DNA from: Parapedobacter soli
GTDB taxonomy: Bacteria; Bacteroidota; Bacteroidia; Sphingobacteriales; Sphingobacteriaceae
Direction of reading: 5' to 3'
DNA: 60,750 bases
Assembly: GCF_025460835.1 (NCBI RefSeq)
Contig: NZ_JAMXAY010000010.1
Location: forward strand, 51,125 to 111,874
Part shown: piece after piece, positions 1-60,750 of the stretch
Layout: each line of letters opens with the position of its first letter
Position numbering within the stretch: position 1 is the stretch's first letter
Notes under the pieces: model-generated
Seen by the model: only the letters and a program-made list of their open reading frames with translations
Told to the model about the DNA's origin: nothing
The model's database searches: none
Made by a program: the position numbers and the translations under genes

Positions 1-7
1 AAAAATT

Positions 8-49
8 AACAATTAACCATTAACAATTAACCATTGACAATTAACCATT
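8..49. repeat. 14-bp AT-rich tandem repeat, three copies
   Basis: Three head-to-tail copies of the unit AACAATTAACCATT occupy 8-21, 22-35 and 36-49; the third copy differs only in its first base (G for A). A partial copy precedes them, so the array may continue past the left edge of the window. It touches the stop codon of the DUF1080 gene. It is probably a slipped-strand intergenic repeat; no function can be read from it. Confidence 0.85.
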
Positions 50-788
50 ACAAAGGTCTAATCCATATATTGCGGAAGCTCACCGGATTACCATGGTCTT
101 GCAATATGATGGGGCCTGCGCCGTGGGCTTTGTATTTCGGAATGCCTATGTATTCAGTGGGGCCGTCGAGTTCAACATTGTTTTGTACCAAGACACCATT
201 GTGCAGCACGGTGACGCGTGCTTTGCTTATCAGGATTCCATCCGCGTTGAATCGGGGTGCTGTCCAAATGATATCGTATGTTTGCCATTCGCCCGGGGCT
301 TTGGTCGCGTTTACAAGTGGAATCCGTTGCTTATAAAGGCTAGCGGCCTGCCCGTTGGAATACGTACGGTTATTATAGCTATCCAACACTTGCACTTCAT
401 ACAGTCCCTGCATAAAAATGCCGCTATTGCCCCGGCCCTGACTTTCACCGACGATTTCCGTTGGTGTCCGCCATTCCACGTGGAGCTGGTAATCGGTAAA
501 CTGTTGTTTGGTTTGGATATCGCCCTTACCTCTTACCACGGTGAGGGCACCGTCAGATACCGTCCATTCCGCGGGCGAAGAACCGTCTTTCCTGCTTACC
601 CATTGATTCAGTGACGTCCCATCGAATAACACGATAGCATCGGAAGGTGCCCTATCGGGTAGTGTTGTAACTACCCGCGGCTCGGGTTCCCACACTTCGG
701 TCTCTTCGGGTTTCATAGTCTGTTGTGCTAAGGCTGGTAATGCAACAAGCACGGCTGCTCCAGCGGCAATAATTGATTTTCTGTTCAT
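48..788 (-). CDS. Secreted DUF1080 (3-keto-disaccharide hydrolase-like) protein
   Basis: 246 residues. An N-terminal signal peptide (Met-Asn-Arg-Lys, then an Ala/Val-rich core ending near ALAQQ, residue 22) sends it to the periplasm. The rest is one concanavalin-like jelly-roll domain of the DUF1080/3-keto-disaccharide hydrolase family, recognised by VLFDGTSLNQWV near residue 53, by EWRTP and GNSGIF in the middle, and by GPIILQDHG followed by FRNIWIRPL at the C-terminus. Family members act on 3-keto-glycosides or bind sugars; the substrate here is unknown. It lies 44 bp downstream of the glutaryl-CoA dehydrogenase gene on the same strand with no terminator between them, so co-transcription is possible although no metabolic link is obvious. 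The start is the ATG that gives a complete signal peptide. Confidence 0.85.
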   Translation of the reverse strand: MNRKSIIAAGAAVLVALPALAQQTMKPEETEVWEPEPRVVTTLPDRAPSDAIVLFDGTSLNQWVSRKDGSSPAEWTVSDGALTVVRGKGDIQTKQQFTDYQLHVEWRTPTEIVGESQGRGNSGIFMQGLYEVQVLDSYNNRTYSNGQAASLYKQRIPLVNATKAPGEWQTYDIIWTAPRFNADGILISKARVTVLHNGVLVQNNVELDGPTEYIGIPKYKAHGAGPIILQDHGNPVSFRNIWIRPL

Positions 789-832
789 ATCGATGTAAAA
801 CTATTAAAAACTGTTGATTTGCTATGAAAAAA

Positions 833-2005
833 TTAACCAAAAGCATTGATTCCTGTGATGTCCATCCCGGTTATCAACAGGTGCACGTCGTGCGTCCCTT
901 CGTAAGTAACAACTGACTCCAGGTTCATCATATGCCGCATGATGGGATATTCGCCGGTAATCCCCATCGCACCGAGCATTTGGCGTGCCTCCCTTGCAAC
1001 ATGCAGTGCGGCGGCCACGTTGTTGCGCTTAGCCATTGAGATTTGAGCCGGTGTAGCCCGATCATCGTTTTTGAGTGCGGCAAGTCGCCATGCTAGCAAC
1101 TGCCCCTTGGTGATTTCGGTAAGCATCTCGGCTAATTTCTTTTGCTGCAATTGGAAGGCTGCTATCGGCTTACCGAACTGTTCACGTTCTTTAGCGTAAC
1201 GCAAGGCGGTATCGTAACAATCCATCGCTGCGCCCAACGCGCCCCAAGCGATACCATACCGAGCTTGGTTGAGGCAACTTAGCGGCCCACGCATACCAAC
1301 GGCGCCTGGAAGAATCTGTGATTTCGGCACGAAGACGTTATCGAATACCAGCTCGCCCGTTGCAGATGCACGTAAGCTCCATTTATTGTGTGTCTCTGGA
1401 GTTGTAAAGCCCTCCGTACCACGTTCAACAATCAGTCCTTGTATGTTGCCTTCTGGATTTTTTGCCCATACTATAGCGATATCGGCAAACGGTGCATTAG
1501 ATATCCACATCTTGGAGCCGTTTAATAGAACAGCATCCCCACGGTCCTCAAACCGGGTGAGCATGCTGCTTGGATCCGATCCATGGTTCGGCTCGGTGAG
1601 ACCGAAGCAGCCCATCAGTTCACCGCTGGCCAGTTTTGGAAGATAGCGGCGCTTTTGTTCTTCGTTACCGTAAGTGTAGATGGGATACATGACCAGCGAC
1701 CCCTGCACCGACGCAGTAGACCGGATGCCCGAGTCGCCACGCTCGAGTTCCTGCATCATGATGCCATAGGCCAAATAATCCAAACCGGCACCGCCATAGC
1801 TTTCAGGTATGGTGGGCCCGAATAAACCCAGCCCAGCCATACCGCTGAGCAATTGCCTGGGAAACTCAGCCCGTTGGGCGTGGTCTTCGATGATAGGCAT
1901 CAGTTCCCGGTTAACCCATTGCCTTACGGTATCTCGGATGAATAGATGTTCTTCGCTCAATAATTCGTCTAACAAATAGTAGTCGGGTGGACTATATGGC
2001 CTCAT
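833..2005 (-). CDS. gcdH: Glutaryl-CoA dehydrogenase (acyl-CoA dehydrogenase family)
   Basis: 390 residues, full length for the family. The enzyme is a FAD-dependent acyl-CoA dehydrogenase that oxidises and decarboxylates glutaryl-CoA to crotonyl-CoA in lysine and tryptophan breakdown. It carries the glutaryl-type signatures RSTASVQGSLVM near residue 97 and GCFGLTEPNHGSDP near 132, and the catalytic base in TYEGTHDVH (Glu369). These match human GCDH better than short-chain acyl-CoA dehydrogenases. The ATG at 2005 is preceded by a -7-like element on the minus strand (2020-2027). It is divergent from the PAS-LuxR regulator, which might control it, but nothing in the sequence shows that directly. 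Confidence 0.92.
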   Translation of the reverse strand: MRPYSPPDYYLLDELLSEEHLFIRDTVRQWVNRELMPIIEDHAQRAEFPRQLLSGMAGLGLFGPTIPESYGGAGLDYLAYGIMMQELERGDSGIRSTASVQGSLVMYPIYTYGNEEQKRRYLPKLASGELMGCFGLTEPNHGSDPSSMLTRFEDRGDAVLLNGSKMWISNAPFADIAIVWAKNPEGNIQGLIVERGTEGFTTPETHNKWSLRASATGELVFDNVFVPKSQILPGAVGMRGPLSCLNQARYGIAWGALGAAMDCYDTALRYAKEREQFGKPIAAFQLQQKKLAEMLTEITKGQLLAWRLAALKNDDRATPAQISMAKRNNVAAALHVAREARQMLGAMGITGEYPIMRHMMNLESVVTYEGTHDVHLLITGMDITGINAFG

Positions 2006-2009
2006 AACT

Positions 2010-2027
2010 TATATTTGCACAAGTATA
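2010..2027. promoter_or_regulatory. Overlap-free back-to-back -7 elements between gcdH and the PAS-LuxR gene
   Basis: The plus strand has TATATTTG at 2010-2017, a full match to the Bacteroidota -7 consensus TAnnTTTG. The minus strand has TATACTTG at 2027-2020, one mismatch, 14 bases before the gcdH start codon. The two elements are separated by two bases, so polymerase could load in only one direction at a time. The plus-strand element would give the regulator a leader of about 130 bases. Confidence 0.5.
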
Positions 2028-2117
2028 CATATAAATTTACGGATGCACCGCCGGGCGATTGGCATTTCCCAAATTAAATTACGGGAAACGAAGCAATCAA
2101 AAATAATATTTTTTTAA

Positions 2118-2140
2118 TTAGATTTGGCTACTTAGATTTG
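2118..2140 (+). promoter_or_regulatory. Tandem TTAGATTTG elements upstream of the PAS-LuxR gene
   Basis: The nonamer TTAGATTTG occurs twice, at 2118-2126 and 2132-2140. Both copies contain TAnnTTTG, and they are 14 bases apart. The second ends 14 bases before the ATG at 2155. They could be two alternative -7 elements, or a duplicated binding site for the regulator itself. Confidence 0.45.
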
Positions 2141-2154
2141 AATTGAAAAGACTG

Positions 2155-2859
2155 ATGCCTGATTTTTTACCTATTGATTTTGATTGCAGTGATGCCATCC
2201 GTCAAACTGCCTTACTGAAGCTGGCGGCATTTGACGCGATTGCCGACGAACTTCCGGTATATATTATCCACGATGTGCGCGATTTCTCGGTAGTATATAT
2301 GTCTAGGTCGGGGTTACGCCAGTTAGGGGTGACACAAGATGAGCTGCGCCAACTTGTACCGGAATATATAAAGAGATTCTTCAATCCCACTGATGTCGAA
2401 TTTTACTTTCCTAAAACTGTGGAAGCGTTACGAAGCACAGTGCAGCCGCCGGTATGGTTTTCTTTCTTCCAGCAGGTGACTACAGGCTACAGAAGCGATT
2501 ATGAGTGGTATTTGAGTGCGTCGCGGCCATTCATTTATGATGAGTCGGGGGTGCCATTGTTATCGTTGACTTTTGCGCTGCAACTGGACCCAGACCATCA
2601 TATGGCGGAGAAAGCAGAACGGCTGATGGAAGAGAACCTCCTGCTGAAGGAAAACTACCAGCGGTTCGCGTCGTTGACAAAAAGAGAAAAGGAACTACTT
2701 AAGTATATTGTGTCGGGCGAGAAAACGATCGAAATCAGTGAGCGCACGCATATCTCGATAAAGACACTCAATACGCACCGCCGGAATATCAAAAGGAAAC
2801 TGGGCGCAAAATCACATTATGAGATAATCAAGTTTGCCCAGGCGTTTAATCTGGTGTAG
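2155..2859 (+). CDS. PAS domain-LuxR type transcriptional regulator
   Basis: 234 residues from the ATG at 2155; a TTG at 2143 in the same frame would add four residues, but ATG is preferred. Residues about 15-145 form a PAS-like sensor domain (IIHDVRDFSVVYMSRSGLRQLG). It is followed by a short helix and a C-terminal LuxR/NarL helix-turn-helix that begins at LTKREKELLKYI and includes ISIKTLNTHRRNIKRKLG. There is no receiver domain, so it probably senses a ligand or partner through PAS rather than a kinase. Proteins of this layout are common in Sphingobacteriaceae, mostly uncharacterised. It is followed 18 bp later by folB, which has its own -7 element. Confidence 0.8.
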   Translation: MPDFLPIDFDCSDAIRQTALLKLAAFDAIADELPVYIIHDVRDFSVVYMSRSGLRQLGVTQDELRQLVPEYIKRFFNPTDVEFYFPKTVEALRSTVQPPVWFSFFQQVTTGYRSDYEWYLSASRPFIYDESGVPLLSLTFALQLDPDHHMAEKAERLMEENLLLKENYQRFASLTKREKELLKYIVSGEKTIEISERTHISIKTLNTHRRNIKRKLGAKSHYEIIKFAQAFNLV

Positions 2860-2864
2860 GTTTA

Positions 2865-2872
2865 TATCTTTG
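2865..2872 (+). promoter_or_regulatory. -7 element of folB, six bases from the start codon
   Basis: TATCTTTG is a full match to TAnnTTTG. It ends at 2872 and the folB ATG is at 2878, so transcription would start at or almost at the start codon, giving a leaderless mRNA. The GTG at 2872 lies inside this element, which argues against using it as the start. Confidence 0.65.
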
Positions 2873-2877
2873 TGGTC

Positions 2878-3249
2878 ATGGGGAAGATACGCCAACAAGT
2901 TTCGCTTATCGACGCGCTATTCTATGCATATCACGGCTACTATCCGGAAGAGCAGGTGCTCGGTAACGAATTTGCCGTTGATATCCGGGTGACATTTGAT
3001 AAGAATGAATACGCTACGGATGAATTGGGGCATACGGTGAATTACGAACTCTTATATGAAATTGCAAAATCTGAAATGGAACGGCCTCGCAAATTGCTGG
3101 AAACGGTGGCAGAGGCTATGTTGCACCGTGTCAGGAAAGATTTCCCGTTCGTCTCCAGTGTGGAAGTCAGCCTCACAAAAAACAATCCACCCTTTGGCGG
3201 TAATCCCGCAAAAGCACAAGTAAAGCTGAGTTGGGCCGATCCAAAGTAG
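2878..3249 (+). CDS. folB: Dihydroneopterin aldolase
   Basis: 123 residues from ATG 2878, the usual length for the family. The enzyme converts 7,8-dihydroneopterin to 6-hydroxymethyl-7,8-dihydropterin and glycolaldehyde in folate synthesis, as a cytoplasmic oligomer. Landmarks are YYPEEQVLGNEFAVDI near the N-terminus, LGHTVNYELLYE (family pattern D-x-L-x-x-T-V-N-Y), RPRKLLETVAE, and the C-terminal SLTKNNPPFGG segment that holds the catalytic Lys. A GTG start at 2872 would add two residues but falls within the promoter element. No other folate gene is nearby. Confidence 0.92.
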   Translation: MGKIRQQVSLIDALFYAYHGYYPEEQVLGNEFAVDIRVTFDKNEYATDELGHTVNYELLYEIAKSEMERPRKLLETVAEAMLHRVRKDFPFVSSVEVSLTKNNPPFGGNPAKAQVKLSWADPK

Positions 3250-3302
3250 TAGAAAAACAGCCAACCTCATGCTCGGAATCTATGTCGGCCCATCCCGCCT
3301 AT

Positions 3303-3354
3303 AATGACTTTATGTCATTTCATTTCAGATTTTAATGACAAAAAGTCATTAAAA
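3303..3354. promoter_or_regulatory. Two dyad operators upstream of hsp20
   Basis: The first dyad is AATGAC-N5-GTCATT at 3303-3319. The second is a perfect 25-bp repeat with 10-base arms, TTTTAATGAC-N5-GTCATTAAAA, at 3330-3354. The centres are 31 bp apart, close to three helical turns, so two dimers would bind the same face of the DNA. The regulator is unknown. The position just upstream of the promoter suggests activator sites or a stress repressor operator. Confidence 0.7.
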
Positions 3355-3370
3355 TAGATTATTTTCCTAT

Positions 3371-3385
3371 TGGTATACAATTTGG
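3371..3385 (+). promoter_or_regulatory. Possible sigma54 -24/-12 element of hsp20
   Basis: TGGTAT-N5-TTGG has the spacing of a sigma54 promoter (consensus TGGCAC-N5-TTGC) but departs from it at two -24 bases and the last -12 base. It lies 17 bp downstream of the perfect dyad. The same bases could also be read as a poor housekeeping -7 element (TACAATTTG, one base too long), so the assignment is tentative. Confidence 0.35.
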
Positions 3386-3432
3386 ATATCACTAAGTGAG
3401 TTCAAAAAATAAAATTTAAAGGAGGATAAAAA

Positions 3433-3870
3433 ATGACACTTGTAAAATTTTCTGGAAACAAAAATAGGGGCGTGGACAACTGGATGAATGACTTTTTCAG
3501 CCCTATTTTTAATGATTCATTTTTATCGGATCGTTTTATATCGCGCGTACCGGCTGTAAACGTATCCGAGACAAGCGATGCTTATCAAATCGAGCTTGCT
3601 GCACCGGGATTGGAAAAAGGGGATTTCAAAATCAACGTTGACGATGACGTATTGACCGTTTCAGGTGAAAAGAAGTCTGAAACTACTGATGAAAATAAGA
3701 AATACAGCAAACGCGAATACAGTTATACATCGTTCACCCGTTCGTTTACTTTGCCCGAAAGCATCGACCACAATAGCATCGACGCCAACTACAAAGACGG
3801 CGTGTTGAAGGTGACGATCGGCAAGAAAGAAGAAGCGAAAGTGGCTTCACGGCTGATCGAAGTGAAATAA
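3433..3870 (+). CDS. Small heat shock protein, Hsp20/alpha-crystallin family
   Basis: 145 residues. Small heat shock proteins are ATP-independent holdase chaperones that keep unfolded proteins soluble in the cytoplasm. The alpha-crystallin domain spans about residues 40-135 (PAVNVSETSDAYQIELAAPG at its start, DGVLKVTIGKK near its end), and the C-terminus carries an I/L-x-I/V-type anchor (LIEVK). The ATG is preceded by AAAGGAGGAT (3418-3427), a strong Shine-Dalgarno sequence that is unusual in this window and implies high translation on demand. It has its own operator region and a strong terminator, so it is a single-gene unit. Confidence 0.95.
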   Translation: MTLVKFSGNKNRGVDNWMNDFFSPIFNDSFLSDRFISRVPAVNVSETSDAYQIELAAPGLEKGDFKINVDDDVLTVSGEKKSETTDENKKYSKREYSYTSFTRSFTLPESIDHNSIDANYKDGVLKVTIGKKEEAKVASRLIEVK

Positions 3871-3880
3871 AAGTATGTAA

Positions 3881-3925
3881 ATTAAAAAAGGCTTATGGAT
3901 TATATTTTCATAAGCCTTTTTTAAT
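3881..3925. terminator. Bidirectional intrinsic terminator between hsp20 and the thioesterase gene
   Basis: A perfect inverted repeat with 17-base arms (3881-3897 and 3909-3925) and an 11-base loop. It has A-runs on one side and T-runs on the other, so it can stop transcription from both convergent genes. The stem core is GGCTTATG/CATAAGCC. Confidence 0.92.
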
Positions 3926-4366
3926 TTAAGTCGCTACCTCTTCGTAATCCTCACTTTTTGGAAGGTGAACAACGATGGCCTTCCAATCTTGTGGTAACTC
4001 AGTGAGTTTACGCTTTTCAATGTCCATCCATGCACCATCCACAGTCACCACGGCACATTTAGTCCCGTCAGACCGGAAGATTTCATGCCGGAATGAAAAC
4101 CGGGAGTTGCTGGTGTTGTACTTGGTCATCACTACGGTCACTTTAACCTCGTCATTAAGATGTATTTCACGTAAATATACCAACTCCTCACGGAAAAGTA
4201 TAGGGCCAATATTCCTTTCAGCAATCTTATCCAGCGAAAGCCCTGTATCCCGTAGCATATTGCTCCTTGCCTGTGCACATAGGTCGGCATATGCGGAATG
4301 GCGTAGGTGTCTATTGGCATCGATTTGAGCCCATATGATCTGTCCTTCGTAGAAAACGTTTTCCAT
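3926..4366 (-). CDS. Acyl-CoA thioesterase, 4HBT/YbgC-like hotdog fold
   Basis: 146 residues from the ATG at 4366. The fold is a single hotdog domain that hydrolyses acyl-CoA thioesters. The family signature is at the N-terminus, IIWAQIDANRHLRHSAYADLCAQAR, where an Asp followed by N-x-H is typical of 4-hydroxybenzoyl-CoA thioesterase relatives. The frame stays open for 30 more codons to 4456, but those residues include the promoter region, and TATGTTTG sits 4 bases before ATG 4366, so the shorter form is right. The substrate is unknown. The gene stands alone and converges on hsp20 at the shared terminator. Confidence 0.85.
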   Translation of the reverse strand: MENVFYEGQIIWAQIDANRHLRHSAYADLCAQARSNMLRDTGLSLDKIAERNIGPILFREELVYLREIHLNDEVKVTVVMTKYNTSNSRFSFRHEIFRSDGTKCAVVTVDGAWMDIEKRKLTELPQDWKAIVVHLPKSEDYEEVAT

Positions 4367-4370
4367 AATC

Positions 4371-4378
4371 CAAACATA
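4371..4378 (-). promoter_or_regulatory. -7 element of the thioesterase gene, four bases from the start codon
   Basis: The minus strand reads TATGTTTG at 4378-4371, a full match to TAnnTTTG, followed by four bases and the ATG at 4366. This predicts a leaderless or near-leaderless mRNA and settles the start codon. Confidence 0.65.
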
Positions 4379-4797
4379 GCAATAAATCGATAAACCAAGC
4401 GCAGCAATTTTTGTAATAAAATAAAACGTAGTGATTTTTTTGCACCTTAGCCCCACGGATATTCACTATCCCGTTTAGCAAACACTTTTTCACCGCAACA
4501 ATCCGTGAACGGTTAACACCTGCGTCGTACCTACTTCGTTATGACCCTATATAATATCCATAGTAAGTCCAAGGTGAGTCCAAGTTTTACCGATAAAACT
4601 TGGACTCAACCTGGACTCACCCCAAACCAGGTATTAAGCAGGTACCCGCTTGGTACGATGGATGAATGGAGGCTACCGGTAGATCAGGGGTGCTGAACGC
4701 GCCAACGGGATACGGCAAAACCTTTGCTTGTATGGTTCGGTATCCTCCAGCGATATTACCGGGATGAGAAACGCAAGAAAGGGCAGCATGCATAAAC
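4379..4797. other. Gene-free interval with a hairpin repeat element
   Basis: About 420 bp between the thioesterase promoter and the 3' end of the SMP-30 gene. It holds the GTCC/GGAC hairpin element at 4565-4621. No convincing coding region was found, only short frames running into the SMP-30 gene in the wrong frames. The part from 4622 to 4797 shows no recognisable signal. Confidence 0.6.
4565..4621. repeat. Nested inverted repeat built from a GTGAGTCCAAG-type unit
   Basis: A perfect stem has 15-base arms at 4575-4589 (TGAGTCCAAGTTTTA) and 4594-4608, with the four-base loop CCGA. Further partial copies of the same unit flank it on both sides: AAGTCCAAGG at 4565-4574 and TGGACTCACC at 4612-4621. 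Because of these, the outer and inner arms can pair in alternative ways. There is no T-run after the stem, so it is not a standard terminator. It is probably a genome-wide intergenic repeat family. Confidence 0.75.
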
Positions 4798-5676
4798 CTA
4801 TCGGACGCCCTTGACCGCCATTTGCAGCGTAAACACCTTGTCGCTCGCGGTGATGAATAGCACGTCCCTGTCCGCTCCACCGAAACAAACATTGGCCGTC
4901 CAGTTTGAGGGTACGTCGATGTGGTCTATTTTCTCGCCGGATGGATTATAGACGTGTACCCCTTTGCCGGTAAGGTAAACGTTGCCTTTTTCATCGATTG
5001 TCATCCCGTCCGAGCCTTGCTGCGCAAAAAGCTGCCTGTCGGTAAGCGAGCCGTCGCGGCGTATGGTGTATCGATAGGTTTTATTGTCGCCGATATCGGC
5101 CACATATAAGAACTTCCCGTCAGGTGTACCGATGATGCCGTTCGGTCGTTTAAACTGGTCATCCACCCGGGTCACTTTCCCATCCCGGTACATATACAAT
5201 GCTTCGGCCGCGAGGTCGGGTGCGGTGCGGCTCCAATAATCGCGCTGGTAATAAGGATCGGTGAAATAAATGGTGCCGGTGGGGGAAGCCCAGACATCGT
5301 TGGGTCCGTTGAAGAGGGAGTCCCGGTAGCTTACCGCTAGCTTTTCGACTTTCCTGTCCATCCCGATGCGCCACAATTCGTTGTGCTCATCGGCACACGC
5401 GATCAGGTAGCCTTGTTGATCGAAATAGAGGCCGTTGGCCCGGCCGGCTGGTTTCATGAAGATGGCCAGGTTCCCGTTTGTACTGTACCGCCATATCCGG
5501 TTGTTGGGCTGGTCGGTGAAAAATACGTTGCCATTGCGGTCTGCGGCAGGCCCTTCGGTAAAACTGAAACCGTCAGCGACGAGCTGCAGGGTGGCACCAG
5601 GCGCGACAACTTGTGCAAGGCTACCATACACCAGTGAAACGGAAAATAAAATGGTGAGATAAATACGGCTTTTCAT
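4798..5676 (-). CDS. Secreted SMP-30/gluconolactonase family protein
   Basis: 292 residues with a signal peptide ending near SLAQ (residue 21). The rest is a six-bladed beta-propeller of the SMP-30/gluconolactonase/LRE family, which hydrolyses sugar lactones such as gluconolactone in a metal-dependent reaction. The expected metal ligands are visible: Glu41 in FTEGPAADRNG, Asn179 in KRPNGI and Asp223 in GSDGMTID. It starts 23 bp after the stop of the OmpA-family gene on the same strand, so it is probably the last gene of a leftward transcript. The true substrate cannot be told. Confidence 0.87.
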   Translation of the reverse strand: MKSRIYLTILFSVSLVYGSLAQVVAPGATLQLVADGFSFTEGPAADRNGNVFFTDQPNNRIWRYSTNGNLAIFMKPAGRANGLYFDQQGYLIACADEHNELWRIGMDRKVEKLAVSYRDSLFNGPNDVWASPTGTIYFTDPYYQRDYWSRTAPDLAAEALYMYRDGKVTRVDDQFKRPNGIIGTPDGKFLYVADIGDNKTYRYTIRRDGSLTDRQLFAQQGSDGMTIDEKGNVYLTGKGVHVYNPSGEKIDHIDVPSNWTANVCFGGADRDVLFITASDKVFTLQMAVKGVR

Positions 5677-5699
5677 TCTTGAAATATTTTAGTTCTTGT

Positions 5700-7610
5700 C
5701 TATTCTATAATTTTGAAATCTGTCCGCCGATTGAGCCGGCGGCCTTCCGGCGTATCATTGGTTGCTATAGGTCGTGATGGGCCATATCCCCTGAAGCTGA
5801 GGCGGGCCTCCGAGACTCCTGCCTGGAGTAAATAATCATATACGGCTTTAGCTCGGCTTTCCGACAATCGTTGGTTGTGGTCCGCACTGCCTGTGTTATC
5901 CGTATGTCCGCTTATCTCTATTCGCACGCGGTCGTTGAGGTCAAGGAATCTTATTAATTGCTCAAGATCGCTCTTGGATTCGGGCAGCAAGGTATACTTG
6001 TCTGTTTGGAAGAAGATGTTGTTCAGTGTTTCAGATTTATCAACCGTTATCGGAGATAATGGAATGCGTATCTCGTAGGCATCACTGGTGTTAGTACTGT
6101 CATCAAGCGGGTAGCTTTCTGAGAAAAACAAGTAGCCCGGTTGATTGACATGGAGCGCATACGTTCGGCCGAAGGGTAGGGGGGCCAGGAAAGTACCGTC
6201 CTCATAATCGGATTGTTCGTTATACAGCATGTCGTTGGACACTACATCGGTCACTGTAACCACTGCTTGGAGCGGCTGGTTGTTTTCCGCGTCTATAACG
6301 ATACCTTTGAGGTAAGCTACGGGTTCGGGTCGCAATGCCTCTGGCAATGGGAAGGCGTAGATATCTAATCCTCCGATAGCATCCTGCCTATGCGTTGAAA
6401 GAAAAGCCTGGTGTCCGTTCATGCTCACTGTCAATGCATTCTGCTCATGATGGTCGTTGATGGGGTAGCCAAGATTGATCGGCTCTTCCCAAATTCCGTT
6501 GTGATTCCGGTAGCTTTTGAATATATCTTTACCGCCCAACCCCGGCCATCCGTCTGACGCGAAGTAAAGCGTGCGGTTGTCGGCATGGATGTAAGGGGAG
6601 CTCTCGTCGTATCGGGTATTGATGGCCGGTCCGAGATTCTGCGGTTCATTCCATCCACCGTCGGCTTTCAGCTCAGTTCTCCAAATATCGTAACCACCCT
6701 GGCCACCGGGACGGTTGCTTACGAAGTAAAGTGTACGTCCATCTGCCGATAACGCGGGTTGCGCTTCCCAGCCCCGGGTATTAATGGGGGCACCTAAATT
6801 GTGGGGCGCGCCCCATCGGTCGCCCTCACGCCGAGATACATATAGATCGCAGCTACCGAGCCCATCGGGCCGGTTGCAACCGGTAAAAAACAGGTATTTC
6901 CCATCTGGCGATATGCAATGTGCACCCTCGTTATATGAGGCGGAATTGATGTTACCTTTTAAAAGGGCCGCATTTTGCCAGTTTCCGCTATCATCCCTGC
7001 TGCTTTCGAAGAAATTTTCACGGTTATCTTTTTTACGCGTGAAAATAATCACCTGTCGATCTGCTGTGAGCTGCGGGAAATACTCGTCGTCTACACTATT
7101 AATGGCAGGCCCCTGGTTCTGGGGCAAAAATGGAACCGGATTGGCTACCGCGGTTACACTGAATTCGCAGTCTAAGATATATTTGTCGGTAAGCCGTTTG
7201 CCCTCGGGGTCCAGTCCGGGTGTTCCACGGTATCGTTTCAATGCCGTCAATGCATCGCGGTAGTTGCCGATGCGGAGCAGACTCTCGCCAAGGCCGAACC
7301 ATGTAAGTGTAGTTAGTGCTGAATCGAGTTGAATAACCTTTTCATAGTTACGGGCTGCCGCTGCATAATCCTGTTGTCGGCGTAAAATATCGCCCAATTG
7401 CTGGTATGCACCAGCAAATCCGGTGTCGATTGCAACCGCCTTTTCCAGCGATTCGATGGCTAACTTATATTCCCGGTTTTTAAGGTGTGTGCCGGCTCTA
7501 TCAAATGCCTGTTTGGCCCGTCTACTCTGGGAGTCCCACTGTGCAACAACCGGCGTTGTATTTAATACGCTGAACAAGGCTAATAAATACAATACATTCG
7601 CTATGTTCAT
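5700..7610 (-). CDS. PorE-like OmpA-family protein (TPR, beta-propeller, CRD, OmpA_C)
   Basis: 636 residues with a signal peptide (cleavage near PVVAQ, residue 24). Domains in order: TPR repeats at about 30-150 (AIESLEKAVAIDTGFAGAYQQLGDIL), WD40-like PD40 propeller blades at about 170-430 (repeated SPDGKYLFFTG-, SADGRTLYFVSNRPGG- and ADNRTLYFASDGWPG-type motifs), a carboxypeptidase-regulatory-like beta domain at about 438-515, and a C-terminal OmpA peptidoglycan-binding domain at about 525-636 (EISGHTDNTG, NQRLSESRAKAVYDYL). This four-domain order is that of PorE of the type IX secretion system, which anchors the outer-membrane complex to peptidoglycan. Unlike PorE, no lipobox Cys is evident. 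It could instead be a general cell-wall anchor, since no other T9SS gene is in the window. Confidence 0.85.
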   Translation of the reverse strand: MNIANVLYLLALFSVLNTTPVVAQWDSQSRRAKQAFDRAGTHLKNREYKLAIESLEKAVAIDTGFAGAYQQLGDILRRQQDYAAAARNYEKVIQLDSALTTLTWFGLGESLLRIGNYRDALTALKRYRGTPGLDPEGKRLTDKYILDCEFSVTAVANPVPFLPQNQGPAINSVDDEYFPQLTADRQVIIFTRKKDNRENFFESSRDDSGNWQNAALLKGNINSASYNEGAHCISPDGKYLFFTGCNRPDGLGSCDLYVSRREGDRWGAPHNLGAPINTRGWEAQPALSADGRTLYFVSNRPGGQGGYDIWRTELKADGGWNEPQNLGPAINTRYDESSPYIHADNRTLYFASDGWPGLGGKDIFKSYRNHNGIWEEPINLGYPINDHHEQNALTVSMNGHQAFLSTHRQDAIGGLDIYAFPLPEALRPEPVAYLKGIVIDAENNQPLQAVVTVTDVVSNDMLYNEQSDYEDGTFLAPLPFGRTYALHVNQPGYLFFSESYPLDDSTNTSDAYEIRIPLSPITVDKSETLNNIFFQTDKYTLLPESKSDLEQLIRFLDLNDRVRIEISGHTDNTGSADHNQRLSESRAKAVYDYLLQAGVSEARLSFRGYGPSRPIATNDTPEGRRLNRRTDFKIIE

Positions 7611-7632
7611 GTCTTCGGGAGCTTTCCTCTAA

Positions 7633-8394
7633 CTATCGCTGTTTGAATTCGTATAATGATTGCTTCGATTCCTCGCTTAATGCCAAACGGCCGCTAATAG
7701 CCGCCAGGTCGTGTAGTAGTATCTCCCAATGGTCTGTGCCTTCCCAGAGGGTCCGTTTCAATGCAGTGAGTGCCTCCAAGTTTTTGTTAAGCAGGAGGTC
7801 ACAAAATGCTTCTATAGCTGTGTCCATTTCACTAACCGTAGCCTGCACACTATGTATAAGGCCTTGTTGCTGCGCCCATTGGGCGTCGAAAAAGGTGGTC
7901 GGGTTGAGGGAGAGTGCGGTAAACGCGGAGAGCCCTATTTTACGTTTCAATGCCGGTGCGATGACGAATGGCCCGATATTGATACTGATTTCACTAAGCT
8001 TGACAGCCGCGTTTTCGGAAGCAAAGCAGTAATCACAAGCCGCCATAAGGCCTACACCTCCTCCAACAGCCTTGCCCTGTGCCCTGCCTATGATCAGCTT
8101 GGGCGATCGGCGGATGGCGTTGATCACATGTGCAAATCCCGAAAAAAAAGCCTTGCCTGCTTTTTCGTCTGTCAATGCTAATAGTTCATCGAAACTTGCT
8201 CCCGCACAGAATGTGCGGTCACCGGCACTTTGCAGTAAAATAAGCTTCACTGCTGTCTCGGCCCCCGCAGTCCGGATATGCTCACTAAGCTGGGCCAATA
8301 GGGGGGAAGGGAGCGAATTGTGTGCGGGGTGCCCGAAAGTAATTACGGCCAGTCCTTTGTCGTTTGTTTCGGTTTTTACAAATCCTGTATCCAT
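7633..8394 (-). CDS. Enoyl-CoA hydratase/isomerase family protein
   Basis: 253 residues from the ATG at 8394; a GTG at 8412 would add six residues, but the ATG has AGGA nine bases upstream. The crotonase fold is clear from FCAGASFDELL near residue 65 and GKAVGGGVGLMAACDYCFAS near 108, which form the oxyanion hole. In the second motif the position of the first catalytic Glu of true hydratases is not obviously occupied, and SEISINIGPFVIAP replaces the usual PE-x-x-x-G-x-x-P region, so the reaction may be isomerisation or lyase chemistry rather than hydration. It lies between manC and the PorE-like gene with gaps of 44 and 22 bp, suggesting one transcript. Confidence 0.82.
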   Translation of the reverse strand: MDTGFVKTETNDKGLAVITFGHPAHNSLPSPLLAQLSEHIRTAGAETAVKLILLQSAGDRTFCAGASFDELLALTDEKAGKAFFSGFAHVINAIRRSPKLIIGRAQGKAVGGGVGLMAACDYCFASENAAVKLSEISINIGPFVIAPALKRKIGLSAFTALSLNPTTFFDAQWAQQQGLIHSVQATVSEMDTAIEAFCDLLLNKNLEALTALKRTLWEGTDHWEILLHDLAAISGRLALSEESKQSLYEFKQR

Positions 8395-8438
8395 AAGACA
8401 AATCCTGCGCACAGGTGCACAGACCTCAGTTGATTCCC

Positions 8439-9521
8439 TTAAATATATTTATTGCCAAACTTGGCTTTCACATCAGCTACGATTTCCTTTACAGCCTGCT
8501 CCTTATCTTTCGGGCAGATCATCAACGCGTCGTCAGATTGCACCACGATGAAGTTATGAAGACCTTTTACGACAACGAGCTTATCTTTGGGTGCATGGAT
8601 CATGCAGTTTGACGAGTCATAGGCAATAATATTTTCTGATGAAGATGACACATTACCCAAATAGTCTTTTTCAGACAGTTCATACACGGACCCCCAAGTA
8701 CCCAGGTCGGACCACCCGAAATCCGCCGGCAATACGAACACGTTGTCGGCCTTTTCCATGATAGCGAAATCGATCGAAATGTTAACACACCGTACGAATG
8801 CTCCAGCGATGAATTTTCTTTCCCGTTCCGAATTATACGTTTCCGCGCCTTCTTTGAATACCTCGTTCATTTCTGTTTGGTATTTTTGGAACGCTTCGAT
8901 AATGGTTTTTGCCGACCAAATGAAAATACCTGCATTCCATAGAAAATCACCACTTTGTATAAATGTAGTGGCCAATTCCAGGTTTGGCTTTTCGGTGAAG
9001 GTCTTTACTTTTCTAAAACCTTGTACCATAGCACTTTTTCCGTATTGGATATAGCCGTAACCAGTGTCGGGCCGTGCAGGTTTGATACCCAAAGTAATCA
9101 ACCAGTTGTTATCTTCGGCGCATCGGAGGCCATTGGTTATGTCGGCTAAAAAAACGTCCGGTTCCAGGATCAGGTGATCGGCCGGGGCAATGACCATGAC
9201 GGCATTGGGGTTCAGCTGCTGTATCTTGTGGCTGGCATAAGCGATGCAGGGTGCTGTATTGCGCATGATCGGCTCCAATATAAGCTGCTGGGACGAAAGC
9301 TCCGGCAATTGCTCACGTGCCAGATCGGCGTATACCTCATTCGTGGCCACAAAGATATTCTCTTTCGGGATGATCTTGCGAAAGCGGTCGTACGTTGTCT
9401 GGATCAGTGTTCTCCCAACCCCCAGCATATCGATAAACTGTTTGGGCATTTGGGTGCGGCTCACCGGCCAAAAGCGGCTGCCGATACCTCCTGCCATGAT
9501 AACAGCATAGTAATTCTTCAT
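8439..9521 (-). CDS. manC: Mannose-1-phosphate guanylyltransferase
   Basis: 360 residues. The enzyme makes GDP-mannose from mannose-1-phosphate and GTP, for O-antigen, capsule or exopolysaccharide. The nucleotide-binding signature is at the N-terminus, IMAGGIGSRFWPVSRTQMPK, with the active-site region IAPADHLI near residue 115, then PDTGYGYIQYG and FTEKPNLELA, and FLWNAGIFIW near 200. It is the short form without the phosphomannose isomerase domain. It is the first gene of the leftward manC - hydratase - OmpA - SMP-30 run, with a -7 element at 9583-9590. Confidence 0.93.
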   Translation of the reverse strand: MKNYYAVIMAGGIGSRFWPVSRTQMPKQFIDMLGVGRTLIQTTYDRFRKIIPKENIFVATNEVYADLAREQLPELSSQQLILEPIMRNTAPCIAYASHKIQQLNPNAVMVIAPADHLILEPDVFLADITNGLRCAEDNNWLITLGIKPARPDTGYGYIQYGKSAMVQGFRKVKTFTEKPNLELATTFIQSGDFLWNAGIFIWSAKTIIEAFQKYQTEMNEVFKEGAETYNSERERKFIAGAFVRCVNISIDFAIMEKADNVFVLPADFGWSDLGTWGSVYELSEKDYLGNVSSSSENIIAYDSSNCMIHAPKDKLVVVKGLHNFIVVQSDDALMICPKDKEQAVKEIVADVKAKFGNKYI

Positions 9522-9857
9522 GTATTGTTATTTCCGTTGTTATTTCTTGTTTTGCAATTCCAGCTGGTATACCCCTTGTTTCCAAAGGTAAGAATGAATT
9601 TTGTTTCTGCGCTTAATATAGCTATTTTATGCATGCGGCCAACAGGTCAACTTATTTTATTGCCATTGTATTTTGCCTGCTGCGTCGCTGCAAGCGTATG
9701 GCTGGGCGTGATACACAATTGATTAATGCAATATTTTTTGATTTTGGATTGCTATTCACAAATATATTTACTAACTTTAGATACTGATATGCGCAAAAAT
9801 ATGTTATTTTGGGCATTCTTTGATTATCAGTCTATCTGAATTTTTGCGAAAGGCGCA
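9522..9857. other. Divergent intergenic region between manC and recQ
   Basis: 336 bp. On the minus strand TACCTTTG (9590-9583) is a full -7 match about 60 bases before the manC start. On the recQ side the sequence is AT-rich, with only poor -7 candidates (TAACTTTA near 9772 and TTATTTTG near 9803). No gene or strong hairpin is visible. Confidence 0.55.
9583..9590 (-). promoter_or_regulatory. -7 element of manC
   Basis: The minus strand reads TACCTTTG (9590-9583), matching TAnnTTTG, 61 bases upstream of the manC start codon. No clear -33 TTTG was found. Confidence 0.5.
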
Positions 9858-12050
9858 ATGGAAATAGAGAAAAGGTTATTTGACAATCTACAGGATTTTT
9901 TTGGGTTTGATACATTTAAGGGTGACCAGGAAGCGATAATCACCAATATCCTACAGAAAAACGATACGTTTGTGATTATGCCTACCGGTGGTGGCAAGTC
10001 CATATGTTATCAATTACCGGCATTGATGAGCGAGGGGACGGCTATTGTCATCTCCCCGCTTATTGCCCTGATGAAGAACCAAGTGGATCAACTGCGTTCT
10101 TTTGGGGGTGATGACAGTATTGCCCATTTCTTAAACTCATCTTTAAACAAAAGTGAAATAACACGTGTTCGACAGGATGTCATAGCCGGTAAGACGAAGT
10201 TGCTTTATGTCGCACCCGAGTCGCTTGCTAAAAGTGAGAACGTGGAGTTCCTCAAACTCATTACAGTATCGTTCGTGGCGGTGGATGAAGCACATTGTAT
10301 TTCCGAATGGGGGCACGACTTCCGCCCGGAATACCGTAAAATACGCTCGGTGATCAACTCCATCGGTGATGGTATACCGGTCATCGCACTGACGGCGACG
10401 GCTACTCCAAAAGTACAATCCGATATCCGTAAGAACCTACAGATGAATGATGCGACGTTGTTCAAGTCATCGTTCAATAGGGCAAATCTCTTTTATGAGG
10501 TGCGTCCCAAGCGGAATGTTGTAAAGGAGATTGTCCGTTTTATCAAAAACAATCCCGGCAAGTCGGGCATCATTTATTGCCTTAGCCGGAAAAAGGTTGA
10601 GGAAATAGCCGAAGTGCTGAATATAAATGGTATAAAAGCGCTACCCTACCATGCGGGTTTGGACGCCAAGACACGCGCAGACACACAGGACAAGTTCCTC
10701 ATGGAGGACGTTGAGGTCATTGTCGCAACCATCGCCTTCGGCATGGGGATCGATAAGCCCGACGTAAGATATGTTATCCATCATGATATCCCCAAGAGCA
10801 TGGAAGGTTATTACCAAGAAACCGGACGGGCCGGACGGGATGGGGGTGAGGGCCACTGCTTGGCGTTTTATTCGGAAAAGGATATCGAAAAGCTGACTAA
10901 ATTCATGAAGGATAAACCCGTGTCTGAGCGCGAAATCGGCACACAGATACTCAAGGAGGTGATCGATTATTCAGAGTCGTCTGTCTGCCGCCGTAAACAG
11001 ATTCTTCATTATTTTGGGGAAAACTTTGACGAGACCGGGTGCAATAGTATGTGCGACAATTGTTGCGCCGAACAGACAACTTTCGAAGCAGAAGAGTCGT
11101 TGTTGGACGTACTGAAGTTTATTCAAGAGCAAGGCGAGAAATTCGACGACCACCATATCATCAACGTCTTTATCGGACAGAATAACCAGCCAATATCATC
11201 CTATAAGCATGATACGCACCGGGTGTTTGGAAGTGGCAAGGAGCACGGGATACTCTATTGGAAATCACTCATTAGACAAGCGGTATTGAATAATTTCCTG
11301 GCTAAGGATATCGATAACTATGGGTTATTGATGCTTACCGATACCGGTAAACGCTATATCGAGAATCCGTATGGTTTGAAATTCATCCTTAATAAACCGA
11401 TGGAGGCAGCAACCGAAGACGGTAGTGATGAACCCACCCAGCAGGGCGGCGGGGCGGTAGATACGCAGCTGCTCAAAATGCTTAAAGAACTACGCAAGAA
11501 GATAGCCAAGCAAAAAGGATTGCCCCCCTTTGTCATTTTCCAAGACCCATCGCTCGATGAGATGTGCACGCATTACCCCATCACGATGGATGAGCTCAAG
11601 CAAATCCATGGGGTGGGGGCAGGGAAGGCACTTAAATTCGGCAGCAAGTTCATCGAACTCATCAAACAATATGTTGAGGAGAATGAAATAGATCGACCAC
11701 AGGATTTGGTAATCAAAGGCACGGCTAATAAATCAGCCTTAAAAGTGTCCATCATCCAGAATATCGACCGTAAAATCGGACTCGAAGACATCGCTCATGC
11801 AAAAGGAATTACTTACGAAGACCTCCTGAAAGAAGTTGAATCAATCGTCAACTCCGGCACCAAGCTCAATTTGGGGTATTTTGTGGATGAAATAATCGAC
11901 GAAGACAGGCAGGACGAAGTTTTTGACTACTTCCGGACCGCTGAAATCGACTCCGTAGATCAAGCATTACGCGATTTAGGGACGGATGATTATACCTATG
12001 AAGAAATCCAATTGATGAGAATCAAGTTTATGTCGGAATTGGGGAACTGA
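9858..12050 (+). CDS. recQ: ATP-dependent DNA helicase RecQ
   Basis: 730 residues. RecQ is a 3'-5' helicase acting in recombination and fork repair. The DEAD helicase domain holds Walker A (PTGGGKSICYQLP, about 43-55), DEAH in VAVDEAHCISEWGHDFRPEYR, and TATAT. The second helicase domain has GIIYCLSRKKVEEIA and the Q-x-x-G-R-x-x-R finger QETGRAGRDG. The zinc-binding region is made by CRRKQ followed by GCNSMCDNCC, then comes the winged helix (RQC), an HRDC-like domain at about 535-605, and an acidic C-terminal extension to 730. The extension makes it longer than E. coli RecQ (about 610) and is typical of Bacteroidota. It is a single-gene unit with its own terminator. Confidence 0.96.
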   Translation: MEIEKRLFDNLQDFFGFDTFKGDQEAIITNILQKNDTFVIMPTGGGKSICYQLPALMSEGTAIVISPLIALMKNQVDQLRSFGGDDSIAHFLNSSLNKSEITRVRQDVIAGKTKLLYVAPESLAKSENVEFLKLITVSFVAVDEAHCISEWGHDFRPEYRKIRSVINSIGDGIPVIALTATATPKVQSDIRKNLQMNDATLFKSSFNRANLFYEVRPKRNVVKEIVRFIKNNPGKSGIIYCLSRKKVEEIAEVLNINGIKALPYHAGLDAKTRADTQDKFLMEDVEVIVATIAFGMGIDKPDVRYVIHHDIPKSMEGYYQETGRAGRDGGEGHCLAFYSEKDIEKLTKFMKDKPVSEREIGTQILKEVIDYSESSVCRRKQILHYFGENFDETGCNSMCDNCCAEQTTFEAEESLLDVLKFIQEQGEKFDDHHIINVFIGQNNQPISSYKHDTHRVFGSGKEHGILYWKSLIRQAVLNNFLAKDIDNYGLLMLTDTGKRYIENPYGLKFILNKPMEAATEDGSDEPTQQGGGAVDTQLLKMLKELRKKIAKQKGLPPFVIFQDPSLDEMCTHYPITMDELKQIHGVGAGKALKFGSKFIELIKQYVEENEIDRPQDLVIKGTANKSALKVSIIQNIDRKIGLEDIAHAKGITYEDLLKEVESIVNSGTKLNLGYFVDEIIDEDRQDEVFDYFRTAEIDSVDQALRDLGTDDYTYEEIQLMRIKFMSELGN

Positions 12051-12067
12051 TAAGTGTCCGAAAATTG

Positions 12068-12115
12068 ACAAGATGTTTAAAAGGTGCTGACACGCTCTTT
12101 TAGACATCTTGTTTT
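12068..12115 (+). terminator. Intrinsic terminator of recQ
   Basis: Arms of 16 bases at 12068-12083 and 12097-12112 pair along their full length if one G-U pair is allowed. The loop has 13 bases and a short T-run follows. It begins 17 bases after the recQ stop. Confidence 0.85.
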
Positions 12116-12223
12116 AGTACGCCATACCACAATCTAAATATCATAAAGCATTTGTTATCAAGTTTTTAACTAAAAATGGCGGGTATTTTTCATTTTAATA
12201 CTACTACTTCTATATACATTAGG

Positions 12224-12336
12224 TATATTTGCCCCGTGAAAGTAGCGGAAGCTAGCCGTTAGTTTGAACGGATTTAGAAAAACAGGAGAGGGAAATAAGC
12301 GGATTCATTCAATTTTTAATTAGCTAAACAACACCC
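12224..12336 (+). promoter_or_regulatory. Promoter and about 100-base leader of the sulfate assimilation operon
   Basis: TATATTTG at 12224-12231 is a full -7 match. The predicted mRNA then has a leader of about 100 bases before ATG 12337, with a small hairpin CCGTT-N6-AACGG (12259-12274) and purine-rich sequence AGGAGAGGG near 12284. The length suggests room for control, but no known SAM or other riboswitch could be recognised. Confidence 0.5.
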
Positions 12337-14448
12337 ATGCAGAGCTTTAGAACGGAACTCGAAAATCCGATCGTAGAAAAGGAAATTATTGAACTTGAAC
12401 GCAAAATCAGGGCGTTTAGGGATGGTTCAATGCCAGAACAGAAATTCAAGAGCTTACGGCTAGCCCGTGGTATTTATGGCCAACGGCAACCCGGTGTTCA
12501 GATGGTGAGGATTAAGTTGCCGTTCGGTAAAGTCACCTTCAAGCAATTGCTTCGTATATCGGATATCTCTGATGAATATGCAATCCGCAACCTGCATTTC
12601 ACTACGCGCCAAGATATCCAGATCCATTTCGTGAGCTTAGACCGTACACCGGAGCTGTGGGCAAAACTCGCAGAAGATGAGCTGACCATCCGCGAAGCTT
12701 GCGGTAATACCGTACGTAATGTCACTGCATCACCTCATGCGGGTATCGATCCCGAGGAGCCCTTCGACGTTTCGCCTTATGCACATGCGACTTTTTCGTA
12801 TTTCCTGCGCAATCCTATTTGCCAAGAGCTCGGCCGGAAATTTAAATTCGGTTTCTCCTCCAGTTCTCGTGACACCGCTTTCGCCTTCGGGCAGGATCTC
12901 GGATTCATCCCCAGGGTGAGGGTAATAGATGGCCGCGAAGAACGAGGTTTCCGCGTTATCTTAGGAGGCGGGTTGGGGGCCCAGCCGATGGCGGGACACG
13001 TTGTGCATGAATTCCTTCCGGAGGACCAGTTGATACCCTATTCCGAAAGCGTGCTACGGACGTTCGACCGGTATGGTGAACGGAACAACCGTAACAAAGC
13101 CCGCTTCAAGTACTTGATCCAGAAGCTTGGGTTCGAAGAAGTGAAAAAACTGATTGAGGAAGAGCAAACAGCGAGCAAGGTTAAAACATACCCGATTGAC
13201 CGCGATGCCGTACCGCAGCCCGAACCACCCGCGCAGATATCAAGCGAGGCGGTGCCCGTCGTGGATTTGTCCGCTTATGAGATATGGAGGAAAACCAATG
13301 TGTGGCCCCAAAAGCAGGAAGGTTTCTATGCGGTACATGTCAAAGTTCCCACCGGCGATATGCCCACCGAAAAGGCCAGGCAATTGCTGGCCGGCATCCG
13401 TGGCCATGTGGCCGACGAATTGAGGGTAACGCAAAACCAAGGATTGTTGCTTAAATTCGCACGGGAGCAGTCATTGCCCCATATTTACAACATCTTGCTT
13501 AAAATCGGTTTTGCGAAGCCAGGGTTCGATAGTGTAGCCGACGTGACAACCTGCCCCGGTACCGATACTTGTAACTTAGGTATATCTAATAGCACTGAAA
13601 TGGCCCGGGTACTGGAGTCGCTGATATACGAGGAGTATGAAGACCTTGTTTACGACCGGGACCTTAAGATTAAAATAAGTGGTTGTATGAATTCATGCGG
13701 CCAGCACGGGATTGCCCATATCGGGCTGCATGGCAGTTCATTGAAAGCAAACGGCAAAGTGGTGCCGGCAGCACAGATCATGCTCGGTGGTGGCGTTTTG
13801 GGTGATGGCCTTGGCCGTGTGGCTGAACGCGTGATCAAAGTGCCATCGAAGCGTGTTGTGAATGCCGTGCGGCTCCTGCTAGACGATTATGCTGCGAATG
13901 CGCTCCCGTCGGAATATTTCCACGATTACTTCGAACGGCAAACGAAAGACTATTTTTACCGGTTGCTGAAGCCATTGGCAGACCTGACGACGTTAACGGA
14001 CGAAGAATTCGTTGATTGGGGCCATCAGGAAACCTACCAACAGGCAATCGGTGTGGGTGAATGCGCAGGTGTAGTGATCGATTTGGTTTCGGTTCTTCTT
14101 TTCGAAGCGGAAGAGAAATTGGATTGGGCCAATGAAAGCTATCGAGCAGGTGCATTTGCTGATGCTATTTACCATACCTATAGCATGTACATCAGTGCAG
14201 CTAAGGCACTGCTGCTCGAAAAAGGAATTCATAGCAGCACCCAGATAGCGGTAATCAATGATTTCGATAAGAACTTTGTGGAGACGGGTGAATTTGTGAT
14301 CCCAGGTGGCTTTGCCAAGCAGGTGCTAGAAATTAATAAGCACGAGCCGTCAGAAGACTTTGCACGTAAGTACTTGGCCACGGCGATTGACTTCCACGAG
14401 TCGAACATAGCAAAGCGGTCTGCCGTTGCTGCGGCAATAAACGACTAA
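12337..14448 (+). CDS. Sulfite reductase (ferredoxin type) with C-terminal HEPN-like domain
   Basis: 703 residues. It reduces sulfite to sulfide with six electrons, using siroheme coupled to a [4Fe-4S] cluster. Two ferredoxin-like/siroheme repeats are seen; the cluster ligands are Cys406 and Cys412 (TTCPGTDTC) and Cys450 and Cys454 (SGCMNSCG), the exact sulfite/nitrite reductase pattern C-x5-C and C-x3-C. The last 130 residues or so (from about GECAGVVIDLVSVLLFEAEEK) are helical and resemble a HEPN domain (YHTYSMYISAAKALLLEKG), which is absent from CysI and plant SiR. Family annotation alone could say nitrite reductase, but the position at the head of a sulfate assimilation operon, next to siroheme synthesis and without a nitrate gene, favours sulfite. 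There is no CysJ, so electrons probably come from ferredoxin. Confidence 0.9.
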   Translation: MQSFRTELENPIVEKEIIELERKIRAFRDGSMPEQKFKSLRLARGIYGQRQPGVQMVRIKLPFGKVTFKQLLRISDISDEYAIRNLHFTTRQDIQIHFVSLDRTPELWAKLAEDELTIREACGNTVRNVTASPHAGIDPEEPFDVSPYAHATFSYFLRNPICQELGRKFKFGFSSSSRDTAFAFGQDLGFIPRVRVIDGREERGFRVILGGGLGAQPMAGHVVHEFLPEDQLIPYSESVLRTFDRYGERNNRNKARFKYLIQKLGFEEVKKLIEEEQTASKVKTYPIDRDAVPQPEPPAQISSEAVPVVDLSAYEIWRKTNVWPQKQEGFYAVHVKVPTGDMPTEKARQLLAGIRGHVADELRVTQNQGLLLKFAREQSLPHIYNILLKIGFAKPGFDSVADVTTCPGTDTCNLGISNSTEMARVLESLIYEEYEDLVYDRDLKIKISGCMNSCGQHGIAHIGLHGSSLKANGKVVPAAQIMLGGGVLGDGLGRVAERVIKVPSKRVVNAVRLLLDDYAANALPSEYFHDYFERQTKDYFYRLLKPLADLTTLTDEEFVDWGHQETYQQAIGVGECAGVVIDLVSVLLFEAEEKLDWANESYRAGAFADAIYHTYSMYISAAKALLLEKGIHSSTQIAVINDFDKNFVETGEFVIPGGFAKQVLEINKHEPSEDFARKYLATAIDFHESNIAKRSAVAAAIND

Positions 14449-14503
14449 CGGTAATGTGCGTTTCGCCCACGTATACAAATACAAAAAAGACTAAACAACG
14501 AAA

Positions 14504-15271
14504 ATGAACAGATACCCGAAAATAACATTGGTAGGGGCGGGGCCGGGTGATACTGACCTGATTAGCCTGAAAGGGCTGAAGGCCTTGTCAAAAGCCGACG
14601 TAATACTGTATGACGCCCTGGTCAATGAAGAACTGCTTGATTATGCCCCCGAGCATGCGTTACGGATCTTTGTAGGTAAACGCGCAAGCCACCATGCATT
14701 CAGCCAATCGGAGATTAACAAAATGATGGTCGAGCTAGCCCAGACAAACGGACACGTGGTCCGTTTGAAAGGCGGCGATCCTTTTGTTTTCGGCAGAGGT
14801 GGCGAGGAGTTGGCCTTCGCAGCAGAAAACGGTATCCCTACAGCTGTGGTACCGGGTATTTCAAGTGCGATATCGCTGGCAGGGTTACAGGGCGTTCCGC
14901 TTACCCACCGGGGTGTAAGCGAAAGCTTTTGGGTAATCACGGGTGCCACTAGTGCGGGTACGATTTCGAAGGACCTTTATGCAGCAGCGCATACGGACGC
15001 GACGGTAGTCGTGCTTATGGGACTGAATAAACTTGCCGAGATTGCCCACATTTATCAGGGAGTCGGGCGTCCAAAGCTACCCATTGCAGTTATCCAAAAC
15101 GGCTCGCTCCCGAACGAAAAGGTAGTGTTGGGCACAATCGATACCATCGTTGACCGGGCTGAGCAACAACAAATCAGCTCGCCGGCGGTGATAATCATCG
15201 GGGAAGTGGTGGCCAAACACCCGAATTTTGCATCGGAACGGCAACAAGAAGAAACAGCATTGACCTTATGA
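14504..15271 (+). CDS. cobA: Uroporphyrinogen-III C-methyltransferase
   Basis: 255 residues. It uses two S-adenosylmethionines to turn uroporphyrinogen III into precorrin-2, the first step of siroheme synthesis. The signatures are the N-terminal VGAGPGDTDLISLKGLKAL (SAM-binding P-loop), LKGGDPFVFGRGGEE, and VPGISSAISLAGLQGVPLTHRG. It supplies the siroheme cofactor for the upstream sulfite reductase. It starts 55 bp after that gene and overlaps the next gene by 4 bp (ATGA), which suggests translational coupling. Confidence 0.95.
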   Translation: MNRYPKITLVGAGPGDTDLISLKGLKALSKADVILYDALVNEELLDYAPEHALRIFVGKRASHHAFSQSEINKMMVELAQTNGHVVRLKGGDPFVFGRGGEELAFAAENGIPTAVVPGISSAISLAGLQGVPLTHRGVSESFWVITGATSAGTISKDLYAAAHTDATVVVLMGLNKLAEIAHIYQGVGRPKLPIAVIQNGSLPNEKVVLGTIDTIVDRAEQQQISSPAVIIIGEVVAKHPNFASERQQEETALTL

Positions 15272-15867
15272 GCGATCAAGCAAATAACCAACTGTTCCCC
15301 GTTTTCCTGCAACTGAATCGGCTGCGTGTACTCCTCGTGGGCGGCGGGAACGTGGCGTTGGAAAAGCTTACCGCTCTACTTGGCAATAGCCCCCTTACCG
15401 CCGTCACAATCGTCGCAAAGGAAATCAGCTCCGACGTTCGGACGTTCACAAGCGATTATCCGTCCATCACACTGCACGAGCGCCCGTTCCAGGATGCTGA
15501 TTTGGATGGGGTGGATGTTGTGTTCGTAGCAACCGATAATACTGAGCTGAATACCTACATCCGTAACGAGAGCCGTAAAAGGCGGTTGTTAATCAATGTG
15601 GCAGACAAGCCTGAGCTCTGCGATTTTTACCTCGGGTCGGTAGTCAAAAAGGGAAATCTGAAACTGGGTATATCCACGAATGGAAAATCACCCACAATTG
15701 CCAAACGGATAAAAGAACTCCTGAATGAGGCGTTACCCGAGGAAATTGATGAGACCCTGAGTTATATGAGCCGGCTTCGTGATTTACTGAAGGGAGATTT
15801 TACCGATAAAGTAAGGACACTAAACGCACATACCGTATCTTTGCTGGCATCAACGGAAAAAAAATGA
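15268..15867 (+). CDS. Precorrin-2 dehydrogenase/sirohydrochlorin ferrochelatase, Met8/CysG-N type
   Basis: 199 residues. It oxidises precorrin-2 to sirohydrochlorin with NAD and inserts iron to make siroheme. The N-terminal Rossmann domain carries RVLLVGGGNVALEKL (residues about 14-28) and VDVVFVATDNTELN, followed by INVADKPELCDFYLGSVVKKGNLKLGISTNGKSP, the dimerisation and active-site part of CysG-N. It corresponds to the N-terminal half of E. coli CysG, whose C-terminal half is supplied here by CobA as a separate protein. It overlaps cobA by 4 bp upstream and cysH by 4 bp downstream. Confidence 0.93.
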   Translation: MSDQANNQLFPVFLQLNRLRVLLVGGGNVALEKLTALLGNSPLTAVTIVAKEISSDVRTFTSDYPSITLHERPFQDADLDGVDVVFVATDNTELNTYIRNESRKRRLLINVADKPELCDFYLGSVVKKGNLKLGISTNGKSPTIAKRIKELLNEALPEEIDETLSYMSRLRDLLKGDFTDKVRTLNAHTVSLLASTEKK

Positions 15868-16574
15868 ATACGCTAACAGCTGAAATCACTGCATTGGTGG
15901 ACGGAAAATCCGTGTCGGATGCGTTGACGGCCATAGCCGATCACTTTCCGGGACGCGTGGCATTTTCCACGAGCTTCGGGATAGAAGATCAAGTTGTCAC
16001 TCACATTATTTTCAGCAATAACCTGCCAATACGGGTGTTTACGCTCGAAACGGGCAGATTGTTCCGAGAAACATATTCCGTGTGGAGCCGGACACTGGAG
16101 GTGTACCAAAAGAAGATTGAGACATATTTCCCCGACACCCAAGCCGTAGAGCAGCTGATCAGCCAAAAAGGACCGGTTAGTTTTTACCAGTCAGTTGAAA
16201 ACAGGAAAGAGTGCTGCCACATCCGCAAGATAGAACCACTTGGGCGCGCGTTGAAGGGGGCGTCCTGTTGGGTCACGGGTATCCGGGCATCCCAGTCAGA
16301 TAATCGGCAGGGGATGACACAGGTTGAGTGGGACGGAGGGCATGGCCTTGTCAAGTTCCACCCCATATACCAATGGTCTTTGGACCAAGTATGGGATTAC
16401 GCAAAAAAACACCGTATACCGTATAACCCACTGCATGATAAAGGGTTTCCAAGCATTGGTTGTGCGCCCTGTACCCGGGCTGTTCAGCCGGGAGAGGACT
16501 TTCGCGCAGGCCGGTGGTGGTGGGAAGATCAAAGTAAAAAGGAGTGTGGCTTACATACCACCGATAGGGGGTGA
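15864..16574 (+). CDS. cysH: Assimilatory adenylyl-sulfate (APS) reductase
   Basis: 236 residues. It reduces activated sulfate to sulfite. The fold is the PP-loop family (FSTSFGIEDQVV near residue 34). The pairs Cys117-Cys118 (KECCHIRK) and Cys200/Cys203 (IGCAPCTRA) are ligands of a [4Fe-4S] cluster, which marks the enzyme as an APS rather than PAPS reductase; the catalytic Cys is in the C-terminal KKECGLH (Cys228). This fits the absence of APS kinase (CysC) in the operon. Its start overlaps the preceding gene by 4 bp, and a 59-bp gap follows before cysD. Confidence 0.94.
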   Translation: MNTLTAEITALVDGKSVSDALTAIADHFPGRVAFSTSFGIEDQVVTHIIFSNNLPIRVFTLETGRLFRETYSVWSRTLEVYQKKIETYFPDTQAVEQLISQKGPVSFYQSVENRKECCHIRKIEPLGRALKGASCWVTGIRASQSDNRQGMTQVEWDGGHGLVKFHPIYQWSLDQVWDYAKKHRIPYNPLHDKGFPSIGCAPCTRAVQPGEDFRAGRWWWEDQSKKECGLHTTDRG

Positions 16575-16633
16575 CTGAAAATTGATAATGAGAATCGCTG
16601 TCGTATAGCGTCATACCAAAGAAAATAATATTT

Positions 16634-17524
16634 ATGGATTATTTAGATCATTTAGAGGCGGAGGCCATATACATTCTGAGGGAAGTAGCCGGGCAATTTG
16701 AAAAGCCCGCTCTACTGTTCTCCGGTGGGAAAGACTCGATTACGCTGGTGCATCTGGCAAAAAAGGCCTTCCGGCCGGGTAGATTCCCTTTTCCCTTGGT
16801 ACATATCGATACCGGCCACAATTTCCCGGAAACCATCGCTTTTCGGGACGAATTGATAGCAGAACTACAAGAAGAATTAATCGTTGGGTACGTACAAGAC
16901 AGTATCGATGCGGGGAAAGTAGTTGAACAGAAAGGAAAAAACGCTAGTCGCAATCAACTGCAAACCACCACACTATTGGATACCATTGCCGAAAATGGCT
17001 TTGATGCATGTATTGGCGGTGCACGCCGCGACGAAGAGAAGGCCAGAGCAAAAGAACGTATTTTTTCGGTACGTGACGAATTTGGGCAATGGGACCCCAA
17101 GCGGCAGCGTCCCGAACTATGGAACATCTACAATGGGCGGATCTTCAAAGGCGAAAATGTACGGGTGTTCCCCATCAGTAACTGGACTGAATTGGATGTA
17201 TGGAACTATATCCGGCGGGAAAACATCAAGCTACCATCGATTTATTTCTCACACGAGCGCGACGTCATTACCCGGAACGGGCAATTGATGACAGCCACGG
17301 AGTTCCTGAACATAGATCACGAAGACATCGTACAACGGCATCGGGTGCGTTTCCGTACAGTGGGCGACATGACGTGTACAGCCGCTGTGCTATCCGAAGC
17401 GTACCACATCGACGACATCATCGAAGAAATCCAGTTATCCAACGTTAGCGAACGGGGAGCTAGGATGGACGATAAAGTCTCGGAAGCCGCCATGGAGGAT
17501 CGGAAAAAAGGCGGATATTTTTAA
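16634..17524 (+). CDS. cysD: Sulfate adenylyltransferase subunit 2
   Basis: 296 residues, full length. With CysN it forms ATP sulfurylase, which makes APS from sulfate and ATP. The PP-loop pyrophosphatase motif LLFSGGKDSITLVHLA is near residue 29, followed by HIDTGHNFPET, GARRDEEKARAKERIFS and RPELWNIYNG, all family markers. It precedes cysN by 55 bp in the order cysD-cysN seen in most bacteria. Confidence 0.96.
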   Translation: MDYLDHLEAEAIYILREVAGQFEKPALLFSGGKDSITLVHLAKKAFRPGRFPFPLVHIDTGHNFPETIAFRDELIAELQEELIVGYVQDSIDAGKVVEQKGKNASRNQLQTTTLLDTIAENGFDACIGGARRDEEKARAKERIFSVRDEFGQWDPKRQRPELWNIYNGRIFKGENVRVFPISNWTELDVWNYIRRENIKLPSIYFSHERDVITRNGQLMTATEFLNIDHEDIVQRHRVRFRTVGDMTCTAAVLSEAYHIDDIIEEIQLSNVSERGARMDDKVSEAAMEDRKKGGYF

Positions 17525-17579
17525 GCCGTCTCACAATAGCAAAATAATAAAAACTCAAACAAAAAAGATAAAATCCAAC

Positions 17580-18833
17580 ATGGATCTATTGAAATTCATA
17601 ACGGCAGGTAGTGTAGACGACGGGAAAAGCACCTTGATTGGCAGGCTGTTGTATGATACAGACTCTATACTAGACGACCAATTGGAAGCTATCCAACGGG
17701 CTAACCGGAAAAATGACGATGGAACGTTAGATTTAGCCATTCTGACAGATGGCCTGAAGGCGGAACGCGAACAGGGCATCACTATTGATGTCGCTTACAA
17801 ATACTTCCATACAGATCGGCGTAAATTCATTATCGCCGATACACCAGGGCACATCCAATATACCCGAAACATGGTAACCGGCGCATCCAATGCTGATCTA
17901 GCCATTATTTTAATAGATGCCCGCAAAGGGGTTGTGGAACAAACACGGCGGCATTCATTTCTGGTATCGCTGTTAGCTATTCCCAATATCCTCGTTTGCA
18001 TCAATAAAATGGATATGGTTGATTACGATAAAGCGGTTTATGACAAAATCAGAGCCGATTATGAGCGGTTGGCCGGGAACATGGAAAAAACACAAGTGGA
18101 CTACATCCCTGTAAGTGCATTGAAAGGTGATAACATCGCGAGCAGTTCTTCAAATACACCCTGGTACGAAGGGAAACCACTATTGGAATTCCTCGAAACG
18201 GTAGAAGTGAACCGCCAACCCCAAACCCAGCAAGCCCGGTTCCCCGTGCAGTGGGTCATCCGCCCGCAAACCGTAGAGTTGCCGGATTATAGGGGCTACG
18301 CCGGCCGCATCGTAGGGGGGGATTTTTCCGTGGGAGACCGCGTCGTAGCGCTGCCTTCTGGATTTATGAGTACCATAACCCGTATCGAGCTGGCAGGCGA
18401 AAATTTACAGATTGGCGAAAATGGAGCGTCGGTCATCGTCCATCTGGCAGACGATATCGATATCAGTAGGGGAGATATGCTGGTGAAAGCTGATGAGCAG
18501 CCAGCTTTATCCCAAAGTTTCGAATCCGATATTTGCTGGATGGATACCAAACCACTCGACCTCGGCCAGACATATTTTTTACAACAGCACGGTAAGATAA
18601 CCAAGGTTAAAATACAGGATATCGTTTACCGTATCGACATCCAAACGCTCGAAAAATCAGCAAGCGACAGCTTTGGGCTCAACGATATTGGCAGGGTCCG
18701 TTTCAAAAGTGCAGATCCGCTAGCATTCGATCACTATGCTTCTAATAAGGCGAACGGCGGCGCTATACTTATCGATTCGCGCAATAACCTCACCATCGCC
18801 GCATTGATGATCGACAAACCCGTGGATAACTGA
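17580..18833 (+). CDS. cysN: Sulfate adenylyltransferase subunit 1 (GTPase)
   Basis: 417 residues. CysN is an EF-Tu-like GTPase that drives APS formation by CysD. G1 is SVDDGKSTLIGRLL (about 11-24), followed by EREQGITIDVAYKYF (G2), DTPGHIQYTRNM (G3) and NKMDMVDY (G4), and then the two beta-barrel domains. It is shorter than E. coli CysN (475) at the C-terminus and has no fused APS kinase (CysC), in agreement with the APS reductase in the same operon. It is the last gene of the sulfate unit. Confidence 0.95.
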   Translation: MDLLKFITAGSVDDGKSTLIGRLLYDTDSILDDQLEAIQRANRKNDDGTLDLAILTDGLKAEREQGITIDVAYKYFHTDRRKFIIADTPGHIQYTRNMVTGASNADLAIILIDARKGVVEQTRRHSFLVSLLAIPNILVCINKMDMVDYDKAVYDKIRADYERLAGNMEKTQVDYIPVSALKGDNIASSSSNTPWYEGKPLLEFLETVEVNRQPQTQQARFPVQWVIRPQTVELPDYRGYAGRIVGGDFSVGDRVVALPSGFMSTITRIELAGENLQIGENGASVIVHLADDIDISRGDMLVKADEQPALSQSFESDICWMDTKPLDLGQTYFLQQHGKITKVKIQDIVYRIDIQTLEKSASDSFGLNDIGRVRFKSADPLAFDHYASNKANGGAILIDSRNNLTIAALMIDKPVDN

Positions 18834-18866
18834 TAGGAACTTTTATTTCTTCGGCAAAATAGGAAC

Positions 18867-18900
18867 GAGGCCCCCCGAAGGAGGCTTCTCACTTTCTTAT
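18867..18900 (+). terminator. Weak hairpin terminator candidate after cysN
   Basis: The stem pairs 18867-18875 with 18880-18888, with one C-A mismatch and one G-U pair and a CGAA loop. The tail TCTCACTTTCTTATTT is only moderately T-rich. It begins 34 bases after the cysN stop, a usual place for a terminator. Confidence 0.4.
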
Positions 18901-19108
18901 TTAACATAACGTGTATTATCATGATATTGGATGGGAAGAATATGCTGTACTTATATATACAGGCTAGAATCCTTACCCGTGCAGCAGGGAAACCCCTTTG
19001 GAGTTATTCTTAGGCAGATTACGCAATGTTGTTTTGACGTAATTTCAATAAAATACCAATATAACATTAAAAATTCATAAAAAAATGTGACTTTGATTAA
19101 AATTTTTT

Positions 19109-19116
19109 TAAATTTG
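19109..19116 (+). promoter_or_regulatory. -7 element of gdhA
   Basis: TAAATTTG matches TAnnTTTG and lies 27 bases before the gdhA ATG. A TTTG at 19092-19095 is a possible -33 element but sits closer than usual (13 bases). Confidence 0.5.
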
Positions 19117-19143
19117 CCTGCTTCATAAAACTTACAACGCAAT

Positions 19144-20475
19144 ATGCCAAACTATTTCGAATCGTTTATCGATTATGTCACAGCACGTAACCCCAATCAA
19201 CCTGAATATCTGCAAGCGGTAAAGGAAGTCGCGGAAGACGTTATTCCATATATCGAAACCCAAGCCAGGGAGTTGATTGCTTGCAGGCTTTTCGAACGTA
19301 TCACCGAGCCGGAGCGGACAATCTCTTTCCGCGTGGTTTGGTTGGATGATTCCAATAATGTGCAAATCAACCGTGGTTATCGTGTCCAGATGAATAGTGC
19401 CTTGGGCCCTTATAAAGGCGGGTTACGGTTCTCCCCCACCGTGAACCTCAGCGTGTTGAAATTCCTTGCATTTGAGCAAACATTTAAGAATAGCCTCACA
19501 GGGCTTCCTCTCGGAGCCGGTAAAGGTGGGGCCGATTTCGATCCGCGGGATAAATCCGATAGCGAAATCATGCGTTTCTGCCAGAGTTTCATGACCGAGT
19601 TATACCGCCATATCGGCGCAGACACGGATGTCCCTGCTGGGGATATTGGTGTCGGCGAACGTGAAATTGGGTATTTATTTGGCCAGTATAAGCGTATCCG
19701 AAATAATTTTACAGGTGTTCTTACGGGCAAGGGCCCGGCATGGGGTGGTAGTTTCATCAGGCCGGAAGCTACCGGTTTCGGTCTACTCTATTTTGTGGAG
19801 CGCATGTTATATGAAACACAAGATTCGCTTAGGGGCAAAACCATAGCTATCTCCGGAGCAGGTAACGTGGCTTACTACGCTGCCCTCAAAGCACTTTCTT
19901 TGGGAGCTAAAGTAATCACCATTTCCAATAGCAACGGCACTATCTATGATGAACACGGTTTTACACAGGAAAAACTGGATTATGTAGCCTCGCTCAAGCG
20001 CAATTTGAAGGAATACACCAACCGCTTCCCGGCAGAGTACCACCCTGACAAAAAGCCGTGGCAGTTTGCATGCGATATCGCCCTACCATGTGCAACGCAA
20101 AACGAACTCGATGAGCAGGATGTGAAGCAACTCGTAAAAAACGGTTGCATGTGTATTGCGGAAGGTGCGAACATGCCTTGTACCGAGGCAGCAGTAAAGG
20201 CAATCATGAAAGCCAAGATACTCTATGCCCCTGGCAAGGCCGCAAACGCCGGCGGTGTAGCGGTATCGGGCCTCGAAATGTCACAAAACCGGATCGGCCA
20301 GCAATGGACTGCTGAGAAAGTCGACAGCAAACTCAAACGTATCATGCAGGAAATACACGACACGTGCGTACATTACGGTAAAGACAGAAATGGTGTCATT
20401 AATTATATGAAAGGGGCCAATATCGGTGGGTTCGTAAAAGTGGCCACGGCCATGAAAGCTCAAGGATATGTTTAA
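19144..20475 (+). CDS. gdhA: Glutamate dehydrogenase, NADP-specific type
   Basis: 443 residues, the length of the hexameric NADP-dependent class. It interconverts 2-oxoglutarate plus ammonia and glutamate. Landmarks are RVQMNSALGPYKGGLRFSPTVNLSVLKFLAFEQ, PLGAGKGGADFDPRDKSD (the catalytic Lys is in GAGKGG), the Asp of DVPAGDIGVG, and the Rossmann segment ISGAGNVAYYAALKAL. Cofactor preference is inferred from overall similarity to class I enzymes. A small conserved-looking gene follows after 10 bp. Confidence 0.94.
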   Translation: MPNYFESFIDYVTARNPNQPEYLQAVKEVAEDVIPYIETQARELIACRLFERITEPERTISFRVVWLDDSNNVQINRGYRVQMNSALGPYKGGLRFSPTVNLSVLKFLAFEQTFKNSLTGLPLGAGKGGADFDPRDKSDSEIMRFCQSFMTELYRHIGADTDVPAGDIGVGEREIGYLFGQYKRIRNNFTGVLTGKGPAWGGSFIRPEATGFGLLYFVERMLYETQDSLRGKTIAISGAGNVAYYAALKALSLGAKVITISNSNGTIYDEHGFTQEKLDYVASLKRNLKEYTNRFPAEYHPDKKPWQFACDIALPCATQNELDEQDVKQLVKNGCMCIAEGANMPCTEAAVKAIMKAKILYAPGKAANAGGVAVSGLEMSQNRIGQQWTAEKVDSKLKRIMQEIHDTCVHYGKDRNGVINYMKGANIGGFVKVATAMKAQGYV

Positions 20476-20485
20476 ATAGGTGCCA

Positions 20486-20734
20486 ATGAGAACCGTCGCC
20501 GAACTTCCCCACCCCGATTTCAAGATCACCATCTTCACGATGAACCAAAAGTTCATTGTCAAGTTTGAGCAAGGCACGCTTGAACAGGTGTATAAAATTG
20601 CTGAGTCTGATATCACCGGTGGTGTCGACGGACTATTCCAGCTAATCGATGCGGAGTTTTCCAAATCTGTTGCCGCTCGGTTTGACGAGATGCGGCGGAG
20701 CTTTATAGATACGTATAATAGGTACGAATATTAA
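20486..20734 (+). CDS. Small hypothetical protein downstream of gdhA
   Basis: 82 residues from the ATG at 20486; a GTG at 20480 would add two. No domain or membrane segment is recognised; the protein is mixed polar with an acidic middle (ESDITGGVDGLFQLIDAEF) and a basic, Tyr-rich end (RRSFIDTYNRYEY). It begins 10 bp after gdhA, so it is probably co-transcribed. Its stop codon overlaps the stop codon of the convergent sirtuin gene in TTAA. That tight packing and the normal codon use favour a real gene. Confidence 0.6.
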   Translation: MRTVAELPHPDFKITIFTMNQKFIVKFEQGTLEQVYKIAESDITGGVDGLFQLIDAEFSKSVAARFDEMRRSFIDTYNRYEY

Positions 20735-21414
20735 GCCATCAACTGGTCAACCACGTGTGGTACACCCGTCGTTGCTTTTCGAGCGATACGGGTAACGGGC
20801 CGTTGGATCTGTAATTCGGAGGCGTGCGGATCCACGATGTAGACGTCAGCGTCCATGGGTACTTCGTTAAGTAGACCTGCTGCTGGATAGACTTGCAATG
20901 AAGTACCTACCACCAGGAAAACACTAGCTTGCCTGCAAACGCGAATGGCCAGTTCCATCGCCGGCACGGGTTCGCCAAACCATACTACATGTGGCCGCAG
21001 TTGGCTACCGAGCTCGCAATGCTCGCCCATCGTTATTTCACTCCCCACTATCGGATAGGTAAGCCGTGGATCGATGCTCGATTGTGATTTGGTAATCAGC
21101 CCATGCAGATGCAATACATTTGTAGACCCCGCCCGCTCATGCAAATCATCTATGTTCTGGGTTACAATGGTTACCTTCTTTTTATTTTCCAGGGCTGCCA
21201 AAGCTAGGTGGGCAGCATTGGGTTTTGCCGCCAATACCGACTTCCGTCGCATATTATAGAATGCCTGCACGAGTTCAGGGTTCTGCTTCCATGCCTGAGG
21301 CGTTGCAACGTCCTCAACGCGGTAACCTTCCCAAAGTCCGTCCTCTCCCCTGAATGTCTTGAGCCCGCTCTCGGCTGAAATTCCTGCACCGGTAAATACT
21401 ACTACATGTTCCAT
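20731..21414 (-). CDS. cobB: NAD-dependent protein deacylase, class III sirtuin without zinc cysteines
   Basis: 227 residues from ATG 21414; the frame is open to 21549, but those 45 residues overlap the rnhA promoter and precede the conserved start. It removes acyl groups from lysines using NAD. Motifs are FTGAGISAESGLKTFRG, VTQNIDDLHERAG and catalytic His104 in LHLHG. Tyr53 and Arg56 (FYNMRR) form the Y-x-x-R pair of desuccinylase-type sirtuins. The usual C-x2-C...C-x2-C zinc site is missing: the first pair reads SQSS, and only one Cys remains before LRPHVVWFGE. It is divergent from rnhA with 70 bp between them. Confidence 0.9.
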   Translation of the reverse strand: MEHVVVFTGAGISAESGLKTFRGEDGLWEGYRVEDVATPQAWKQNPELVQAFYNMRRKSVLAAKPNAAHLALAALENKKKVTIVTQNIDDLHERAGSTNVLHLHGLITKSQSSIDPRLTYPIVGSEITMGEHCELGSQLRPHVVWFGEPVPAMELAIRVCRQASVFLVVGTSLQVYPAAGLLNEVPMDADVYIVDPHASELQIQRPVTRIARKATTGVPHVVDQLMA

Positions 21415-21471
21415 AAACGCAAAATAAGCAATTCCGGGCAGATATATCAACCGATTCCGACATGAATGAAC

Positions 21472-21479
21472 TACATTTG
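21472..21479 (+). promoter_or_regulatory. -7 element of rnhA, five bases from the start codon
   Basis: TACATTTG (TAnnTTTG) is followed by five bases and the ATG at 21485, so the rnhA mRNA is predicted to be leaderless or nearly so. Confidence 0.65.
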
Positions 21480-21484
21480 CGGCA

Positions 21485-21943
21485 ATGATTGAACTATATA
21501 CAGATGGAGCATCGAGCGGTAATCCGGGCCCAGGCGGGTACGGTGTCATCCTGCGGTCAGGCCCTCACTATAAGGAGTTGTCGGAAGGATTCCGTAAAAC
21601 AACGAATAATCGGATGGAGCTGATGGCCGTAATCAAAGGCCTAGAAGCTCTTAAAAAACCAAACGAAAATGTAACCATTTATTCCGATTCGAAATATGTC
21701 ATTGACGCTGTGGAAAAAGGTTGGGTGCACGGTTGGGTACGTAAAGGATTTGCAGGCAAGAAAAATCCTGATCTTTGGATGCGTTTCCTCAATGTATATA
21801 AACTGCACAACGTCAAATTTGTGTGGGTGAAGGGGCATGCAGGACACCCTGAAAACGAACGTTGCGACCGCCTCGCGGTACAAGCCTCTCAGGATTCAGC
21901 CAATTGGAAAATCGATACCGTATTTGAAACAGGCAACGGATGA
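21485..21943 (+). CDS. rnhA: Ribonuclease HI
   Basis: 152 residues, the length of bacterial RNase HI. It cuts RNA in RNA-DNA hybrids, removing primers and R-loops. The four metal-binding carboxylates are seen as Asp7 ([14 protein letters not shown]), Glu45 ([12 protein letters not shown]), Asp68 (IYSDSKYVI) and Asp128 (ENERCDRLA); [10 protein letters not shown] contains the catalytic His loop. It is transcribed away from the sirtuin gene, with no linked neighbour downstream. Confidence 0.96.
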
Positions 21944-22046
21944 CGGCGTTAATGCATAAATACCTATTTTGGTGTATTGGCATTGCCCTGATTTTTCACG
22001 ATGTTTGTTAACATACTAGTAATAAGTTTTTTAACAAAGCCATAAG

Positions 22047-22553
22047 ATGAAAAGTACAAATTCTCCAAAGAAAAGTAAATTAAACCTCATCCCTGTTGAA
22101 CTGGCACAGCAGATGGTTAATGCGTATGACAAGCAGCGCCGTGGGCCGGCCGCAAAGCAACGGAGCAAAGAATTAGGAAAAACCGTTCAAGAGCCCCGCT
22201 CGTTTTGGGTAAGTAAGGACGCGCTCTTAGAGTTGCTGGCAATCAATAAGGCCGACGGGATCCGGTTCTATTATGCTATAGCGGATGATTATCCGGGATT
22301 CGAATTAAAAAGGCCCGAACATAAGAAAGCGCATACCGCCATAATGGTGGCCACGCGATCCGTAGATCCTGACAATCCTACCATGGAGAACAGTGTGGAT
22401 TGTCTCAATATACCCCGTAAAGAAGCAACCATACATAAGGAGAAAGGCGGTATTGGCCCCGTGGTTTTGCCCATCACTTCATCGTTAGCAGGACTACCTG
22501 CAGATGAACTGGACCTATGCCCCCCACCGTCGCCCAAGGGCCAGTTGTTATAG
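22047..22553 (+). CDS. Hypothetical protein, first gene of a signalling cluster
   Basis: 168 residues, cytoplasmic by composition, with a basic N-terminus and no membrane segment. No family was recognised. Visible features are PRSFWVSKDALLELLAINKADGIRFYYAIADD in the middle and the C-terminal LCPPPSPKGQLL, a Pro-rich tail with one Cys. It is followed 93 bp later by a 7-TM protein and then a kinase/regulator pair on the same strand. A stable hairpin (22578-22605) separates it from the 7-TM gene, so relative expression may differ. Confidence 0.65.
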   Translation: MKSTNSPKKSKLNLIPVELAQQMVNAYDKQRRGPAAKQRSKELGKTVQEPRSFWVSKDALLELLAINKADGIRFYYAIADDYPGFELKRPEHKKAHTAIMVATRSVDPDNPTMENSVDCLNIPRKEATIHKEKGGIGPVVLPITSSLAGLPADELDLCPPPSPKGQLL

Positions 22554-22577
22554 GCAACAGTATATAGTCGAAAGCGC

Positions 22578-22605
22578 TCCACCGGGCCGCAAATGATCCG
22601 GTGGA
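22578..22605 (+). promoter_or_regulatory. Hairpin between the hypothetical gene and the 7-TM gene
   Basis: The perfect 8-base stem TCCACCGG (22578-22585) with CCGGTGGA (22598-22605) and a 12-base loop can be extended outwards by two more pairs across one mismatch. No T-run follows, so it is not a standard terminator; it may be an RNA processing or stability element, or a dyad binding site. Confidence 0.5.
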
Positions 22606-22646
22606 ACGTTGAAGCTCCGACCAACGTCCCAATAAAATATCGACCT

Positions 22647-23303
22647 ATGAATAGTGTTACCATCATTCTGTTAGGAATAATTTTATTAGGCGTAGTAATC
22701 GGATTATACCGCTGGCATAAGCTCGACCTGCCCGTATTGAAGCTATTCCCTTATTTTTTGTTGTTTCAGTTCATTTACCAGTTGTTTGCTTCGTTATATT
22801 CCTTTGTCTTTACCGACCACGCCTCCAATCATTTCATTTTCAATGGTGTCCTACCAGTAAATATCTTGTTTTTCGGCGTACTGTTCCACGGTGTAATCAG
22901 AAACCCCACTACACGCAAAATCATTATTGCCGGCACCGTGCTCAATCTGGTGTTTTTCTTTATCGATCTATTTTTTATCCAGGACTTCTCATTTCTGATG
23001 ACCTATCCACGCACCACCATGTCGGTATCGCTAGTTGTATTCGCGTTACTTTATTTCCACGAGCTCATCAAGTCAGACCGTGGATATGACATTAATCCAG
23101 TGCGCAATGCCGCATTCTGGATTGTCACCGGGATATTCTTTTTCTATCTCAGCAGTACGCTCACCATTATTTTCTGGAACTATTTCGTGGTCAACAACGT
23201 TTATTTCGGATCGGTTATGATGCGTGTTTTTGCCTTTATATTGTATTCCATGTATATTGCCGGCATATTGCTGCATAGACCATATAGCAGGGCGAACCAG
23301 TAG
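22647..23303 (+). CDS. Seven-transmembrane hypothetical protein next to a histidine kinase
   Basis: 218 residues from the ATG at 22647; the frame extends upstream to 22593, but those residues overlap the hairpin. Seven hydrophobic stretches are visible, beginning at about residues 3, 33, 62, 88, 110, 147 and 180, joined by short loops. No enzymatic motif or known family was recognised. The kinase encoded 19 bp downstream has one membrane segment and almost no periplasmic part, so this protein is a good candidate for its sensory partner, by inference from layout only. Confidence 0.7.
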   Translation: MNSVTIILLGIILLGVVIGLYRWHKLDLPVLKLFPYFLLFQFIYQLFASLYSFVFTDHASNHFIFNGVLPVNILFFGVLFHGVIRNPTTRKIIIAGTVLNLVFFFIDLFFIQDFSFLMTYPRTTMSVSLVVFALLYFHELIKSDRGYDINPVRNAAFWIVTGIFFFYLSSTLTIIFWNYFVVNNVYFGSVMMRVFAFILYSMYIAGILLHRPYSRANQ

Positions 23304-23322
23304 CCTGCCAACGTATTGAATT

Positions 23323-24084
23323 GTGGAAGAAACCATAAATATTGAAATAGCGATTGCAGTCCTATTTGGCAGCCTGATGCTTGCATTGATCGGTGTGTTC
23401 ATGTTCCTCATGGTCATTATTTACCAAAAGCGCAAAATCAAGGGAATCCGAGAGCAACAGCGGCTTATTGCTCAATATGAACAAGCTGTATTGAAAGCCA
23501 AAGTGGAGATGCGTGAGGAAACGCTGAAATACGTGGGGCAGGAACTCCACGACAATGTGGGGCAGGTACTCTCTTTGATCAAGCTATACCTCTCCCGGCC
23601 CGACACGCAGCAAAAGCCTGATGTGAAGCACCTGATCGATCAAGCTATTACAGATATCCGCTCATTGTCGCACGATCTCAATATCAACCGCGTGGAACAA
23701 TACTCGCTGGGTGATTTCATCGAGCAAGAGCTCTATAAGGTAAACAAAACGGGAGTCGTTAAGATATCGTTCGAAAATAACGGCTTTTGCGAACCCGCTT
23801 CCATCCACGATAGGCTGATGATCAGTCGGATATTTCAGGAGTGTATCAATAATATCCTAAAACATGCGGAGGCTAAACATATATTTGTTAAGTTAGAGGC
23901 GGCCAAAGGATGCTGTGCCCTATCCATAGCCGATGATGGTATTGGATTCGAATCAGCTTCAACGTTAAAGGGGTCGGGACTTATCAATATATACGACCGG
24001 GTCAATCTCATCGGCGGGCATATCGAAATAGATTCCGCGCCTGGCGATGGAACCAAGGTTTTATTGCGTATACCGAACGAATGA
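23323..24084 (+). CDS. Sensor histidine kinase, NarL-type (HisKA_3)
   Basis: 253 residues starting from a GTG codon at 23323. One membrane helix at about residues 8-34 is followed by a coiled segment. The dimerisation/phosphoacceptor domain has LHDNVGQVLSLIKLYL with His76, and the HATPase domain has FQECINNILKHAEAKH (N box), ADDGIGFE (G1) and GSGLINIYDRV (G2). The periplasmic part is only about seven residues, so it cannot hold a sensor domain of its own. It is followed 21 bp later by its probable cognate response regulator. Confidence 0.92.
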   Translation: MEETINIEIAIAVLFGSLMLALIGVFMFLMVIIYQKRKIKGIREQQRLIAQYEQAVLKAKVEMREETLKYVGQELHDNVGQVLSLIKLYLSRPDTQQKPDVKHLIDQAITDIRSLSHDLNINRVEQYSLGDFIEQELYKVNKTGVVKISFENNGFCEPASIHDRLMISRIFQECINNILKHAEAKHIFVKLEAAKGCCALSIADDGIGFESASTLKGSGLINIYDRVNLIGGHIEIDSAPGDGTKVLLRIPNE

Positions 24085-24105
24085 CACCCAATTGCAGGAT
24101 AAACA

Positions 24106-24723
24106 ATGATCACTATTGCTATAGCAGATGACCATAAGCTGATGTCGGAAGGCGTTGCATCGATTCTACAATCGGATGCCGAGCTGTCGGTTGTTAAGAT
24201 TTGCAGTAATGGCAGGGAGCTCATCGACTATTTACACAAAAATACGGTCGACCTGGTGTTGGTCGACCTGAATATGCCGATATTGGATGGACCCGATACG
24301 ATCCGCATTATCAAAAACAACCAGTTTTCCTGCAAAATCGTGGTGCTAAGCATGTATGCCGACGAAAACATCTATGCCAAATGCCGTGAATTGGATATCA
24401 ATGGCTATTTGCACAAAGACTCCGATGCGCAGCACCTTATAGACACCATCAAACAAATCCATAAGGGGCACAACCATTTCGATTATGAACGTGCAGCAGC
24501 TGCCGAACCAAATAAGCTTTTCGACGATAAATTCCTGAATAAGTTCAAGCTCTCCCCACGCGAATTGGAAATTATAACGTTAGTAAGTGGAGGCCTTACC
24601 AATCAAGAGATAGCAGATAAGCTCTTCCTGTCAGTTCACACGGTGATGACGCACCGCAAAAATATCCTTCATAAGCTGCAAGTGCGTAATACGGCAGAGA
24701 TGCTGTCCCTAATCAATGGTTGA
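24106..24723 (+). CDS. Response regulator, NarL/FixJ family
   Basis: 205 residues. The receiver domain (1-120) has Asp9-Asp10 in ADDHKL, phosphoacceptor Asp54 in LVLVDLNMP, and the conserved Lys in YLHKDS. The C-terminal LuxR-type helix-turn-helix has LSPRELEIITLVSGGLTNQEIADKLFLSVHTVMTHRKNI. It is a transcription factor controlled by the adjacent kinase; target genes cannot be read, although genes of such units are often self-regulated. It converges with lysA, leaving 16 bp and no clear terminator. Confidence 0.94.
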   Translation: MITIAIADDHKLMSEGVASILQSDAELSVVKICSNGRELIDYLHKNTVDLVLVDLNMPILDGPDTIRIIKNNQFSCKIVVLSMYADENIYAKCRELDINGYLHKDSDAQHLIDTIKQIHKGHNHFDYERAAAAEPNKLFDDKFLNKFKLSPRELEIITLVSGGLTNQEIADKLFLSVHTVMTHRKNILHKLQVRNTAEMLSLING

Positions 24724-24739
24724 GGGCTAACAATAGGTC

Positions 24740-25930
24740 TTACGACTCATCGCTGTATACATATCGTATCTCTTCACGGAGATTATACCGTGAGGCCATC
24801 ACTTCGCCGTAAGCACCGGCCGTACGAATAGCAATCAAGTCGCCGCGTTGTGTTTTCGGCAGCGGTACTTCTTTGCCAAAACAATCTGTGCTCTCACAGA
24901 TTGGCCCTACCACGTCGTAATGCAGCGGTGGTTCATCAGTATTATCATTGTCGGCAGCAGCAGCGGTGAGGTTCTCAATCCGGTGGTAAGCTTGGTATAG
25001 CGCCGGCCGCATCAATTCTGTCATTCCTGCATCGATGATCAGGAAATTCTTCTTGATGCCATTTTTTACATATAAGACTCGTGAAACCAGACTGCCGCAT
25101 TGCGATACCAATGCCCTGCCCAGTTCGAAATGGACCTCTTGGCCCGGTTTACGTTCCAAGAATTCACCAAAGACCGAAAAGTAAGCCCTGAAATCAGGGA
25201 TAGGGTATGCATCCGGCTCATGGTAGTCTACGCCCAGCCCCCCTCCTACGTTTAGTATACGCAGCCGGAATCCCCGCTCATCAAACCAGTTATTAAGTTC
25301 GTTCACTTTCACGCAAAGACTTTTGAATACATTCAAGTCCGTAATCTGGGATCCCACGTGGAAATGTATACCCACCAATTCGATGTGCCGGCACTTCCGC
25401 AATGTTTCAACGGCTTCCGGCAGGTCCCACTGGGCAATACCAAACTTGTTCTCGTCCAGTCCTGTTGTGATATATTGATGGGTATGGGCGTCGACATTGG
25501 GGTTGATGCGGAGTGCTACGCGGGCTATTTTCCCTAGTCCGGCAGCCAACCCATCGATAACCTGAAGCTCCTGGATCGATTCGACGTTAAAAGCAAAAAT
25601 GTCCTCGTTGAGTGCGTAAGTGATTTCTTTGTCTGATTTGCCCACACCTGCAAATACGATTTTGCCGGGATCGAACCTGGTTTCCACAGCCCGCCGCACC
25701 TCGTTGCCACTCACACAGTCCGCACCGAATCCAAGATCCCGTATCCGTTCCAAAAGACGATTGTTGAAATTGGCCTTCAAGGCATAGTGCACATGGAAAC
25801 CCAGCGTATCGGCAGCCTCGAGGGCCGAGGTCAACGTCTGTTCCAACAGTGCTATATCGTAATAATAAAACGGGGTTTCCTGTTTAGCAAATGCATTAAT
25901 ACGACTGCGATCAAACATCATACCGGTCAT
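24740..25930 (-). CDS. lysA: Diaminopimelate decarboxylase
   Basis: 396 residues (in-frame ATG codons at 25921 and 25918 are possible alternatives). The PLP-dependent alanine-racemase fold enzyme makes L-lysine from meso-diaminopimelate. The PLP Lys is in HYALKANFN (Lys52), followed by GIHFHVGSQI, NVGGGLGVDYHEP, and GPICESTDCFGKEV, which carries the catalytic Cys of the partner subunit. It follows lysC by 12 bp, so the last and first steps of the lysine pathway are on one transcript. Confidence 0.95.
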   Translation of the reverse strand: MTGMMFDRSRINAFAKQETPFYYYDIALLEQTLTSALEAADTLGFHVHYALKANFNNRLLERIRDLGFGADCVSGNEVRRAVETRFDPGKIVFAGVGKSDKEITYALNEDIFAFNVESIQELQVIDGLAAGLGKIARVALRINPNVDAHTHQYITTGLDENKFGIAQWDLPEAVETLRKCRHIELVGIHFHVGSQITDLNVFKSLCVKVNELNNWFDERGFRLRILNVGGGLGVDYHEPDAYPIPDFRAYFSVFGEFLERKPGQEVHFELGRALVSQCGSLVSRVLYVKNGIKKNFLIIDAGMTELMRPALYQAYHRIENLTAAAADNDNTDEPPLHYDVVGPICESTDCFGKEVPLPKTQRGDLIAIRTAGAYGEVMASRYNLREEIRYVYSDES

Positions 25931-25942
25931 TTACTTGTTTAA

Positions 25943-27256
25943 TTAGAAGAGCCTATTATGCAGTGAACGAAGAGATTCCACTTTGTATTCCGTTTGCAAC
26001 AACAAGGAGATGTTATAATCGCTCCCGCCATACGAAATCATGCGTATGGGGATGTGTTTCACGGCATCCAATACACGCGATGCATAGCCGTGCGTATCCA
26101 GCCCGAAATCACCCACCACGCAAATGATGGTCTGGTCGCGATCGATGTCAACCGTACCGAAGTCGAGGAGCTCCTGTTCGATTTCCTTTAAGTATTTGGT
26201 GTCGTCTATGGTCAGCGATACAGCCACCTCTGATGTGGTAATCATATCTATCGGCGTCTTGTAGCGTTCGAAAATCTCAAACACCCGCCGTAGAAAGCCA
26301 TAGGCCAGCAACATCCGCGACGAGTGGATACGGATAGCCGTAATACCATCTTTTGCGGCGATAGACCGTACCACCCCTTTCGCTGCACCGTCTTTACTGA
26401 TCAGTGTACCCGGCGCATTAGGCGCCATGGTATTGAGCAATCGTACCGGCACATTAAAACGCTGCGCCGGGAAAACGCTATGCGGGTGCAATATCTTCGC
26501 GCCAAAATAAGCGAGCTCCGCAGCCTCATTGAAGCTAAGGTGTGCAATCGGCTCCGTACCTTTCACGATCCGGGGATCATTGTTATGCATCCCATCGATA
26601 TCCGTCCATATCTGTATCTCATCAGCACCTATCGCCGAACCGATCAGCGATGCAGTATAGTCGCTCCCACCGCGCCTCAGGTTATCGATTTCACCGAATG
26701 CATTCCTGCATATATACCCTTGGGTTATAAAGAAGTTATGGTCGCTCGACTGAAGCAGTAATTCATTCAGGTGTTCACGTATAAAATCGATTTTTGGCTC
26801 GTTGTCTTCGTCGATTTTCATGAAATCGAGTGCCGGCAACAGCTTCGATCGGATACCCAGTTCGGTCAGGTGGAAATGGAATAATGTCGTAGAAATCAAT
26901 TCCCCCTGTGCGAGGGCTATTTTCTCTTCCAACGGTGTGAACAACTGATTTGAGAAAGACCTAATTAAGTTGAAATGGTAATCAATCAAGTCTTGGCCGT
27001 TCTGGCGACCTTCGTCCGTTGTGAACAGTTCCGATATCAGCTTCTGGTAGCTTTCGTATAGCGCGTCAATAAGGTCCGATGCTTTTTTCTTCTCACCCGC
27101 CATATAGGCTTGTGATATTTCGACCAGCGCATTCGTTGTGCCCGCTACGGCCGATAGAACGATGATTTGGCGCTCTTGCGGACGGATGATGTCCAGCAAG
27201 CCTTTAATGCGATCTGCACTTCCGACGGAAGTTCCTCCGAATTTTAATACTTTCAT
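25943..27256 (-). CDS. lysC: Aspartate kinase
   Basis: 437 residues, monofunctional (no homoserine dehydrogenase fusion). It phosphorylates aspartate as the first step to lysine, threonine and methionine. The N-terminal KFGGTSVGSADRI, the RGGSDYTASLIGSA motif and WTDIDGMHNNDPR define the kinase domain; two ACT domains follow from about residue 305 (TSEVAVSLTIDD), the usual place for feedback inhibition by lysine. It lies 61 bp downstream of serA and 12 bp upstream of lysA, suggesting a serC-serA-lysC-lysA transcript. Confidence 0.95.
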   Translation of the reverse strand: MKVLKFGGTSVGSADRIKGLLDIIRPQERQIIVLSAVAGTTNALVEISQAYMAGEKKKASDLIDALYESYQKLISELFTTDEGRQNGQDLIDYHFNLIRSFSNQLFTPLEEKIALAQGELISTTLFHFHLTELGIRSKLLPALDFMKIDEDNEPKIDFIREHLNELLLQSSDHNFFITQGYICRNAFGEIDNLRRGGSDYTASLIGSAIGADEIQIWTDIDGMHNNDPRIVKGTEPIAHLSFNEAAELAYFGAKILHPHSVFPAQRFNVPVRLLNTMAPNAPGTLISKDGAAKGVVRSIAAKDGITAIRIHSSRMLLAYGFLRRVFEIFERYKTPIDMITTSEVAVSLTIDDTKYLKEIEQELLDFGTVDIDRDQTIICVVGDFGLDTHGYASRVLDAVKHIPIRMISYGGSDYNISLLLQTEYKVESLRSLHNRLF

Positions 27257-27317
27257 CGATGTGTTATTATTCGAATTACGCAGGTCCGTATCCGAATACC
27301 GTATCTATACGTTTAAC

Positions 27318-28265
27318 TTATTTTTTGAGGTGCTCGATAATCAACCCTGCCAACTCCTCTCCAATCCGTTCCTGTGCTTCGCCCGTTGCCGCACCGATAT
27401 GCGGTGTAAGCGAAACCCGCGGATGGGTAAGCAACTCCTTACGTGGGGTGGGCTCATTGTCGTACACATCCAGGCCGGCGAAAGCCACCTTGCCACTATC
27501 TAACGCCTCGATGAGCGCAAGCTCGTCAATCACCCCGCCCCGCGACGCATTCACCAACCCGACCCCGGTTTTCAACAATTCAAATTCTGCCTTTCCGATA
27601 ATCGGCTTATCCGTAAAAGGCACATGGAGCGAAATGAAGTCGGCTTGCCGGAATAACGCTTCGATTTCGACTTGACGAATCGGTACATCAACCGTGATTC
27701 CCCCCGAAAGCTCCACGGGAAGGCTTTTGGGTGCTTCAAACAAATCGCTTACAATCACGTCCATCCCTAAACCGATGCCTACTTTTGCTGTAGCCCGGCC
27801 TATACGGCCTATGCCGACAATACCGAGCGTCTTGCCACGCAGCTCAACACCTTTTGCATAAGCCTTCTTCAGGCCGGCGAAATTAGTGTCGCCTTCCACA
27901 GGCATTTTCCGCTGCGAGTCGTAAAGAAAGCGTACCCCGCTCAACAGATGGGCAAATACCAGCTCAGCAACCGACAGGGATGATGCAGCAGGTGTATTCA
28001 CAACCGCGATTCCTTTTGAACGGGCGTACTCAACATCGATGTTATCCATCCCTACCCCACCCCTACCGATCAGTTTCAAGTTGGGGCATACGTCAATGAG
28101 CTCCTTGCGTACTTTTGTGGCGCTGCGCACCGTAATGGCATCGTATGCCGGCAGCTTTTCCGCAAGCTCTGCTTGGGGTATGTGCGTTGTATCTACTGTA
28201 AATCCCGCGTCTTCTAGCAGTTGTTTTCCTAAAGGGTCTATACCGTCATTTGCTAATATCTTCAT
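27318..28265 (-). CDS. serA: D-3-phosphoglycerate dehydrogenase (short form)
   Basis: 315 residues, the short form without the C-terminal ACT regulatory domain. It oxidises 3-phosphoglycerate to 3-phosphohydroxypyruvate in serine synthesis. Motifs are IGRGGVGMDNIDVEYARSKG, the Rossmann GIVGIGRIGRATAKVG, the catalytic Arg in LVNASRGGVIDE and the His in SLTPHIGAATGEAQERIG. Absence of ACT implies no allosteric control by serine through that domain. It starts 15 bp after serC. Confidence 0.93.
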   Translation of the reverse strand: MKILANDGIDPLGKQLLEDAGFTVDTTHIPQAELAEKLPAYDAITVRSATKVRKELIDVCPNLKLIGRGGVGMDNIDVEYARSKGIAVVNTPAASSLSVAELVFAHLLSGVRFLYDSQRKMPVEGDTNFAGLKKAYAKGVELRGKTLGIVGIGRIGRATAKVGIGLGMDVIVSDLFEAPKSLPVELSGGITVDVPIRQVEIEALFRQADFISLHVPFTDKPIIGKAEFELLKTGVGLVNASRGGVIDELALIEALDSGKVAFAGLDVYDNEPTPRKELLTHPRVSLTPHIGAATGEAQERIGEELAGLIIEHLKK

Positions 28266-28280
28266 GTCTTATCGTCGATG

Positions 28281-29348
28281 TTACTTGTTTTTCTCTTCAA
28301 ATTCCTGCATGGTGTCTACCAATGCATTGACTCCCGTAATACTCAGCGCGTTGTAAATCGATGCGCGGAAGCCCCCCACACTACGGTGCCCTTTCAGGCC
28401 GACCAAACCACGCTCCTTCGCCAATTCGAGGAATGCAGCCTCATGTGCCTTGTCTTCGGTTACAAACGTCACGTTCATCCTTGAACGGTCTTCCACCTGC
28501 GCAGTGCCTTTGAACAAGGTATTCCGGTCGATTTCGTCATAAAGCGTACGTGCCTTGATGATGTTCTCCTGCTCAATCACAGACACCCCGCCTTTATTCT
28601 TCAACCACCGGAGGTTGAGCATGGCCACGTAGATAGCGAACACCGGCGGCGTATGGTACATAGACCGTGCGTTGATGTGCGATTGGTAATCGAAAATAGT
28701 TGGCATTGTCCGGCCTGTTTTCCCCAGCAACTCCTCCTTCACGATGACAGCGGCCGCACCTGCCGGTCCAACATTCTTCTGCAAGCCTGCATAGATCAGG
28801 CCATAATCAGCTACATTGATTTTACGGCTCAAAATATCGGACGACATATCAGATACCAGTGGGATGCTGGTTTTCGGAGCCTCGAAGATTTCAGTCCCGA
28901 AAATCGTGTTGTTGCTGGTATAGTGCAGATACGCTGCATCGGCAGGCACCTCATAGCTCTTCGGCACATAGCTGTAGTTCTTATCGGCCGAAGAGGCCAC
29001 TACGACCACCTCACCAAATTTCTTCGCCTCCTTGATCGCTTTGCTCGACCACGTGCCCGTGTCGAGGTAGGCAGCCTTACCACCCTCAGGTAGCAGGTTC
29101 ATAGGCACCAACGGAAATTGCGTGCTGGCACCTCCCTGTATGAAAATGACGGCGTATCCTTGTGGTACCGAGAGCAGTTCGCGCATTAGTTGCTCAGCTT
29201 CGGTCATCACAGCCTCGAACTCTTTGCTCCGATGCGAAATTTCCAAGATAGACAATCCGGTATCATTGAAATTCAATACAGCCTGGGATGCTTCCTGGAA
29301 AACTTCTTGGGGCAATATACATGGCCCCGCTCCAAAATTATGCTTCAT
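28281..29348 (-). CDS. serC: Phosphoserine aminotransferase
   Basis: 355 residues. A class V PLP aminotransferase that makes phosphoserine from phosphohydroxypyruvate and glutamate. Start FGAGPCILPQEV, FIQGGASTQF, and the PLP Lys in IYAGLQKNVGPAG are typical; the C-terminus has GLKGHRSVGGFRASIYNA. It is the first gene of the leftward serC-serA-lysC-lysA run, with a -7 element at 29387-29394 and a dyad at 29404-29431. Confidence 0.96.
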   Translation of the reverse strand: MKHNFGAGPCILPQEVFQEASQAVLNFNDTGLSILEISHRSKEFEAVMTEAEQLMRELLSVPQGYAVIFIQGGASTQFPLVPMNLLPEGGKAAYLDTGTWSSKAIKEAKKFGEVVVVASSADKNYSYVPKSYEVPADAAYLHYTSNNTIFGTEIFEAPKTSIPLVSDMSSDILSRKINVADYGLIYAGLQKNVGPAGAAAVIVKEELLGKTGRTMPTIFDYQSHINARSMYHTPPVFAIYVAMLNLRWLKNKGGVSVIEQENIIKARTLYDEIDRNTLFKGTAQVEDRSRMNVTFVTEDKAHEAAFLELAKERGLVGLKGHRSVGGFRASIYNALSITGVNALVDTMQEFEEKNK

Positions 29349-29386
29349 GTTATTTTATCTGAGAGGTATATCCTTTTAATTTGCCG

Positions 29387-29431
29387 CAAAAATAAGAATT
29401 ATTTATTGAAATTCATTCAATAATTTCAATA
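29387..29431 (-). promoter_or_regulatory. serC promoter with dyad over the -33 region
   Basis: The minus strand reads TATTTTTG at 29394-29387, a full -7 match 38 bases before the serC start. A perfect dyad TATTGAAAT-N10-ATTTCAATA (29404-29431) spans the place where the -33 element should be. A protein bound there would compete with RNA polymerase, so an amino-acid-responsive repressor is possible. Confidence 0.5.
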
Positions 29432-29630
29432 ATCCATTGCGAATAATTCAAACACGCGGACCGCCATTGTACCAGCAACAATGTTTTTCAGGCTGCCGTT
29501 AAATGCCCTGCATCCGGCAGGGTGGCAACTTTGCGGTGCAGGTCACCCGCGACAGGCGTGTGTGTTGCGGCAATCGGCCTACCCCATGCGCCGGTTGCGC
29601 AGCGGCGTGGGCACTTTAAACAGGTTGGCA

Positions 29631-30998
29631 CTATTCAATCCCGTATTTTTCCATCTTATTATACAACGTTTTGCGGTCGATATTAAGCATCTGCGCGGCC
29701 TTGCTCTTGTTATATTTGGCTTTCTGCAACACATCTATGATCAACTTCCGTTCGTGTGCTTCGCTATGGAGCCGCAAGTCGGGGTTATCTGCCGAAGGAG
29801 CCACCGCGGTATTTTCTATGGGCTTCCTTATGGCCAGTACCATTTCTTCGGGCAAAGCCGATGACTCTGCACGCTTACCGGGGGTGAGCAACACCATCCG
29901 CTTGATTACATTCTTCAGCTCCCGTAAGTTGCCCGGCCAATCATACGCATCGAAAATATCGGTCACTTCGCCGGCCAGTTCCTCCACATTCCGGCCCAGC
30001 TCTTCGTTGGCGTTAGCAACGAAGAAGTCGACAAACTGCTGGAAATCCCCGCGCCGGTCGCGGAGCGCCGGCACGATGATTTCAAACTCATTGATCCGGT
30101 GATAAAGGTCTTCCCTGAATTTCCCCGAGCCCAACAAGTCCTCGTTGGTCGCGGCGATAACCCGAACATCTACATTGACGGTCTTGTTGGCACCCACGGG
30201 TTGTATCACCTGCTCCTGCAGGGCACGCAGTAGCTTCACCTGTACGTCGTACGAGAGATTACCAATCTCGTCAAGGAACAGTGTACCGCCCGAGGCTTCT
30301 TCGAATTGGCCGACCTTATCGTTCAACGCGCCGGTAAACGATCCCTTTACATGCCCGAAAAGTTCGCTGGAGGCCAGCTCCTTAGACAGTGTACCGCAGT
30401 CGATGGAGACAAACGGCTTGTCGGCACGCTTACTCTTCCGATGGATCGCCCGGGCCACATATTCCTTGCCGGTACCGCTTTCCCCACGTATCAGCACAGA
30501 CATGTCGGTGGGCGCTACAAGCGCAATATACTCGTGGAGTTTACGTGCAGCACTGCTGGTACCCTCCACAAAATCGGGAGTGACAGCTGCCGAGCTGGCC
30601 TTGCGGGAAGGCGAGGTTGTTTTTGCCTTATCTGCCGACTTCCCTTCCAGGGCTTCATTCACTACCATCAGCAGCTCGTCGGGGTTAACGGGTTTGGTGA
30701 TGTAGTCAAACACCCCCTGCCGTATTGCATTCACTGCCGTACGGACATCGTTGAAACTAGTCATAATCACCGAAGGGACTACCTTTCCCCGGGCATGAAG
30801 CGCTTCCAACACGTCTAAACCAATACCGTCACCCAGTCGATAATCGAGCAGTATCAGTTGGAACTCATGTGCTTTGAGTGCTTCGACACCACCTTTTACA
30901 CTGTATTTGACTACAACGTCAAATCCTTTTTTCTTCAAAAAGTTTTCGAGTATGGTAGCAAAGGTAGTGTCGTCTTCTACCAAAAGGATATTGGCCAT
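29631..30998 (-). CDS. NtrC-type sigma54 response regulator
   Basis: 455 residues. Domains: receiver at 1-120 with phosphoacceptor Asp52 (LILLDYRLGDG); AAA+ sigma54-activating domain at about 145-385 (Walker A GESGTGKEYVARA, Walker [13 protein letters not shown], loop GSFTGA in place of the usual GAFTGA); and a Fis-type helix-turn-helix at the C-terminus (KSKAAQMLNIDRKTLYNKMEKYG). Phosphorylation should turn on sigma54 promoters. No histidine kinase is nearby, so it is an orphan. It follows isocitrate dehydrogenase by 36 bp and could be expressed with it. The Ala-to-Ser change in the loop keeps the Phe that contacts sigma54. Confidence 0.94.
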   Translation of the reverse strand: MANILLVEDDTTFATILENFLKKKGFDVVVKYSVKGGVEALKAHEFQLILLDYRLGDGIGLDVLEALHARGKVVPSVIMTSFNDVRTAVNAIRQGVFDYITKPVNPDELLMVVNEALEGKSADKAKTTSPSRKASSAAVTPDFVEGTSSAARKLHEYIALVAPTDMSVLIRGESGTGKEYVARAIHRKSKRADKPFVSIDCGTLSKELASSELFGHVKGSFTGALNDKVGQFEEASGGTLFLDEIGNLSYDVQVKLLRALQEQVIQPVGANKTVNVDVRVIAATNEDLLGSGKFREDLYHRINEFEIIVPALRDRRGDFQQFVDFFVANANEELGRNVEELAGEVTDIFDAYDWPGNLRELKNVIKRMVLLTPGKRAESSALPEEMVLAIRKPIENTAVAPSADNPDLRLHSEAHERKLIIDVLQKAKYNKSKAAQMLNIDRKTLYNKMEKYGIE

Positions 30999-31034
30999 GG
31001 AATAACCGAATTAAAAGTGTTCCGTATCTGTTGT

Positions 31035-32324
31035 TTATATCGAACGGTCAAAACCCGATTTTATTTTATCGATGATTGCCGATGCAAATTCACTTGTTTT
31101 CAATAATTTTCCATCGGTCATCTGATTAAAAAAATCAACAGTTACCGTTTTATCCAAAATCGTCTGCCGTAGTGCTTCTACAATCTGTTCCGCGGCTTCT
31201 GTCCATCCGATGTATTCGAAAAGCATCACTCCGCTTAAGATCACTGACGAAGGGTTCATGCTATCGGTATCGGCAAAGCGTGGCGCTGTACCGTGCGTTG
31301 CTTCAAAAACGGCATGCCCTGTCATATAATTTATATTGGCGCCCGGCGCTATACCGATGCCGCCCACGATCGCAGCCAAAGCGTCTGATATGTAATCCCC
31401 GTTCAGGTTCAAGGTGGCAATAACTGCATAATCCTTAGGATTCAATAATATTTGCTGCAGGAAATTATCAGCAATCACGTCTTTGACGATGATTTTACCG
31501 CCCGCCTGCGCAGCAGCCATTTCATCATTTGCCGCTTGCTCGCCATCGGTGACCTTCGTCCGTTCCCACTGTTGCCATGTATAGGTTGCGGCACTGAACT
31601 CTGTTTCCGCCACATCATACCCCCAACTTTTGAATGCGCCTTCGGTATACTTCATGATGTTGCCCTTATGTACCAGAGTTACCGAGGGCAAGCCATGCCG
31701 GATGGCGTGCTCGATCGCTGCCCTTACCAACCGTTTTGAGCCGTGCTCGGATACGGTTTTAATACCGATGGCGGTATCGTCGGTGAAATCAAAGTCAACA
31801 GCCATGTCACGTCCAAGAAACTCCTTCACGCGCTGCCCTTCGGCAGACCGGGCCGGAAATTCGATTCCCGTATAAATATCCTCCGTATTTTCCCTGAAGA
31901 TTACCATGTCTACCCACTCCGGATGTTTCACGGGCGACGGCACCCCCTCAAACCAACGGGTAGGTCGTTGGCACACGTACAAGTCGAGTGCCTTGCGTAT
32001 GGCCACATTGAGCGAGCGTATGCCACCTCCTATCGGTGTGGTGAGCGGCCCTTTTATGCCTACCAGGTATTCCCTGAACGCGTCCAGCGTTTCCGTGGGC
32101 AACCACTCTCCCGTTTGGTGAAATGCCTTTTCGCCAGCCAGTACTTCTTTCCAGTCTACCTTGCGCTTGCCGTTATACGCCGTCTCGACCGCAGCATCGA
32201 ACACCCTGACCGATGCACGCCAGATATCGGGCCCGATCCCGTCTCCGATAATGAACGGGATAACTACCCGGTCCGGAACGGCGAGTGTTCCATCGCCCAA
32301 CTTTGTGATGTGGGTTGTTGCCAT
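31035..32324 (-). CDS. icd: Isocitrate dehydrogenase, NADP type
   Basis: 429 residues, the length of bacterial NADP-dependent Icd (416 in E. coli). It converts isocitrate to 2-oxoglutarate in the TCA cycle. Visible motifs: [12 protein letters not shown] near the start, [24 protein letters not shown] (the Ser and Arg residues that bind isocitrate), [16 protein letters not shown], and [18 protein letters not shown]. The gene begins 3 bp after the antiporter gene, so translation is likely coupled. Confidence 0.95.
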
Positions 32325-32327
32325 AAA

Positions 32328-34469
32328 TCAATCGTCTTGTCTGTCTTTCGTAAATATGTTGCCTATCCCCCGGCCAATACGGCGCAATATGGGTGCCGTA
32401 GTCACATCTTCATACTCGTCCAACGAGTGTAACGCACGCCGGCTCGGGAATACCAGTACCCGGTTGTGCTCCGCATAAATCTTTCCGATTTTTTTGGGCA
32501 TACCATCAAACGAGTGGCGGTACGATACTTCGCCTTGCCTGGCTGACACGAATACCACAAGGTCGTTATCCTTCACCAAATCGCGTAGGGTCGCCAAGTC
32601 ATCCCATTCGTTGTGTTCGGTGAAAAGTGCACGTGTACTGCTCTTATTTTTCTCCATATAGGCCGAAATCGCATCTTTCGTCCTTTTATTACAAACATAG
32701 CATACCGGAACGGTCAACTCCTGCGACAAACGAAGCACCTTGCTCATGCAGAAGTCGAAGCCCAGCTCAGACTCGGCCAGTGGGGGATAGAAAACCACGA
32801 TGCGCTTTTGCAGAACCAGGGGCTTATCCACATGGCACATAAACAGGTTCGCATCGGTTTGGTTCAAGATGCTCTCAGTCTTTTCCCCCACCATTTTCTC
32901 GATGATCCCCGGGCGGCTCGGCCACCCCAGGAGGATAGCATCGGCTCCGACTTCCCGTGCAGCGCGGCTTATTCCGCTGGCAATGTTGTAGTCGATGGTG
33001 GCAATCATGTTTACCTCAGTTTCACTGCCCGACGCATATTTAGCGGTCGAATCCAGGTTTTTGCGTGCGCGTTTCAGGTTTTCTTCGGCCTGCTCGTTAT
33101 TCGGCACCACCGTTACCACAGTAATGGGGTGGGGCGACTGCTTGCTTTTCATCAACGTTGCGAAATCGAGTAACGACTCCATGTTGTTGAGGTTGGCAAT
33201 GGGTAGCATGAGCTGTTCTTCGCGGGCAATATTCTTTTCGCTGCTGGGCATCGCGTCTTGCTCACCCGCCAGCACCACCTTCTTCGAAGCCGCCTCGGTG
33301 GCTATCGTGGCTACAATACAGGTTACGAGGATCAGTACGATGGTGCCGTTGAGTACATTTTCGTCGATTACCTGATAGCGGTAACCCACCATGATCACTG
33401 CCAGCGTTGCTGCGGCGTGCGCACCGCTGAGGCCGAAGATGACCTGCCGCTGCGCTGGCGAGTAGCCATATATCAGCTGCGTGAACCATGCTGCTACCCA
33501 CTTGCTGAAAATCGCTATCACCGTTAGCGTGCCGGCGATGATCAGTGCCGTAGGACCTTTGAGCAGCACGCTTACGTCCACGATCATCCCCACGCTGATT
33601 AGGAAGAAAGGTATAAAAATCGCATTCCCGATAAATTCTATCCGGTTCATCAGCGCCGAAGAGTGGGGGATCAGCTTATTAAGCGCCAAACCGGCTACGA
33701 ACGCACCGATGATATGCTCCAAACCGGCGAGCTCGGCGAGAAAGGCAGCAAAGAAAACAACGGTAAGCACAAAAATATAATGGGCCGTCTTCTCTCCCTC
33801 TACTTTTTGGAAAAACCATTTGGCAATCCGCGGCACCACGCCCAGCATGATCGACAGAAAAATGGCAAACGAGATACCCAGTGTCACCCAGAACTCCTGG
33901 TTTAGCTGCCCTTGAGATGCCCCGATAATTACCGCCAGAATAATCAATACGGCCGTGTCGGTGAGGATGGTCCCCCCTACGGTCACCGCCACCGCTTCAT
34001 TCTTGGATATCCCGTAACTGTTTACCACCGGGTAGGCTACCAGCGTGTGCGTGGCAAACATACTGGATATCATAGCACTGGCCAACACATCGTAGCCGAG
34101 GACATAGTAGCATACCGGGTAGCCGATAAGGATGGGGATAGCAAACGTAAGGAAACCAAACACGACACTCTTATGCCTGGTCTTCCGGAATTCGTTCATG
34201 TCAAGTTCCAACCCGGCAATGAACATGATATATAATAAACCAATAGTGGAAAAAAGATCCACTGCGGAGCTCTTTTCCAGCAGGTTCAATCCGTGCGGCC
34301 CTACAATCACACCTGATAGTATGAGGCCGATGATTCCGGGGATCTTGATCCGGCGCAGCAAAATCGGTGACAGCAGGATGATGAAGAGGACAAGCGCGAA
34401 GATGAGTACAGGGTTACTTAGCGGTATGTCGAAAGCATGGGTCAGCCTGTCCGATATGTTTCCAGCCAT
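32328..34469 (-). CDS. CPA2-type cation:proton antiporter with cytoplasmic UspA-like domain
   Basis: 713 residues. About 12-13 membrane helices fill residues 15-400; family features are GLILSGVIVGPHGLNLL, YIMFIAGLELDMNEF and EHIIGAFVAGLALNKLIP, as in Kef/NapA-type Na+ or K+/H+ exchangers. The region from about 435 to 690 is soluble and resembles one or two universal stress protein domains (PHPITVVTVVPNN, ADAILLGWPSRPGI), a common arrangement in Bacteroidota. It lies in the inner membrane and exports monovalent cations in exchange for protons; ion preference cannot be told. A -7 element lies at 34516-34523. It is the first gene of a leftward antiporter-icd-regulator unit. Confidence 0.9.
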   Translation of the reverse strand: MAGNISDRLTHAFDIPLSNPVLIFALVLFIILLSPILLRRIKIPGIIGLILSGVIVGPHGLNLLEKSSAVDLFSTIGLLYIMFIAGLELDMNEFRKTRHKSVVFGFLTFAIPILIGYPVCYYVLGYDVLASAMISSMFATHTLVAYPVVNSYGISKNEAVAVTVGGTILTDTAVLIILAVIIGASQGQLNQEFWVTLGISFAIFLSIMLGVVPRIAKWFFQKVEGEKTAHYIFVLTVVFFAAFLAELAGLEHIIGAFVAGLALNKLIPHSSALMNRIEFIGNAIFIPFFLISVGMIVDVSVLLKGPTALIIAGTLTVIAIFSKWVAAWFTQLIYGYSPAQRQVIFGLSGAHAAATLAVIMVGYRYQVIDENVLNGTIVLILVTCIVATIATEAASKKVVLAGEQDAMPSSEKNIAREEQLMLPIANLNNMESLLDFATLMKSKQSPHPITVVTVVPNNEQAEENLKRARKNLDSTAKYASGSETEVNMIATIDYNIASGISRAAREVGADAILLGWPSRPGIIEKMVGEKTESILNQTDANLFMCHVDKPLVLQKRIVVFYPPLAESELGFDFCMSKVLRLSQELTVPVCYVCNKRTKDAISAYMEKNKSSTRALFTEHNEWDDLATLRDLVKDNDLVVFVSARQGEVSYRHSFDGMPKKIGKIYAEHNRVLVFPSRRALHSLDEYEDVTTAPILRRIGRGIGNIFTKDRQDD

Positions 34470-34515
34470 AAGGTGATATTAGGGTGTGCGTTTCTTTCGT
34501 ATATTCAAACAGCGT

Positions 34516-34523
34516 CAAACTTA
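34516..34523 (-). promoter_or_regulatory. -7 element of the antiporter-icd unit
   Basis: The minus strand reads TAAGTTTG at 34523-34516 (TAnnTTTG), 46 bases before the start of the antiporter gene. Confidence 0.5.
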
Positions 34524-34584
34524 GATAAAGTTGATTCGAAATACAAGAAATACAAGCTAAAATTGCCTCGGGCACCAGCAGTTT

Positions 34585-35811
34585 TCATTGAAACTGTATG
34601 GCCTTGATGGGGCTGATGCGGGCTATCAGGTACGAGGGGATGATCAGTACGGCCAATGCGACCACCGCTATCCCGGCATTCAACAAGACCACTTCAAGCA
34701 GGCTGATGTCTACGGGGACATAAGAAACGTAGTAAGAAGCTTCATCCAGCTTAAAATAATGGGTTTGCCGCTGAAACCAGTAGAGCCCGTACCCCAAGAG
34801 GTTGCCGAGTGCAAGCCCTAGCCCAATCAGGTAGGCCGCTTGGTATAGAAACACGTTCCTAATGCCGCCGTCACCATAGCCCAATGCTTTCAAGATGCCT
34901 ATCATCGATGTGCGTTCCAAAATGATGATGAGCAATGCCGACACCATGTTTACCACGGCCACCACAATCATCAAAATCAGGATAATGATCGTATTGACAT
35001 CCAGCAGGTCCAGCCATTGGAAGATCTCGGGCAGTTGATCGCGCACACTGATCGCGTCGATGGTTAGCGGCAATCGTTCCCGTACTGCCTCCGTAAGTCC
35101 GTCGAGTTTGCTGAAATCGTCAATCGTCACCTCATAGCCGCCAACTGCACCGGCTTCCCAGTCGTTGAGCCGCCGTACAAGCGATAGCGCTCCGATCACA
35201 TAGCTGTTATCAAGCTCCTCTACGCCGGTATGGAAAATGCCGGCTATCCGGAACTTCCGCGGCCGCGGCCTGCCCTCAAGTTGCACAAAGTACATGATGA
35301 AATCGTCGCCCACCGACAACTGCAGCCGGTTCGCGGTATACTGCGATAGCAAGATCTGGGTCGCCGCTTTTGCACTATCTGCAAAATCAATGGGGAGGCC
35401 GTCAACCAATGCACTTTCCAAAAACTGCTGATTATAGCTGCTGTCGATCCCTTTAAACAGCACCCCTTCTACTTCGTCGTTTATCGTGATGATACCTGCC
35501 TTGGTAGCGAAATGGCGGATATCGGTTACCCCCGGCACCGTGCGCACCTCGCGGATATCTTCGGCTGAAAGCGATATCGGAACCGGTTCATACGACGAAT
35601 TCAGATCGTAGCTGATTAGGGTAATATCGCCAAAGAAGCCCCGTTGCTTTGCCGTCACTTCACCCTTGAACCCTTTCAATACTGCGATGGATAGCATCAT
35701 AGCGGCGATACCCAATGCGATAGCCCCTACAGCTACACGGACAATCAGGCCGGAAAACGTCCGTTTGCCATCAACAGCTATCCGCTTCGCTAAAAAGTAT
35801 GGGAAATTCAA
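34585..35811 (-). CDS. FtsX-like permease, LolC/LolE-type ABC transporter membrane subunit
   Basis: 408 residues from a TTG at 35811. The frame stays open to 35874, but the extra 21 residues run through the promoter palindrome, and the family usually begins at (M)NFPYFLAKRIA, so TTG 35811 is chosen. Four membrane helices are visible: one near residues 20-50 (VAVGAIALGIAAMMLSIAVLKGF) and three near the C-terminus (LILMIVVAVVNMVSALLIIILE, YLIGLGLALGNLLGYGL, IAVVALAVLIIPSYLIA), with a large periplasmic part between them, the LolC/E plan. It would release lipoproteins from the inner membrane with a LolD ATPase, which is not in the window. Confidence 0.85.
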   Translation of the reverse strand: MNFPYFLAKRIAVDGKRTFSGLIVRVAVGAIALGIAAMMLSIAVLKGFKGEVTAKQRGFFGDITLISYDLNSSYEPVPISLSAEDIREVRTVPGVTDIRHFATKAGIITINDEVEGVLFKGIDSSYNQQFLESALVDGLPIDFADSAKAATQILLSQYTANRLQLSVGDDFIMYFVQLEGRPRPRKFRIAGIFHTGVEELDNSYVIGALSLVRRLNDWEAGAVGGYEVTIDDFSKLDGLTEAVRERLPLTIDAISVRDQLPEIFQWLDLLDVNTIIILILMIVVAVVNMVSALLIIILERTSMIGILKALGYGDGGIRNVFLYQAAYLIGLGLALGNLLGYGLYWFQRQTHYFKLDEASYYVSYVPVDISLLEVVLLNAGIAVVALAVLIIPSYLIARISPIKAIQFQ

Positions 35812-35829
35812 GTCGCCCGATATAATTTG

Positions 35830-35845
35830 TACCTTTGCAAAGGTA
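35830..35845. promoter_or_regulatory. Palindromic shared -7 elements of fmt and the LolC/E gene
   Basis: TACCTTTGCAAAGGTA is a perfect 16-base palindrome. Read on the plus strand, its left half is the -7 element TACCTTTG for fmt; read on the minus strand, the other half is the same -7 element for the LolC/E-like gene. The two start regions are thus abutted and mutually exclusive. Confidence 0.65.
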
Positions 35846-35882
35846 AGGTACCGGATTAAAAATACGAAATACAAGATACAAC

Positions 35883-36800
35883 ATGCGCATTATCTTTATG
35901 GGTACACCCGAATTTGCCGTCGCGTCGCTTGCTGCGCTGCTCGAAGCCGGTGAAGACGTGGTGGCGGTAGTGACGGCTCCCGACAAACCTGCGGGCCGTG
36001 GCCAGAAACTACAGCAGTCGGCAGTCAAGCAATACGCACTCACTAAGGGAATCCCTGTATTGCAACCCGAAAAGTTACGCAACCCCGACTTCTTGGCCGA
36101 ACTCCGGGCGCTCCGCGCAGACCTGCAGGCGGTGGTGGCTTTCCGGATGCTGCCCGAGGTGGTATGGGATATGCCCCCCCATGGAACAATCAATCTGCAT
36201 GCCTCCCTCCTGCCCCAATACCGCGGCGCGGCCCCCATCAACCACGCCATCATCAATGGCGAAAAGGAAAGCGGCGTAACCACTTTTCTCCTACAACACG
36301 AAATTGATACCGGCCACATCCTCAAGGCCGAGCCTGTAGCCATTGGGCCCAACGACACGGCGGGCGACTTACACGACCGATTAATGGTTGTGGGGGCCAA
36401 CCTGCTTGTCGAGTCAGTGCAAGCCATCGCCAACGGTACCGCCCGACCCGTGCCACAGGAAAGCCTTGCAACGGGGGTGGAACTCAAACAGGCGCCTAAA
36501 ATCTTCAAGGAGAACTGTCTTATCGCGTGGGATAAGCCGGTGGCCGTGGTGCATAACCTAATCCGGGGCCTCAGCCCCTATCCTACTGCCTACACTGTGA
36601 TGGGTGGAAAAACGCTGAAGATCTTCGAGGCGGGCAAAGAGAAAACAACGCCGCAGCATGGGCCGGGTGTTCTGCATACCGATGGTAAATCATTTTTGAA
36701 ATTTGCATGTAATGATGGCTACATCATTGTAAAAACGCTGCAGCTCGAAGGCAAAAAGCGCATGGATGTCAAAGACTTTTTAAAAGGTTACCGTTTTTGA
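35883..36800 (+). CDS. fmt: Methionyl-tRNA formyltransferase
   Basis: 305 residues. It transfers formyl from 10-formyl-THF to Met-tRNAfMet. Catalytic residues are seen as Asn104 and His106 (INLHASLLPQYRG) and Asp142 (HEIDTGHI). The start MRIIFMGTPEFAVASL is typical, and the C-terminal OB-like domain has WDKPVAVVHNLIRGLSPYPTAYT. It usually pairs with def, which is not here; instead it faces the LolC/E gene across a palindromic promoter. The high-GC middle segment keeps long open frames on both strands, but only this one is coding. Confidence 0.96.
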   Translation: MRIIFMGTPEFAVASLAALLEAGEDVVAVVTAPDKPAGRGQKLQQSAVKQYALTKGIPVLQPEKLRNPDFLAELRALRADLQAVVAFRMLPEVVWDMPPHGTINLHASLLPQYRGAAPINHAIINGEKESGVTTFLLQHEIDTGHILKAEPVAIGPNDTAGDLHDRLMVVGANLLVESVQAIANGTARPVPQESLATGVELKQAPKIFKENCLIAWDKPVAVVHNLIRGLSPYPTAYTVMGGKTLKIFEAGKEKTTPQHGPGVLHTDGKSFLKFACNDGYIIVKTLQLEGKKRMDVKDFLKGYRF

Positions 36801-36830
36801 CCACGTATTTCACCGGCGGCAACCAGCGCC

Positions 36831-36856
36831 ATTTGACATTGTTTTGTCATGCAAAT
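36831..36856. promoter_or_regulatory. Nested dyad upstream of rpoD
   Basis: TGACA-N6-TGTCA at 36834-36849 lies inside an outer pair ATTTG (36831-36835)/CAAAT (36852-36856). It ends 16 bases before a sigma54-like element at 36872-36886. It may be a regulator site for rpoD, or simply a weak hairpin after fmt. Confidence 0.4.
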
Positions 36857-36871
36857 CCGGTTTCAAATATT

Positions 36872-36886
36872 TGGAACACTTTTTGA
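36872..36886 (+). promoter_or_regulatory. Possible sigma54 -24/-12 element upstream of rpoD
   Basis: TGGAAC-N5-TTGA has correct spacing, with one difference from the -24 and one from the -12 consensus. It would give rpoD a second, activator-dependent start about 90 bases upstream of the housekeeping one. Confidence 0.35.
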
Positions 36887-36975
36887 GGTAGGTTGAGTTG
36901 TAAAAAAAACGGATAATTTCCTCTAAATCAGACAACTTTTTCCGAAAAAATCAGTTTATATGATTAGAAAAACCG

Positions 36976-36983
36976 TATTTTTG
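36976..36983 (+). promoter_or_regulatory. -7 element of rpoD
   Basis: TATTTTTG at 36976-36983 fits TAnnTTTG, with TTTA 17 bases upstream (36955-36958) as a weak -33. It is followed by a leader of about 30 bases containing AGAAAGGAAGG near the start codon. Confidence 0.55.
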
Positions 36984-37019
36984 CACTCTTTTTAGAAAGG
37001 AAGGTACTTAAAAGATTAA

Positions 37020-37880
37020 ATGAGACAGCTCAAAATTACACAATCCATTACCAATCGCGAGTCGCAATCGTTAGACAAATACTTGCACGAGATTGGTAAA
37101 GTCGACTTGATTACAGCCGAAGAAGAGGTAGTCCTGGCCCAGAAAATTCGTGAGGGCGACCAAGCTGCATTAGAACGGTTAACGAAGACAAACCTCCGGT
37201 TTGTGGTCTCCGTAGCCAAGCAATACCAGAACCAAGGGCTCACTTTAGGCGATTTGATCAACGAGGGGAACCTCGGGTTGATTAAGGCTGCTAAACGTTT
37301 TGATGAGACCAAAGGCTTCAAATTCATTTCGTACGCTGTATGGTGGATCCGGCAATCCATCCTCCAAGCCATCGCCGAACAATCGCGTATCGTACGCCTT
37401 CCGTTAAATCAGGTAGGTTCATTAAGTAAAATCAGTAAAGCGTTCTCCAAATTGGAGCAGGAATACGAACGGGAACCCTCACCTGAAGAACTGGCAGAGA
37501 TTTTAGAGACCACGGTTGACAAAGTTTCAGATACATTGAGCAATTCAGGGCGCCACGTGTCTATGGACGCGCCATTTGTACAAGGCGAGGAAAACACCCT
37601 GCTGGATGTACTCGAAAACAGTGACCCGGATACGGACAGTACCCTGATCGATGAATCGCTTTCCGAGGAAATAAAACGCTCGTTGGCTACGCTCACTGAG
37701 CGCGAGCGCGAGATTATCGTGTTGTTTTTTGGCCTAGGTTCGAATCATCAACTGTCGTTGGAAGAAATCGGTGAGAAATTCAACCTCACCCGCGAACGGG
37801 TCCGCCAGATTAAGGACAAAGCTTTGCAGCGGTTGCGCCATACGTCGCGCAGCCGGATATTGAAATCTTATCTAGGCTAG
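37020..37880 (+). CDS. rpoD: Primary RNA polymerase sigma factor of the Bacteroidota type
   Basis: 286 residues, about half the length of E. coli RpoD because region 1.1 and the non-conserved insert are missing. Region 1.2 starts at [20 protein letters not shown]; region 2 has [35 protein letters not shown] and [15 protein letters not shown]; region 3 is [11 protein letters not shown]; region 4.2 is [29 protein letters not shown]. This short sigma factor recognises -33 TTTG/-7 TAnnTTTG promoters, which agrees with elements seen in the window. Confidence 0.96.
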
Positions 37881-37903
37881 ATAATCAAAAGCTACGACAA
37901 AAA

Positions 37904-37942
37904 AGGAACGCTCGGGTACGAAATACCGGAGCGTTCTTTTTT
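37904..37942. terminator. Bidirectional terminator between rpoD and the M16 peptidase gene
   Basis: Arms of 13 bases (37906-37918 and 37924-37936) with one mismatch and loop CGAAA, flanked by an A-run on the left and a T-run on the right, so it works for both convergent genes. Confidence 0.9.
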
Positions 37943-37967
37943 GTGTTTCCATACCGCCTGGATACCA

Positions 37968-40817
37968 CTATTCCCCTTCCGGCATCAGCACGAACCTGAA
38001 GAGACGGTCTTCCACAAGGTATTTGTTCGCTACTTCCTTCACACTTTCCACTGTCACCTTATTCAGCTCATCTACATACGTTAAAATATAAGCGGGGTCT
38101 TCGTGGCGCTGGTAGGCACCCGATAAGTGCCCCAGCCAAAAGCCGTTTTCACGTAGTTGGACCTCCAGCTGGCGCTTCTGTTCGCTTACAAATTTCTCGA
38201 TATCCACCTGCTCGGGGCCACGTTGCTTAATCTTATTGATTTCATCGAGCACCGAAGCCATCAGCGGAGCCACTTTATCGGGACTTGTACCGTAAGCAAT
38301 TCCAAATGAATAGCGGTAGCGCGGGTATTTGGCATACGACGCATTAGCAGACACTCCATAAACACCGCTCTCTGCCTCGCGTAGCCGTTCAATCAGTTTG
38401 ATGTCGAGGATACTCTCCAGCGCATCGAGCTGCATGTTTTCTGTTTCCGAATAATCATAATCGCCGAAATAGTAAAGCCGTACGCTCGATTTCTGCTCCT
38501 TACCGCGGTATACCGTACGTTCCAACCCTTTTGCTGGCGGGTAGATGCCCAGGTCGCGTGCCTCCTCCTTCCGGCCATTTGCCGGCAGACCACCCAGATA
38601 CTGCAGCACCAGTGGCATCAACTCATCTTCTGTAAAGCTACCCACGATAGTCACGGTGAAATCAGATGCATCGGCAAAACGCTCTTGGTAAATCTCGTAA
38701 GCGCGTTGGGGATCGATAAGGTCTACCTCTTCCACGGTCATACTCGCTCGGCGGATGTTGTTGTTGTAGAGCACCGCATTGATGGTATCTGAAAATACCG
38801 CGTTGGGATCGTCAAGACGGTTGGCCAACGACGCCTTTATCCGTTGCATATACCCTTCGAAAACCTCTAAGTCGAGCCGAGGCACCGTAAAATAAGCATA
38901 GATAAGTTCAAATGCGGTGTGCAGGTCTTTTTTGCCGCTGGTAGCATTAAACCCCTCGGTTTGTTCGCCGATGTATGGCTGCACAGATACTTTCTTGCCA
39001 CTAAGGTGCTTGGTTAGCTGCGTAGCATCATACGGACCGAGGCCGCTGCCGCCCACCACACTGGCCGCATAAGCAGCTGAAAGAAAATCCGTATCACCAT
39101 ATAGCGAAGTACCCCCGGGGCTGAACGCCGTCATCCTGATTTCGTCATTCTTGAAATCCGTAGGTTTGAGGATTACACGCACGCCGTTGCTCAACGTAAG
39201 TTCAACCACATCCAGCTCCGCCCGTTCGCGCCGTTCGGCAACCGTACCAGGCGTGGGAGGATTGTCAAGCAGCGGCATCTCCTGTACATTGTCGTCGTAG
39301 GGAGCAATGTCGGCTGCTTTTACAGCGGCCAGCCATCCATTGACGGTTTCCTCGCCCGGCAACGTATCCCGATCCTTGTCAGGCGCCAGGATAAGGATAT
39401 CGCGGTTCTCATCGGTATAGTACTGCCCTGCCAGTGCGTTAACGTCGTCAAGTGTAATTGTACCGATGAGCGACTTGCCCAAGCGGTAACGGTCTTCGTT
39501 GCTCAATGCACTTTCCCCCTCCAAAAAATGGTTGAGGTACGTAGCCACATAACTTTCCGATTTCCGTTTGTCGCGTTCAGCATAAGCAGACTCCACGCTG
39601 GTTAGAAAATTATCTTTGGCACGCCCCAGCTCAGTGGCCGTGAAGCCGTAGCGTTTTATGCGCTCAAATTCGGTCACCACCGCCTCAAATCCGCGTTGTA
39701 TCTCCCCCGGCTTCGCCGCATAATACATCGTAAACGCATCCAGCCCCCGCATGAACCCGCCAATGCTGCCGCCACCTTGGATAAACGGCGGGTCAGATTG
39801 GCGGATCAACTCGGCAAAACGCGCCCCAGCCATTTGGTTGAAGAGCGACTTAACAAGCTGAAGCCGGTAGTCGGCCACTGTTTTTACAGCTGCCTCGGGG
39901 TGTTTCACAATTACCTGTACCACGGTTTGTGGCATCTCGGCATCGGTTACCACCATAAACTGGTTCCTGCCTGTCAACGGGATACTGTATTCCGTCCGTT
40001 CAGGTGCTATCGTAGGGTTTTCCAAATCAGTGAAGAGCGCCTTTACGCGCTGTTCCATAGCAGCCACATCGATGTCACCCACAATAATCAGCGCCTGCAG
40101 ATTAGGGCGGTACCATTTGCGGTAGAAATCGCGTAGCGTTTCATGCTCAAAGCCCTCAATGATTTTGCGTGTTCCTATGGGTAGGCGCTGTGCGTAGCGC
40201 GAGTTGTTCAGAATCATCGGCAAGTACTGGTCGCGCATACGCTGCTGTGCGCCGCGGCCGCCAAGCAATTCATTGAGTACCACACCCCGTTCCTTGTCTA
40301 TCTCTTCGCCATCTAGGAGTGCGCCCTGTGCCCAATCGCGCATCACCTGCAGACCACTTTTCAGCAGCTCCGGATCGTCGGAAGGGATGGGCAATTGATA
40401 GACGGTTTCATCGAAAGACGTATAGGCATTCAGGTCGGAACCAAAGCGCACCCCCGCGCGTTGCAGGTAATCCACCAGTTCGTTTTTCGGGAAGTTCTCC
40501 GTACCGTTAAACTGCATGTGTTCCAAGAAATGGGCCAAGCCCAGCTCGTCATCGGTTTCCAATACCGACCCCACCTTGGTAGCCAAATACATCACCACCC
40601 GGTCTTTGGGCTCTTCATTATGCCGTATATAATAGATGAAACCATTGGGCAATTCACCCTGCAACACACTGGAATCCATGGGCAGTGTGTCGATGAGCCG
40701 CAAGCTGTCCGCTGTAGCCGAGTACGGAGTCGCGGTCAGCGGAGCTAAAAATAAAAAGAGTATTGGCAGCGCCAATAAAGGAGTTAATCGAATCATGTTG
40801 TGCATTTTATTCAGCAT
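37968..40817 (-). CDS. M16 family zinc peptidase, two-domain pitrilysin-like
   Basis: 949 residues with a signal peptide ending near PLTATPYSA. It has two M16 repeats: the active N-terminal half carries H-x-x-E-H as His96-Phe-Leu-Glu-His100 (AHFLEHMQFNG), and the C-terminal half (from about residue 520, VVELTLSNGVRVILKPTDFKND) lacks it and serves as the structural partner. Members cut peptides inside a clam-like chamber; in Bacteroidota they are periplasmic and of uncertain substrate. It has an own -7 element (40854-40861) and is divergent from a lipoprotein gene. Confidence 0.92.
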   Translation of the reverse strand: MLNKMHNMIRLTPLLALPILFLFLAPLTATPYSATADSLRLIDTLPMDSSVLQGELPNGFIYYIRHNEEPKDRVVMYLATKVGSVLETDDELGLAHFLEHMQFNGTENFPKNELVDYLQRAGVRFGSDLNAYTSFDETVYQLPIPSDDPELLKSGLQVMRDWAQGALLDGEEIDKERGVVLNELLGGRGAQQRMRDQYLPMILNNSRYAQRLPIGTRKIIEGFEHETLRDFYRKWYRPNLQALIIVGDIDVAAMEQRVKALFTDLENPTIAPERTEYSIPLTGRNQFMVVTDAEMPQTVVQVIVKHPEAAVKTVADYRLQLVKSLFNQMAGARFAELIRQSDPPFIQGGGSIGGFMRGLDAFTMYYAAKPGEIQRGFEAVVTEFERIKRYGFTATELGRAKDNFLTSVESAYAERDKRKSESYVATYLNHFLEGESALSNEDRYRLGKSLIGTITLDDVNALAGQYYTDENRDILILAPDKDRDTLPGEETVNGWLAAVKAADIAPYDDNVQEMPLLDNPPTPGTVAERRERAELDVVELTLSNGVRVILKPTDFKNDEIRMTAFSPGGTSLYGDTDFLSAAYAASVVGGSGLGPYDATQLTKHLSGKKVSVQPYIGEQTEGFNATSGKKDLHTAFELIYAYFTVPRLDLEVFEGYMQRIKASLANRLDDPNAVFSDTINAVLYNNNIRRASMTVEEVDLIDPQRAYEIYQERFADASDFTVTIVGSFTEDELMPLVLQYLGGLPANGRKEEARDLGIYPPAKGLERTVYRGKEQKSSVRLYYFGDYDYSETENMQLDALESILDIKLIERLREAESGVYGVSANASYAKYPRYRYSFGIAYGTSPDKVAPLMASVLDEINKIKQRGPEQVDIEKFVSEQKRQLEVQLRENGFWLGHLSGAYQRHEDPAYILTYVDELNKVTVESVKEVANKYLVEDRLFRFVLMPEGE

Positions 40818-40835
40818 AAAAGGTCAATGGCCGTG

Positions 40836-40861
40836 TTGACACCCGGCCGCGGTCAAAAATA
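40836..40861 (-). promoter_or_regulatory. Promoter of the M16 peptidase gene
   Basis: The minus strand reads TATTTTTG at 40861-40854, a full -7 match 36 bases upstream of the start codon. A dyad TTGAC-N11-GTCAA (40836-40856) overlaps it and could hold a regulator. Confidence 0.5.
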
Positions 40862-40902
40862 GCAATATTTTCCAACCCATTCTTCCGACCGCCCAAAAAC
40901 AT

Positions 40903-40938
40903 TGGAACAACATTTGTAAATCAATATCTTTATCTTTG
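40903..40938 (+). promoter_or_regulatory. Promoter region of the lipoprotein gene (sigma54-like and -7 elements)
   Basis: TGGAAC-N5-TTGT at 40903-40917 has sigma54 spacing. TATCTTTG at 40931-40938 is a full housekeeping -7 match, preceded by a near copy TATCTTTA at 40925-40932. The housekeeping reading is the safer one. Confidence 0.45.
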
Positions 40939-40954
40939 GACATAAACTATACGT

Positions 40955-41524
40955 ATGGCAATATATTTTCGTTTACTGACAGCGCTCTGCCTCACAACGA
41001 TTGTTGCGGCCTGTGGCAGCGACAAATCCATCAACGAGCGTGTGGCGTTGGGCGAAGTGGCTTTCTATCTGGAGTCCAATCCCGTTTATGAAACAGCCGA
41101 AATAGATTACGGCGAGGTGAAGTTCCGGCAGAAGTCCGATTCCAGCCTGCTCACCGCCTACCACAACCTCGAACGATGGGGATATGTCACCATGGAATTG
41201 TTAAAGGAGCGCAAGCGCTTCCTATCGAAAGACAGTACCTTCGTTTACCTGATTAAGCTAACGGACAAATCGATCCCCTTCGTACTGCAAAAAACCGATA
41301 AGCGGGCCACGGTGAAGACCGCTGAATACACGTTGGATGAGGAAGGTGGTGTACACATCGAGCAGGCTGGTAAGAAGCGTGCCAATGCTACCGTAACACT
41401 CAACAAGGTGGAGACCGACTTCATCGACTTTGCGAAAAAAGGTGTCGACAATAATGCCTCATTTATCAAAAAAACCTATTCGCTCCGCTTCAATGGCGAT
41501 GCCGGCTGGGAGGTTACCAAATAA
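40955..41524 (+). CDS. Hypothetical lipoprotein
   Basis: 189 residues with a lipoprotein signal (TIVAACGS, lipidated Cys20). The rest is polar with a repeated-looking pattern of charged beta-strand segments; no known domain was recognised. It is probably anchored in the outer membrane. It starts 2 bp before a small membrane protein gene on the same strand (41527), so they form a two-gene operon divergent from the M16 peptidase. Confidence 0.7.
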   Translation: MAIYFRLLTALCLTTIVAACGSDKSINERVALGEVAFYLESNPVYETAEIDYGEVKFRQKSDSSLLTAYHNLERWGYVTMELLKERKRFLSKDSTFVYLIKLTDKSIPFVLQKTDKRATVKTAEYTLDEEGGVHIEQAGKKRANATVTLNKVETDFIDFAKKGVDNNASFIKKTYSLRFNGDAGWEVTK

Positions 41525-41526
41525 CC

Positions 41527-42033
41527 ATGAAAGGCTTACCTACCATTATTACGCTGCAGGCCCTCTTGTCCACGATCTCGGGGGTATTGCTGTCGAAGAT
41601 GTCGCTTGTCGGCAAAGTAGGCATCACGATGGTGTATCGCGATTACGGCATTTTCAAAATCTGGTGGAAAACTGCCATTTTGCTGTTTGCCATCCAGTTG
41701 GCTCTCGTGCTGGTACTTTGGTTGGTCAAACGGCTGTTGGGCCGGCGGCTGGCGCTCGCCACGTTCCTGCTCTTCCTGCTTTTCGGCCTTGTGGGTGCTT
41801 ATTTCACTTACCTCGATTTCACCACCACCTCCCACCGGCTGATGAAAGCAAGTTTCCACTCCGGGGTTTACCTATTCTGGGGAGCATGGACGCTATCGTG
41901 TCTTTATTTCATGATGGTACCCCATAAAAAGCGGCAACGCAGCGTACCCCAGGCAAGTGAACCGGTTTCTGATGAGGGCAGTAACGCACCTGTGCCGCCG
42001 CCAACCGATGCTGCGGATACCCGGCTTACTTAA
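41527..42033 (+). CDS. Small inner-membrane protein of unknown function
   Basis: 168 residues. Four hydrophobic helices can be seen, near residues 5-25, 48-66, 77-97 and 112-131, and the C-terminal 35 residues are Pro-, Ser- and Ala-rich and probably cytoplasmic. No family was recognised. It begins 2 bp after the lipoprotein gene and likely acts with it. Its stop codon is one base away from the stop of the convergent esterase gene. Confidence 0.65.
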   Translation: MKGLPTIITLQALLSTISGVLLSKMSLVGKVGITMVYRDYGIFKIWWKTAILLFAIQLALVLVLWLVKRLLGRRLALATFLLFLLFGLVGAYFTYLDFTTTSHRLMKASFHSGVYLFWGAWTLSCLYFMMVPHKKRQRSVPQASEPVSDEGSNAPVPPPTDAADTRLT

Positions 42034-42034
42034 C

Positions 42035-43438
42035 TTAAAAGGCCCAGCTATCCGTCCGGAAGGGTGCAACGGGAAGGCCGCTTTTGTTAAACAGGTTAGG
42101 CATCGCCGTTTCGGAAAACCCGAAACGCACGGCCACCGGGGCGGCCACCTTTGGCGATGACACCAATAACACATTGCCGTTGATGTTGCCTTCTGCCTCA
42201 TGAAACACACCATCCGCACCCGCGATATAGAGATCGGTGATACGGTTGCCTTTCACTTCCAGTCCATTTTGCAGGTGGTCGAATGAAACGGCTATCGTAT
42301 TACCCTGCACCTCATATCCCTTATAAAGCGGCGAGCGGTAATCGTCGTCGTTTCGCGTGCCATAGTGCTCGTTCAATGCAATGGCCGCAAGGCGATTGGC
42401 CACTTCGCGTTTTTGTATGGGATGAATATCCTTGATATTGTCCACCAGGTCGCTCACCACCACCATTCCCGTATTCGGCAAAGTCGTTGCCGTCATAGCC
42501 TGCTGTTCGCGGAGTAGGGCTGCTAGCGGCTTTTCGTTGCCGTACGCAAACGGCGCTATCTGCACGAAATAGAAGGGCAATTCGGCGTCCCAGGCCATAC
42601 GCCATGATGTCACCATGGCGCGCATCAGCTTATCGTACCCCCACCAGGTGCCCACGTTGCTTTCGCCTTGGTACCAATAAAAGCCCGATAGCGTAAATGG
42701 AGTAAGCGGCCGTATCATGCTATTCCAAAGCACCCCCGCCTCCTTCGGTCTGTAGGGCGCCGGGCCTTGCATGGCCGCCAGGCTACGCAGCTCATTGTCG
42801 TTCTCGATGAGGTAGGCCGGTGTCCATACTTCTGCTGGCGTTCCACCCCACGAAGCATTGATGATACCAATGGGCACGTCCAACTCCGCGTGCAACTTCT
42901 TTGCCACGAAATACCCGATGGCCGAAAACGGCCTCAGTGATTCGGCGTCAAGCGTCTGCCAATTGTTGGAAATATCGTCTTGCGGGTAGTCAGCTGCCGT
43001 ACGGCTCACCTGCAGCAGGCGTATCTGACTGTTATTTGCGTGGGGGAGTTCGGCGAGTATTTCCGGCAGTCGGTTGTTGCCACTCCACTCCATGTTTGAC
43101 TGCCCCGAACACAGCCATACGTCACCCAACAGAATATTATGCAGCGTGATTTCACTTCCTGCCGAACGGATTTCCAGCTCATAAGGCCCCCCGGCCCGCG
43201 TGGTGGGTACCTGCACCACCCATCGCCCACCTGGGTCCACCGTGGTCTTCACGGTGTCCTCCAGCCACGATGCCTTGATAGCCACTTCCGCGGTGGCATA
43301 CCCCCATCCCCAGATGTTGGCATTGGCATTCCGTTGCAATACCATATTGTCAGATAAAACGTGCGGTATGCGCAGCTGGGCGAAACAAGCCAGCTGGAAA
43401 ACTGTAACGAGGCACGTGAGCAAGAACATTCTTTTCAT
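42035..43438 (-). CDS. Secreted sialate O-acetylesterase family protein
   Basis: 467 residues from the ATG at 43438 (an ATG at 43459 would add seven residues before the signal peptide). The signal peptide ends near ACFAQ. The catalytic Ser is in LCSGQSNMEW, the oxyanion region in INASWGGTPAEVW, and GFYWYQGESNV and a C-terminal His region complete a SGNH-like hydrolase. The family removes O-acetyl groups from sialic acid or xylan. There are no sialidase or sialic acid catabolism genes in the window, so the natural substrate is open. Confidence 0.9.
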   Translation of the reverse strand: MKRMFLLTCLVTVFQLACFAQLRIPHVLSDNMVLQRNANANIWGWGYATAEVAIKASWLEDTVKTTVDPGGRWVVQVPTTRAGGPYELEIRSAGSEITLHNILLGDVWLCSGQSNMEWSGNNRLPEILAELPHANNSQIRLLQVSRTAADYPQDDISNNWQTLDAESLRPFSAIGYFVAKKLHAELDVPIGIINASWGGTPAEVWTPAYLIENDNELRSLAAMQGPAPYRPKEAGVLWNSMIRPLTPFTLSGFYWYQGESNVGTWWGYDKLMRAMVTSWRMAWDAELPFYFVQIAPFAYGNEKPLAALLREQQAMTATTLPNTGMVVVSDLVDNIKDIHPIQKREVANRLAAIALNEHYGTRNDDDYRSPLYKGYEVQGNTIAVSFDHLQNGLEVKGNRITDLYIAGADGVFHEAEGNINGNVLLVSSPKVAAPVAVRFGFSETAMPNLFNKSGLPVAPFRTDSWAF

Positions 43439-43516
43439 GTCGGCGTTTTTAATCGGCATACAATATAGAAAAAGAAGTCGGAAAAATAAATTACTCCCAC
43501 AGACTAATTATTTTAG

Positions 43517-43524
43517 TATATTTG
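43517..43524 (+). promoter_or_regulatory. -7 element of the exonuclease/GIY-YIG gene, four bases from the start codon
   Basis: TATATTTG is followed by CAGT and the ATG at 43529, so the mRNA is predicted to be leaderless. Confidence 0.65.
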
Positions 43525-43528
43525 CAGT

Positions 43529-44896
43529 ATGAAGCGGTCAGGCATACCCCAAGAATACGCCATTGTGGATATCGAAACCACGGGTGGTTATGCATCCGGT
43601 AGTGGTATCACCGAAATTGCCATCCTCATCCATGATGGGCAACAGGTTATTGAGCGTTACTCGTCGTTAGTGAACCCCAACCAGTCGATTCCGCTGTCTA
43701 TCCAGGCATTCACGGGCATCACCAATGAGATGGTGGCACACAGCCCGGCGTTCCCCGAACTGGCTACGCACATTTACGGGTTGCTTGCAGGCCGCATATT
43801 CGTGGCACACAACGTTAATTTCGATTATTCGTTTATAAAACACCACCTCGCTGCCGCCGGCTACCACCTTGATGTGCCCAAATTATGCACAGTTAGGATG
43901 AGCCGCAAACTCCGGCCCGGCCTCCCCTCCTACAGCTTGGGCAGGTTATGTGACGCATTGGGTATCCCCCTTAGCAACCGCCACCGGGCGGGGGGCGATG
44001 CCGACGCAACGGCTATCTTATTCGGACAACTGATGCAATGGGATACGCAGGGAGTCGTTGCGGAAATGCTGAGGAAAACATCGAAGCACCAGCAGCTGCC
44101 CCCAAATCTACCGAAGGAGCAGTTCGATGCATTGCCCCGTGAGGCCGGTGTTTACTATTTCAGGGATAAAGCTGGCGAGGTAATCTACGTGGGCAAGGCG
44201 CGCGACATCCGCAAGCGGGTGTTACAGCACTTCACCGGGCACAGTGCGCAACCTCAGCGCCAGCATTTCCTGCGCCATATCCACTCCGTCACGCATGAAC
44301 GCTGTGGTACCGAGCTCATGGCGCTGCTGCTGGAAGCGGCGGAGATCCAGCGGCTGTGGCCGACATACAACCGGGCCCTGAAGCGATTCGAACCCAAATA
44401 CGGGCTCTACACATATCAAGACTGTGGCGGTTACGTGCGCCTTGCCATAGGCAAGCATGGCAAACACCACAGCCCCGCGCACGTTTTCCACCGCCGAATC
44501 GATGCATACAACCTGCTGCACCGGCTCATCCTTGAGTTTGATCTCCATTCCGGCCTTTGCGGTATCGGTTTACCCAATGCCGGTGCAGCGCCTGAACCCG
44601 AAAGGCACAACCCACGCGTAAACCGGGCACTAGCCCACCTCGCCGGGCATCTGCCCACTTTCGCAATTTTCGACAAGGGCCGCCATGACAACGAAACCAG
44701 CTGCATCTGGGTGGAGCAGGGCAAGCTATATGGCATGGGATACGTCAGCCAGCATACGGACATCGCGGCTCCGGAGGCGGTGAGAGAGACGCTCATCCGC
44801 TATCCCAGCAACCATTACATGATGCAGCTCATCTACGGCTACGCTGAAAAACACCCAGCAATGGTATGGAAGCCCGGCCAGCCGCATAATGGTTAG
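43529..44896 (+). CDS. DnaQ-like 3'-5' exonuclease fused to a GIY-YIG nuclease domain
   Basis: 455 residues. Residues 1-170 form a DEDDh exonuclease domain: Asp14 and Glu16 (VDIETTG), Asp99 (HNVNFDY), His152 and Asp157 (RHRAGGDAD). Residues 203-285 form a GIY-YIG domain like the N-terminus of UvrC (AGVYYF, VIYVGKARDIRKRV). The C-terminal 170 residues are unrecognised. Similar fusions are widespread in Bacteroidota and Actinobacteria, close to DNA polymerase III epsilon and Cho. The likely role is removing damaged DNA in repair. Confidence 0.92.
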   Translation: MKRSGIPQEYAIVDIETTGGYASGSGITEIAILIHDGQQVIERYSSLVNPNQSIPLSIQAFTGITNEMVAHSPAFPELATHIYGLLAGRIFVAHNVNFDYSFIKHHLAAAGYHLDVPKLCTVRMSRKLRPGLPSYSLGRLCDALGIPLSNRHRAGGDADATAILFGQLMQWDTQGVVAEMLRKTSKHQQLPPNLPKEQFDALPREAGVYYFRDKAGEVIYVGKARDIRKRVLQHFTGHSAQPQRQHFLRHIHSVTHERCGTELMALLLEAAEIQRLWPTYNRALKRFEPKYGLYTYQDCGGYVRLAIGKHGKHHSPAHVFHRRIDAYNLLHRLILEFDLHSGLCGIGLPNAGAAPEPERHNPRVNRALAHLAGHLPTFAIFDKGRHDNETSCIWVEQGKLYGMGYVSQHTDIAAPEAVRETLIRYPSNHYMMQLIYGYAEKHPAMVWKPGQPHNG

Positions 44897-44933
44897 TCGC
44901 CTACGAAATAATTGCGTAGGTTTACACCCGATT

Positions 44934-46373
44934 ATGAATATACCTATCGCACTACTTTGCTTGCTGATATTGACAGCTAGCACCACCCACACCAAGCACC
45001 CTATTAAGGACCGACCTTCGACCAGCAAAGGCGTATTCCACGCCAAGCATACCATTGCTGAACAAAACCTCTTACGGGCCATCGAGCTTGCGGATGACGC
45101 GTTTGAACGCTATTTTACAGGTGATGACTTCGCCATGGCTAGGTTCTATAATCCATATACCGGCGCGCGGTCGGAAGAAAAAGGCAGCGTGTGGATGTAC
45201 ACCGCAGCCATCGAATCTGTCAACGCAATCCTCCGTGCGCTACACACACATGCCGAACAGCAGGACACAGACTTATACAGCACCCACGCAAAGCGCTACC
45301 GCGACCTACTCGGAAGACTTTACGACAACCTAGCTTATTACCGTGGCACTTTTGAACTCACCTCGTATACACAGACCCGTGAATGGACGGTTTACGGCGT
45401 GCATCGTGCCACAACCAAAGGCAGTGCGAAGGTTGCCGGCATAGAAAACGTGTATGACGACCAGCAGTGGCTCATAAGGGAGTTCCTCCACGCTTACAGG
45501 CATACCGGTGAATCGCGTTACCTCAAGGAGGCGGAATACCTTACCGAGTATGTGCTCGACGGGTGGGACTGTACGCTCGACGAAGCTGGCAACGAGCACG
45601 GCGGCATTACGTGGGGCCCGGGTTATACCACTAAACACGCGTGCAGCAACGGTCCGTTCGTCAGCTCACTGGTGTGGCTGCACGAGCAGTACGTGCAAAG
45701 CGAGGAGGAAACCACGTATCGATACATTGATGCCGACGGCAGCCGTAAAGCGGTACCGGTGGCTAAAAGCGATTATTACCTGAAGTTTGCCGAGTCTGTT
45801 TACCAGTGGCAAAAAAAGAACCTCCTTAGGGCCGATGGCGTATATGACGACTTCTTGGGTGGATGCCGTGATTGCAGGGTCAGGTACGAAATAGTCGACG
45901 GCACCCATTACCGCGCCAATACCCCCCTGCGTGAGCCTGTAGGCCCGCCTTACTCTTACAATACCGGTTCGATGCTTTCCGGTGCCGTGGACCTATATCG
46001 GGCAACGGGTAAAAAGGAGTACCTTGACGACGTGAGGCGGCTTGCAGACGACAGCTTCCGTTATTTCGCAAAAAGAGATAAGCAACTTACTGGCTATTAT
46101 TCGTTCACCACAAGTGGGTTCAATAATTGGTTCAACGGTGTACTCATGCGGGCGTACATCGAGGCCTACCCGTTATATCATACCGCGCACCGGTATATCC
46201 AGCCGTTCCAGCAAAACCTCGATTTCGGTTATACCCACTTCCGGCACCACGGCATTCTTCCGCACGACCTCCTCGGGGGCTGGGGCAGTGACGACCATCG
46301 TGTAGAGGGCATGTTTGCGTTTACATTCGCTGCAGAATACGCCCTCCTATCGGAATATGCACTGATGCTGTAA
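44934..46373 (+). CDS. Secreted GH76-like glycoside hydrolase
   Basis: 479 residues from the ATG at 44934, which gives a signal-peptide-like start (MNIPIALLCLLILTAS); the frame extends up to 44889, overlapping the preceding stop. The (alpha/alpha)6-barrel features of family GH76 (alpha-1,6-mannanases) are visible: the adjacent catalytic Asp pair Asp175-Asp176 in VYDDQQWLIREF, GGITWGPG, KHACSNGPF, and YSYNTGSMLSGAVDLYRATGKKEYL. The N-terminal 45 residues after the signal are not conserved-looking. It might act on yeast- or plant-derived mannans; no SusC/SusD pair is near. Confidence 0.75.
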   Translation: MNIPIALLCLLILTASTTHTKHPIKDRPSTSKGVFHAKHTIAEQNLLRAIELADDAFERYFTGDDFAMARFYNPYTGARSEEKGSVWMYTAAIESVNAILRALHTHAEQQDTDLYSTHAKRYRDLLGRLYDNLAYYRGTFELTSYTQTREWTVYGVHRATTKGSAKVAGIENVYDDQQWLIREFLHAYRHTGESRYLKEAEYLTEYVLDGWDCTLDEAGNEHGGITWGPGYTTKHACSNGPFVSSLVWLHEQYVQSEEETTYRYIDADGSRKAVPVAKSDYYLKFAESVYQWQKKNLLRADGVYDDFLGGCRDCRVRYEIVDGTHYRANTPLREPVGPPYSYNTGSMLSGAVDLYRATGKKEYLDDVRRLADDSFRYFAKRDKQLTGYYSFTTSGFNNWFNGVLMRAYIEAYPLYHTAHRYIQPFQQNLDFGYTHFRHHGILPHDLLGGWGSDDHRVEGMFAFTFAAEYALLSEYALML

Positions 46374-46454
46374 GCTTACCCATGTAATTCCTTGTTTTCG
46401 TGGATTGACACGCTACCGGTTCTCCCTTATTTTTATCCGGAGAAACGACAACGT

Positions 46455-47420
46455 ATGAAACGAGCTTTTGTATCACATGGAATTGCTGTTTTGGTAGGGT
46501 TGCTTACCCTTGCCTGTTCAAAGAACAACGACACACCCGGTAACGGAAATGGCACAACCGGATTGAAAGGAAAACTCCTCTATACCTTTGCGGGAACGGT
46601 GAGTGAACTCGACCTGAGCAGTAACGATGAGCGTGTGTTTTTCACCTACAATACCTACGGCTTCAACAGTTGGCACATGAGCCGGGATTACCGGTATCGG
46701 CTGGTCAGCGAACGCGAGCCCGGGATGTATAATGGCGTCAAATTCACATTGGTAAACAATGCCAACGGCATCATTGCAGATGAGTACGATTATATCGGTC
46801 CGTCGGCAAGCGAGACGGGTGTAGGTGGCCAGCTTTCACCAGATAATACGATGGCTCTCATTTCGCCTACCCTCAATGATGGCATCGTTATTACTGATCT
46901 GGATGGGAACCATCTACATCATTTCGAAGGCATCAATGTAAACGGTACGACAATTGAAATCGGACTGGGCGACGAAGCACTATGGCTTCCAGACAACGGC
47001 ATCCTGTTCACGCTTGGCGAGCGGTATATCCTTCGGTCATCCCCACCATATACCGAGGTTTCGCTGTTACGCGAAATGCCTTACACCCAATGGGGCAATC
47101 TCCGCATCAACAACACCGGAACACAGCTGTGTTTGCAAATAGACCTCCATATCTACGTGATGGACCTCGACGGCGGCGATCCCGTGCAGGTCACCAATAG
47201 CAAAGGGGTTGAGCTTTCGGCGGCATTCTCTCCGGATGGCAGGCACTTGGTTGTAGGAAAGCGGTTGGGCGATGTCACGTACTTTAATCTCGCTATCGTG
47301 CCCAATGACGGTAAGGTCTACGATATGGATAATGATCCTGCAGTCATCATCGTCCAACCCAATGGCGACAACATACCGGCTGCCGTAAACGGCCAGTATT
47401 TCTGGACCCCGTCTCCTTAG
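46455..47420 (+). CDS. Lipoprotein with a TolB-like beta-propeller
   Basis: 321 residues from the ATG at 46455; the frame is open from 46392 but the short form begins with a full lipoprotein signal (VGLLTLACSKNN, lipidated Cys21). The mature protein has a Gly/Asn-rich linker (NGNGTTG) and six or so propeller blades with GQLSPDNTMALIS- and AAFSPDGRHLVVG-type TolB/WD40-like repeats. No catalytic residues are seen. It is probably surface or periplasmic. It follows the GH76-like gene by 81 bp on the same strand. Confidence 0.75.
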   Translation: MKRAFVSHGIAVLVGLLTLACSKNNDTPGNGNGTTGLKGKLLYTFAGTVSELDLSSNDERVFFTYNTYGFNSWHMSRDYRYRLVSEREPGMYNGVKFTLVNNANGIIADEYDYIGPSASETGVGGQLSPDNTMALISPTLNDGIVITDLDGNHLHHFEGINVNGTTIEIGLGDEALWLPDNGILFTLGERYILRSSPPYTEVSLLREMPYTQWGNLRINNTGTQLCLQIDLHIYVMDLDGGDPVQVTNSKGVELSAAFSPDGRHLVVGKRLGDVTYFNLAIVPNDGKVYDMDNDPAVIIVQPNGDNIPAAVNGQYFWTPSP

Positions 47421-47526
47421 GGGCGTGTCCAGAACAGTCCAACAAGCTGTCGGTTACCTGGCTGTCGGCCTTTCCGATTGTCGTTCGGCCAAACCATAGA
47501 TAACCACCAAATTCGTGGATTCCATA

Positions 47527-48507
47527 TCATTCCTTTGATGCTTTTCGTGGCTGAACAGCATCCCAGGCTGCTTGCAGCGCTATCCCCGCTTCCGTTGCCA
47601 GGTCAGATTCGAGCATGGCTGCACCGTCCGCTACCAACGCCCGATACCCTTCGTGCAGCTCTCCCCGGTCAATTCGGCCTTGGGAGTATGCTCGGTCCAG
47701 TTCAAATGAAGTTCCCCGTACGGGCGTTACGCCCGCGGCATGCAGGCCGGCAATGACTGCCGGGTCATTTGGCGCTTTATGCCCTACAAATGCCAGTATA
47801 TTTTCCATCGGTATACCCGCTTCGCGGAATTTAGCCAGTGCTTCCATAGAAGGCACCATCACCTCCATCACAATATCGGAATCATAACGGTATACGGCAG
47901 CGGCATCCGCTACGCTATATACAATCAACATGGCGTGTGCCTTTGCATCGTGCTCTACCAGCAATTTAGCCCGTTCCAGCGCGGGTATTCCCTTTTGGTC
48001 AAGTATCAGCACGGTTTTTCCTTTGGCCCATTGGAGCGCTTCCTCCAAGGTATTTACTCCAAAGGGTGTGGTACGGCCGTTTACGTCCTTCAGGTACAAT
48101 TGGCGCAACTCAGCAAGCGTATGGTCTATCACTTTCCCCCGGCCCGTGGTCATGCGCGACAGCGTATCGTCGTGCAGCAACACCACGTGTCCATCTTTGG
48201 TATAGCGCGGGTCTATCTCCATAAAAGCAGGGGTATACGAAAGCGTATGGGCAAATGTGTGGATGTTGTTTTCCGGATAACCGGGTGCTGCCCCACCCCT
48301 GTGGGCGCTGACCAGCGCTGGGCGGTCCGGGTTGTAACGAAGGTATGCTTTCAGCCCTTCGGCATTTTCGAAAGCTACGGTGTGCATCGGCGGTTCCGCC
48401 ACAGTTAGCTGTGCGAATATCTCTTGGCTTATTAGTCCGACGACGAGTATCGCGATCAATCTCCGGGATACCGGCGATAATAGATTAACTAATTTATTCA
48501 TGTTCAT
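47527..48507 (-). CDS. Secreted glycerophosphodiester phosphodiesterase
   Basis: 326 residues with a signal peptide (cut near EIFAQ, residue 33). It releases glycerol-3-phosphate from glycerophosphodiesters. The active-site residues are His69-Arg70 (SAHRGG), Glu79 (PENN), Glu97 and Asp99 (FMEIDPRYTKDG), and His112-Asp113 (VLLHDDT). Its ATG overlaps the stop of the sulfatase gene by 4 bp, so the two are translationally coupled and may act on the same substrate class (ester-linked sulfate and phosphate). Confidence 0.9.
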   Translation of the reverse strand: MNMNKLVNLLSPVSRRLIAILVVGLISQEIFAQLTVAEPPMHTVAFENAEGLKAYLRYNPDRPALVSAHRGGAAPGYPENNIHTFAHTLSYTPAFMEIDPRYTKDGHVVLLHDDTLSRMTTGRGKVIDHTLAELRQLYLKDVNGRTTPFGVNTLEEALQWAKGKTVLILDQKGIPALERAKLLVEHDAKAHAMLIVYSVADAAAVYRYDSDIVMEVMVPSMEALAKFREAGIPMENILAFVGHKAPNDPAVIAGLHAAGVTPVRGTSFELDRAYSQGRIDRGELHEGYRALVADGAAMLESDLATEAGIALQAAWDAVQPRKASKE

Positions 48508-50018
48508 AATAAATTTTCAGGCGTGTCTGGGTTCCACGCAGGCAAGTCCGCGCGTTTGCGTGTAGCGAGATATTGAGCAGCGCGCCGCACCAATTCAGGA
48601 TACCTAGCTGCTACGTTATGTTGTTCGGCGCGGTCTGTCTGGAGATCATACAATTCGATGGGGCTGTCCCATTTGTGTACGCGCATATCCTTCCGGATTG
48701 CCTTCCATCGTCCAAAACGCACAGCTTGCTCGCCACTACGTTCCATAAACTCCCAATAGAGAAACGTACGCCCCTGTTGCAGTGCCGGATTACCGCTCAA
48801 CACCGGCCAAAATGAAATGCCATTGATACCTTGTGGCACTGCGGAACCACCGGCATCTAGAAATGTGGGCAGTAGGTCCCAGATTGCCAAGGGATGGTCT
48901 GACCGGCTCCCGGCTGGGATTTTACCTGGCCATGCGGCGACAAAGGGCACACGGATACCGCCCTCATGGAGCGAACCTTTGCGCCCACGTAGTCCGCCAC
49001 TCGCGTCGAAGAAATCGGGGTCGGCACCACCACCGGTGGCTGCACCATTGTCTGAGGTAAACACGATGAGTGTATTGTTTATCAATCCGTTTTCTTCCAG
49101 CGCCTGCACCAACTGGCCTACGTAATCGTCCAATAGCGTGATCATTGCCGCATACGTCTCACGCGGCGTTCGGTTGGGCAGGTACCCCGGTCCGGTGAAG
49201 GGCTTTTTGTCAAACTTCCCCCTATACGGCGTCAGCGCACGTTCAGGTACCTGCAATGCCATGTGCGGTAATGTGTATGCCATTTCCAAGAAAAACGGCC
49301 GGTCGCGGTGATTACGGATAAACCGCACTGCTTCTGCTGTCATGGTATCGCATGAGTATATACTACCGCGGTAGCGTTCATAGGTTGCCGGGTCATTTGG
49401 ATCGGCGCCTTCCGGCAGTTTTTGGTGTGCGCTGGCTAAAGCCCCTGGAAGCGATTCACGCACCCCATTGCGCCAAAGGTGGTCGGGGTAATAATTGTGG
49501 GCCTGTTTCTGGTCGAGGTACCCGTAGAAAAAGTCGAAACCCTGGCGGTGCGGTTCGCCTGTGGAACCCGGGCCACCCAATCCCCACTTACCGATGATCG
49601 CAGTCGTATAGCCGGCTGCCTGTAGAGTCGTCCCCATGGTAAGAATATTGGCAGGCAGCGGCAGCTGGCCGAACTCTTCCGCATTATCAAAGGTACCCAG
49701 TTCCATGTTGCCTCTTACGAGGCCATCACCGGTATGCATACCCGTTATCAAGCTGCCCCGTGTAGGCGCGCATACTGCGTTGGCGTAGAAATCCGTCAGG
49801 ACCATCCCGTTTTGGGCAAGCCTGTCAAGATTTGGTGTTTGGATAAGCTGCTGGCCAAACGCCCCAATGCTGCCATACCCCAGGTCATCCGCTAAGATAA
49901 AAACAATGTTGGGCTTGTCAGTTTGTTGGGCCGCGGCCCGCAGCATCCCACCCGCCAGCAGTAGGAACGCGATAAGGAGACCAATCCCGGTCATCCTGTT
50001 CATTCTGTAATGTTGCAT
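48504..50018 (-). CDS. Type I sulfatase (arylsulfatase family)
   Basis: 504 residues from the ATG at 50018 (ATG 50003 and a longer frame to 50099 are also possible); signal peptide MTGIGLLIAFLLLAGGMLRAAAQ. The N-terminal metal site is ILADDLGYG, and the formylglycine motif is CAPTRGS (Cys83), so it needs the anaerobic sulfatase-maturating enzyme (anSME) or FGE, not encoded in the window. The conserved TGKWGLG-like segment reads IIGKWGLGGPG, and TSDNG-x-x is FTSDNGAATGG. It desulfates an unknown carbohydrate or aryl sulfate in the periplasm. It is coupled to the GDPD gene. Confidence 0.93.
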   Translation of the reverse strand: MQHYRMNRMTGIGLLIAFLLLAGGMLRAAAQQTDKPNIVFILADDLGYGSIGAFGQQLIQTPNLDRLAQNGMVLTDFYANAVCAPTRGSLITGMHTGDGLVRGNMELGTFDNAEEFGQLPLPANILTMGTTLQAAGYTTAIIGKWGLGGPGSTGEPHRQGFDFFYGYLDQKQAHNYYPDHLWRNGVRESLPGALASAHQKLPEGADPNDPATYERYRGSIYSCDTMTAEAVRFIRNHRDRPFFLEMAYTLPHMALQVPERALTPYRGKFDKKPFTGPGYLPNRTPRETYAAMITLLDDYVGQLVQALEENGLINNTLIVFTSDNGAATGGGADPDFFDASGGLRGRKGSLHEGGIRVPFVAAWPGKIPAGSRSDHPLAIWDLLPTFLDAGGSAVPQGINGISFWPVLSGNPALQQGRTFLYWEFMERSGEQAVRFGRWKAIRKDMRVHKWDSPIELYDLQTDRAEQHNVAARYPELVRRAAQYLATRKRADLPAWNPDTPENLL

Positions 50019-50177
50019 GTCGACAATAGTTACCATTCGTTTGTAGGCGCACATATATCTCCGTTTATCATATAGAGACACTGCGACCGAAAAAGTCACA
50101 TCATTTTTTTATTTTTTTTCCCACAAAAAATTTGTTACCCGCCACGACATGATACCTATCTGATTTCCTTTTGTCGT

Positions 50178-51389
50178 TCAGCTTACCGCCTCCAATACCC
50201 TGCTCTCTTTCGGTTGCCGCCAATGTGCGGGGAGTTCCACGTATGATGGATCGAGGTCATCGATGGATTGCGCACCGAGGAAGGCAAGCCCTTCGTAAAT
50301 CTGCTGGTGAAATAAATCGAGGATATGACTCACACCCTGTTCGCCGGCGGCAAGCAACGGATATAGGTACGCGCGGCCAAGGAGTACCGCTTTTGCGCCG
50401 AGTGCCACCGCCTTGAGCACGTCCGTACCTCTCCTCACCCCGCTATCCACCAATACTTCGATCTTATCGCCCACAGCCTCTACGATTTCAGTAAGCACCG
50501 GGAGCGTGGATACACTGCCATCGAGCACGTTTCCACCATGGTTAGACACCACAATGGCATCGGCACCCATTTCCACGGCCCGTTTTGCATCCGCAGCGGT
50601 AAGGATACCTTTGATAATCAGCGGCCCGTCCCAATGTTTCCGTACCCAGGGGATATCTTCCCACTTCGGCGTTTCTTTATAGATTTCTGCTATCCCCTCA
50701 AACAGGCTCATCGCCGTACCGTCGGGTCGTAGCCCCATCGAAACCTCGGGTTCAGGCAGTCCGGCCTTGATAAAATCCCAGGTCCAAGCCGGTTTATTCC
50801 AAATTTGAGGAATAAATTTAATTGCTTCCTTGAAGTTCACGGTGTATGGAACGCTGCGTCGCATGGTATATGGCAAATCCCGTGGCCGGGCAATGGTCGG
50901 GGTATCGACGGTGAGGATAAGTCCGCTCACGCCCGCTTTTTTCACACGCTCGATGATAGGAGCTGACGCGTCGCGCCCACCGATATAATACAATTGGTAA
51001 AAAACCGGTCCGGTAGCCGCTTCCATGATCTTTTCGATGGGTGTACCCGTTACCCCGCTTACAAATTGGATGGTACCCGCCTTACCGGCAGCACGTGCCA
51101 CCCCCGCTTCGCCATCTATATGGCCTGTTGCCAGGAACCCAACCGACGAGACAATTGCCGGCATCGATATCTTGTGCCCCAATACCGTGGTACTGATATC
51201 GTATTCCGGATGGAATACCGCATTACGCGGGCGGAACCGTACCGCCTCAAACGCCTTTACATTATCCTCGGCCGTGACATTGGAACCGCTACCGGCCTCG
51301 AACATTTGGTAGATACCGGCAGGAACCCGCTTCTTTGCGAAATAACGAGCATCCTCCACAGACAGAATTTTTGATGATATATTTTTCAT
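50178..51389 (-). CDS. FMN alpha-hydroxy-acid oxidase family protein with altered substrate site
   Basis: 403 residues, a TIM-barrel FMN enzyme of the lactate/glycolate oxidase family. FMN-binding and catalytic elements are kept: QLYYIGGR, LTVDTP, LIIKGILTAADAK (Lys), SNHGG (His) and VDSGVRRGTDVLKA. But the residues that hold the substrate carboxylate are changed: the position of glycolate oxidase Tyr24 reads Met (YQMFEAG), and the Arg after S-N-H-G-x (Arg257 in spinach) reads Asn (SNHGGNVLDG). So the substrate may not be an alpha-hydroxycarboxylate; MftD-like enzymes show related changes. The start is preceded by AAAAGGAGG at 51396-51404, a strong Shine-Dalgarno sequence. Confidence 0.85.
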   Translation of the reverse strand: MKNISSKILSVEDARYFAKKRVPAGIYQMFEAGSGSNVTAEDNVKAFEAVRFRPRNAVFHPEYDISTTVLGHKISMPAIVSSVGFLATGHIDGEAGVARAAGKAGTIQFVSGVTGTPIEKIMEAATGPVFYQLYYIGGRDASAPIIERVKKAGVSGLILTVDTPTIARPRDLPYTMRRSVPYTVNFKEAIKFIPQIWNKPAWTWDFIKAGLPEPEVSMGLRPDGTAMSLFEGIAEIYKETPKWEDIPWVRKHWDGPLIIKGILTAADAKRAVEMGADAIVVSNHGGNVLDGSVSTLPVLTEIVEAVGDKIEVLVDSGVRRGTDVLKAVALGAKAVLLGRAYLYPLLAAGEQGVSHILDLFHQQIYEGLAFLGAQSIDDLDPSYVELPAHWRQPKESRVLEAVS

Positions 51390-51511
51390 TATAGCCTCCT
51401 TTTATTTTAGTGAACTGTTGATATAACAATAATTTTCACAAATAACTAATAATCAAATACATGATTACTATCGGATGACTTTCGACTTGCGGTTAATGGC
51501 TCTACCTCAAT

Positions 51512-51543
51512 AAAAAATGCCCGGAGTTTTGGAATTCCGGGCA
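51512..51543 (-). terminator. Minus-strand intrinsic terminator in an odd position
   Basis: The stem TGCCCGGA (51518-51525) with TCCGGGCA (51536-51543), loop 10 bases, is followed on the minus strand by six T (51517-51512). It is 123 bases upstream of the oxidase start, on the same strand, where no gene ends nearby. It would stop either leader transcription of the oxidase or antisense read-through from the channel gene at 52221. Confidence 0.75.
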
Positions 51544-51652
51544 GGAGCGTTTCTGCCGGCGACTCGAATAGACTCGGACAGCATTGATATCCGTTGTTTG
51601 GCAGGGGAACGCTGTTCGCCAGGGCTGGCTTTTTTTTACCGATATTGTTTGC

Positions 51653-51660
51653 TATTTTTG
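51653..51660 (+). promoter_or_regulatory. -7 element of osmC
   Basis: TATTTTTG matches TAnnTTTG and gives a leader of about 90 bases before ATG 51760. Confidence 0.45.
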
Positions 51661-51759
51661 ATATATCGCAATCACGCCGGAAAGGTCATCAAGAGAAAGA
51701 TATGTTGCTCCTGACAATGAAACCGGGAGCTTTAAGTATGCGGCTAGAGGGAAAATCAG

Positions 51760-52182
51760 ATGAAATACGTATTAGAAAAAGCAGTTCGGGGCACCATCGG
51801 TGAGCAAAAATTTAAAACTTCCATCCAGTGGCGAAATGGTACGCTCATCACCGATGAACCCGAGAAATTGGGCGGGAAAGACATCGGCCCCGACCCGCAT
51901 TCCCTTCTGTTGTCTTCGCTGGTAGCATGTACGCTGGCGACATTGCGCATGTATATCGACCACAAGAAACTGGCGATTCCCGAAATTACCATCGAGGCCA
52001 ATATGGCGCACCGGATCAACGCTTCTACCGGAGAAATCACCACCCATATTGATAAGACCATCTCCTATGGAAGCACAACGGTGGATCCCGAACGGAAAGC
52101 ACGGCTCCTCGAAATCGCCGAGCGCTGTCCCATTTCCAAAATACTCAAAGGAAATATCACGATCGCCACGACACAAATTTAA
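51760..52182 (+). CDS. OsmC/Ohr family protein
   Basis: 140 residues. OsmC-type thiol peroxidases reduce organic hydroperoxides through two cysteines, seen here as Cys57 (LVACTLATLRMYIDHK) and Cys123 (ERCPISKIL). GPDPHSLLLSSLVAC before the first Cys is the family signature. The helix and spacing agree with OsmC of the YhfA type rather than Ohr. It is a single gene, convergent with the TRIC-type channel gene. Confidence 0.9.
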   Translation: MKYVLEKAVRGTIGEQKFKTSIQWRNGTLITDEPEKLGGKDIGPDPHSLLLSSLVACTLATLRMYIDHKKLAIPEITIEANMAHRINASTGEITTHIDKTISYGSTTVDPERKARLLEIAERCPISKILKGNITIATTQI

Positions 52183-52220
52183 CCCCCCGCATCAGAAGCA
52201 TTGCTCCATTAGCGGCAGTT

Positions 52221-52850
52221 TTACGATTTGCGGATGGAGTATACGGGCAGGTTCCAGTGGAAACGGAGTGCCAGCATCCGCACACCGAAACAGACAATCA
52301 ATGCGACAATAGAAATCCAGTCGGTCGTTAGCCAATCGAAGTAATAGCCTAAAACGACAATGCCGGCCCCTACAAGTGCGGCTGAAGCATAAATTTCTCT
52401 TTCCAATATTATGGGGACCCGGTTAAGGAGCACATCACGCAGTACCCCGCCCCCAACGGCTGTAACCACCCCCAAAAGGAGGGCTACCTCTGCGTTGTGG
52501 CCGAAAGCGAGGCTTTTCTGTGCGCCGGTGACGGCAAATAGCGATAAACCAAGGGCATCAAAAAATAAAACGGGCCGGTTAAGTCGCCTCACAAACGGAT
52601 ATAGGCCGATTGTGGCACCGGCAGCACACATTGCAGCTACCAAATAGCGCCAATTGGTCAGACCCGCCGGAGGTATGGCCCCGATGCACAGATCGCGGAT
52701 AACCCCACCGCCACAGGCAACCGTGAATGCGATAGCACAAATCCCGAACAGGTCGAGACCCCGCTGCCTTGCCGCCGTCGCCCCGCTTATCGCAAATGCA
52801 AAGGTGCCAGCCAAATCGAGCAGATAATATAGTGTATGTAACCTCTCCAT
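52221..52850 (-). CDS. TRIC-type (UPF0126) cation channel family protein
   Basis: 209 residues, all in the membrane: two copies of a three-helix repeat plus a seventh helix. Each repeat has the G-G-G-x-x-R-D motif, residues 47-53 (GGGVIRD) and 133-139 (GGGVLRD), a hallmark of bacterial trimeric intracellular cation channel relatives (YadS/YicG). Function in bacteria is uncertain; K+ or small-solute conductance was proposed for the family. Its 3' end has no terminator before the convergent osmC gene. Confidence 0.9.
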   Translation of the reverse strand: MERLHTLYYLLDLAGTFAFAISGATAARQRGLDLFGICAIAFTVACGGGVIRDLCIGAIPPAGLTNWRYLVAAMCAAGATIGLYPFVRRLNRPVLFFDALGLSLFAVTGAQKSLAFGHNAEVALLLGVVTAVGGGVLRDVLLNRVPIILEREIYASAALVGAGIVVLGYYFDWLTTDWISIVALIVCFGVRMLALRFHWNLPVYSIRKS

Positions 52851-52983
52851 CTTACGTTATATCGGCCGGACCCGATGGCTTCCACAATATGGTCTAGCGT
52901 ACGAAGCCGGGCAACCGACGGAAGTAAAGATACGAAAACGCACAAGAGTGTGCGGTGCAGACCTGACGGTATTTAGTATCCAC

Positions 52984-53017
52984 ATTTCGCGTTATCGCGA
53001 AATATCGCAACCGATAT
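52984..53017. promoter_or_regulatory. Two dyads resembling sigma54 upstream activator sites
   Basis: ATTTCGCG-TTAT-CGCGAAAT is a perfect dyad at 52984-53003, and ATATCG-CAAC-CGATAT is a second at 53002-53017. Both have a four-base centre, and TATCGC repeats at 52993 and 53003, 10 bp apart. They lie about 97 and 82 bases upstream of the start predicted from the sigma54 element, the usual range for activator binding. Confidence 0.7.
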
Positions 53018-53064
53018 GCGGTACATCTCTATATAATAATCTCATTTTCAATAAAATAATTCAT

Positions 53065-53079
53065 TGGCACATCGCTTGT
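53065..53079 (+). promoter_or_regulatory. Sigma54 -24/-12 promoter of the YCII-esterase operon
   Basis: TGGCAC-N5-TTGT agrees with the consensus TGGCAC-N5-TTGC at all but the last base. Transcription would begin near 53091, giving a leader of about 35 bases. Confidence 0.7.
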
Positions 53080-53102
53080 CTACAGCCTATCATTGTTTAT
53101 TT

Positions 53103-53124
53103 TTTAACTATTTAACTATTTAAC
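53103..53124 (+). repeat. Short AT-rich tandem repeat in the YCII leader
   Basis: The unit TTTAACTA occurs at 53103-53110 and 53111-53118, followed by TTTAAC, ending one base before the start codon. It keeps the region around the start unstructured, which should help translation. Confidence 0.7.
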
Positions 53125-53125
53125 G

Positions 53126-53482
53126 ATGAATGAGTATCTATTAGTGATCCACCGGGATCTGACCAGCGATCAACCTCGCCCCACCGCAGAGCAAATGAAA
53201 TCAGCATTGAAGCCTTACCAGCATTGGGTTGCCACCATTGCAGACCAGAATAAGTTGGTGGCCCCACCAAAACGGTGGGACACCGACGGTAGGGTTATAC
53301 AGGCAAAAGCCGACGGATTGGCAATCAGTGAAGGGCCGCTCGCAACGGGCGACCGTTCTATCGGTGGGCTTTTCTTAGTGAAGGCAGACAACTACGAAGA
53401 CGCTGTCGAGCTCGCCAAAGCCTGTCCGATTATCCAGTATGGTGCCGTCGTTGAAGTCCGGATGGCCGTACCCACGGCATAG
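53126..53482 (+). CDS. YCII-related domain protein
   Basis: 118 residues, the size of a single YCII domain, a small ferredoxin-like fold (MNEYLLVIHRDLTS at the start; DGRVIQAKADGLAISEGPLATGDRSIGGLFLVKADNYEDAVELAKACP later, VEVR at the end). Relatives include DGPF/YCII proteins often encoded next to ECF sigma factors, and a Cl-muconolactone dehalogenase-like fold; most have no known activity. It is the first gene of a three-gene operon under a sigma54 promoter. Confidence 0.87.
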   Translation: MNEYLLVIHRDLTSDQPRPTAEQMKSALKPYQHWVATIADQNKLVAPPKRWDTDGRVIQAKADGLAISEGPLATGDRSIGGLFLVKADNYEDAVELAKACPIIQYGAVVEVRMAVPTA

Positions 53483-53491
53483 GCGCCCAAG

Positions 53492-53517
53492 CCCCCGCCG
53501 CATTTGAAAGGCGGGGG
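53492..53517 (+). other. GC hairpin between the YCII and esterase genes
   Basis: A perfect 8-base stem CCCCCGCC/GGCGGGGG with a 10-base loop, 10 bases after the YCII stop. There is no T-run after it, so it may stabilise the 3' end of the first cistron or cause partial termination rather than end the operon. Confidence 0.6.
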
Positions 53518-53565
53518 TCCTTAAGCTGAAAGCATAACGTAACAAGAACCAATAAATACAAGAAC

Positions 53566-54564
53566 ATGAACAATTTATCAAGATCAAACCGCACAGAAAT
53601 TGCGGATTATGCAACAGACCCGCTCCTGAGCCGGGAGACCAGGACCTTTCTAACGGCGTTGAATACCGCCGGCGGTGCCCCTATTGAAACCCTCACGAAA
53701 GAGGCTGCCCGCCAAGTGCTGGCGGATGCGCAGGCAGCGGTTCCTGTAGACCTTTCGGGAATCTCCATTACAGAAAAAACCATCATCAGCGAGGGTTACA
53801 AAGTGAAAATCCACGTGGTGCGGCCCCAGGGCACCGAAGGCAGGTTGCCCGCCTTCATCTTCATCCACGGGGGCGGCTGGATCCTCGGCGATTTCCCGAC
53901 CCACAAACGGCTGGTACGAGACCTGGTGGTCCAATCGGGCTGTGTGGCGGTGTTTGTGAACTACACCCCCTCGCCGGAAGCGCATTACCCACAGGCTGTC
54001 AATGAAATCTATGCAGTGACCAAATGGGTTGCAGCCAATGGTGATGAAATCGGTGTGGATGGCAGCAACATCGCCGTCGTGGGAAACAGTGTCGGCGGCA
54101 ACATGACCGCCGTGACCGGCCTGAAAGCACTGGAAAAGGGAGGCCCCAAGCTCAAACTACTGGTCATGATGTGGCCCATTGTAGATGCCGACTTCGAGAC
54201 AACCTCCTACCAACAGTTCGGTAAAGACAGGTTTCTCACCGCCTCCATGATGAAATGGATGTATGACCAATACACCACCGACCCCGATGAGCGCAAGGAG
54301 ATATTCGCATCGCCGTTGCAGGCCACGATAGCGCAGTTGAAGGACTTGCCGCCAACACTGATCCAGGTAGCTGAAAACGATATTCTACGCGATGAGGGCG
54401 AAGCATTCGGCAGGAAGCTGGATGAAGCCGGTGTGGCGGTTACCACCATCCGGTATAACGGTATGATCCACGATTTCGGCCTACTGAACGGATTAGCTAC
54501 ACTTCCTGCGGTCAAATCGCTTATCGCCCACGCAGCCGCAGCACTTCGCAGCCGGTTAGGTTAA
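53566..54564 (+). CDS. Alpha/beta hydrolase, HSL-family (type IV) esterase
   Basis: 332 residues, cytoplasmic (no signal). The HSL-family oxyanion motif is IHGGGWILGDF (His101-Gly-Gly-Gly); the catalytic triad is Ser175 (VVGNSVGGNM), Asp272 (AENDILRDEG) and His302 (MIHDFGLL). Members hydrolyse short- to medium-chain esters. It is 83 bp after the YCII gene with the hairpin between, and probably transcribed from the sigma54 promoter. Confidence 0.92.
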   Translation: MNNLSRSNRTEIADYATDPLLSRETRTFLTALNTAGGAPIETLTKEAARQVLADAQAAVPVDLSGISITEKTIISEGYKVKIHVVRPQGTEGRLPAFIFIHGGGWILGDFPTHKRLVRDLVVQSGCVAVFVNYTPSPEAHYPQAVNEIYAVTKWVAANGDEIGVDGSNIAVVGNSVGGNMTAVTGLKALEKGGPKLKLLVMMWPIVDADFETTSYQQFGKDRFLTASMMKWMYDQYTTDPDERKEIFASPLQATIAQLKDLPPTLIQVAENDILRDEGEAFGRKLDEAGVAVTTIRYNGMIHDFGLLNGLATLPAVKSLIAHAAAALRSRLG

Positions 54565-54627
54565 ATAAATAAGCAACTCATAAGTAAATTCTTATCCACT
54601 AAATAATTCACTAAAAATTTAACTGTT

Positions 54628-55413
54628 ATGACTACATTACATCAATTTGCATTGTGTGCCGTAATCGCACCGATTACCTTATTTTCCTCGGGTGTCCACC
54701 CCAAAAACAGACCGGCACTGAATGGCGTCAAAAACGTGGTCCTTGTACATGGCGCGTTTGCCGATGGCACCAGTTGGGCCGCGGTCATTTCCCGGCTACA
54801 GGAGAAAGGCTACCATGTGGCTGCCGTACAAAACCCACTCACCTCGCTTGAAGACGATGTGGCGGCTACCAAGCGCGCTATTGCCCTCATGGACGGCCCC
54901 GTATTGCTGGTGGGCCATTCCTGGGCAGGGATGGTCATCAGCGCCGCAGGCAACGACGCGAAAGTAGCCGGACTGGTGTATGTGGCTGCACTGATACCAG
55001 ACGAAGGCCAGTCGGTGGTCGATGTGAACGCCCCCTTCCCTCCGGGGCCGGGTGGAGCAGAATTCCGTCCCGATGCCGAAGGTTTCCTGTCCATGACCGC
55101 CAAGGGCATCCATGAAGACTTCGCCCAGGACCTGCCGGAAGCCCAACGGAATGTACTGGTGGCCACCCAAACACCGTGGGCTGCCGCCGCTACCGTACAG
55201 CCCGTACACAATGTGGCTTGGAAAACCAAGCCCTCATGGTGTATCGTGGCCACAGAAGACCGGATGATCAATCCCGACCTGGAACGGGCCACAGCAAAAA
55301 TGATCAATGCTACCACCATCGAGCTGGAAAGCAGCCATGTACCCATGGTATCGCAGCCCGATGCAGTTGCTAACTTCATCGATCAGGCAGCCAATCGGTT
55401 AAGCGCAAATTAG
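54628..55413 (+). CDS. Exported alpha/beta hydrolase, salicylate-esterase-like
   Basis: 261 residues with a probable signal peptide (MTTLHQFALCAVIAPITLFSSG). It belongs to the EstC/MES-like alpha/beta hydrolases: LVHGAFADGTSW, nucleophile Ser98 (VGHSWAGMV), Asp211 (ATEDRMINP) and His237 (SSHVPMVSQP). The enzyme hydrolyses small esters, and plant relatives act on methyl salicylate or hydroxynitriles. With the preceding cytoplasmic esterase it suggests a scheme in which an external ester is split and the product handled inside. It is the last gene of the operon. Confidence 0.88.
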   Translation: MTTLHQFALCAVIAPITLFSSGVHPKNRPALNGVKNVVLVHGAFADGTSWAAVISRLQEKGYHVAAVQNPLTSLEDDVAATKRAIALMDGPVLLVGHSWAGMVISAAGNDAKVAGLVYVAALIPDEGQSVVDVNAPFPPGPGGAEFRPDAEGFLSMTAKGIHEDFAQDLPEAQRNVLVATQTPWAAAATVQPVHNVAWKTKPSWCIVATEDRMINPDLERATAKMINATTIELESSHVPMVSQPDAVANFIDQAANRLSAN

Positions 55414-55429
55414 GCTCCATTTGAATGAT

Positions 55430-55462
55430 ATGGCGGCATCCTAGGAGATAGCCGCCATTTTT
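55430..55462 (+). terminator. Terminator of the YCII-esterase operon
   Basis: Stem ATGGCGGC (55430-55437) with GCCGCCAT (55451-55458), loop 13 bases, then a T-run. It stands between the operon and the convergent sigma54 activator gene. Confidence 0.88.
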
Positions 55463-55479
55463 ATGCTTTTATGGTTCCA

Positions 55480-58155
55480 TTAAACATATTGGGCCTTCGA
55501 TACGCCCAATTTTTTCATCTTCGAATGCAGTGTTGTGGCCGGTATCCCCAGGATGTCTGCTGCCCCGCCGCTGCCGGAAATCCGGCCATTGCACTTTTTC
55601 AATACCTTGATGATATACGAGGCTTCCATTTCCTGAAGTGCCCTGGGATAGCCATCGCCATCGTCTCCCACCCTGTCGCCGGCAACGGGCAGGGGCACCT
55701 CACTGATGGTGTCACCTTCGGTCAGCAATACGCTGCGCTCCATCAGGTGCTCCAGTTCCCTGACGTTCCCCGGCCACGTGTACCGCTTCAATGCGTTGAT
55801 TACTTCCGGCGTCAAATCCATCTGCCCCTTACCGCTGCTGCGGGTGTAGCGTGCTACGAAATAACGGGCCAGTGGTTCTACATCCTGCAACCGGTTTCGT
55901 AAAGGTGGCAACACAATGGGGAACACATTCAATCGGTAATACAAGTCGGAACGGAACCGTCCTGCATTTACTTCTTCTTCCAGCTTGCGGTTTGTGGCTG
56001 CAATAATCCGCACATTTACCTTAATGGTGGTCTTCCCGCCTACTCGCTCAAACTCACGTTCCTGTATAACCCTCAGTAACTTAACCTGTGTCTCCAAAGG
56101 CATTTCACCGATTTCATCGAGAAAAAGCGTGCTATCATCCGCTAACTCAAATTTCCCTATCCGGCGATCAACAGCGCCGGTAAATGCCCCGCGCTCATGA
56201 CCGAACAGTTCACTTTCAATCAGATTTGCCGGCAATGCCGCGCAGTTGACTTTTACCATCAGTTTATCTTTGCGCGGCGACGTGTTATGGACGGCCCGGG
56301 CAATCAACTCCTTGCCGGTACCCGTTTCACCCAACAGCAAAACCGTGGAGTTGGTATGCGCCACCAATGACATCAGGTGATAAACCTCTTGCATCTCCTC
56401 GCCGCTGCCGATGATTTCAGAGAAATTATAAATGGTCTTGATCTGCTCTTTGAGGTGATCATTTTCGATTTCGAGCATTTGTTTATAATGGAGCAGCTTC
56501 TCGTTGGCTAGGATATTTGATACAGCCACCGCCAGCTGCGAACAGATTGCCCGCAATAGATTGGGTTTGGTAATCAGCACCTCGTGGCGATCGATATGGA
56601 AAAAAGCTATCCCTACCACGGCACCACCGGCCCGCAAAGCAATGCTCAAAATCTGCCGAAGGCCGAGATGTTTCCAGAAACCCACATACGCCGGCATATC
56701 CAGCTCAGCCGCAAGTTCGTCCACACCCAATACAACAGGTTCATCTGACGCGACGATACGGCGGAAAACGGGATCGCTGACCCGGTATTTGGCTTTACTG
56801 ATCCGTTCAAAATCGGGGTCACGTACGATCGCTTCGCCCAGGTCTGTCATGAAATCACTATACGTGCGCCCGTCGTCGTCCACCTTTAAAATCCCGAATT
56901 CCTCGATGGCGAACAGCACCTTGAGCTTCGCGCTAACCAACCGCAGTAGATCGCTCCGGTTTCTCATCCGGGCAATTTCATCGCTAAGTACTAATAACTT
57001 TGATTTTTCTTCCTGCCGCCTGATGATTTCTTCATTGGCGAGGATATTGGAGATGGCGATAGACAGCTGGGCACATATCCCTTCCAGCAGTGCGGTGTTA
57101 ATGGCGTTGGTGATTACCCACAGTACGCCGAGCTCTTTTTCGCCGGCCCTGAGCGGCGTACCCACCATCTTTTCGAACCCCGGCTTATTATAGCCCACTT
57201 GTTTCCAGAATTCCACGTAGTAGTCGTCTGTCCCGCGGTGTATCTCTTCGGCAAAGTCGATGACCACCGGTATATTCCCGGCCATTACCCTTCCGGTAAT
57301 TCCATCTGTCGTTGTTATCTTCTTATTAAGCAGCGTTTTAAATAAAGGACTACCGATATAGTATGCGTCTTTATCGTGCAGAAAGGGGGTTAAAGTCACC
57401 CCGTCGCTGCTCACTATCCGGATAAAATAGGCCTTTATCTGGCTTAATTTCTTCAGCGACAGGTACACGACGTCAGCCAGTTCGTCTTTGGTTCTCACCG
57501 CGGCGATGCTGTTACTGAAATTCAGCAAAAACGACTTGTCCCACTCCTTTTCTTTGATTTCTTCATTCCTGATAATATTGGAAACAGCCGCCGCAAGCAG
57601 GGGCGACACCGCATTTATGATGTGCTGGAAGGGCACCGTGAAGCCATCGGGGATATCCGAAGCCAGGTGCAGGAATGCCATCACGCTTCCATCGCGCGTT
57701 AGGGGGGTCACCAACAGCGATGCGGTCGCCGCATGGTAGCTTTTCTTGGGCAATAGAGAATTGATGGGATCACGCGTCGATTCATCCGTTTTGAGTAAAA
57801 ATGCTTCTTCGGCCCCTAACAATCGTGTGATCAAGGGATTATCGGATGAAAACGGTTTAGGCGGGACTGGTTCGTTACCGGATGTTAAAAACGGGGTAAT
57901 GGTGTGATGATGTTCGTCTATCAAGGCAATACCCATGTGGGTAAATGCTAACAGGCGGCTTATCTTAGTTGAAAAAAAGGCCAACAGATCGTCACGCGCC
58001 CGTACCTGGGTTATGGCTTTACTCAAATCGAGTAAAATCTGTTTTTCGCCTTCGAGAGCCTTTACCTCGTCCCTGAGCCGCTCGATCCGACCCGGGTCGG
58101 TCCCCTTGGCTATATGAGCACGTTCTTTCCGCACTACATTTACGGGCCTTTCCAT
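55480..58155 (-). CDS. Sigma54-dependent transcriptional activator with three GAF domains
   Basis: 891 residues. A coiled start is followed by three GAF-type domains (about 45-190, 220-370 and 405-555), each preceded by a helical linker with an L-x-x-S/F-x-x-I pattern. The AAA+ domain (about 590-820) has [19 protein letters not shown] intact, and [13 protein letters not shown] Fis-type helix-turn-helix ends the protein ([21 protein letters not shown]). There is no receiver domain, so it senses ligands through GAF as FhlA and NorR do. Its position, convergent with the YCII-esterase operon that has a sigma54 promoter and dyads, makes that operon its likely target. Confidence 0.93.
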
Positions 58156-58199
58156 TTCCGTTCAATGAGTATTATTTTGCAAGACGTTAGGAACACGCG

Positions 58200-58296
58200 A
58201 TGGCACTTAACGCCATTTAGATGCTATAACTGATTCAAAGTTAGCAATTTGTTATTACGTTACACTATGGTGTCTGATTTTTTTCGCTTTGACACC
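58200..58296 (-). promoter_or_regulatory. Promoter and dyads upstream of the triple-GAF activator gene
   Basis: The minus strand reads TAACTTTG at 58243-58236 (TAnnTTTG), about 80 bases upstream of the start at 58155. A dyad ATGGC-N7-GCCAT lies downstream of it (58200-58216) and a dyad GGTGTC-N16-GACACC lies upstream (58269-58296). This suggests a housekeeping promoter with possible autoregulation. Confidence 0.45.
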
Positions 58297-58394
58297 GTTT
58301 GATTTACGGTTGCATCTCCGCCGCGCTTACCTGCTTGGAAAACCATGCGCACTGTGTTAAAAAGGTCGGCCAAGGCCCCTGCAATGGACTATCA

Positions 58395-58847
58395 TCAACC
58401 GAACATGCCCACCTGATAGGTCCCCGGCGTATTCTCAAACGCGATATTGAAGCGGTTCCATGTGTTGATGGTTGTGATTGCCAAGGTCAGATCGATGACC
58501 TCTTCGTCTGTGAATTCGGCAGCTATAAGGAGATAAACAGACTCGGTAACCTCCACCGCGGTAATCGCTTCGGCCCATTCCAACGCCGCGCGCTCCCGGG
58601 AGGTATAATAAGGGGCTTCCCGCCAGGCACTGAGACCGTATAACCGCTGCTCGGTCTCGCCCATCGCACGTAATTCTTTCGCGTGCATATCTAGGCAGTA
58701 AGCGCAGGCGTTCAACTGAGAGACCCGGAAATCCACCAGCTCCAACAACTGTTTCTCAATGCTGGATTTCTTGAGGTACGCCCCGATATGATACAGCGGA
58801 GTCAATGCTTTTTTTCCTTTTTCAAATACGTTAATTTTAGTTTTCAT
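58395..58847 (-). CDS. Carboxymuconolactone decarboxylase family (AhpD-like) protein
   Basis: 150 residues. The AhpD-like redox motif C-x-x-C-x-x-x-H is visible as Cys48, Cys51 and His55 (NACAYCLDMHAKE), typical of the alkylhydroperoxidase-type branch rather than true muconolactone decarboxylases. It reduces peroxides or acts as a thiol relay. It begins 64 bp after the succinate dehydrogenase cytochrome b gene on the same strand, in the place where sdhA is normally found. Confidence 0.88.
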   Translation of the reverse strand: MKTKINVFEKGKKALTPLYHIGAYLKKSSIEKQLLELVDFRVSQLNACAYCLDMHAKELRAMGETEQRLYGLSAWREAPYYTSRERAALEWAEAITAVEVTESVYLLIAAEFTDEEVIDLTLAITTINTWNRFNIAFENTPGTYQVGMFG

Positions 58848-58911
58848 GATTCCTTTCTTTTATAAATTTTATTCTTGTTCACGCAGTTTACAGTGTGCGG
58901 ATATCTTATCA

Positions 58912-59583
58912 TTACCTCACCCACTTCAGGTAGATGGAAAGCGGCATGAGTGAAAACGCGAGAAGCATTACCAGTGAAAACATGCGTCCCGTCCACCGGA
59001 TGAGTCCGATATATTTACTATGGTCAATGCCCAAGCTTTGGAATGCGCTTGAAAATCCGTGCAACAAATGCCAATACAATGAGGCGGCACCCACCAGATA
59101 TATCGCTACTTCGATCGGATTGCTGAATTTTTGAAGCATCATTGCGTAAAGTGGAAGTTCCTCCCCATAGCGGAATTGATGCACCCGGTTGGGTATCCAG
59201 AAATTGGAAGTATGTACCACAAGGAACAGTAATATGAGGGTTCCTAATAGGGTCATACTCCGGCTATACCACGTGCTTCGGCGGGGCGCGTGTACCACCG
59301 CGTAGCGAATGGGCCGTGCCGCACGATTGGATCGCCACAACAGCAGGCCCTGTACGATGTGCCACAAGATACCGACTACCAGTACCACTTCAATGGCACG
59401 GATTACGGGGTTTGTGGCCATGATGTGCGCACCCTTCGTAAACGTCTCACCGTTATCGTTGATAAAGATGAGTGCATTGATGCTCGCATGCACCACCAGG
59501 AAACTGATAAGAAACAATCCGGTCAAAGCCATCGTCATTTTCTTACCGATGGAACTAGTCATGATGCCGTATAACCCGCCCAT
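58912..59583 (-). CDS. Succinate dehydrogenase cytochrome b subunit (orphan)
   Basis: 223 residues from ATG 59583 (ATG 59592 would add three). Five membrane helices are seen; conserved heme ligand candidates are His in VVHASINALI, WHIVQGLLLW, VVHTSNFWI and WHLLHGFSSAFQ, the pattern of the Bacteroidota/B. subtilis type cytochrome b558. In other genomes sdhA and sdhB follow directly, but here the next gene on the strand is the AhpD-like gene and no sdhA/B is within the window. It may be a second copy. An upstream 59-residue frame ends at the start codon. Confidence 0.88.
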   Translation of the reverse strand: MGGLYGIMTSSIGKKMTMALTGLFLISFLVVHASINALIFINDNGETFTKGAHIMATNPVIRAIEVVLVVGILWHIVQGLLLWRSNRAARPIRYAVVHAPRRSTWYSRSMTLLGTLILLFLVVHTSNFWIPNRVHQFRYGEELPLYAMMLQKFSNPIEVAIYLVGAASLYWHLLHGFSSAFQSLGIDHSKYIGLIRWTGRMFSLVMLLAFSLMPLSIYLKWVR

Positions 59584-59584
59584 G

Positions 59585-59764
59585 TCAATCATTCATTTGC
59601 CGTAGCGGCTGTTCCACCATTCGGATGCTATCATTGAGGAATTCGCTGCCGAATGTCGTGCAATCGCTTTCCGCTTTCATATTGCCGTGCTGGATAATGC
59701 CGTCCAATAAATAGTGGACCATCATTCCGAACATACTTCTGTAAACCATGTCGACTCGTTTCAT
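59585..59764 (-). CDS. Possible 59-residue protein upstream of the cytochrome b gene
   Basis: An open frame from ATG 59764 to a TGA at 59585 encodes 59 residues (begins MKRVDMVYRSMFGMMVHYLL, ends PLRQMND). No family was recognised. Its stop lies one base before ATG 59583 of the cytochrome b gene and overlaps the alternative ATG 59592, an arrangement typical of translational coupling. Codon use is in line with neighbours, but the length alone allows chance. Confidence 0.35.
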   Translation of the reverse strand: MKRVDMVYRSMFGMMVHYLLDGIIQHGNMKAESDCTTFGSEFLNDSIRMVEQPLRQMND

Positions 59765-59948
59765 TGCTAAATATTAAATACCCATAATGTGCTGCCTTCA
59801 TTTCCCGGCGTAACTGATCGGTTTTCATGGCAAGTCCATGCCGACGTAGGATTTATACGTGTACGAACGGGTGGAAAGTACACGCCCTTTACAGCCGCCT
59901 CCGGGAGCTGACACCCGTCATCTTCGTTACGAAGCCAGTTGGGATGTA
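59765..59948. other. Intergenic region without a recognised gene
   Basis: 184 bp between the NmrA-like gene and the small frame. A near sigma54-like minus-strand sequence (CGGCAT-N4-TTGC, near 59830-59843) has the wrong spacing. No clear -7 element is visible. Confidence 0.5.
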
Positions 59949-60713
59949 TTAAGAAACATTTTCCAATTTTCGTTGAGTAATCAACCAATCCGTTACCCTT
60001 TTGTTGCCCACATGCGCAAAACCGCGGGGCAAGAGCGTGGCTTCCGTGAGTAAAGCGCCGAAATAGCGGGCCCACGGATCGCCAACAACCTCCCGCTGAT
60101 CGCCGGTAGCGTCCAGATACAGTTGGATTAATTCAGGCAGCGGGAAACGGTCGGGCCCGGCGATTTCCACCGTACCGTTAACAGGCCGTTCGAGCGTTAC
60201 CTCCGTGAGGGCCGCCGCCACATCGTCTGAGGCAATCGGTTGGACCAATGCGGTAGGCACCCGCACTGTTCCCTCTTCCGAGGCCGACTTGACAATACCC
60301 CCCAGGAATTCAAAGAATTGAGTGGAATGCACAATCGTATATGGCATACCCGATTCGCGGATAAGCTTTTCCTGTGCGATTTTAGCCCGGAAATAGCCGC
60401 TTTCCGACAGCAACTCGGTGCCCACAACGGATAGCGCCACATGGTGGCCTACCCCGGTGGCACGCTCTGCCGCCAACAGGTTCCGGCTTGAAGTCTCAAA
60501 AAATTCGAGTACTGCCCGGTCTTCGAAAGAAGGGGAGTTTGATACATCGACGACAACCTGCGCATTTTCCAGCGCTTGTGTTAGCCCTTCACCCGTGATG
60601 GTGTCTACCCCTGTCGCCGGCGATGCGGCGAACACTTCGTGGCCAAGTACGCGCAGGTTGTGCACTAATTTACTTCCAATGAGGCCCGTGCCTCCAATTA
60701 CAACAATTTTCAT
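59949..60713 (-). CDS. NmrA-like NAD(P)-binding reductase (atypical SDR)
   Basis: 254 residues. The Rossmann motif GGTGLIGSKL is at residues 8-17; the sequence HHVALSVVGTELLSESGYFRAKIAQEKLIRESGMPYTIVHSTQFFEFL is typical of the NmrA/isoflavone reductase-like atypical SDR family, which lacks the Tyr-x-x-x-Lys pair. Family members act as NADPH sensors or reduce quinones and other small molecules. The substrate is unknown. Only 37 bases of upstream sequence are in the window, so its promoter cannot be judged. Confidence 0.87.
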   Translation of the reverse strand: MKIVVIGGTGLIGSKLVHNLRVLGHEVFAASPATGVDTITGEGLTQALENAQVVVDVSNSPSFEDRAVLEFFETSSRNLLAAERATGVGHHVALSVVGTELLSESGYFRAKIAQEKLIRESGMPYTIVHSTQFFEFLGGIVKSASEEGTVRVPTALVQPIASDDVAAALTEVTLERPVNGTVEIAGPDRFPLPELIQLYLDATGDQREVVGDPWARYFGALLTEATLLPRGFAHVGNKRVTDWLITQRKLENVS

Positions 60714-60750
60714 CAGAATATGTTTAAATCATTTATTTGTTTATCAATCA

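Follow-up and report, generated by a model that had tools for sequence, protein, structure and literature searches.

A probable local sigma54 regulatory module with an FhlA-like triple-GAF activator and a dyad-equipped YCII promoter in Parapedobacter soli

Comparison with relatives makes it very probable that a 60,750-nucleotide stretch of Parapedobacter soli DNA (the window) holds, near one end, a local sigma54 regulatory module, in which a convergent FhlA-like activator would drive a dyad-equipped promoter in front of YCII. The same layout returns around other genes in related bacteria, which suggests a genuine control unit that can be reused. The features are as follows.

52984–53003, no strand: dyad 1, ATTTCGCG-N4-CGCGAAAT, putative activator site; aligns with the Olivibacter block at the same distance
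53002–53017, no strand: dyad 2, ATATCG-N4-CGATAT; left half kept in Olivibacter, right half not
53065–53080, + strand: predicted sigma54 −24/−12 element, TGGCACATCGCTTGTC; predicted transcription start 53091
53126–53482, + strand: YCII-domain protein, 118 aa (Pfam PF03795)
53491–53518, + strand: 9-bp GC hairpin with no T tract, between YCII and the Abhydrolase_3 esterase
53566–54564, + strand: Abhydrolase_3 (hormone-sensitive-lipase type) esterase, 332 aa (domain profiles)
54628–55413, + strand: Abhydrolase_6 hydrolase, 261 aa (domain profiles)
55430–55458, no strand: hairpin separating the two convergent genes, with T-rich DNA after it (+ strand)
55480–58155, − strand: sigma54 activator, 891 aa, triple-GAF, AAA+ (GAFTGA), FhlA-like HTH; convergent to the YCII–esterase genes
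58395–58847, − strand: AhpD-like carboxymuconolactone decarboxylase (CMD) family protein with a CAYC motif (domain profiles)
58912–59592, − strand: SdhC-like cytochrome b558 family protein (SDHC; profiles)
59949–60713, − strand: NmrA-like NAD(P)-binding protein, whose promoter falls past the contig end

Gene content of the locus

Profile matches bear out the gene anatomy of the original prediction: a YCII gene and two hydrolase genes facing a convergent gene for an 891-residue activator. The YCII assignment is marginal (24.2 bits against the PF03795 gathering cut-off of 24); the close relative in L098 scores 38.9 with this profile. The nearest solved chain to the Abhydrolase_3 esterase is 4ob8_A (E 1.9e-125). 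The Abhydrolase_6 hydrolase has homologues in other Sphingobacteriaceae and is predicted to be exported, judging by eye from its hydrophobic N-terminus. These three genes had been described as one operon (53126–55413); all three are present, and a single unit is likely, not certain, because a strong hairpin (53491–53518; −23.7 kcal/mol for the stretch, equalled by 6 of 200 shuffles) separates YCII from the first esterase. The hairpin at 55430–55458 is likely to be a terminator. The CMD, SDHC and NmrA genes sit immediately behind the activator gene, and no sdhA- or sdhB-sized gene was seen next to SDHC in the window.

The claim of a triple-GAF sigma54 activator with an intact GAFTGA motif is confirmed by the domain matches (Pfam GAF_3, GAF_2, GAF, Sigma54_activat, AAA_lid_14 and HTH_8). 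An AAA+ domain with GAFTGA and a C-terminal Fis-type HTH are what is expected of an enhancer-binding protein, and rpoN is encoded in the same genome (E 1.8e-55).

The promoter and its dyads

A pattern search finds TGGCAC-N5-TTGT at 53065–53079, as had been claimed, and taking its GG as −25/−24 places the predicted start at 53091. The GG expected at −24 is present; the window has GT rather than GC at −12, as do Olivibacter and several of the g14 and g16 promoters. Both dyads have exactly the letters and positions originally given, and their centres, put at about 97 and 82 bases upstream, compute to −97.5 and −81.5 relative to the predicted start. Dyad 1 contains the half-sites ATTTCG/CGAAAT with 8 bases between them.

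With a scoring matrix built from a general consensus, shuffled versions of 60 kb contain 7 to 19 sigma54 matches that score this well, and the real window contains ∼10. When the intergenic stretch is shuffled, 114 of 2000 versions have an inverted repeat whose arms are 8 bp long and whose spacer does not exceed 8, and exact TGGCAC-N5-TTGTC shows no genome-wide enrichment (12 matches in 9 genomes versus 21 for the reversed control). The putative element and dyads are each weak alone; it is the comparison with relatives that makes the case for them. The combined dyad-plus-element pattern has three matches in the genome of the window, the window copy being the only one outside a reading frame. 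Within the window, no such element lies in front of the activator gene, CMD or SDHC.

Comparison with Olivibacter domesticus

Olivibacter domesticus encodes an orthologous activator, and its NmrA promoter heads a cluster that also holds YCII (69–70% identical to the window protein), SDHC (75%) and CMD (73%). The element of this promoter, TGGCACGTCACTTGTC, is identical to that of the window at 14 of 16 bases. When the two promoters are aligned at TGGC, 18 of the 23 bases of the enhancer block are the same with no shift, an identity reached by 0 of 5000 shuffles; the DNA around the element and the dyad block is mostly not conserved. Of the conservation proposed as a check, Olivibacter thus shows the element, the enhancer block and the spacing, without the right half of dyad 2. 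The original reading is incomplete on one point, since the conserved promoter of Olivibacter stands before NmrA, not YCII. The Olivibacter NmrA promoter does not pass the strict test applied below, a dyad 50–75 bp upstream of a sigma54-like element.

Recurrence in the family

Homologous loci were found via a search across genomes and with NmrA as the query; the GAF half of the activator gave no matches as a query against the genome contigs. A set of 399 Sphingobacteriaceae genomes contains 17 activators that match with E below 1e-240, the closest ones; 15 of these have an NmrA gene no more than 2.5 kb away, and one more adjoins ABH3/ABH6. Conservation of single genes was set aside as evidence because the first esterase and YCII are widespread without the activator.

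Of 31 module promoters, 10 pass the strict dyad test and 21 fail, whereas among 426 other genes 2 pass (Fisher 2.7e-11), one of those two being an NmrA gene in a genome that has the activator elsewhere; a dyad and sigma54-like element precede NmrA in 10/15 genomes with such an activator and in 0/14 without (2 of 2900 shuffles), although the p-values overstate the contrast because the genomes are related and the NmrA-promoter regular expression was composed after some of those promoters had been viewed. L199 is excluded from the NmrA-promoter counts, as its contig stops 37 bases before NmrA. Over whole genomes the dyad-plus-element pattern is not in excess (60 matches in 15 genomes versus 61 for the reversed control).

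Activators with the recognition helix IPGNTLHSK have a recognisable TTTCACT-type dyad or a close variant at an NmrA gene in 13 of 14 cases examined, and five activators with other helices have other dyads. Other genera show the layout of activator, dyad, sigma54 element and target again, with different target genes; dyad spacing varies between genera, and the tandem dyads are ∼30 bp apart. A structured RNA was considered for a conserved stretch of ∼150 bp that follows NmrA, and was rejected because the stretch has no Rfam match and no unusual folding.

Comparison with known systems

The dyads had been said to lie in the range used by activators of the NtrC/NorR class. A sigma54 activator with enhancer-type dyads is supported, but its DNA-binding half is more FhlA-like than NorR-like: the best NCBIfam score is for FhlA (420.2 bits), with NorR at 378.6. 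Over 394 residues its C-terminus shares 49% identity with FhlA, the Escherichia coli formate hydrogenlyase activator, and the alignment covers the last GAF domain, the AAA+ core and the Fis-type HTH along their whole length. It does not appear to be an FhlA orthologue: the score is below the equivalog cut-off of 830 bits, there are three Pfam GAF matches, unlike in FhlA, and the neighbours are YCII, hydrolases, CMD, SDHC and NmrA, with no hydrogenase or formate gene recognised next to the activator. The FhlA site, in the excerpted text of PMC4987338, is CATTTCGTACGAAATG, with half-sites ATTTCG/CGAAAT; on that text dyad 1 has the same half-sites but differs in spacing, with 8 bases between them instead of 2.

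The NorR gene adjoins the genes that NorR controls, as is proposed for the window activator, and the GAF–AAA+–HTH plan is common to both proteins. The match of the window activator is below the NorR cut-off of 476 bits, and nitric oxide targets of NorR are absent at the locus. The same excerpts of PMC4987338 give the NorR site as GT-N7-AC.

YCII is also a neighbour gene of ECF42 sigma factor units, often with CMD, as in the window set; in the genomes examined, 9 of 12 YCII copies outside the module stand beside an ECF42 sigma factor. No sigma factor of this type was found beside the window or Olivibacter YCII in the stretches read, and no window ORF matches ECF42 at E 1e-20. Unlike the usual ECF42-linked YCII, these two would belong to a sigma54 module, a placement that is new relative to the usual neighbourhood. 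No published description of this module was found in the literature, judged from listings.

Proposed mechanism and alternative explanations

Genes, promoter parts and their conservation are read from the DNA; from these we infer binding, activation, signal and chemistry. The three GAF domains would sense a small molecule or redox signal, and the active protein would bind the dyads at 52984–53017. Its AAA+ ring would then assemble and contact sigma54–RNA polymerase at 53065–53080, with ATP hydrolysis opening transcription of YCII and probably both esterases. Control by the convergent activator is well supported by the recurrence of element, block and spacing beside an orthologous activator, but the module is wider than the YCII–esterase unit first proposed, because in relatives the activator has NmrA and SDHC as neighbours and CMD–SDHC–NmrA lie directly behind it in the window. 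The same activator probably also drives these three genes, the promoter of NmrA lying off the contig. The encoded proteins would most likely counter an oxidative or electrophilic attack together with the ester or lactone adducts that it leaves.

Another activator could bind the promoter, because the genome holds five clear sigma54 activators (one at about window 30078–30563), and in several relatives the GAF activator is accompanied by another sigma54 activator gene, in one case a response regulator. That such a protein, for example a response regulator elsewhere in the window, drives the promoter and the convergent gene is a bystander is nevertheless improbable, as targets of the same kinds are found again next to orthologous activators and the promoter dyads follow activator presence and helix. 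The chance that the element is a fortuitous match overlapped by a housekeeping-type promoter is slim: TTGGCA-N18-TATCAT (10/12) does overlap it at 53064–53093, and sigma54 matches of such quality, here with a GT core at −12, are frequent by chance, but sigma70-like matches are no more frequent than expected (4 versus 5.5), Olivibacter retains TGGCAC-N5-TTGTC and not TATCAT, and TTGT recurs in the g14 and g16 promoters.

The signal was originally taken to be an ester or its breakdown product; in an ester-utilisation switch of that kind the two esterases would be induced for feeding. Several lineages do have ABH3/ABH6 genes adjoining such activators, in some cases (L086, L094 and L287) preceded by a dyad and element of their own, and such a switch, if unlikely, deserves some weight. 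NmrA, however, and not an esterase, is the commonest partner, frequently accompanied by SDHC, and the neighbourhoods examined, whose genes were identified in part, showed no recognisable gene for a transporter or a catabolic pathway. The ester ligand is left without specific support; oxidative or electrophilic stress is the likelier signal, because NmrA, AhpD-like CMD with CxxC, pirin and catalase recur as partners.

Significance

Sigma54 control is little explored in Bacteroidota, as the abstract of PMC12316311 says for phyla other than Pseudomonadota. The module would give a testable set of promoter, enhancer and activator, in which recognition helix and dyad vary naturally from genus to genus. 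It also seems to be a case of genes that have passed from one sigma factor class to another. More speculatively, and rather doubtfully, the Sphingobacteriaceae may hold a family of plug-in sigma54 modules in which an FhlA-like triple-GAF activator has diverged in step with a private dyad and the two have repeatedly captured stress genes, among them a YCII–CMD pair formerly controlled by ECF42; YCII, a proposed part of the ECF42 signalling mechanism, might then act as a signal partner of the GAF activator.

Promoter parts and their conservation

All parts of the original prediction (genes, dyads and sigma54 element) were present at the claimed positions when the sequence was rechecked:

52984-53003 and 53002-53017, dyads
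53065-53080, sigma54 -24/-12 element
53126-53482 (+), YCII gene
53566-54564 (+), Abhydrolase_3 (ABH3) gene
54628-55413 (+), Abhydrolase_6 (ABH6) gene
55480-58155 (-), triple-GAF sigma54 activator gene

Taken singly, the promoter parts are weak evidence. About ten sigma54 matches of equal score occur in the window, against 7 to 19 per 60 kb of shuffled sequence; an inverted repeat with 8-bp arms arises in 114 of 2000 shuffled versions of the intergenic stretch; and pattern counts over whole genomes, for the element or for dyad plus element, show no excess above controls. Conservation must therefore supply the test. The window genome has three dyad-plus-element matches, and the window match alone lies outside a reading frame. 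With a GC hairpin 3' of YCII, a single YCII-esterase transcript is probable rather than certain.

Olivibacter domesticus DSM 18733, which like the window genome belongs to the Sphingobacteriaceae, encodes an orthologous activator of 886 residues, followed by NmrA (80% identity to the window protein), a pirin-like gene, YCII (70%), an SdhC-like gene (SDHC; 75%) and an AhpD-like carboxymuconolactone decarboxylase gene (CMD; 73%). The 280 bp gap between activator and NmrA contains TGGCACGTCACTTGTC, with TGGCACATCGCTTGTC as the window counterpart. Anchored at the sigma54 element, the dyad blocks agree at 18 of 23 bases with zero shift, a level that 5000 shuffled pairs never reached. Elsewhere the intergenic DNA is mostly unalignable, so the promoter is kept as islands, ahead of NmrA in Olivibacter but of YCII in the window.

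Distribution of the module and promoter controls

The GAF half of the activator is sporadic: as a single-sequence query it found 7 of 150 relative genomes and none of the eight same-genus genomes (G001-G008). A nine-row profile run on 399 family genomes matched 50 at 1e-40 and 17 places below 1e-240. At 15 of these 17 places NmrA lies within 2.5 kb of the activator, often with SDHC in between; at one (genome G391) ABH3 and ABH6 adjoin the activator, and at another (G090) neither NmrA nor ABH3/ABH6 is nearby, but an NmrA elsewhere in the genome bears this dyad and element. When promoters of two genera were aligned for footprints, tandem dyads of the TTTCACT type appeared ∼30 bp apart, followed by the sigma54 element; beyond this clade the layout recurs ahead of ABH3 in Olivibacter (stretch L086, 14-bp arms) and ahead of ABH6 in stretches L094 and L287. 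In the Olivibacter stretches L086 and L087, genes for ABH3, ABH6 and catalase lie near three triple-GAF-type activator genes clustered in ∼14 kb. A second sigma54 activator gene often adjoins the GAF activator (L287:9235-11154, L288:9105-10508 and others); that of L288 is a response regulator.

In two promoter tests, whose sets are phylogenetically non-independent and whose rules were written after some promoters had been seen, dyad plus element preceded NmrA in 10 of 15 genomes with a close activator versus 0 of 14 without (counting among the latter G399, whose activator is more distant at 4e-180), and a fixed rule applied to all genes of the fetched stretches passed 10 of 31 module promoters versus 2 of 426 others. 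The NmrA pattern arose in 2 of 2900 shuffles. The five activator genomes that failed are represented by L198 (Olivibacter, imperfect dyad), L203, L204, L211 and L219. No such element was found at the CMD-YCII units of two same-genus activator-less genomes, where the annotated starts are uncertain. NmrA promoters of activator-less genomes (L207, L213, L214, L216, L218 and L220) have a different common block around TGTCCAAT, which may point to another regulator.

Recognition helix and likeness to FhlA

Fourteen activators share the helix IPGNTLHSK. For 13 of them an NmrA gene carries a dyad of the TTTCACT type or one close to it, including one spotted by eye in the alignment (L282) and one at an unlinked NmrA (L090); L283 has no such dyad. 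Five activators with other helices go with other dyads.

Dyads accompanying other helices
TTTCGC, window and L094
TTACGA/GCGATA, Olivibacter
TTTACG, L086
TTTACTT, L287

Such a pairing would be expected if the dyads were the sites of the activators themselves, though helix and dyad both also track phylogeny.

From the last GAF through the C-terminus, 195 of 394 residues are identical to Escherichia coli FhlA, and the activator is predicted to work like FhlA; it is not an FhlA orthologue, as its score of 420 bits falls short of the 830-bit cut-off. PMC4987338 gives the FhlA site as CATTTCGTACGAAATG; so given, it has the half-sites ATTTCG and CGAAAT in common with the window dyad, where they are eight rather than two bases apart.

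YCII and the sigma factor

The fetched stretches hold 14 YCII genes. An ECF42-type sigma gene (recognized as Sigma70_r2 plus DUF6596) adjoins nine of the 12 outside the window and Olivibacter modules, the L286 gene sitting at a stretch edge where a sigma neighbour was possibly missed; within the fetched stretches, none adjoins the window or Olivibacter copy. In the YCII tree these two copies group together (support 100/99), beside a same-genus copy linked to ECF42 (100/97). In G391 (stretch L290) a YCII-ECF42 pair adjoins GAF activators, a possible intermediate in a change of sigma factor.

Targets and likely role

In the window no sigma54-like element was found ahead of CMD, SDHC or the activator, and the NmrA promoter lies beyond the contig end, so a wider regulon of CMD, SDHC and NmrA is suggested from the relatives. 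Downstream of NmrA, ∼150 bp (window about 59795-59960, minus strand; L087:8480-8625) contain long blocks identical to Olivibacter; they have no Rfam match, their folding is not unusual and one more partial match occurs in 120 genomes. A short degenerate stretch at about 59600-59790 (minus strand) resembles the start of the Olivibacter gene L087:8654-9067 and may be read as a gene remnant.

The SdhC-like protein retains the histidines common to all eight aligned SdhC sequences. Its gene (58912-59592, minus strand) has no sdhA/sdhB-sized neighbours and adjoins NmrA in several relatives; a second SdhC is encoded elsewhere in the genome. The product, a cytochrome b type, is an orphan haem protein. 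The module also includes NmrA, the AhpD-like protein with its CAYC motif, YCII and two hydrolases, with pirin and catalase added in Olivibacter. YCII is usually found with ECF42 systems, which are tied to oxidative stress and antibiotics in Pseudomonas putida (PMC8999054). This link and the partner genes make a response to oxidative or electrophilic stress, rather than ester nutrition, the likelier role of the module.
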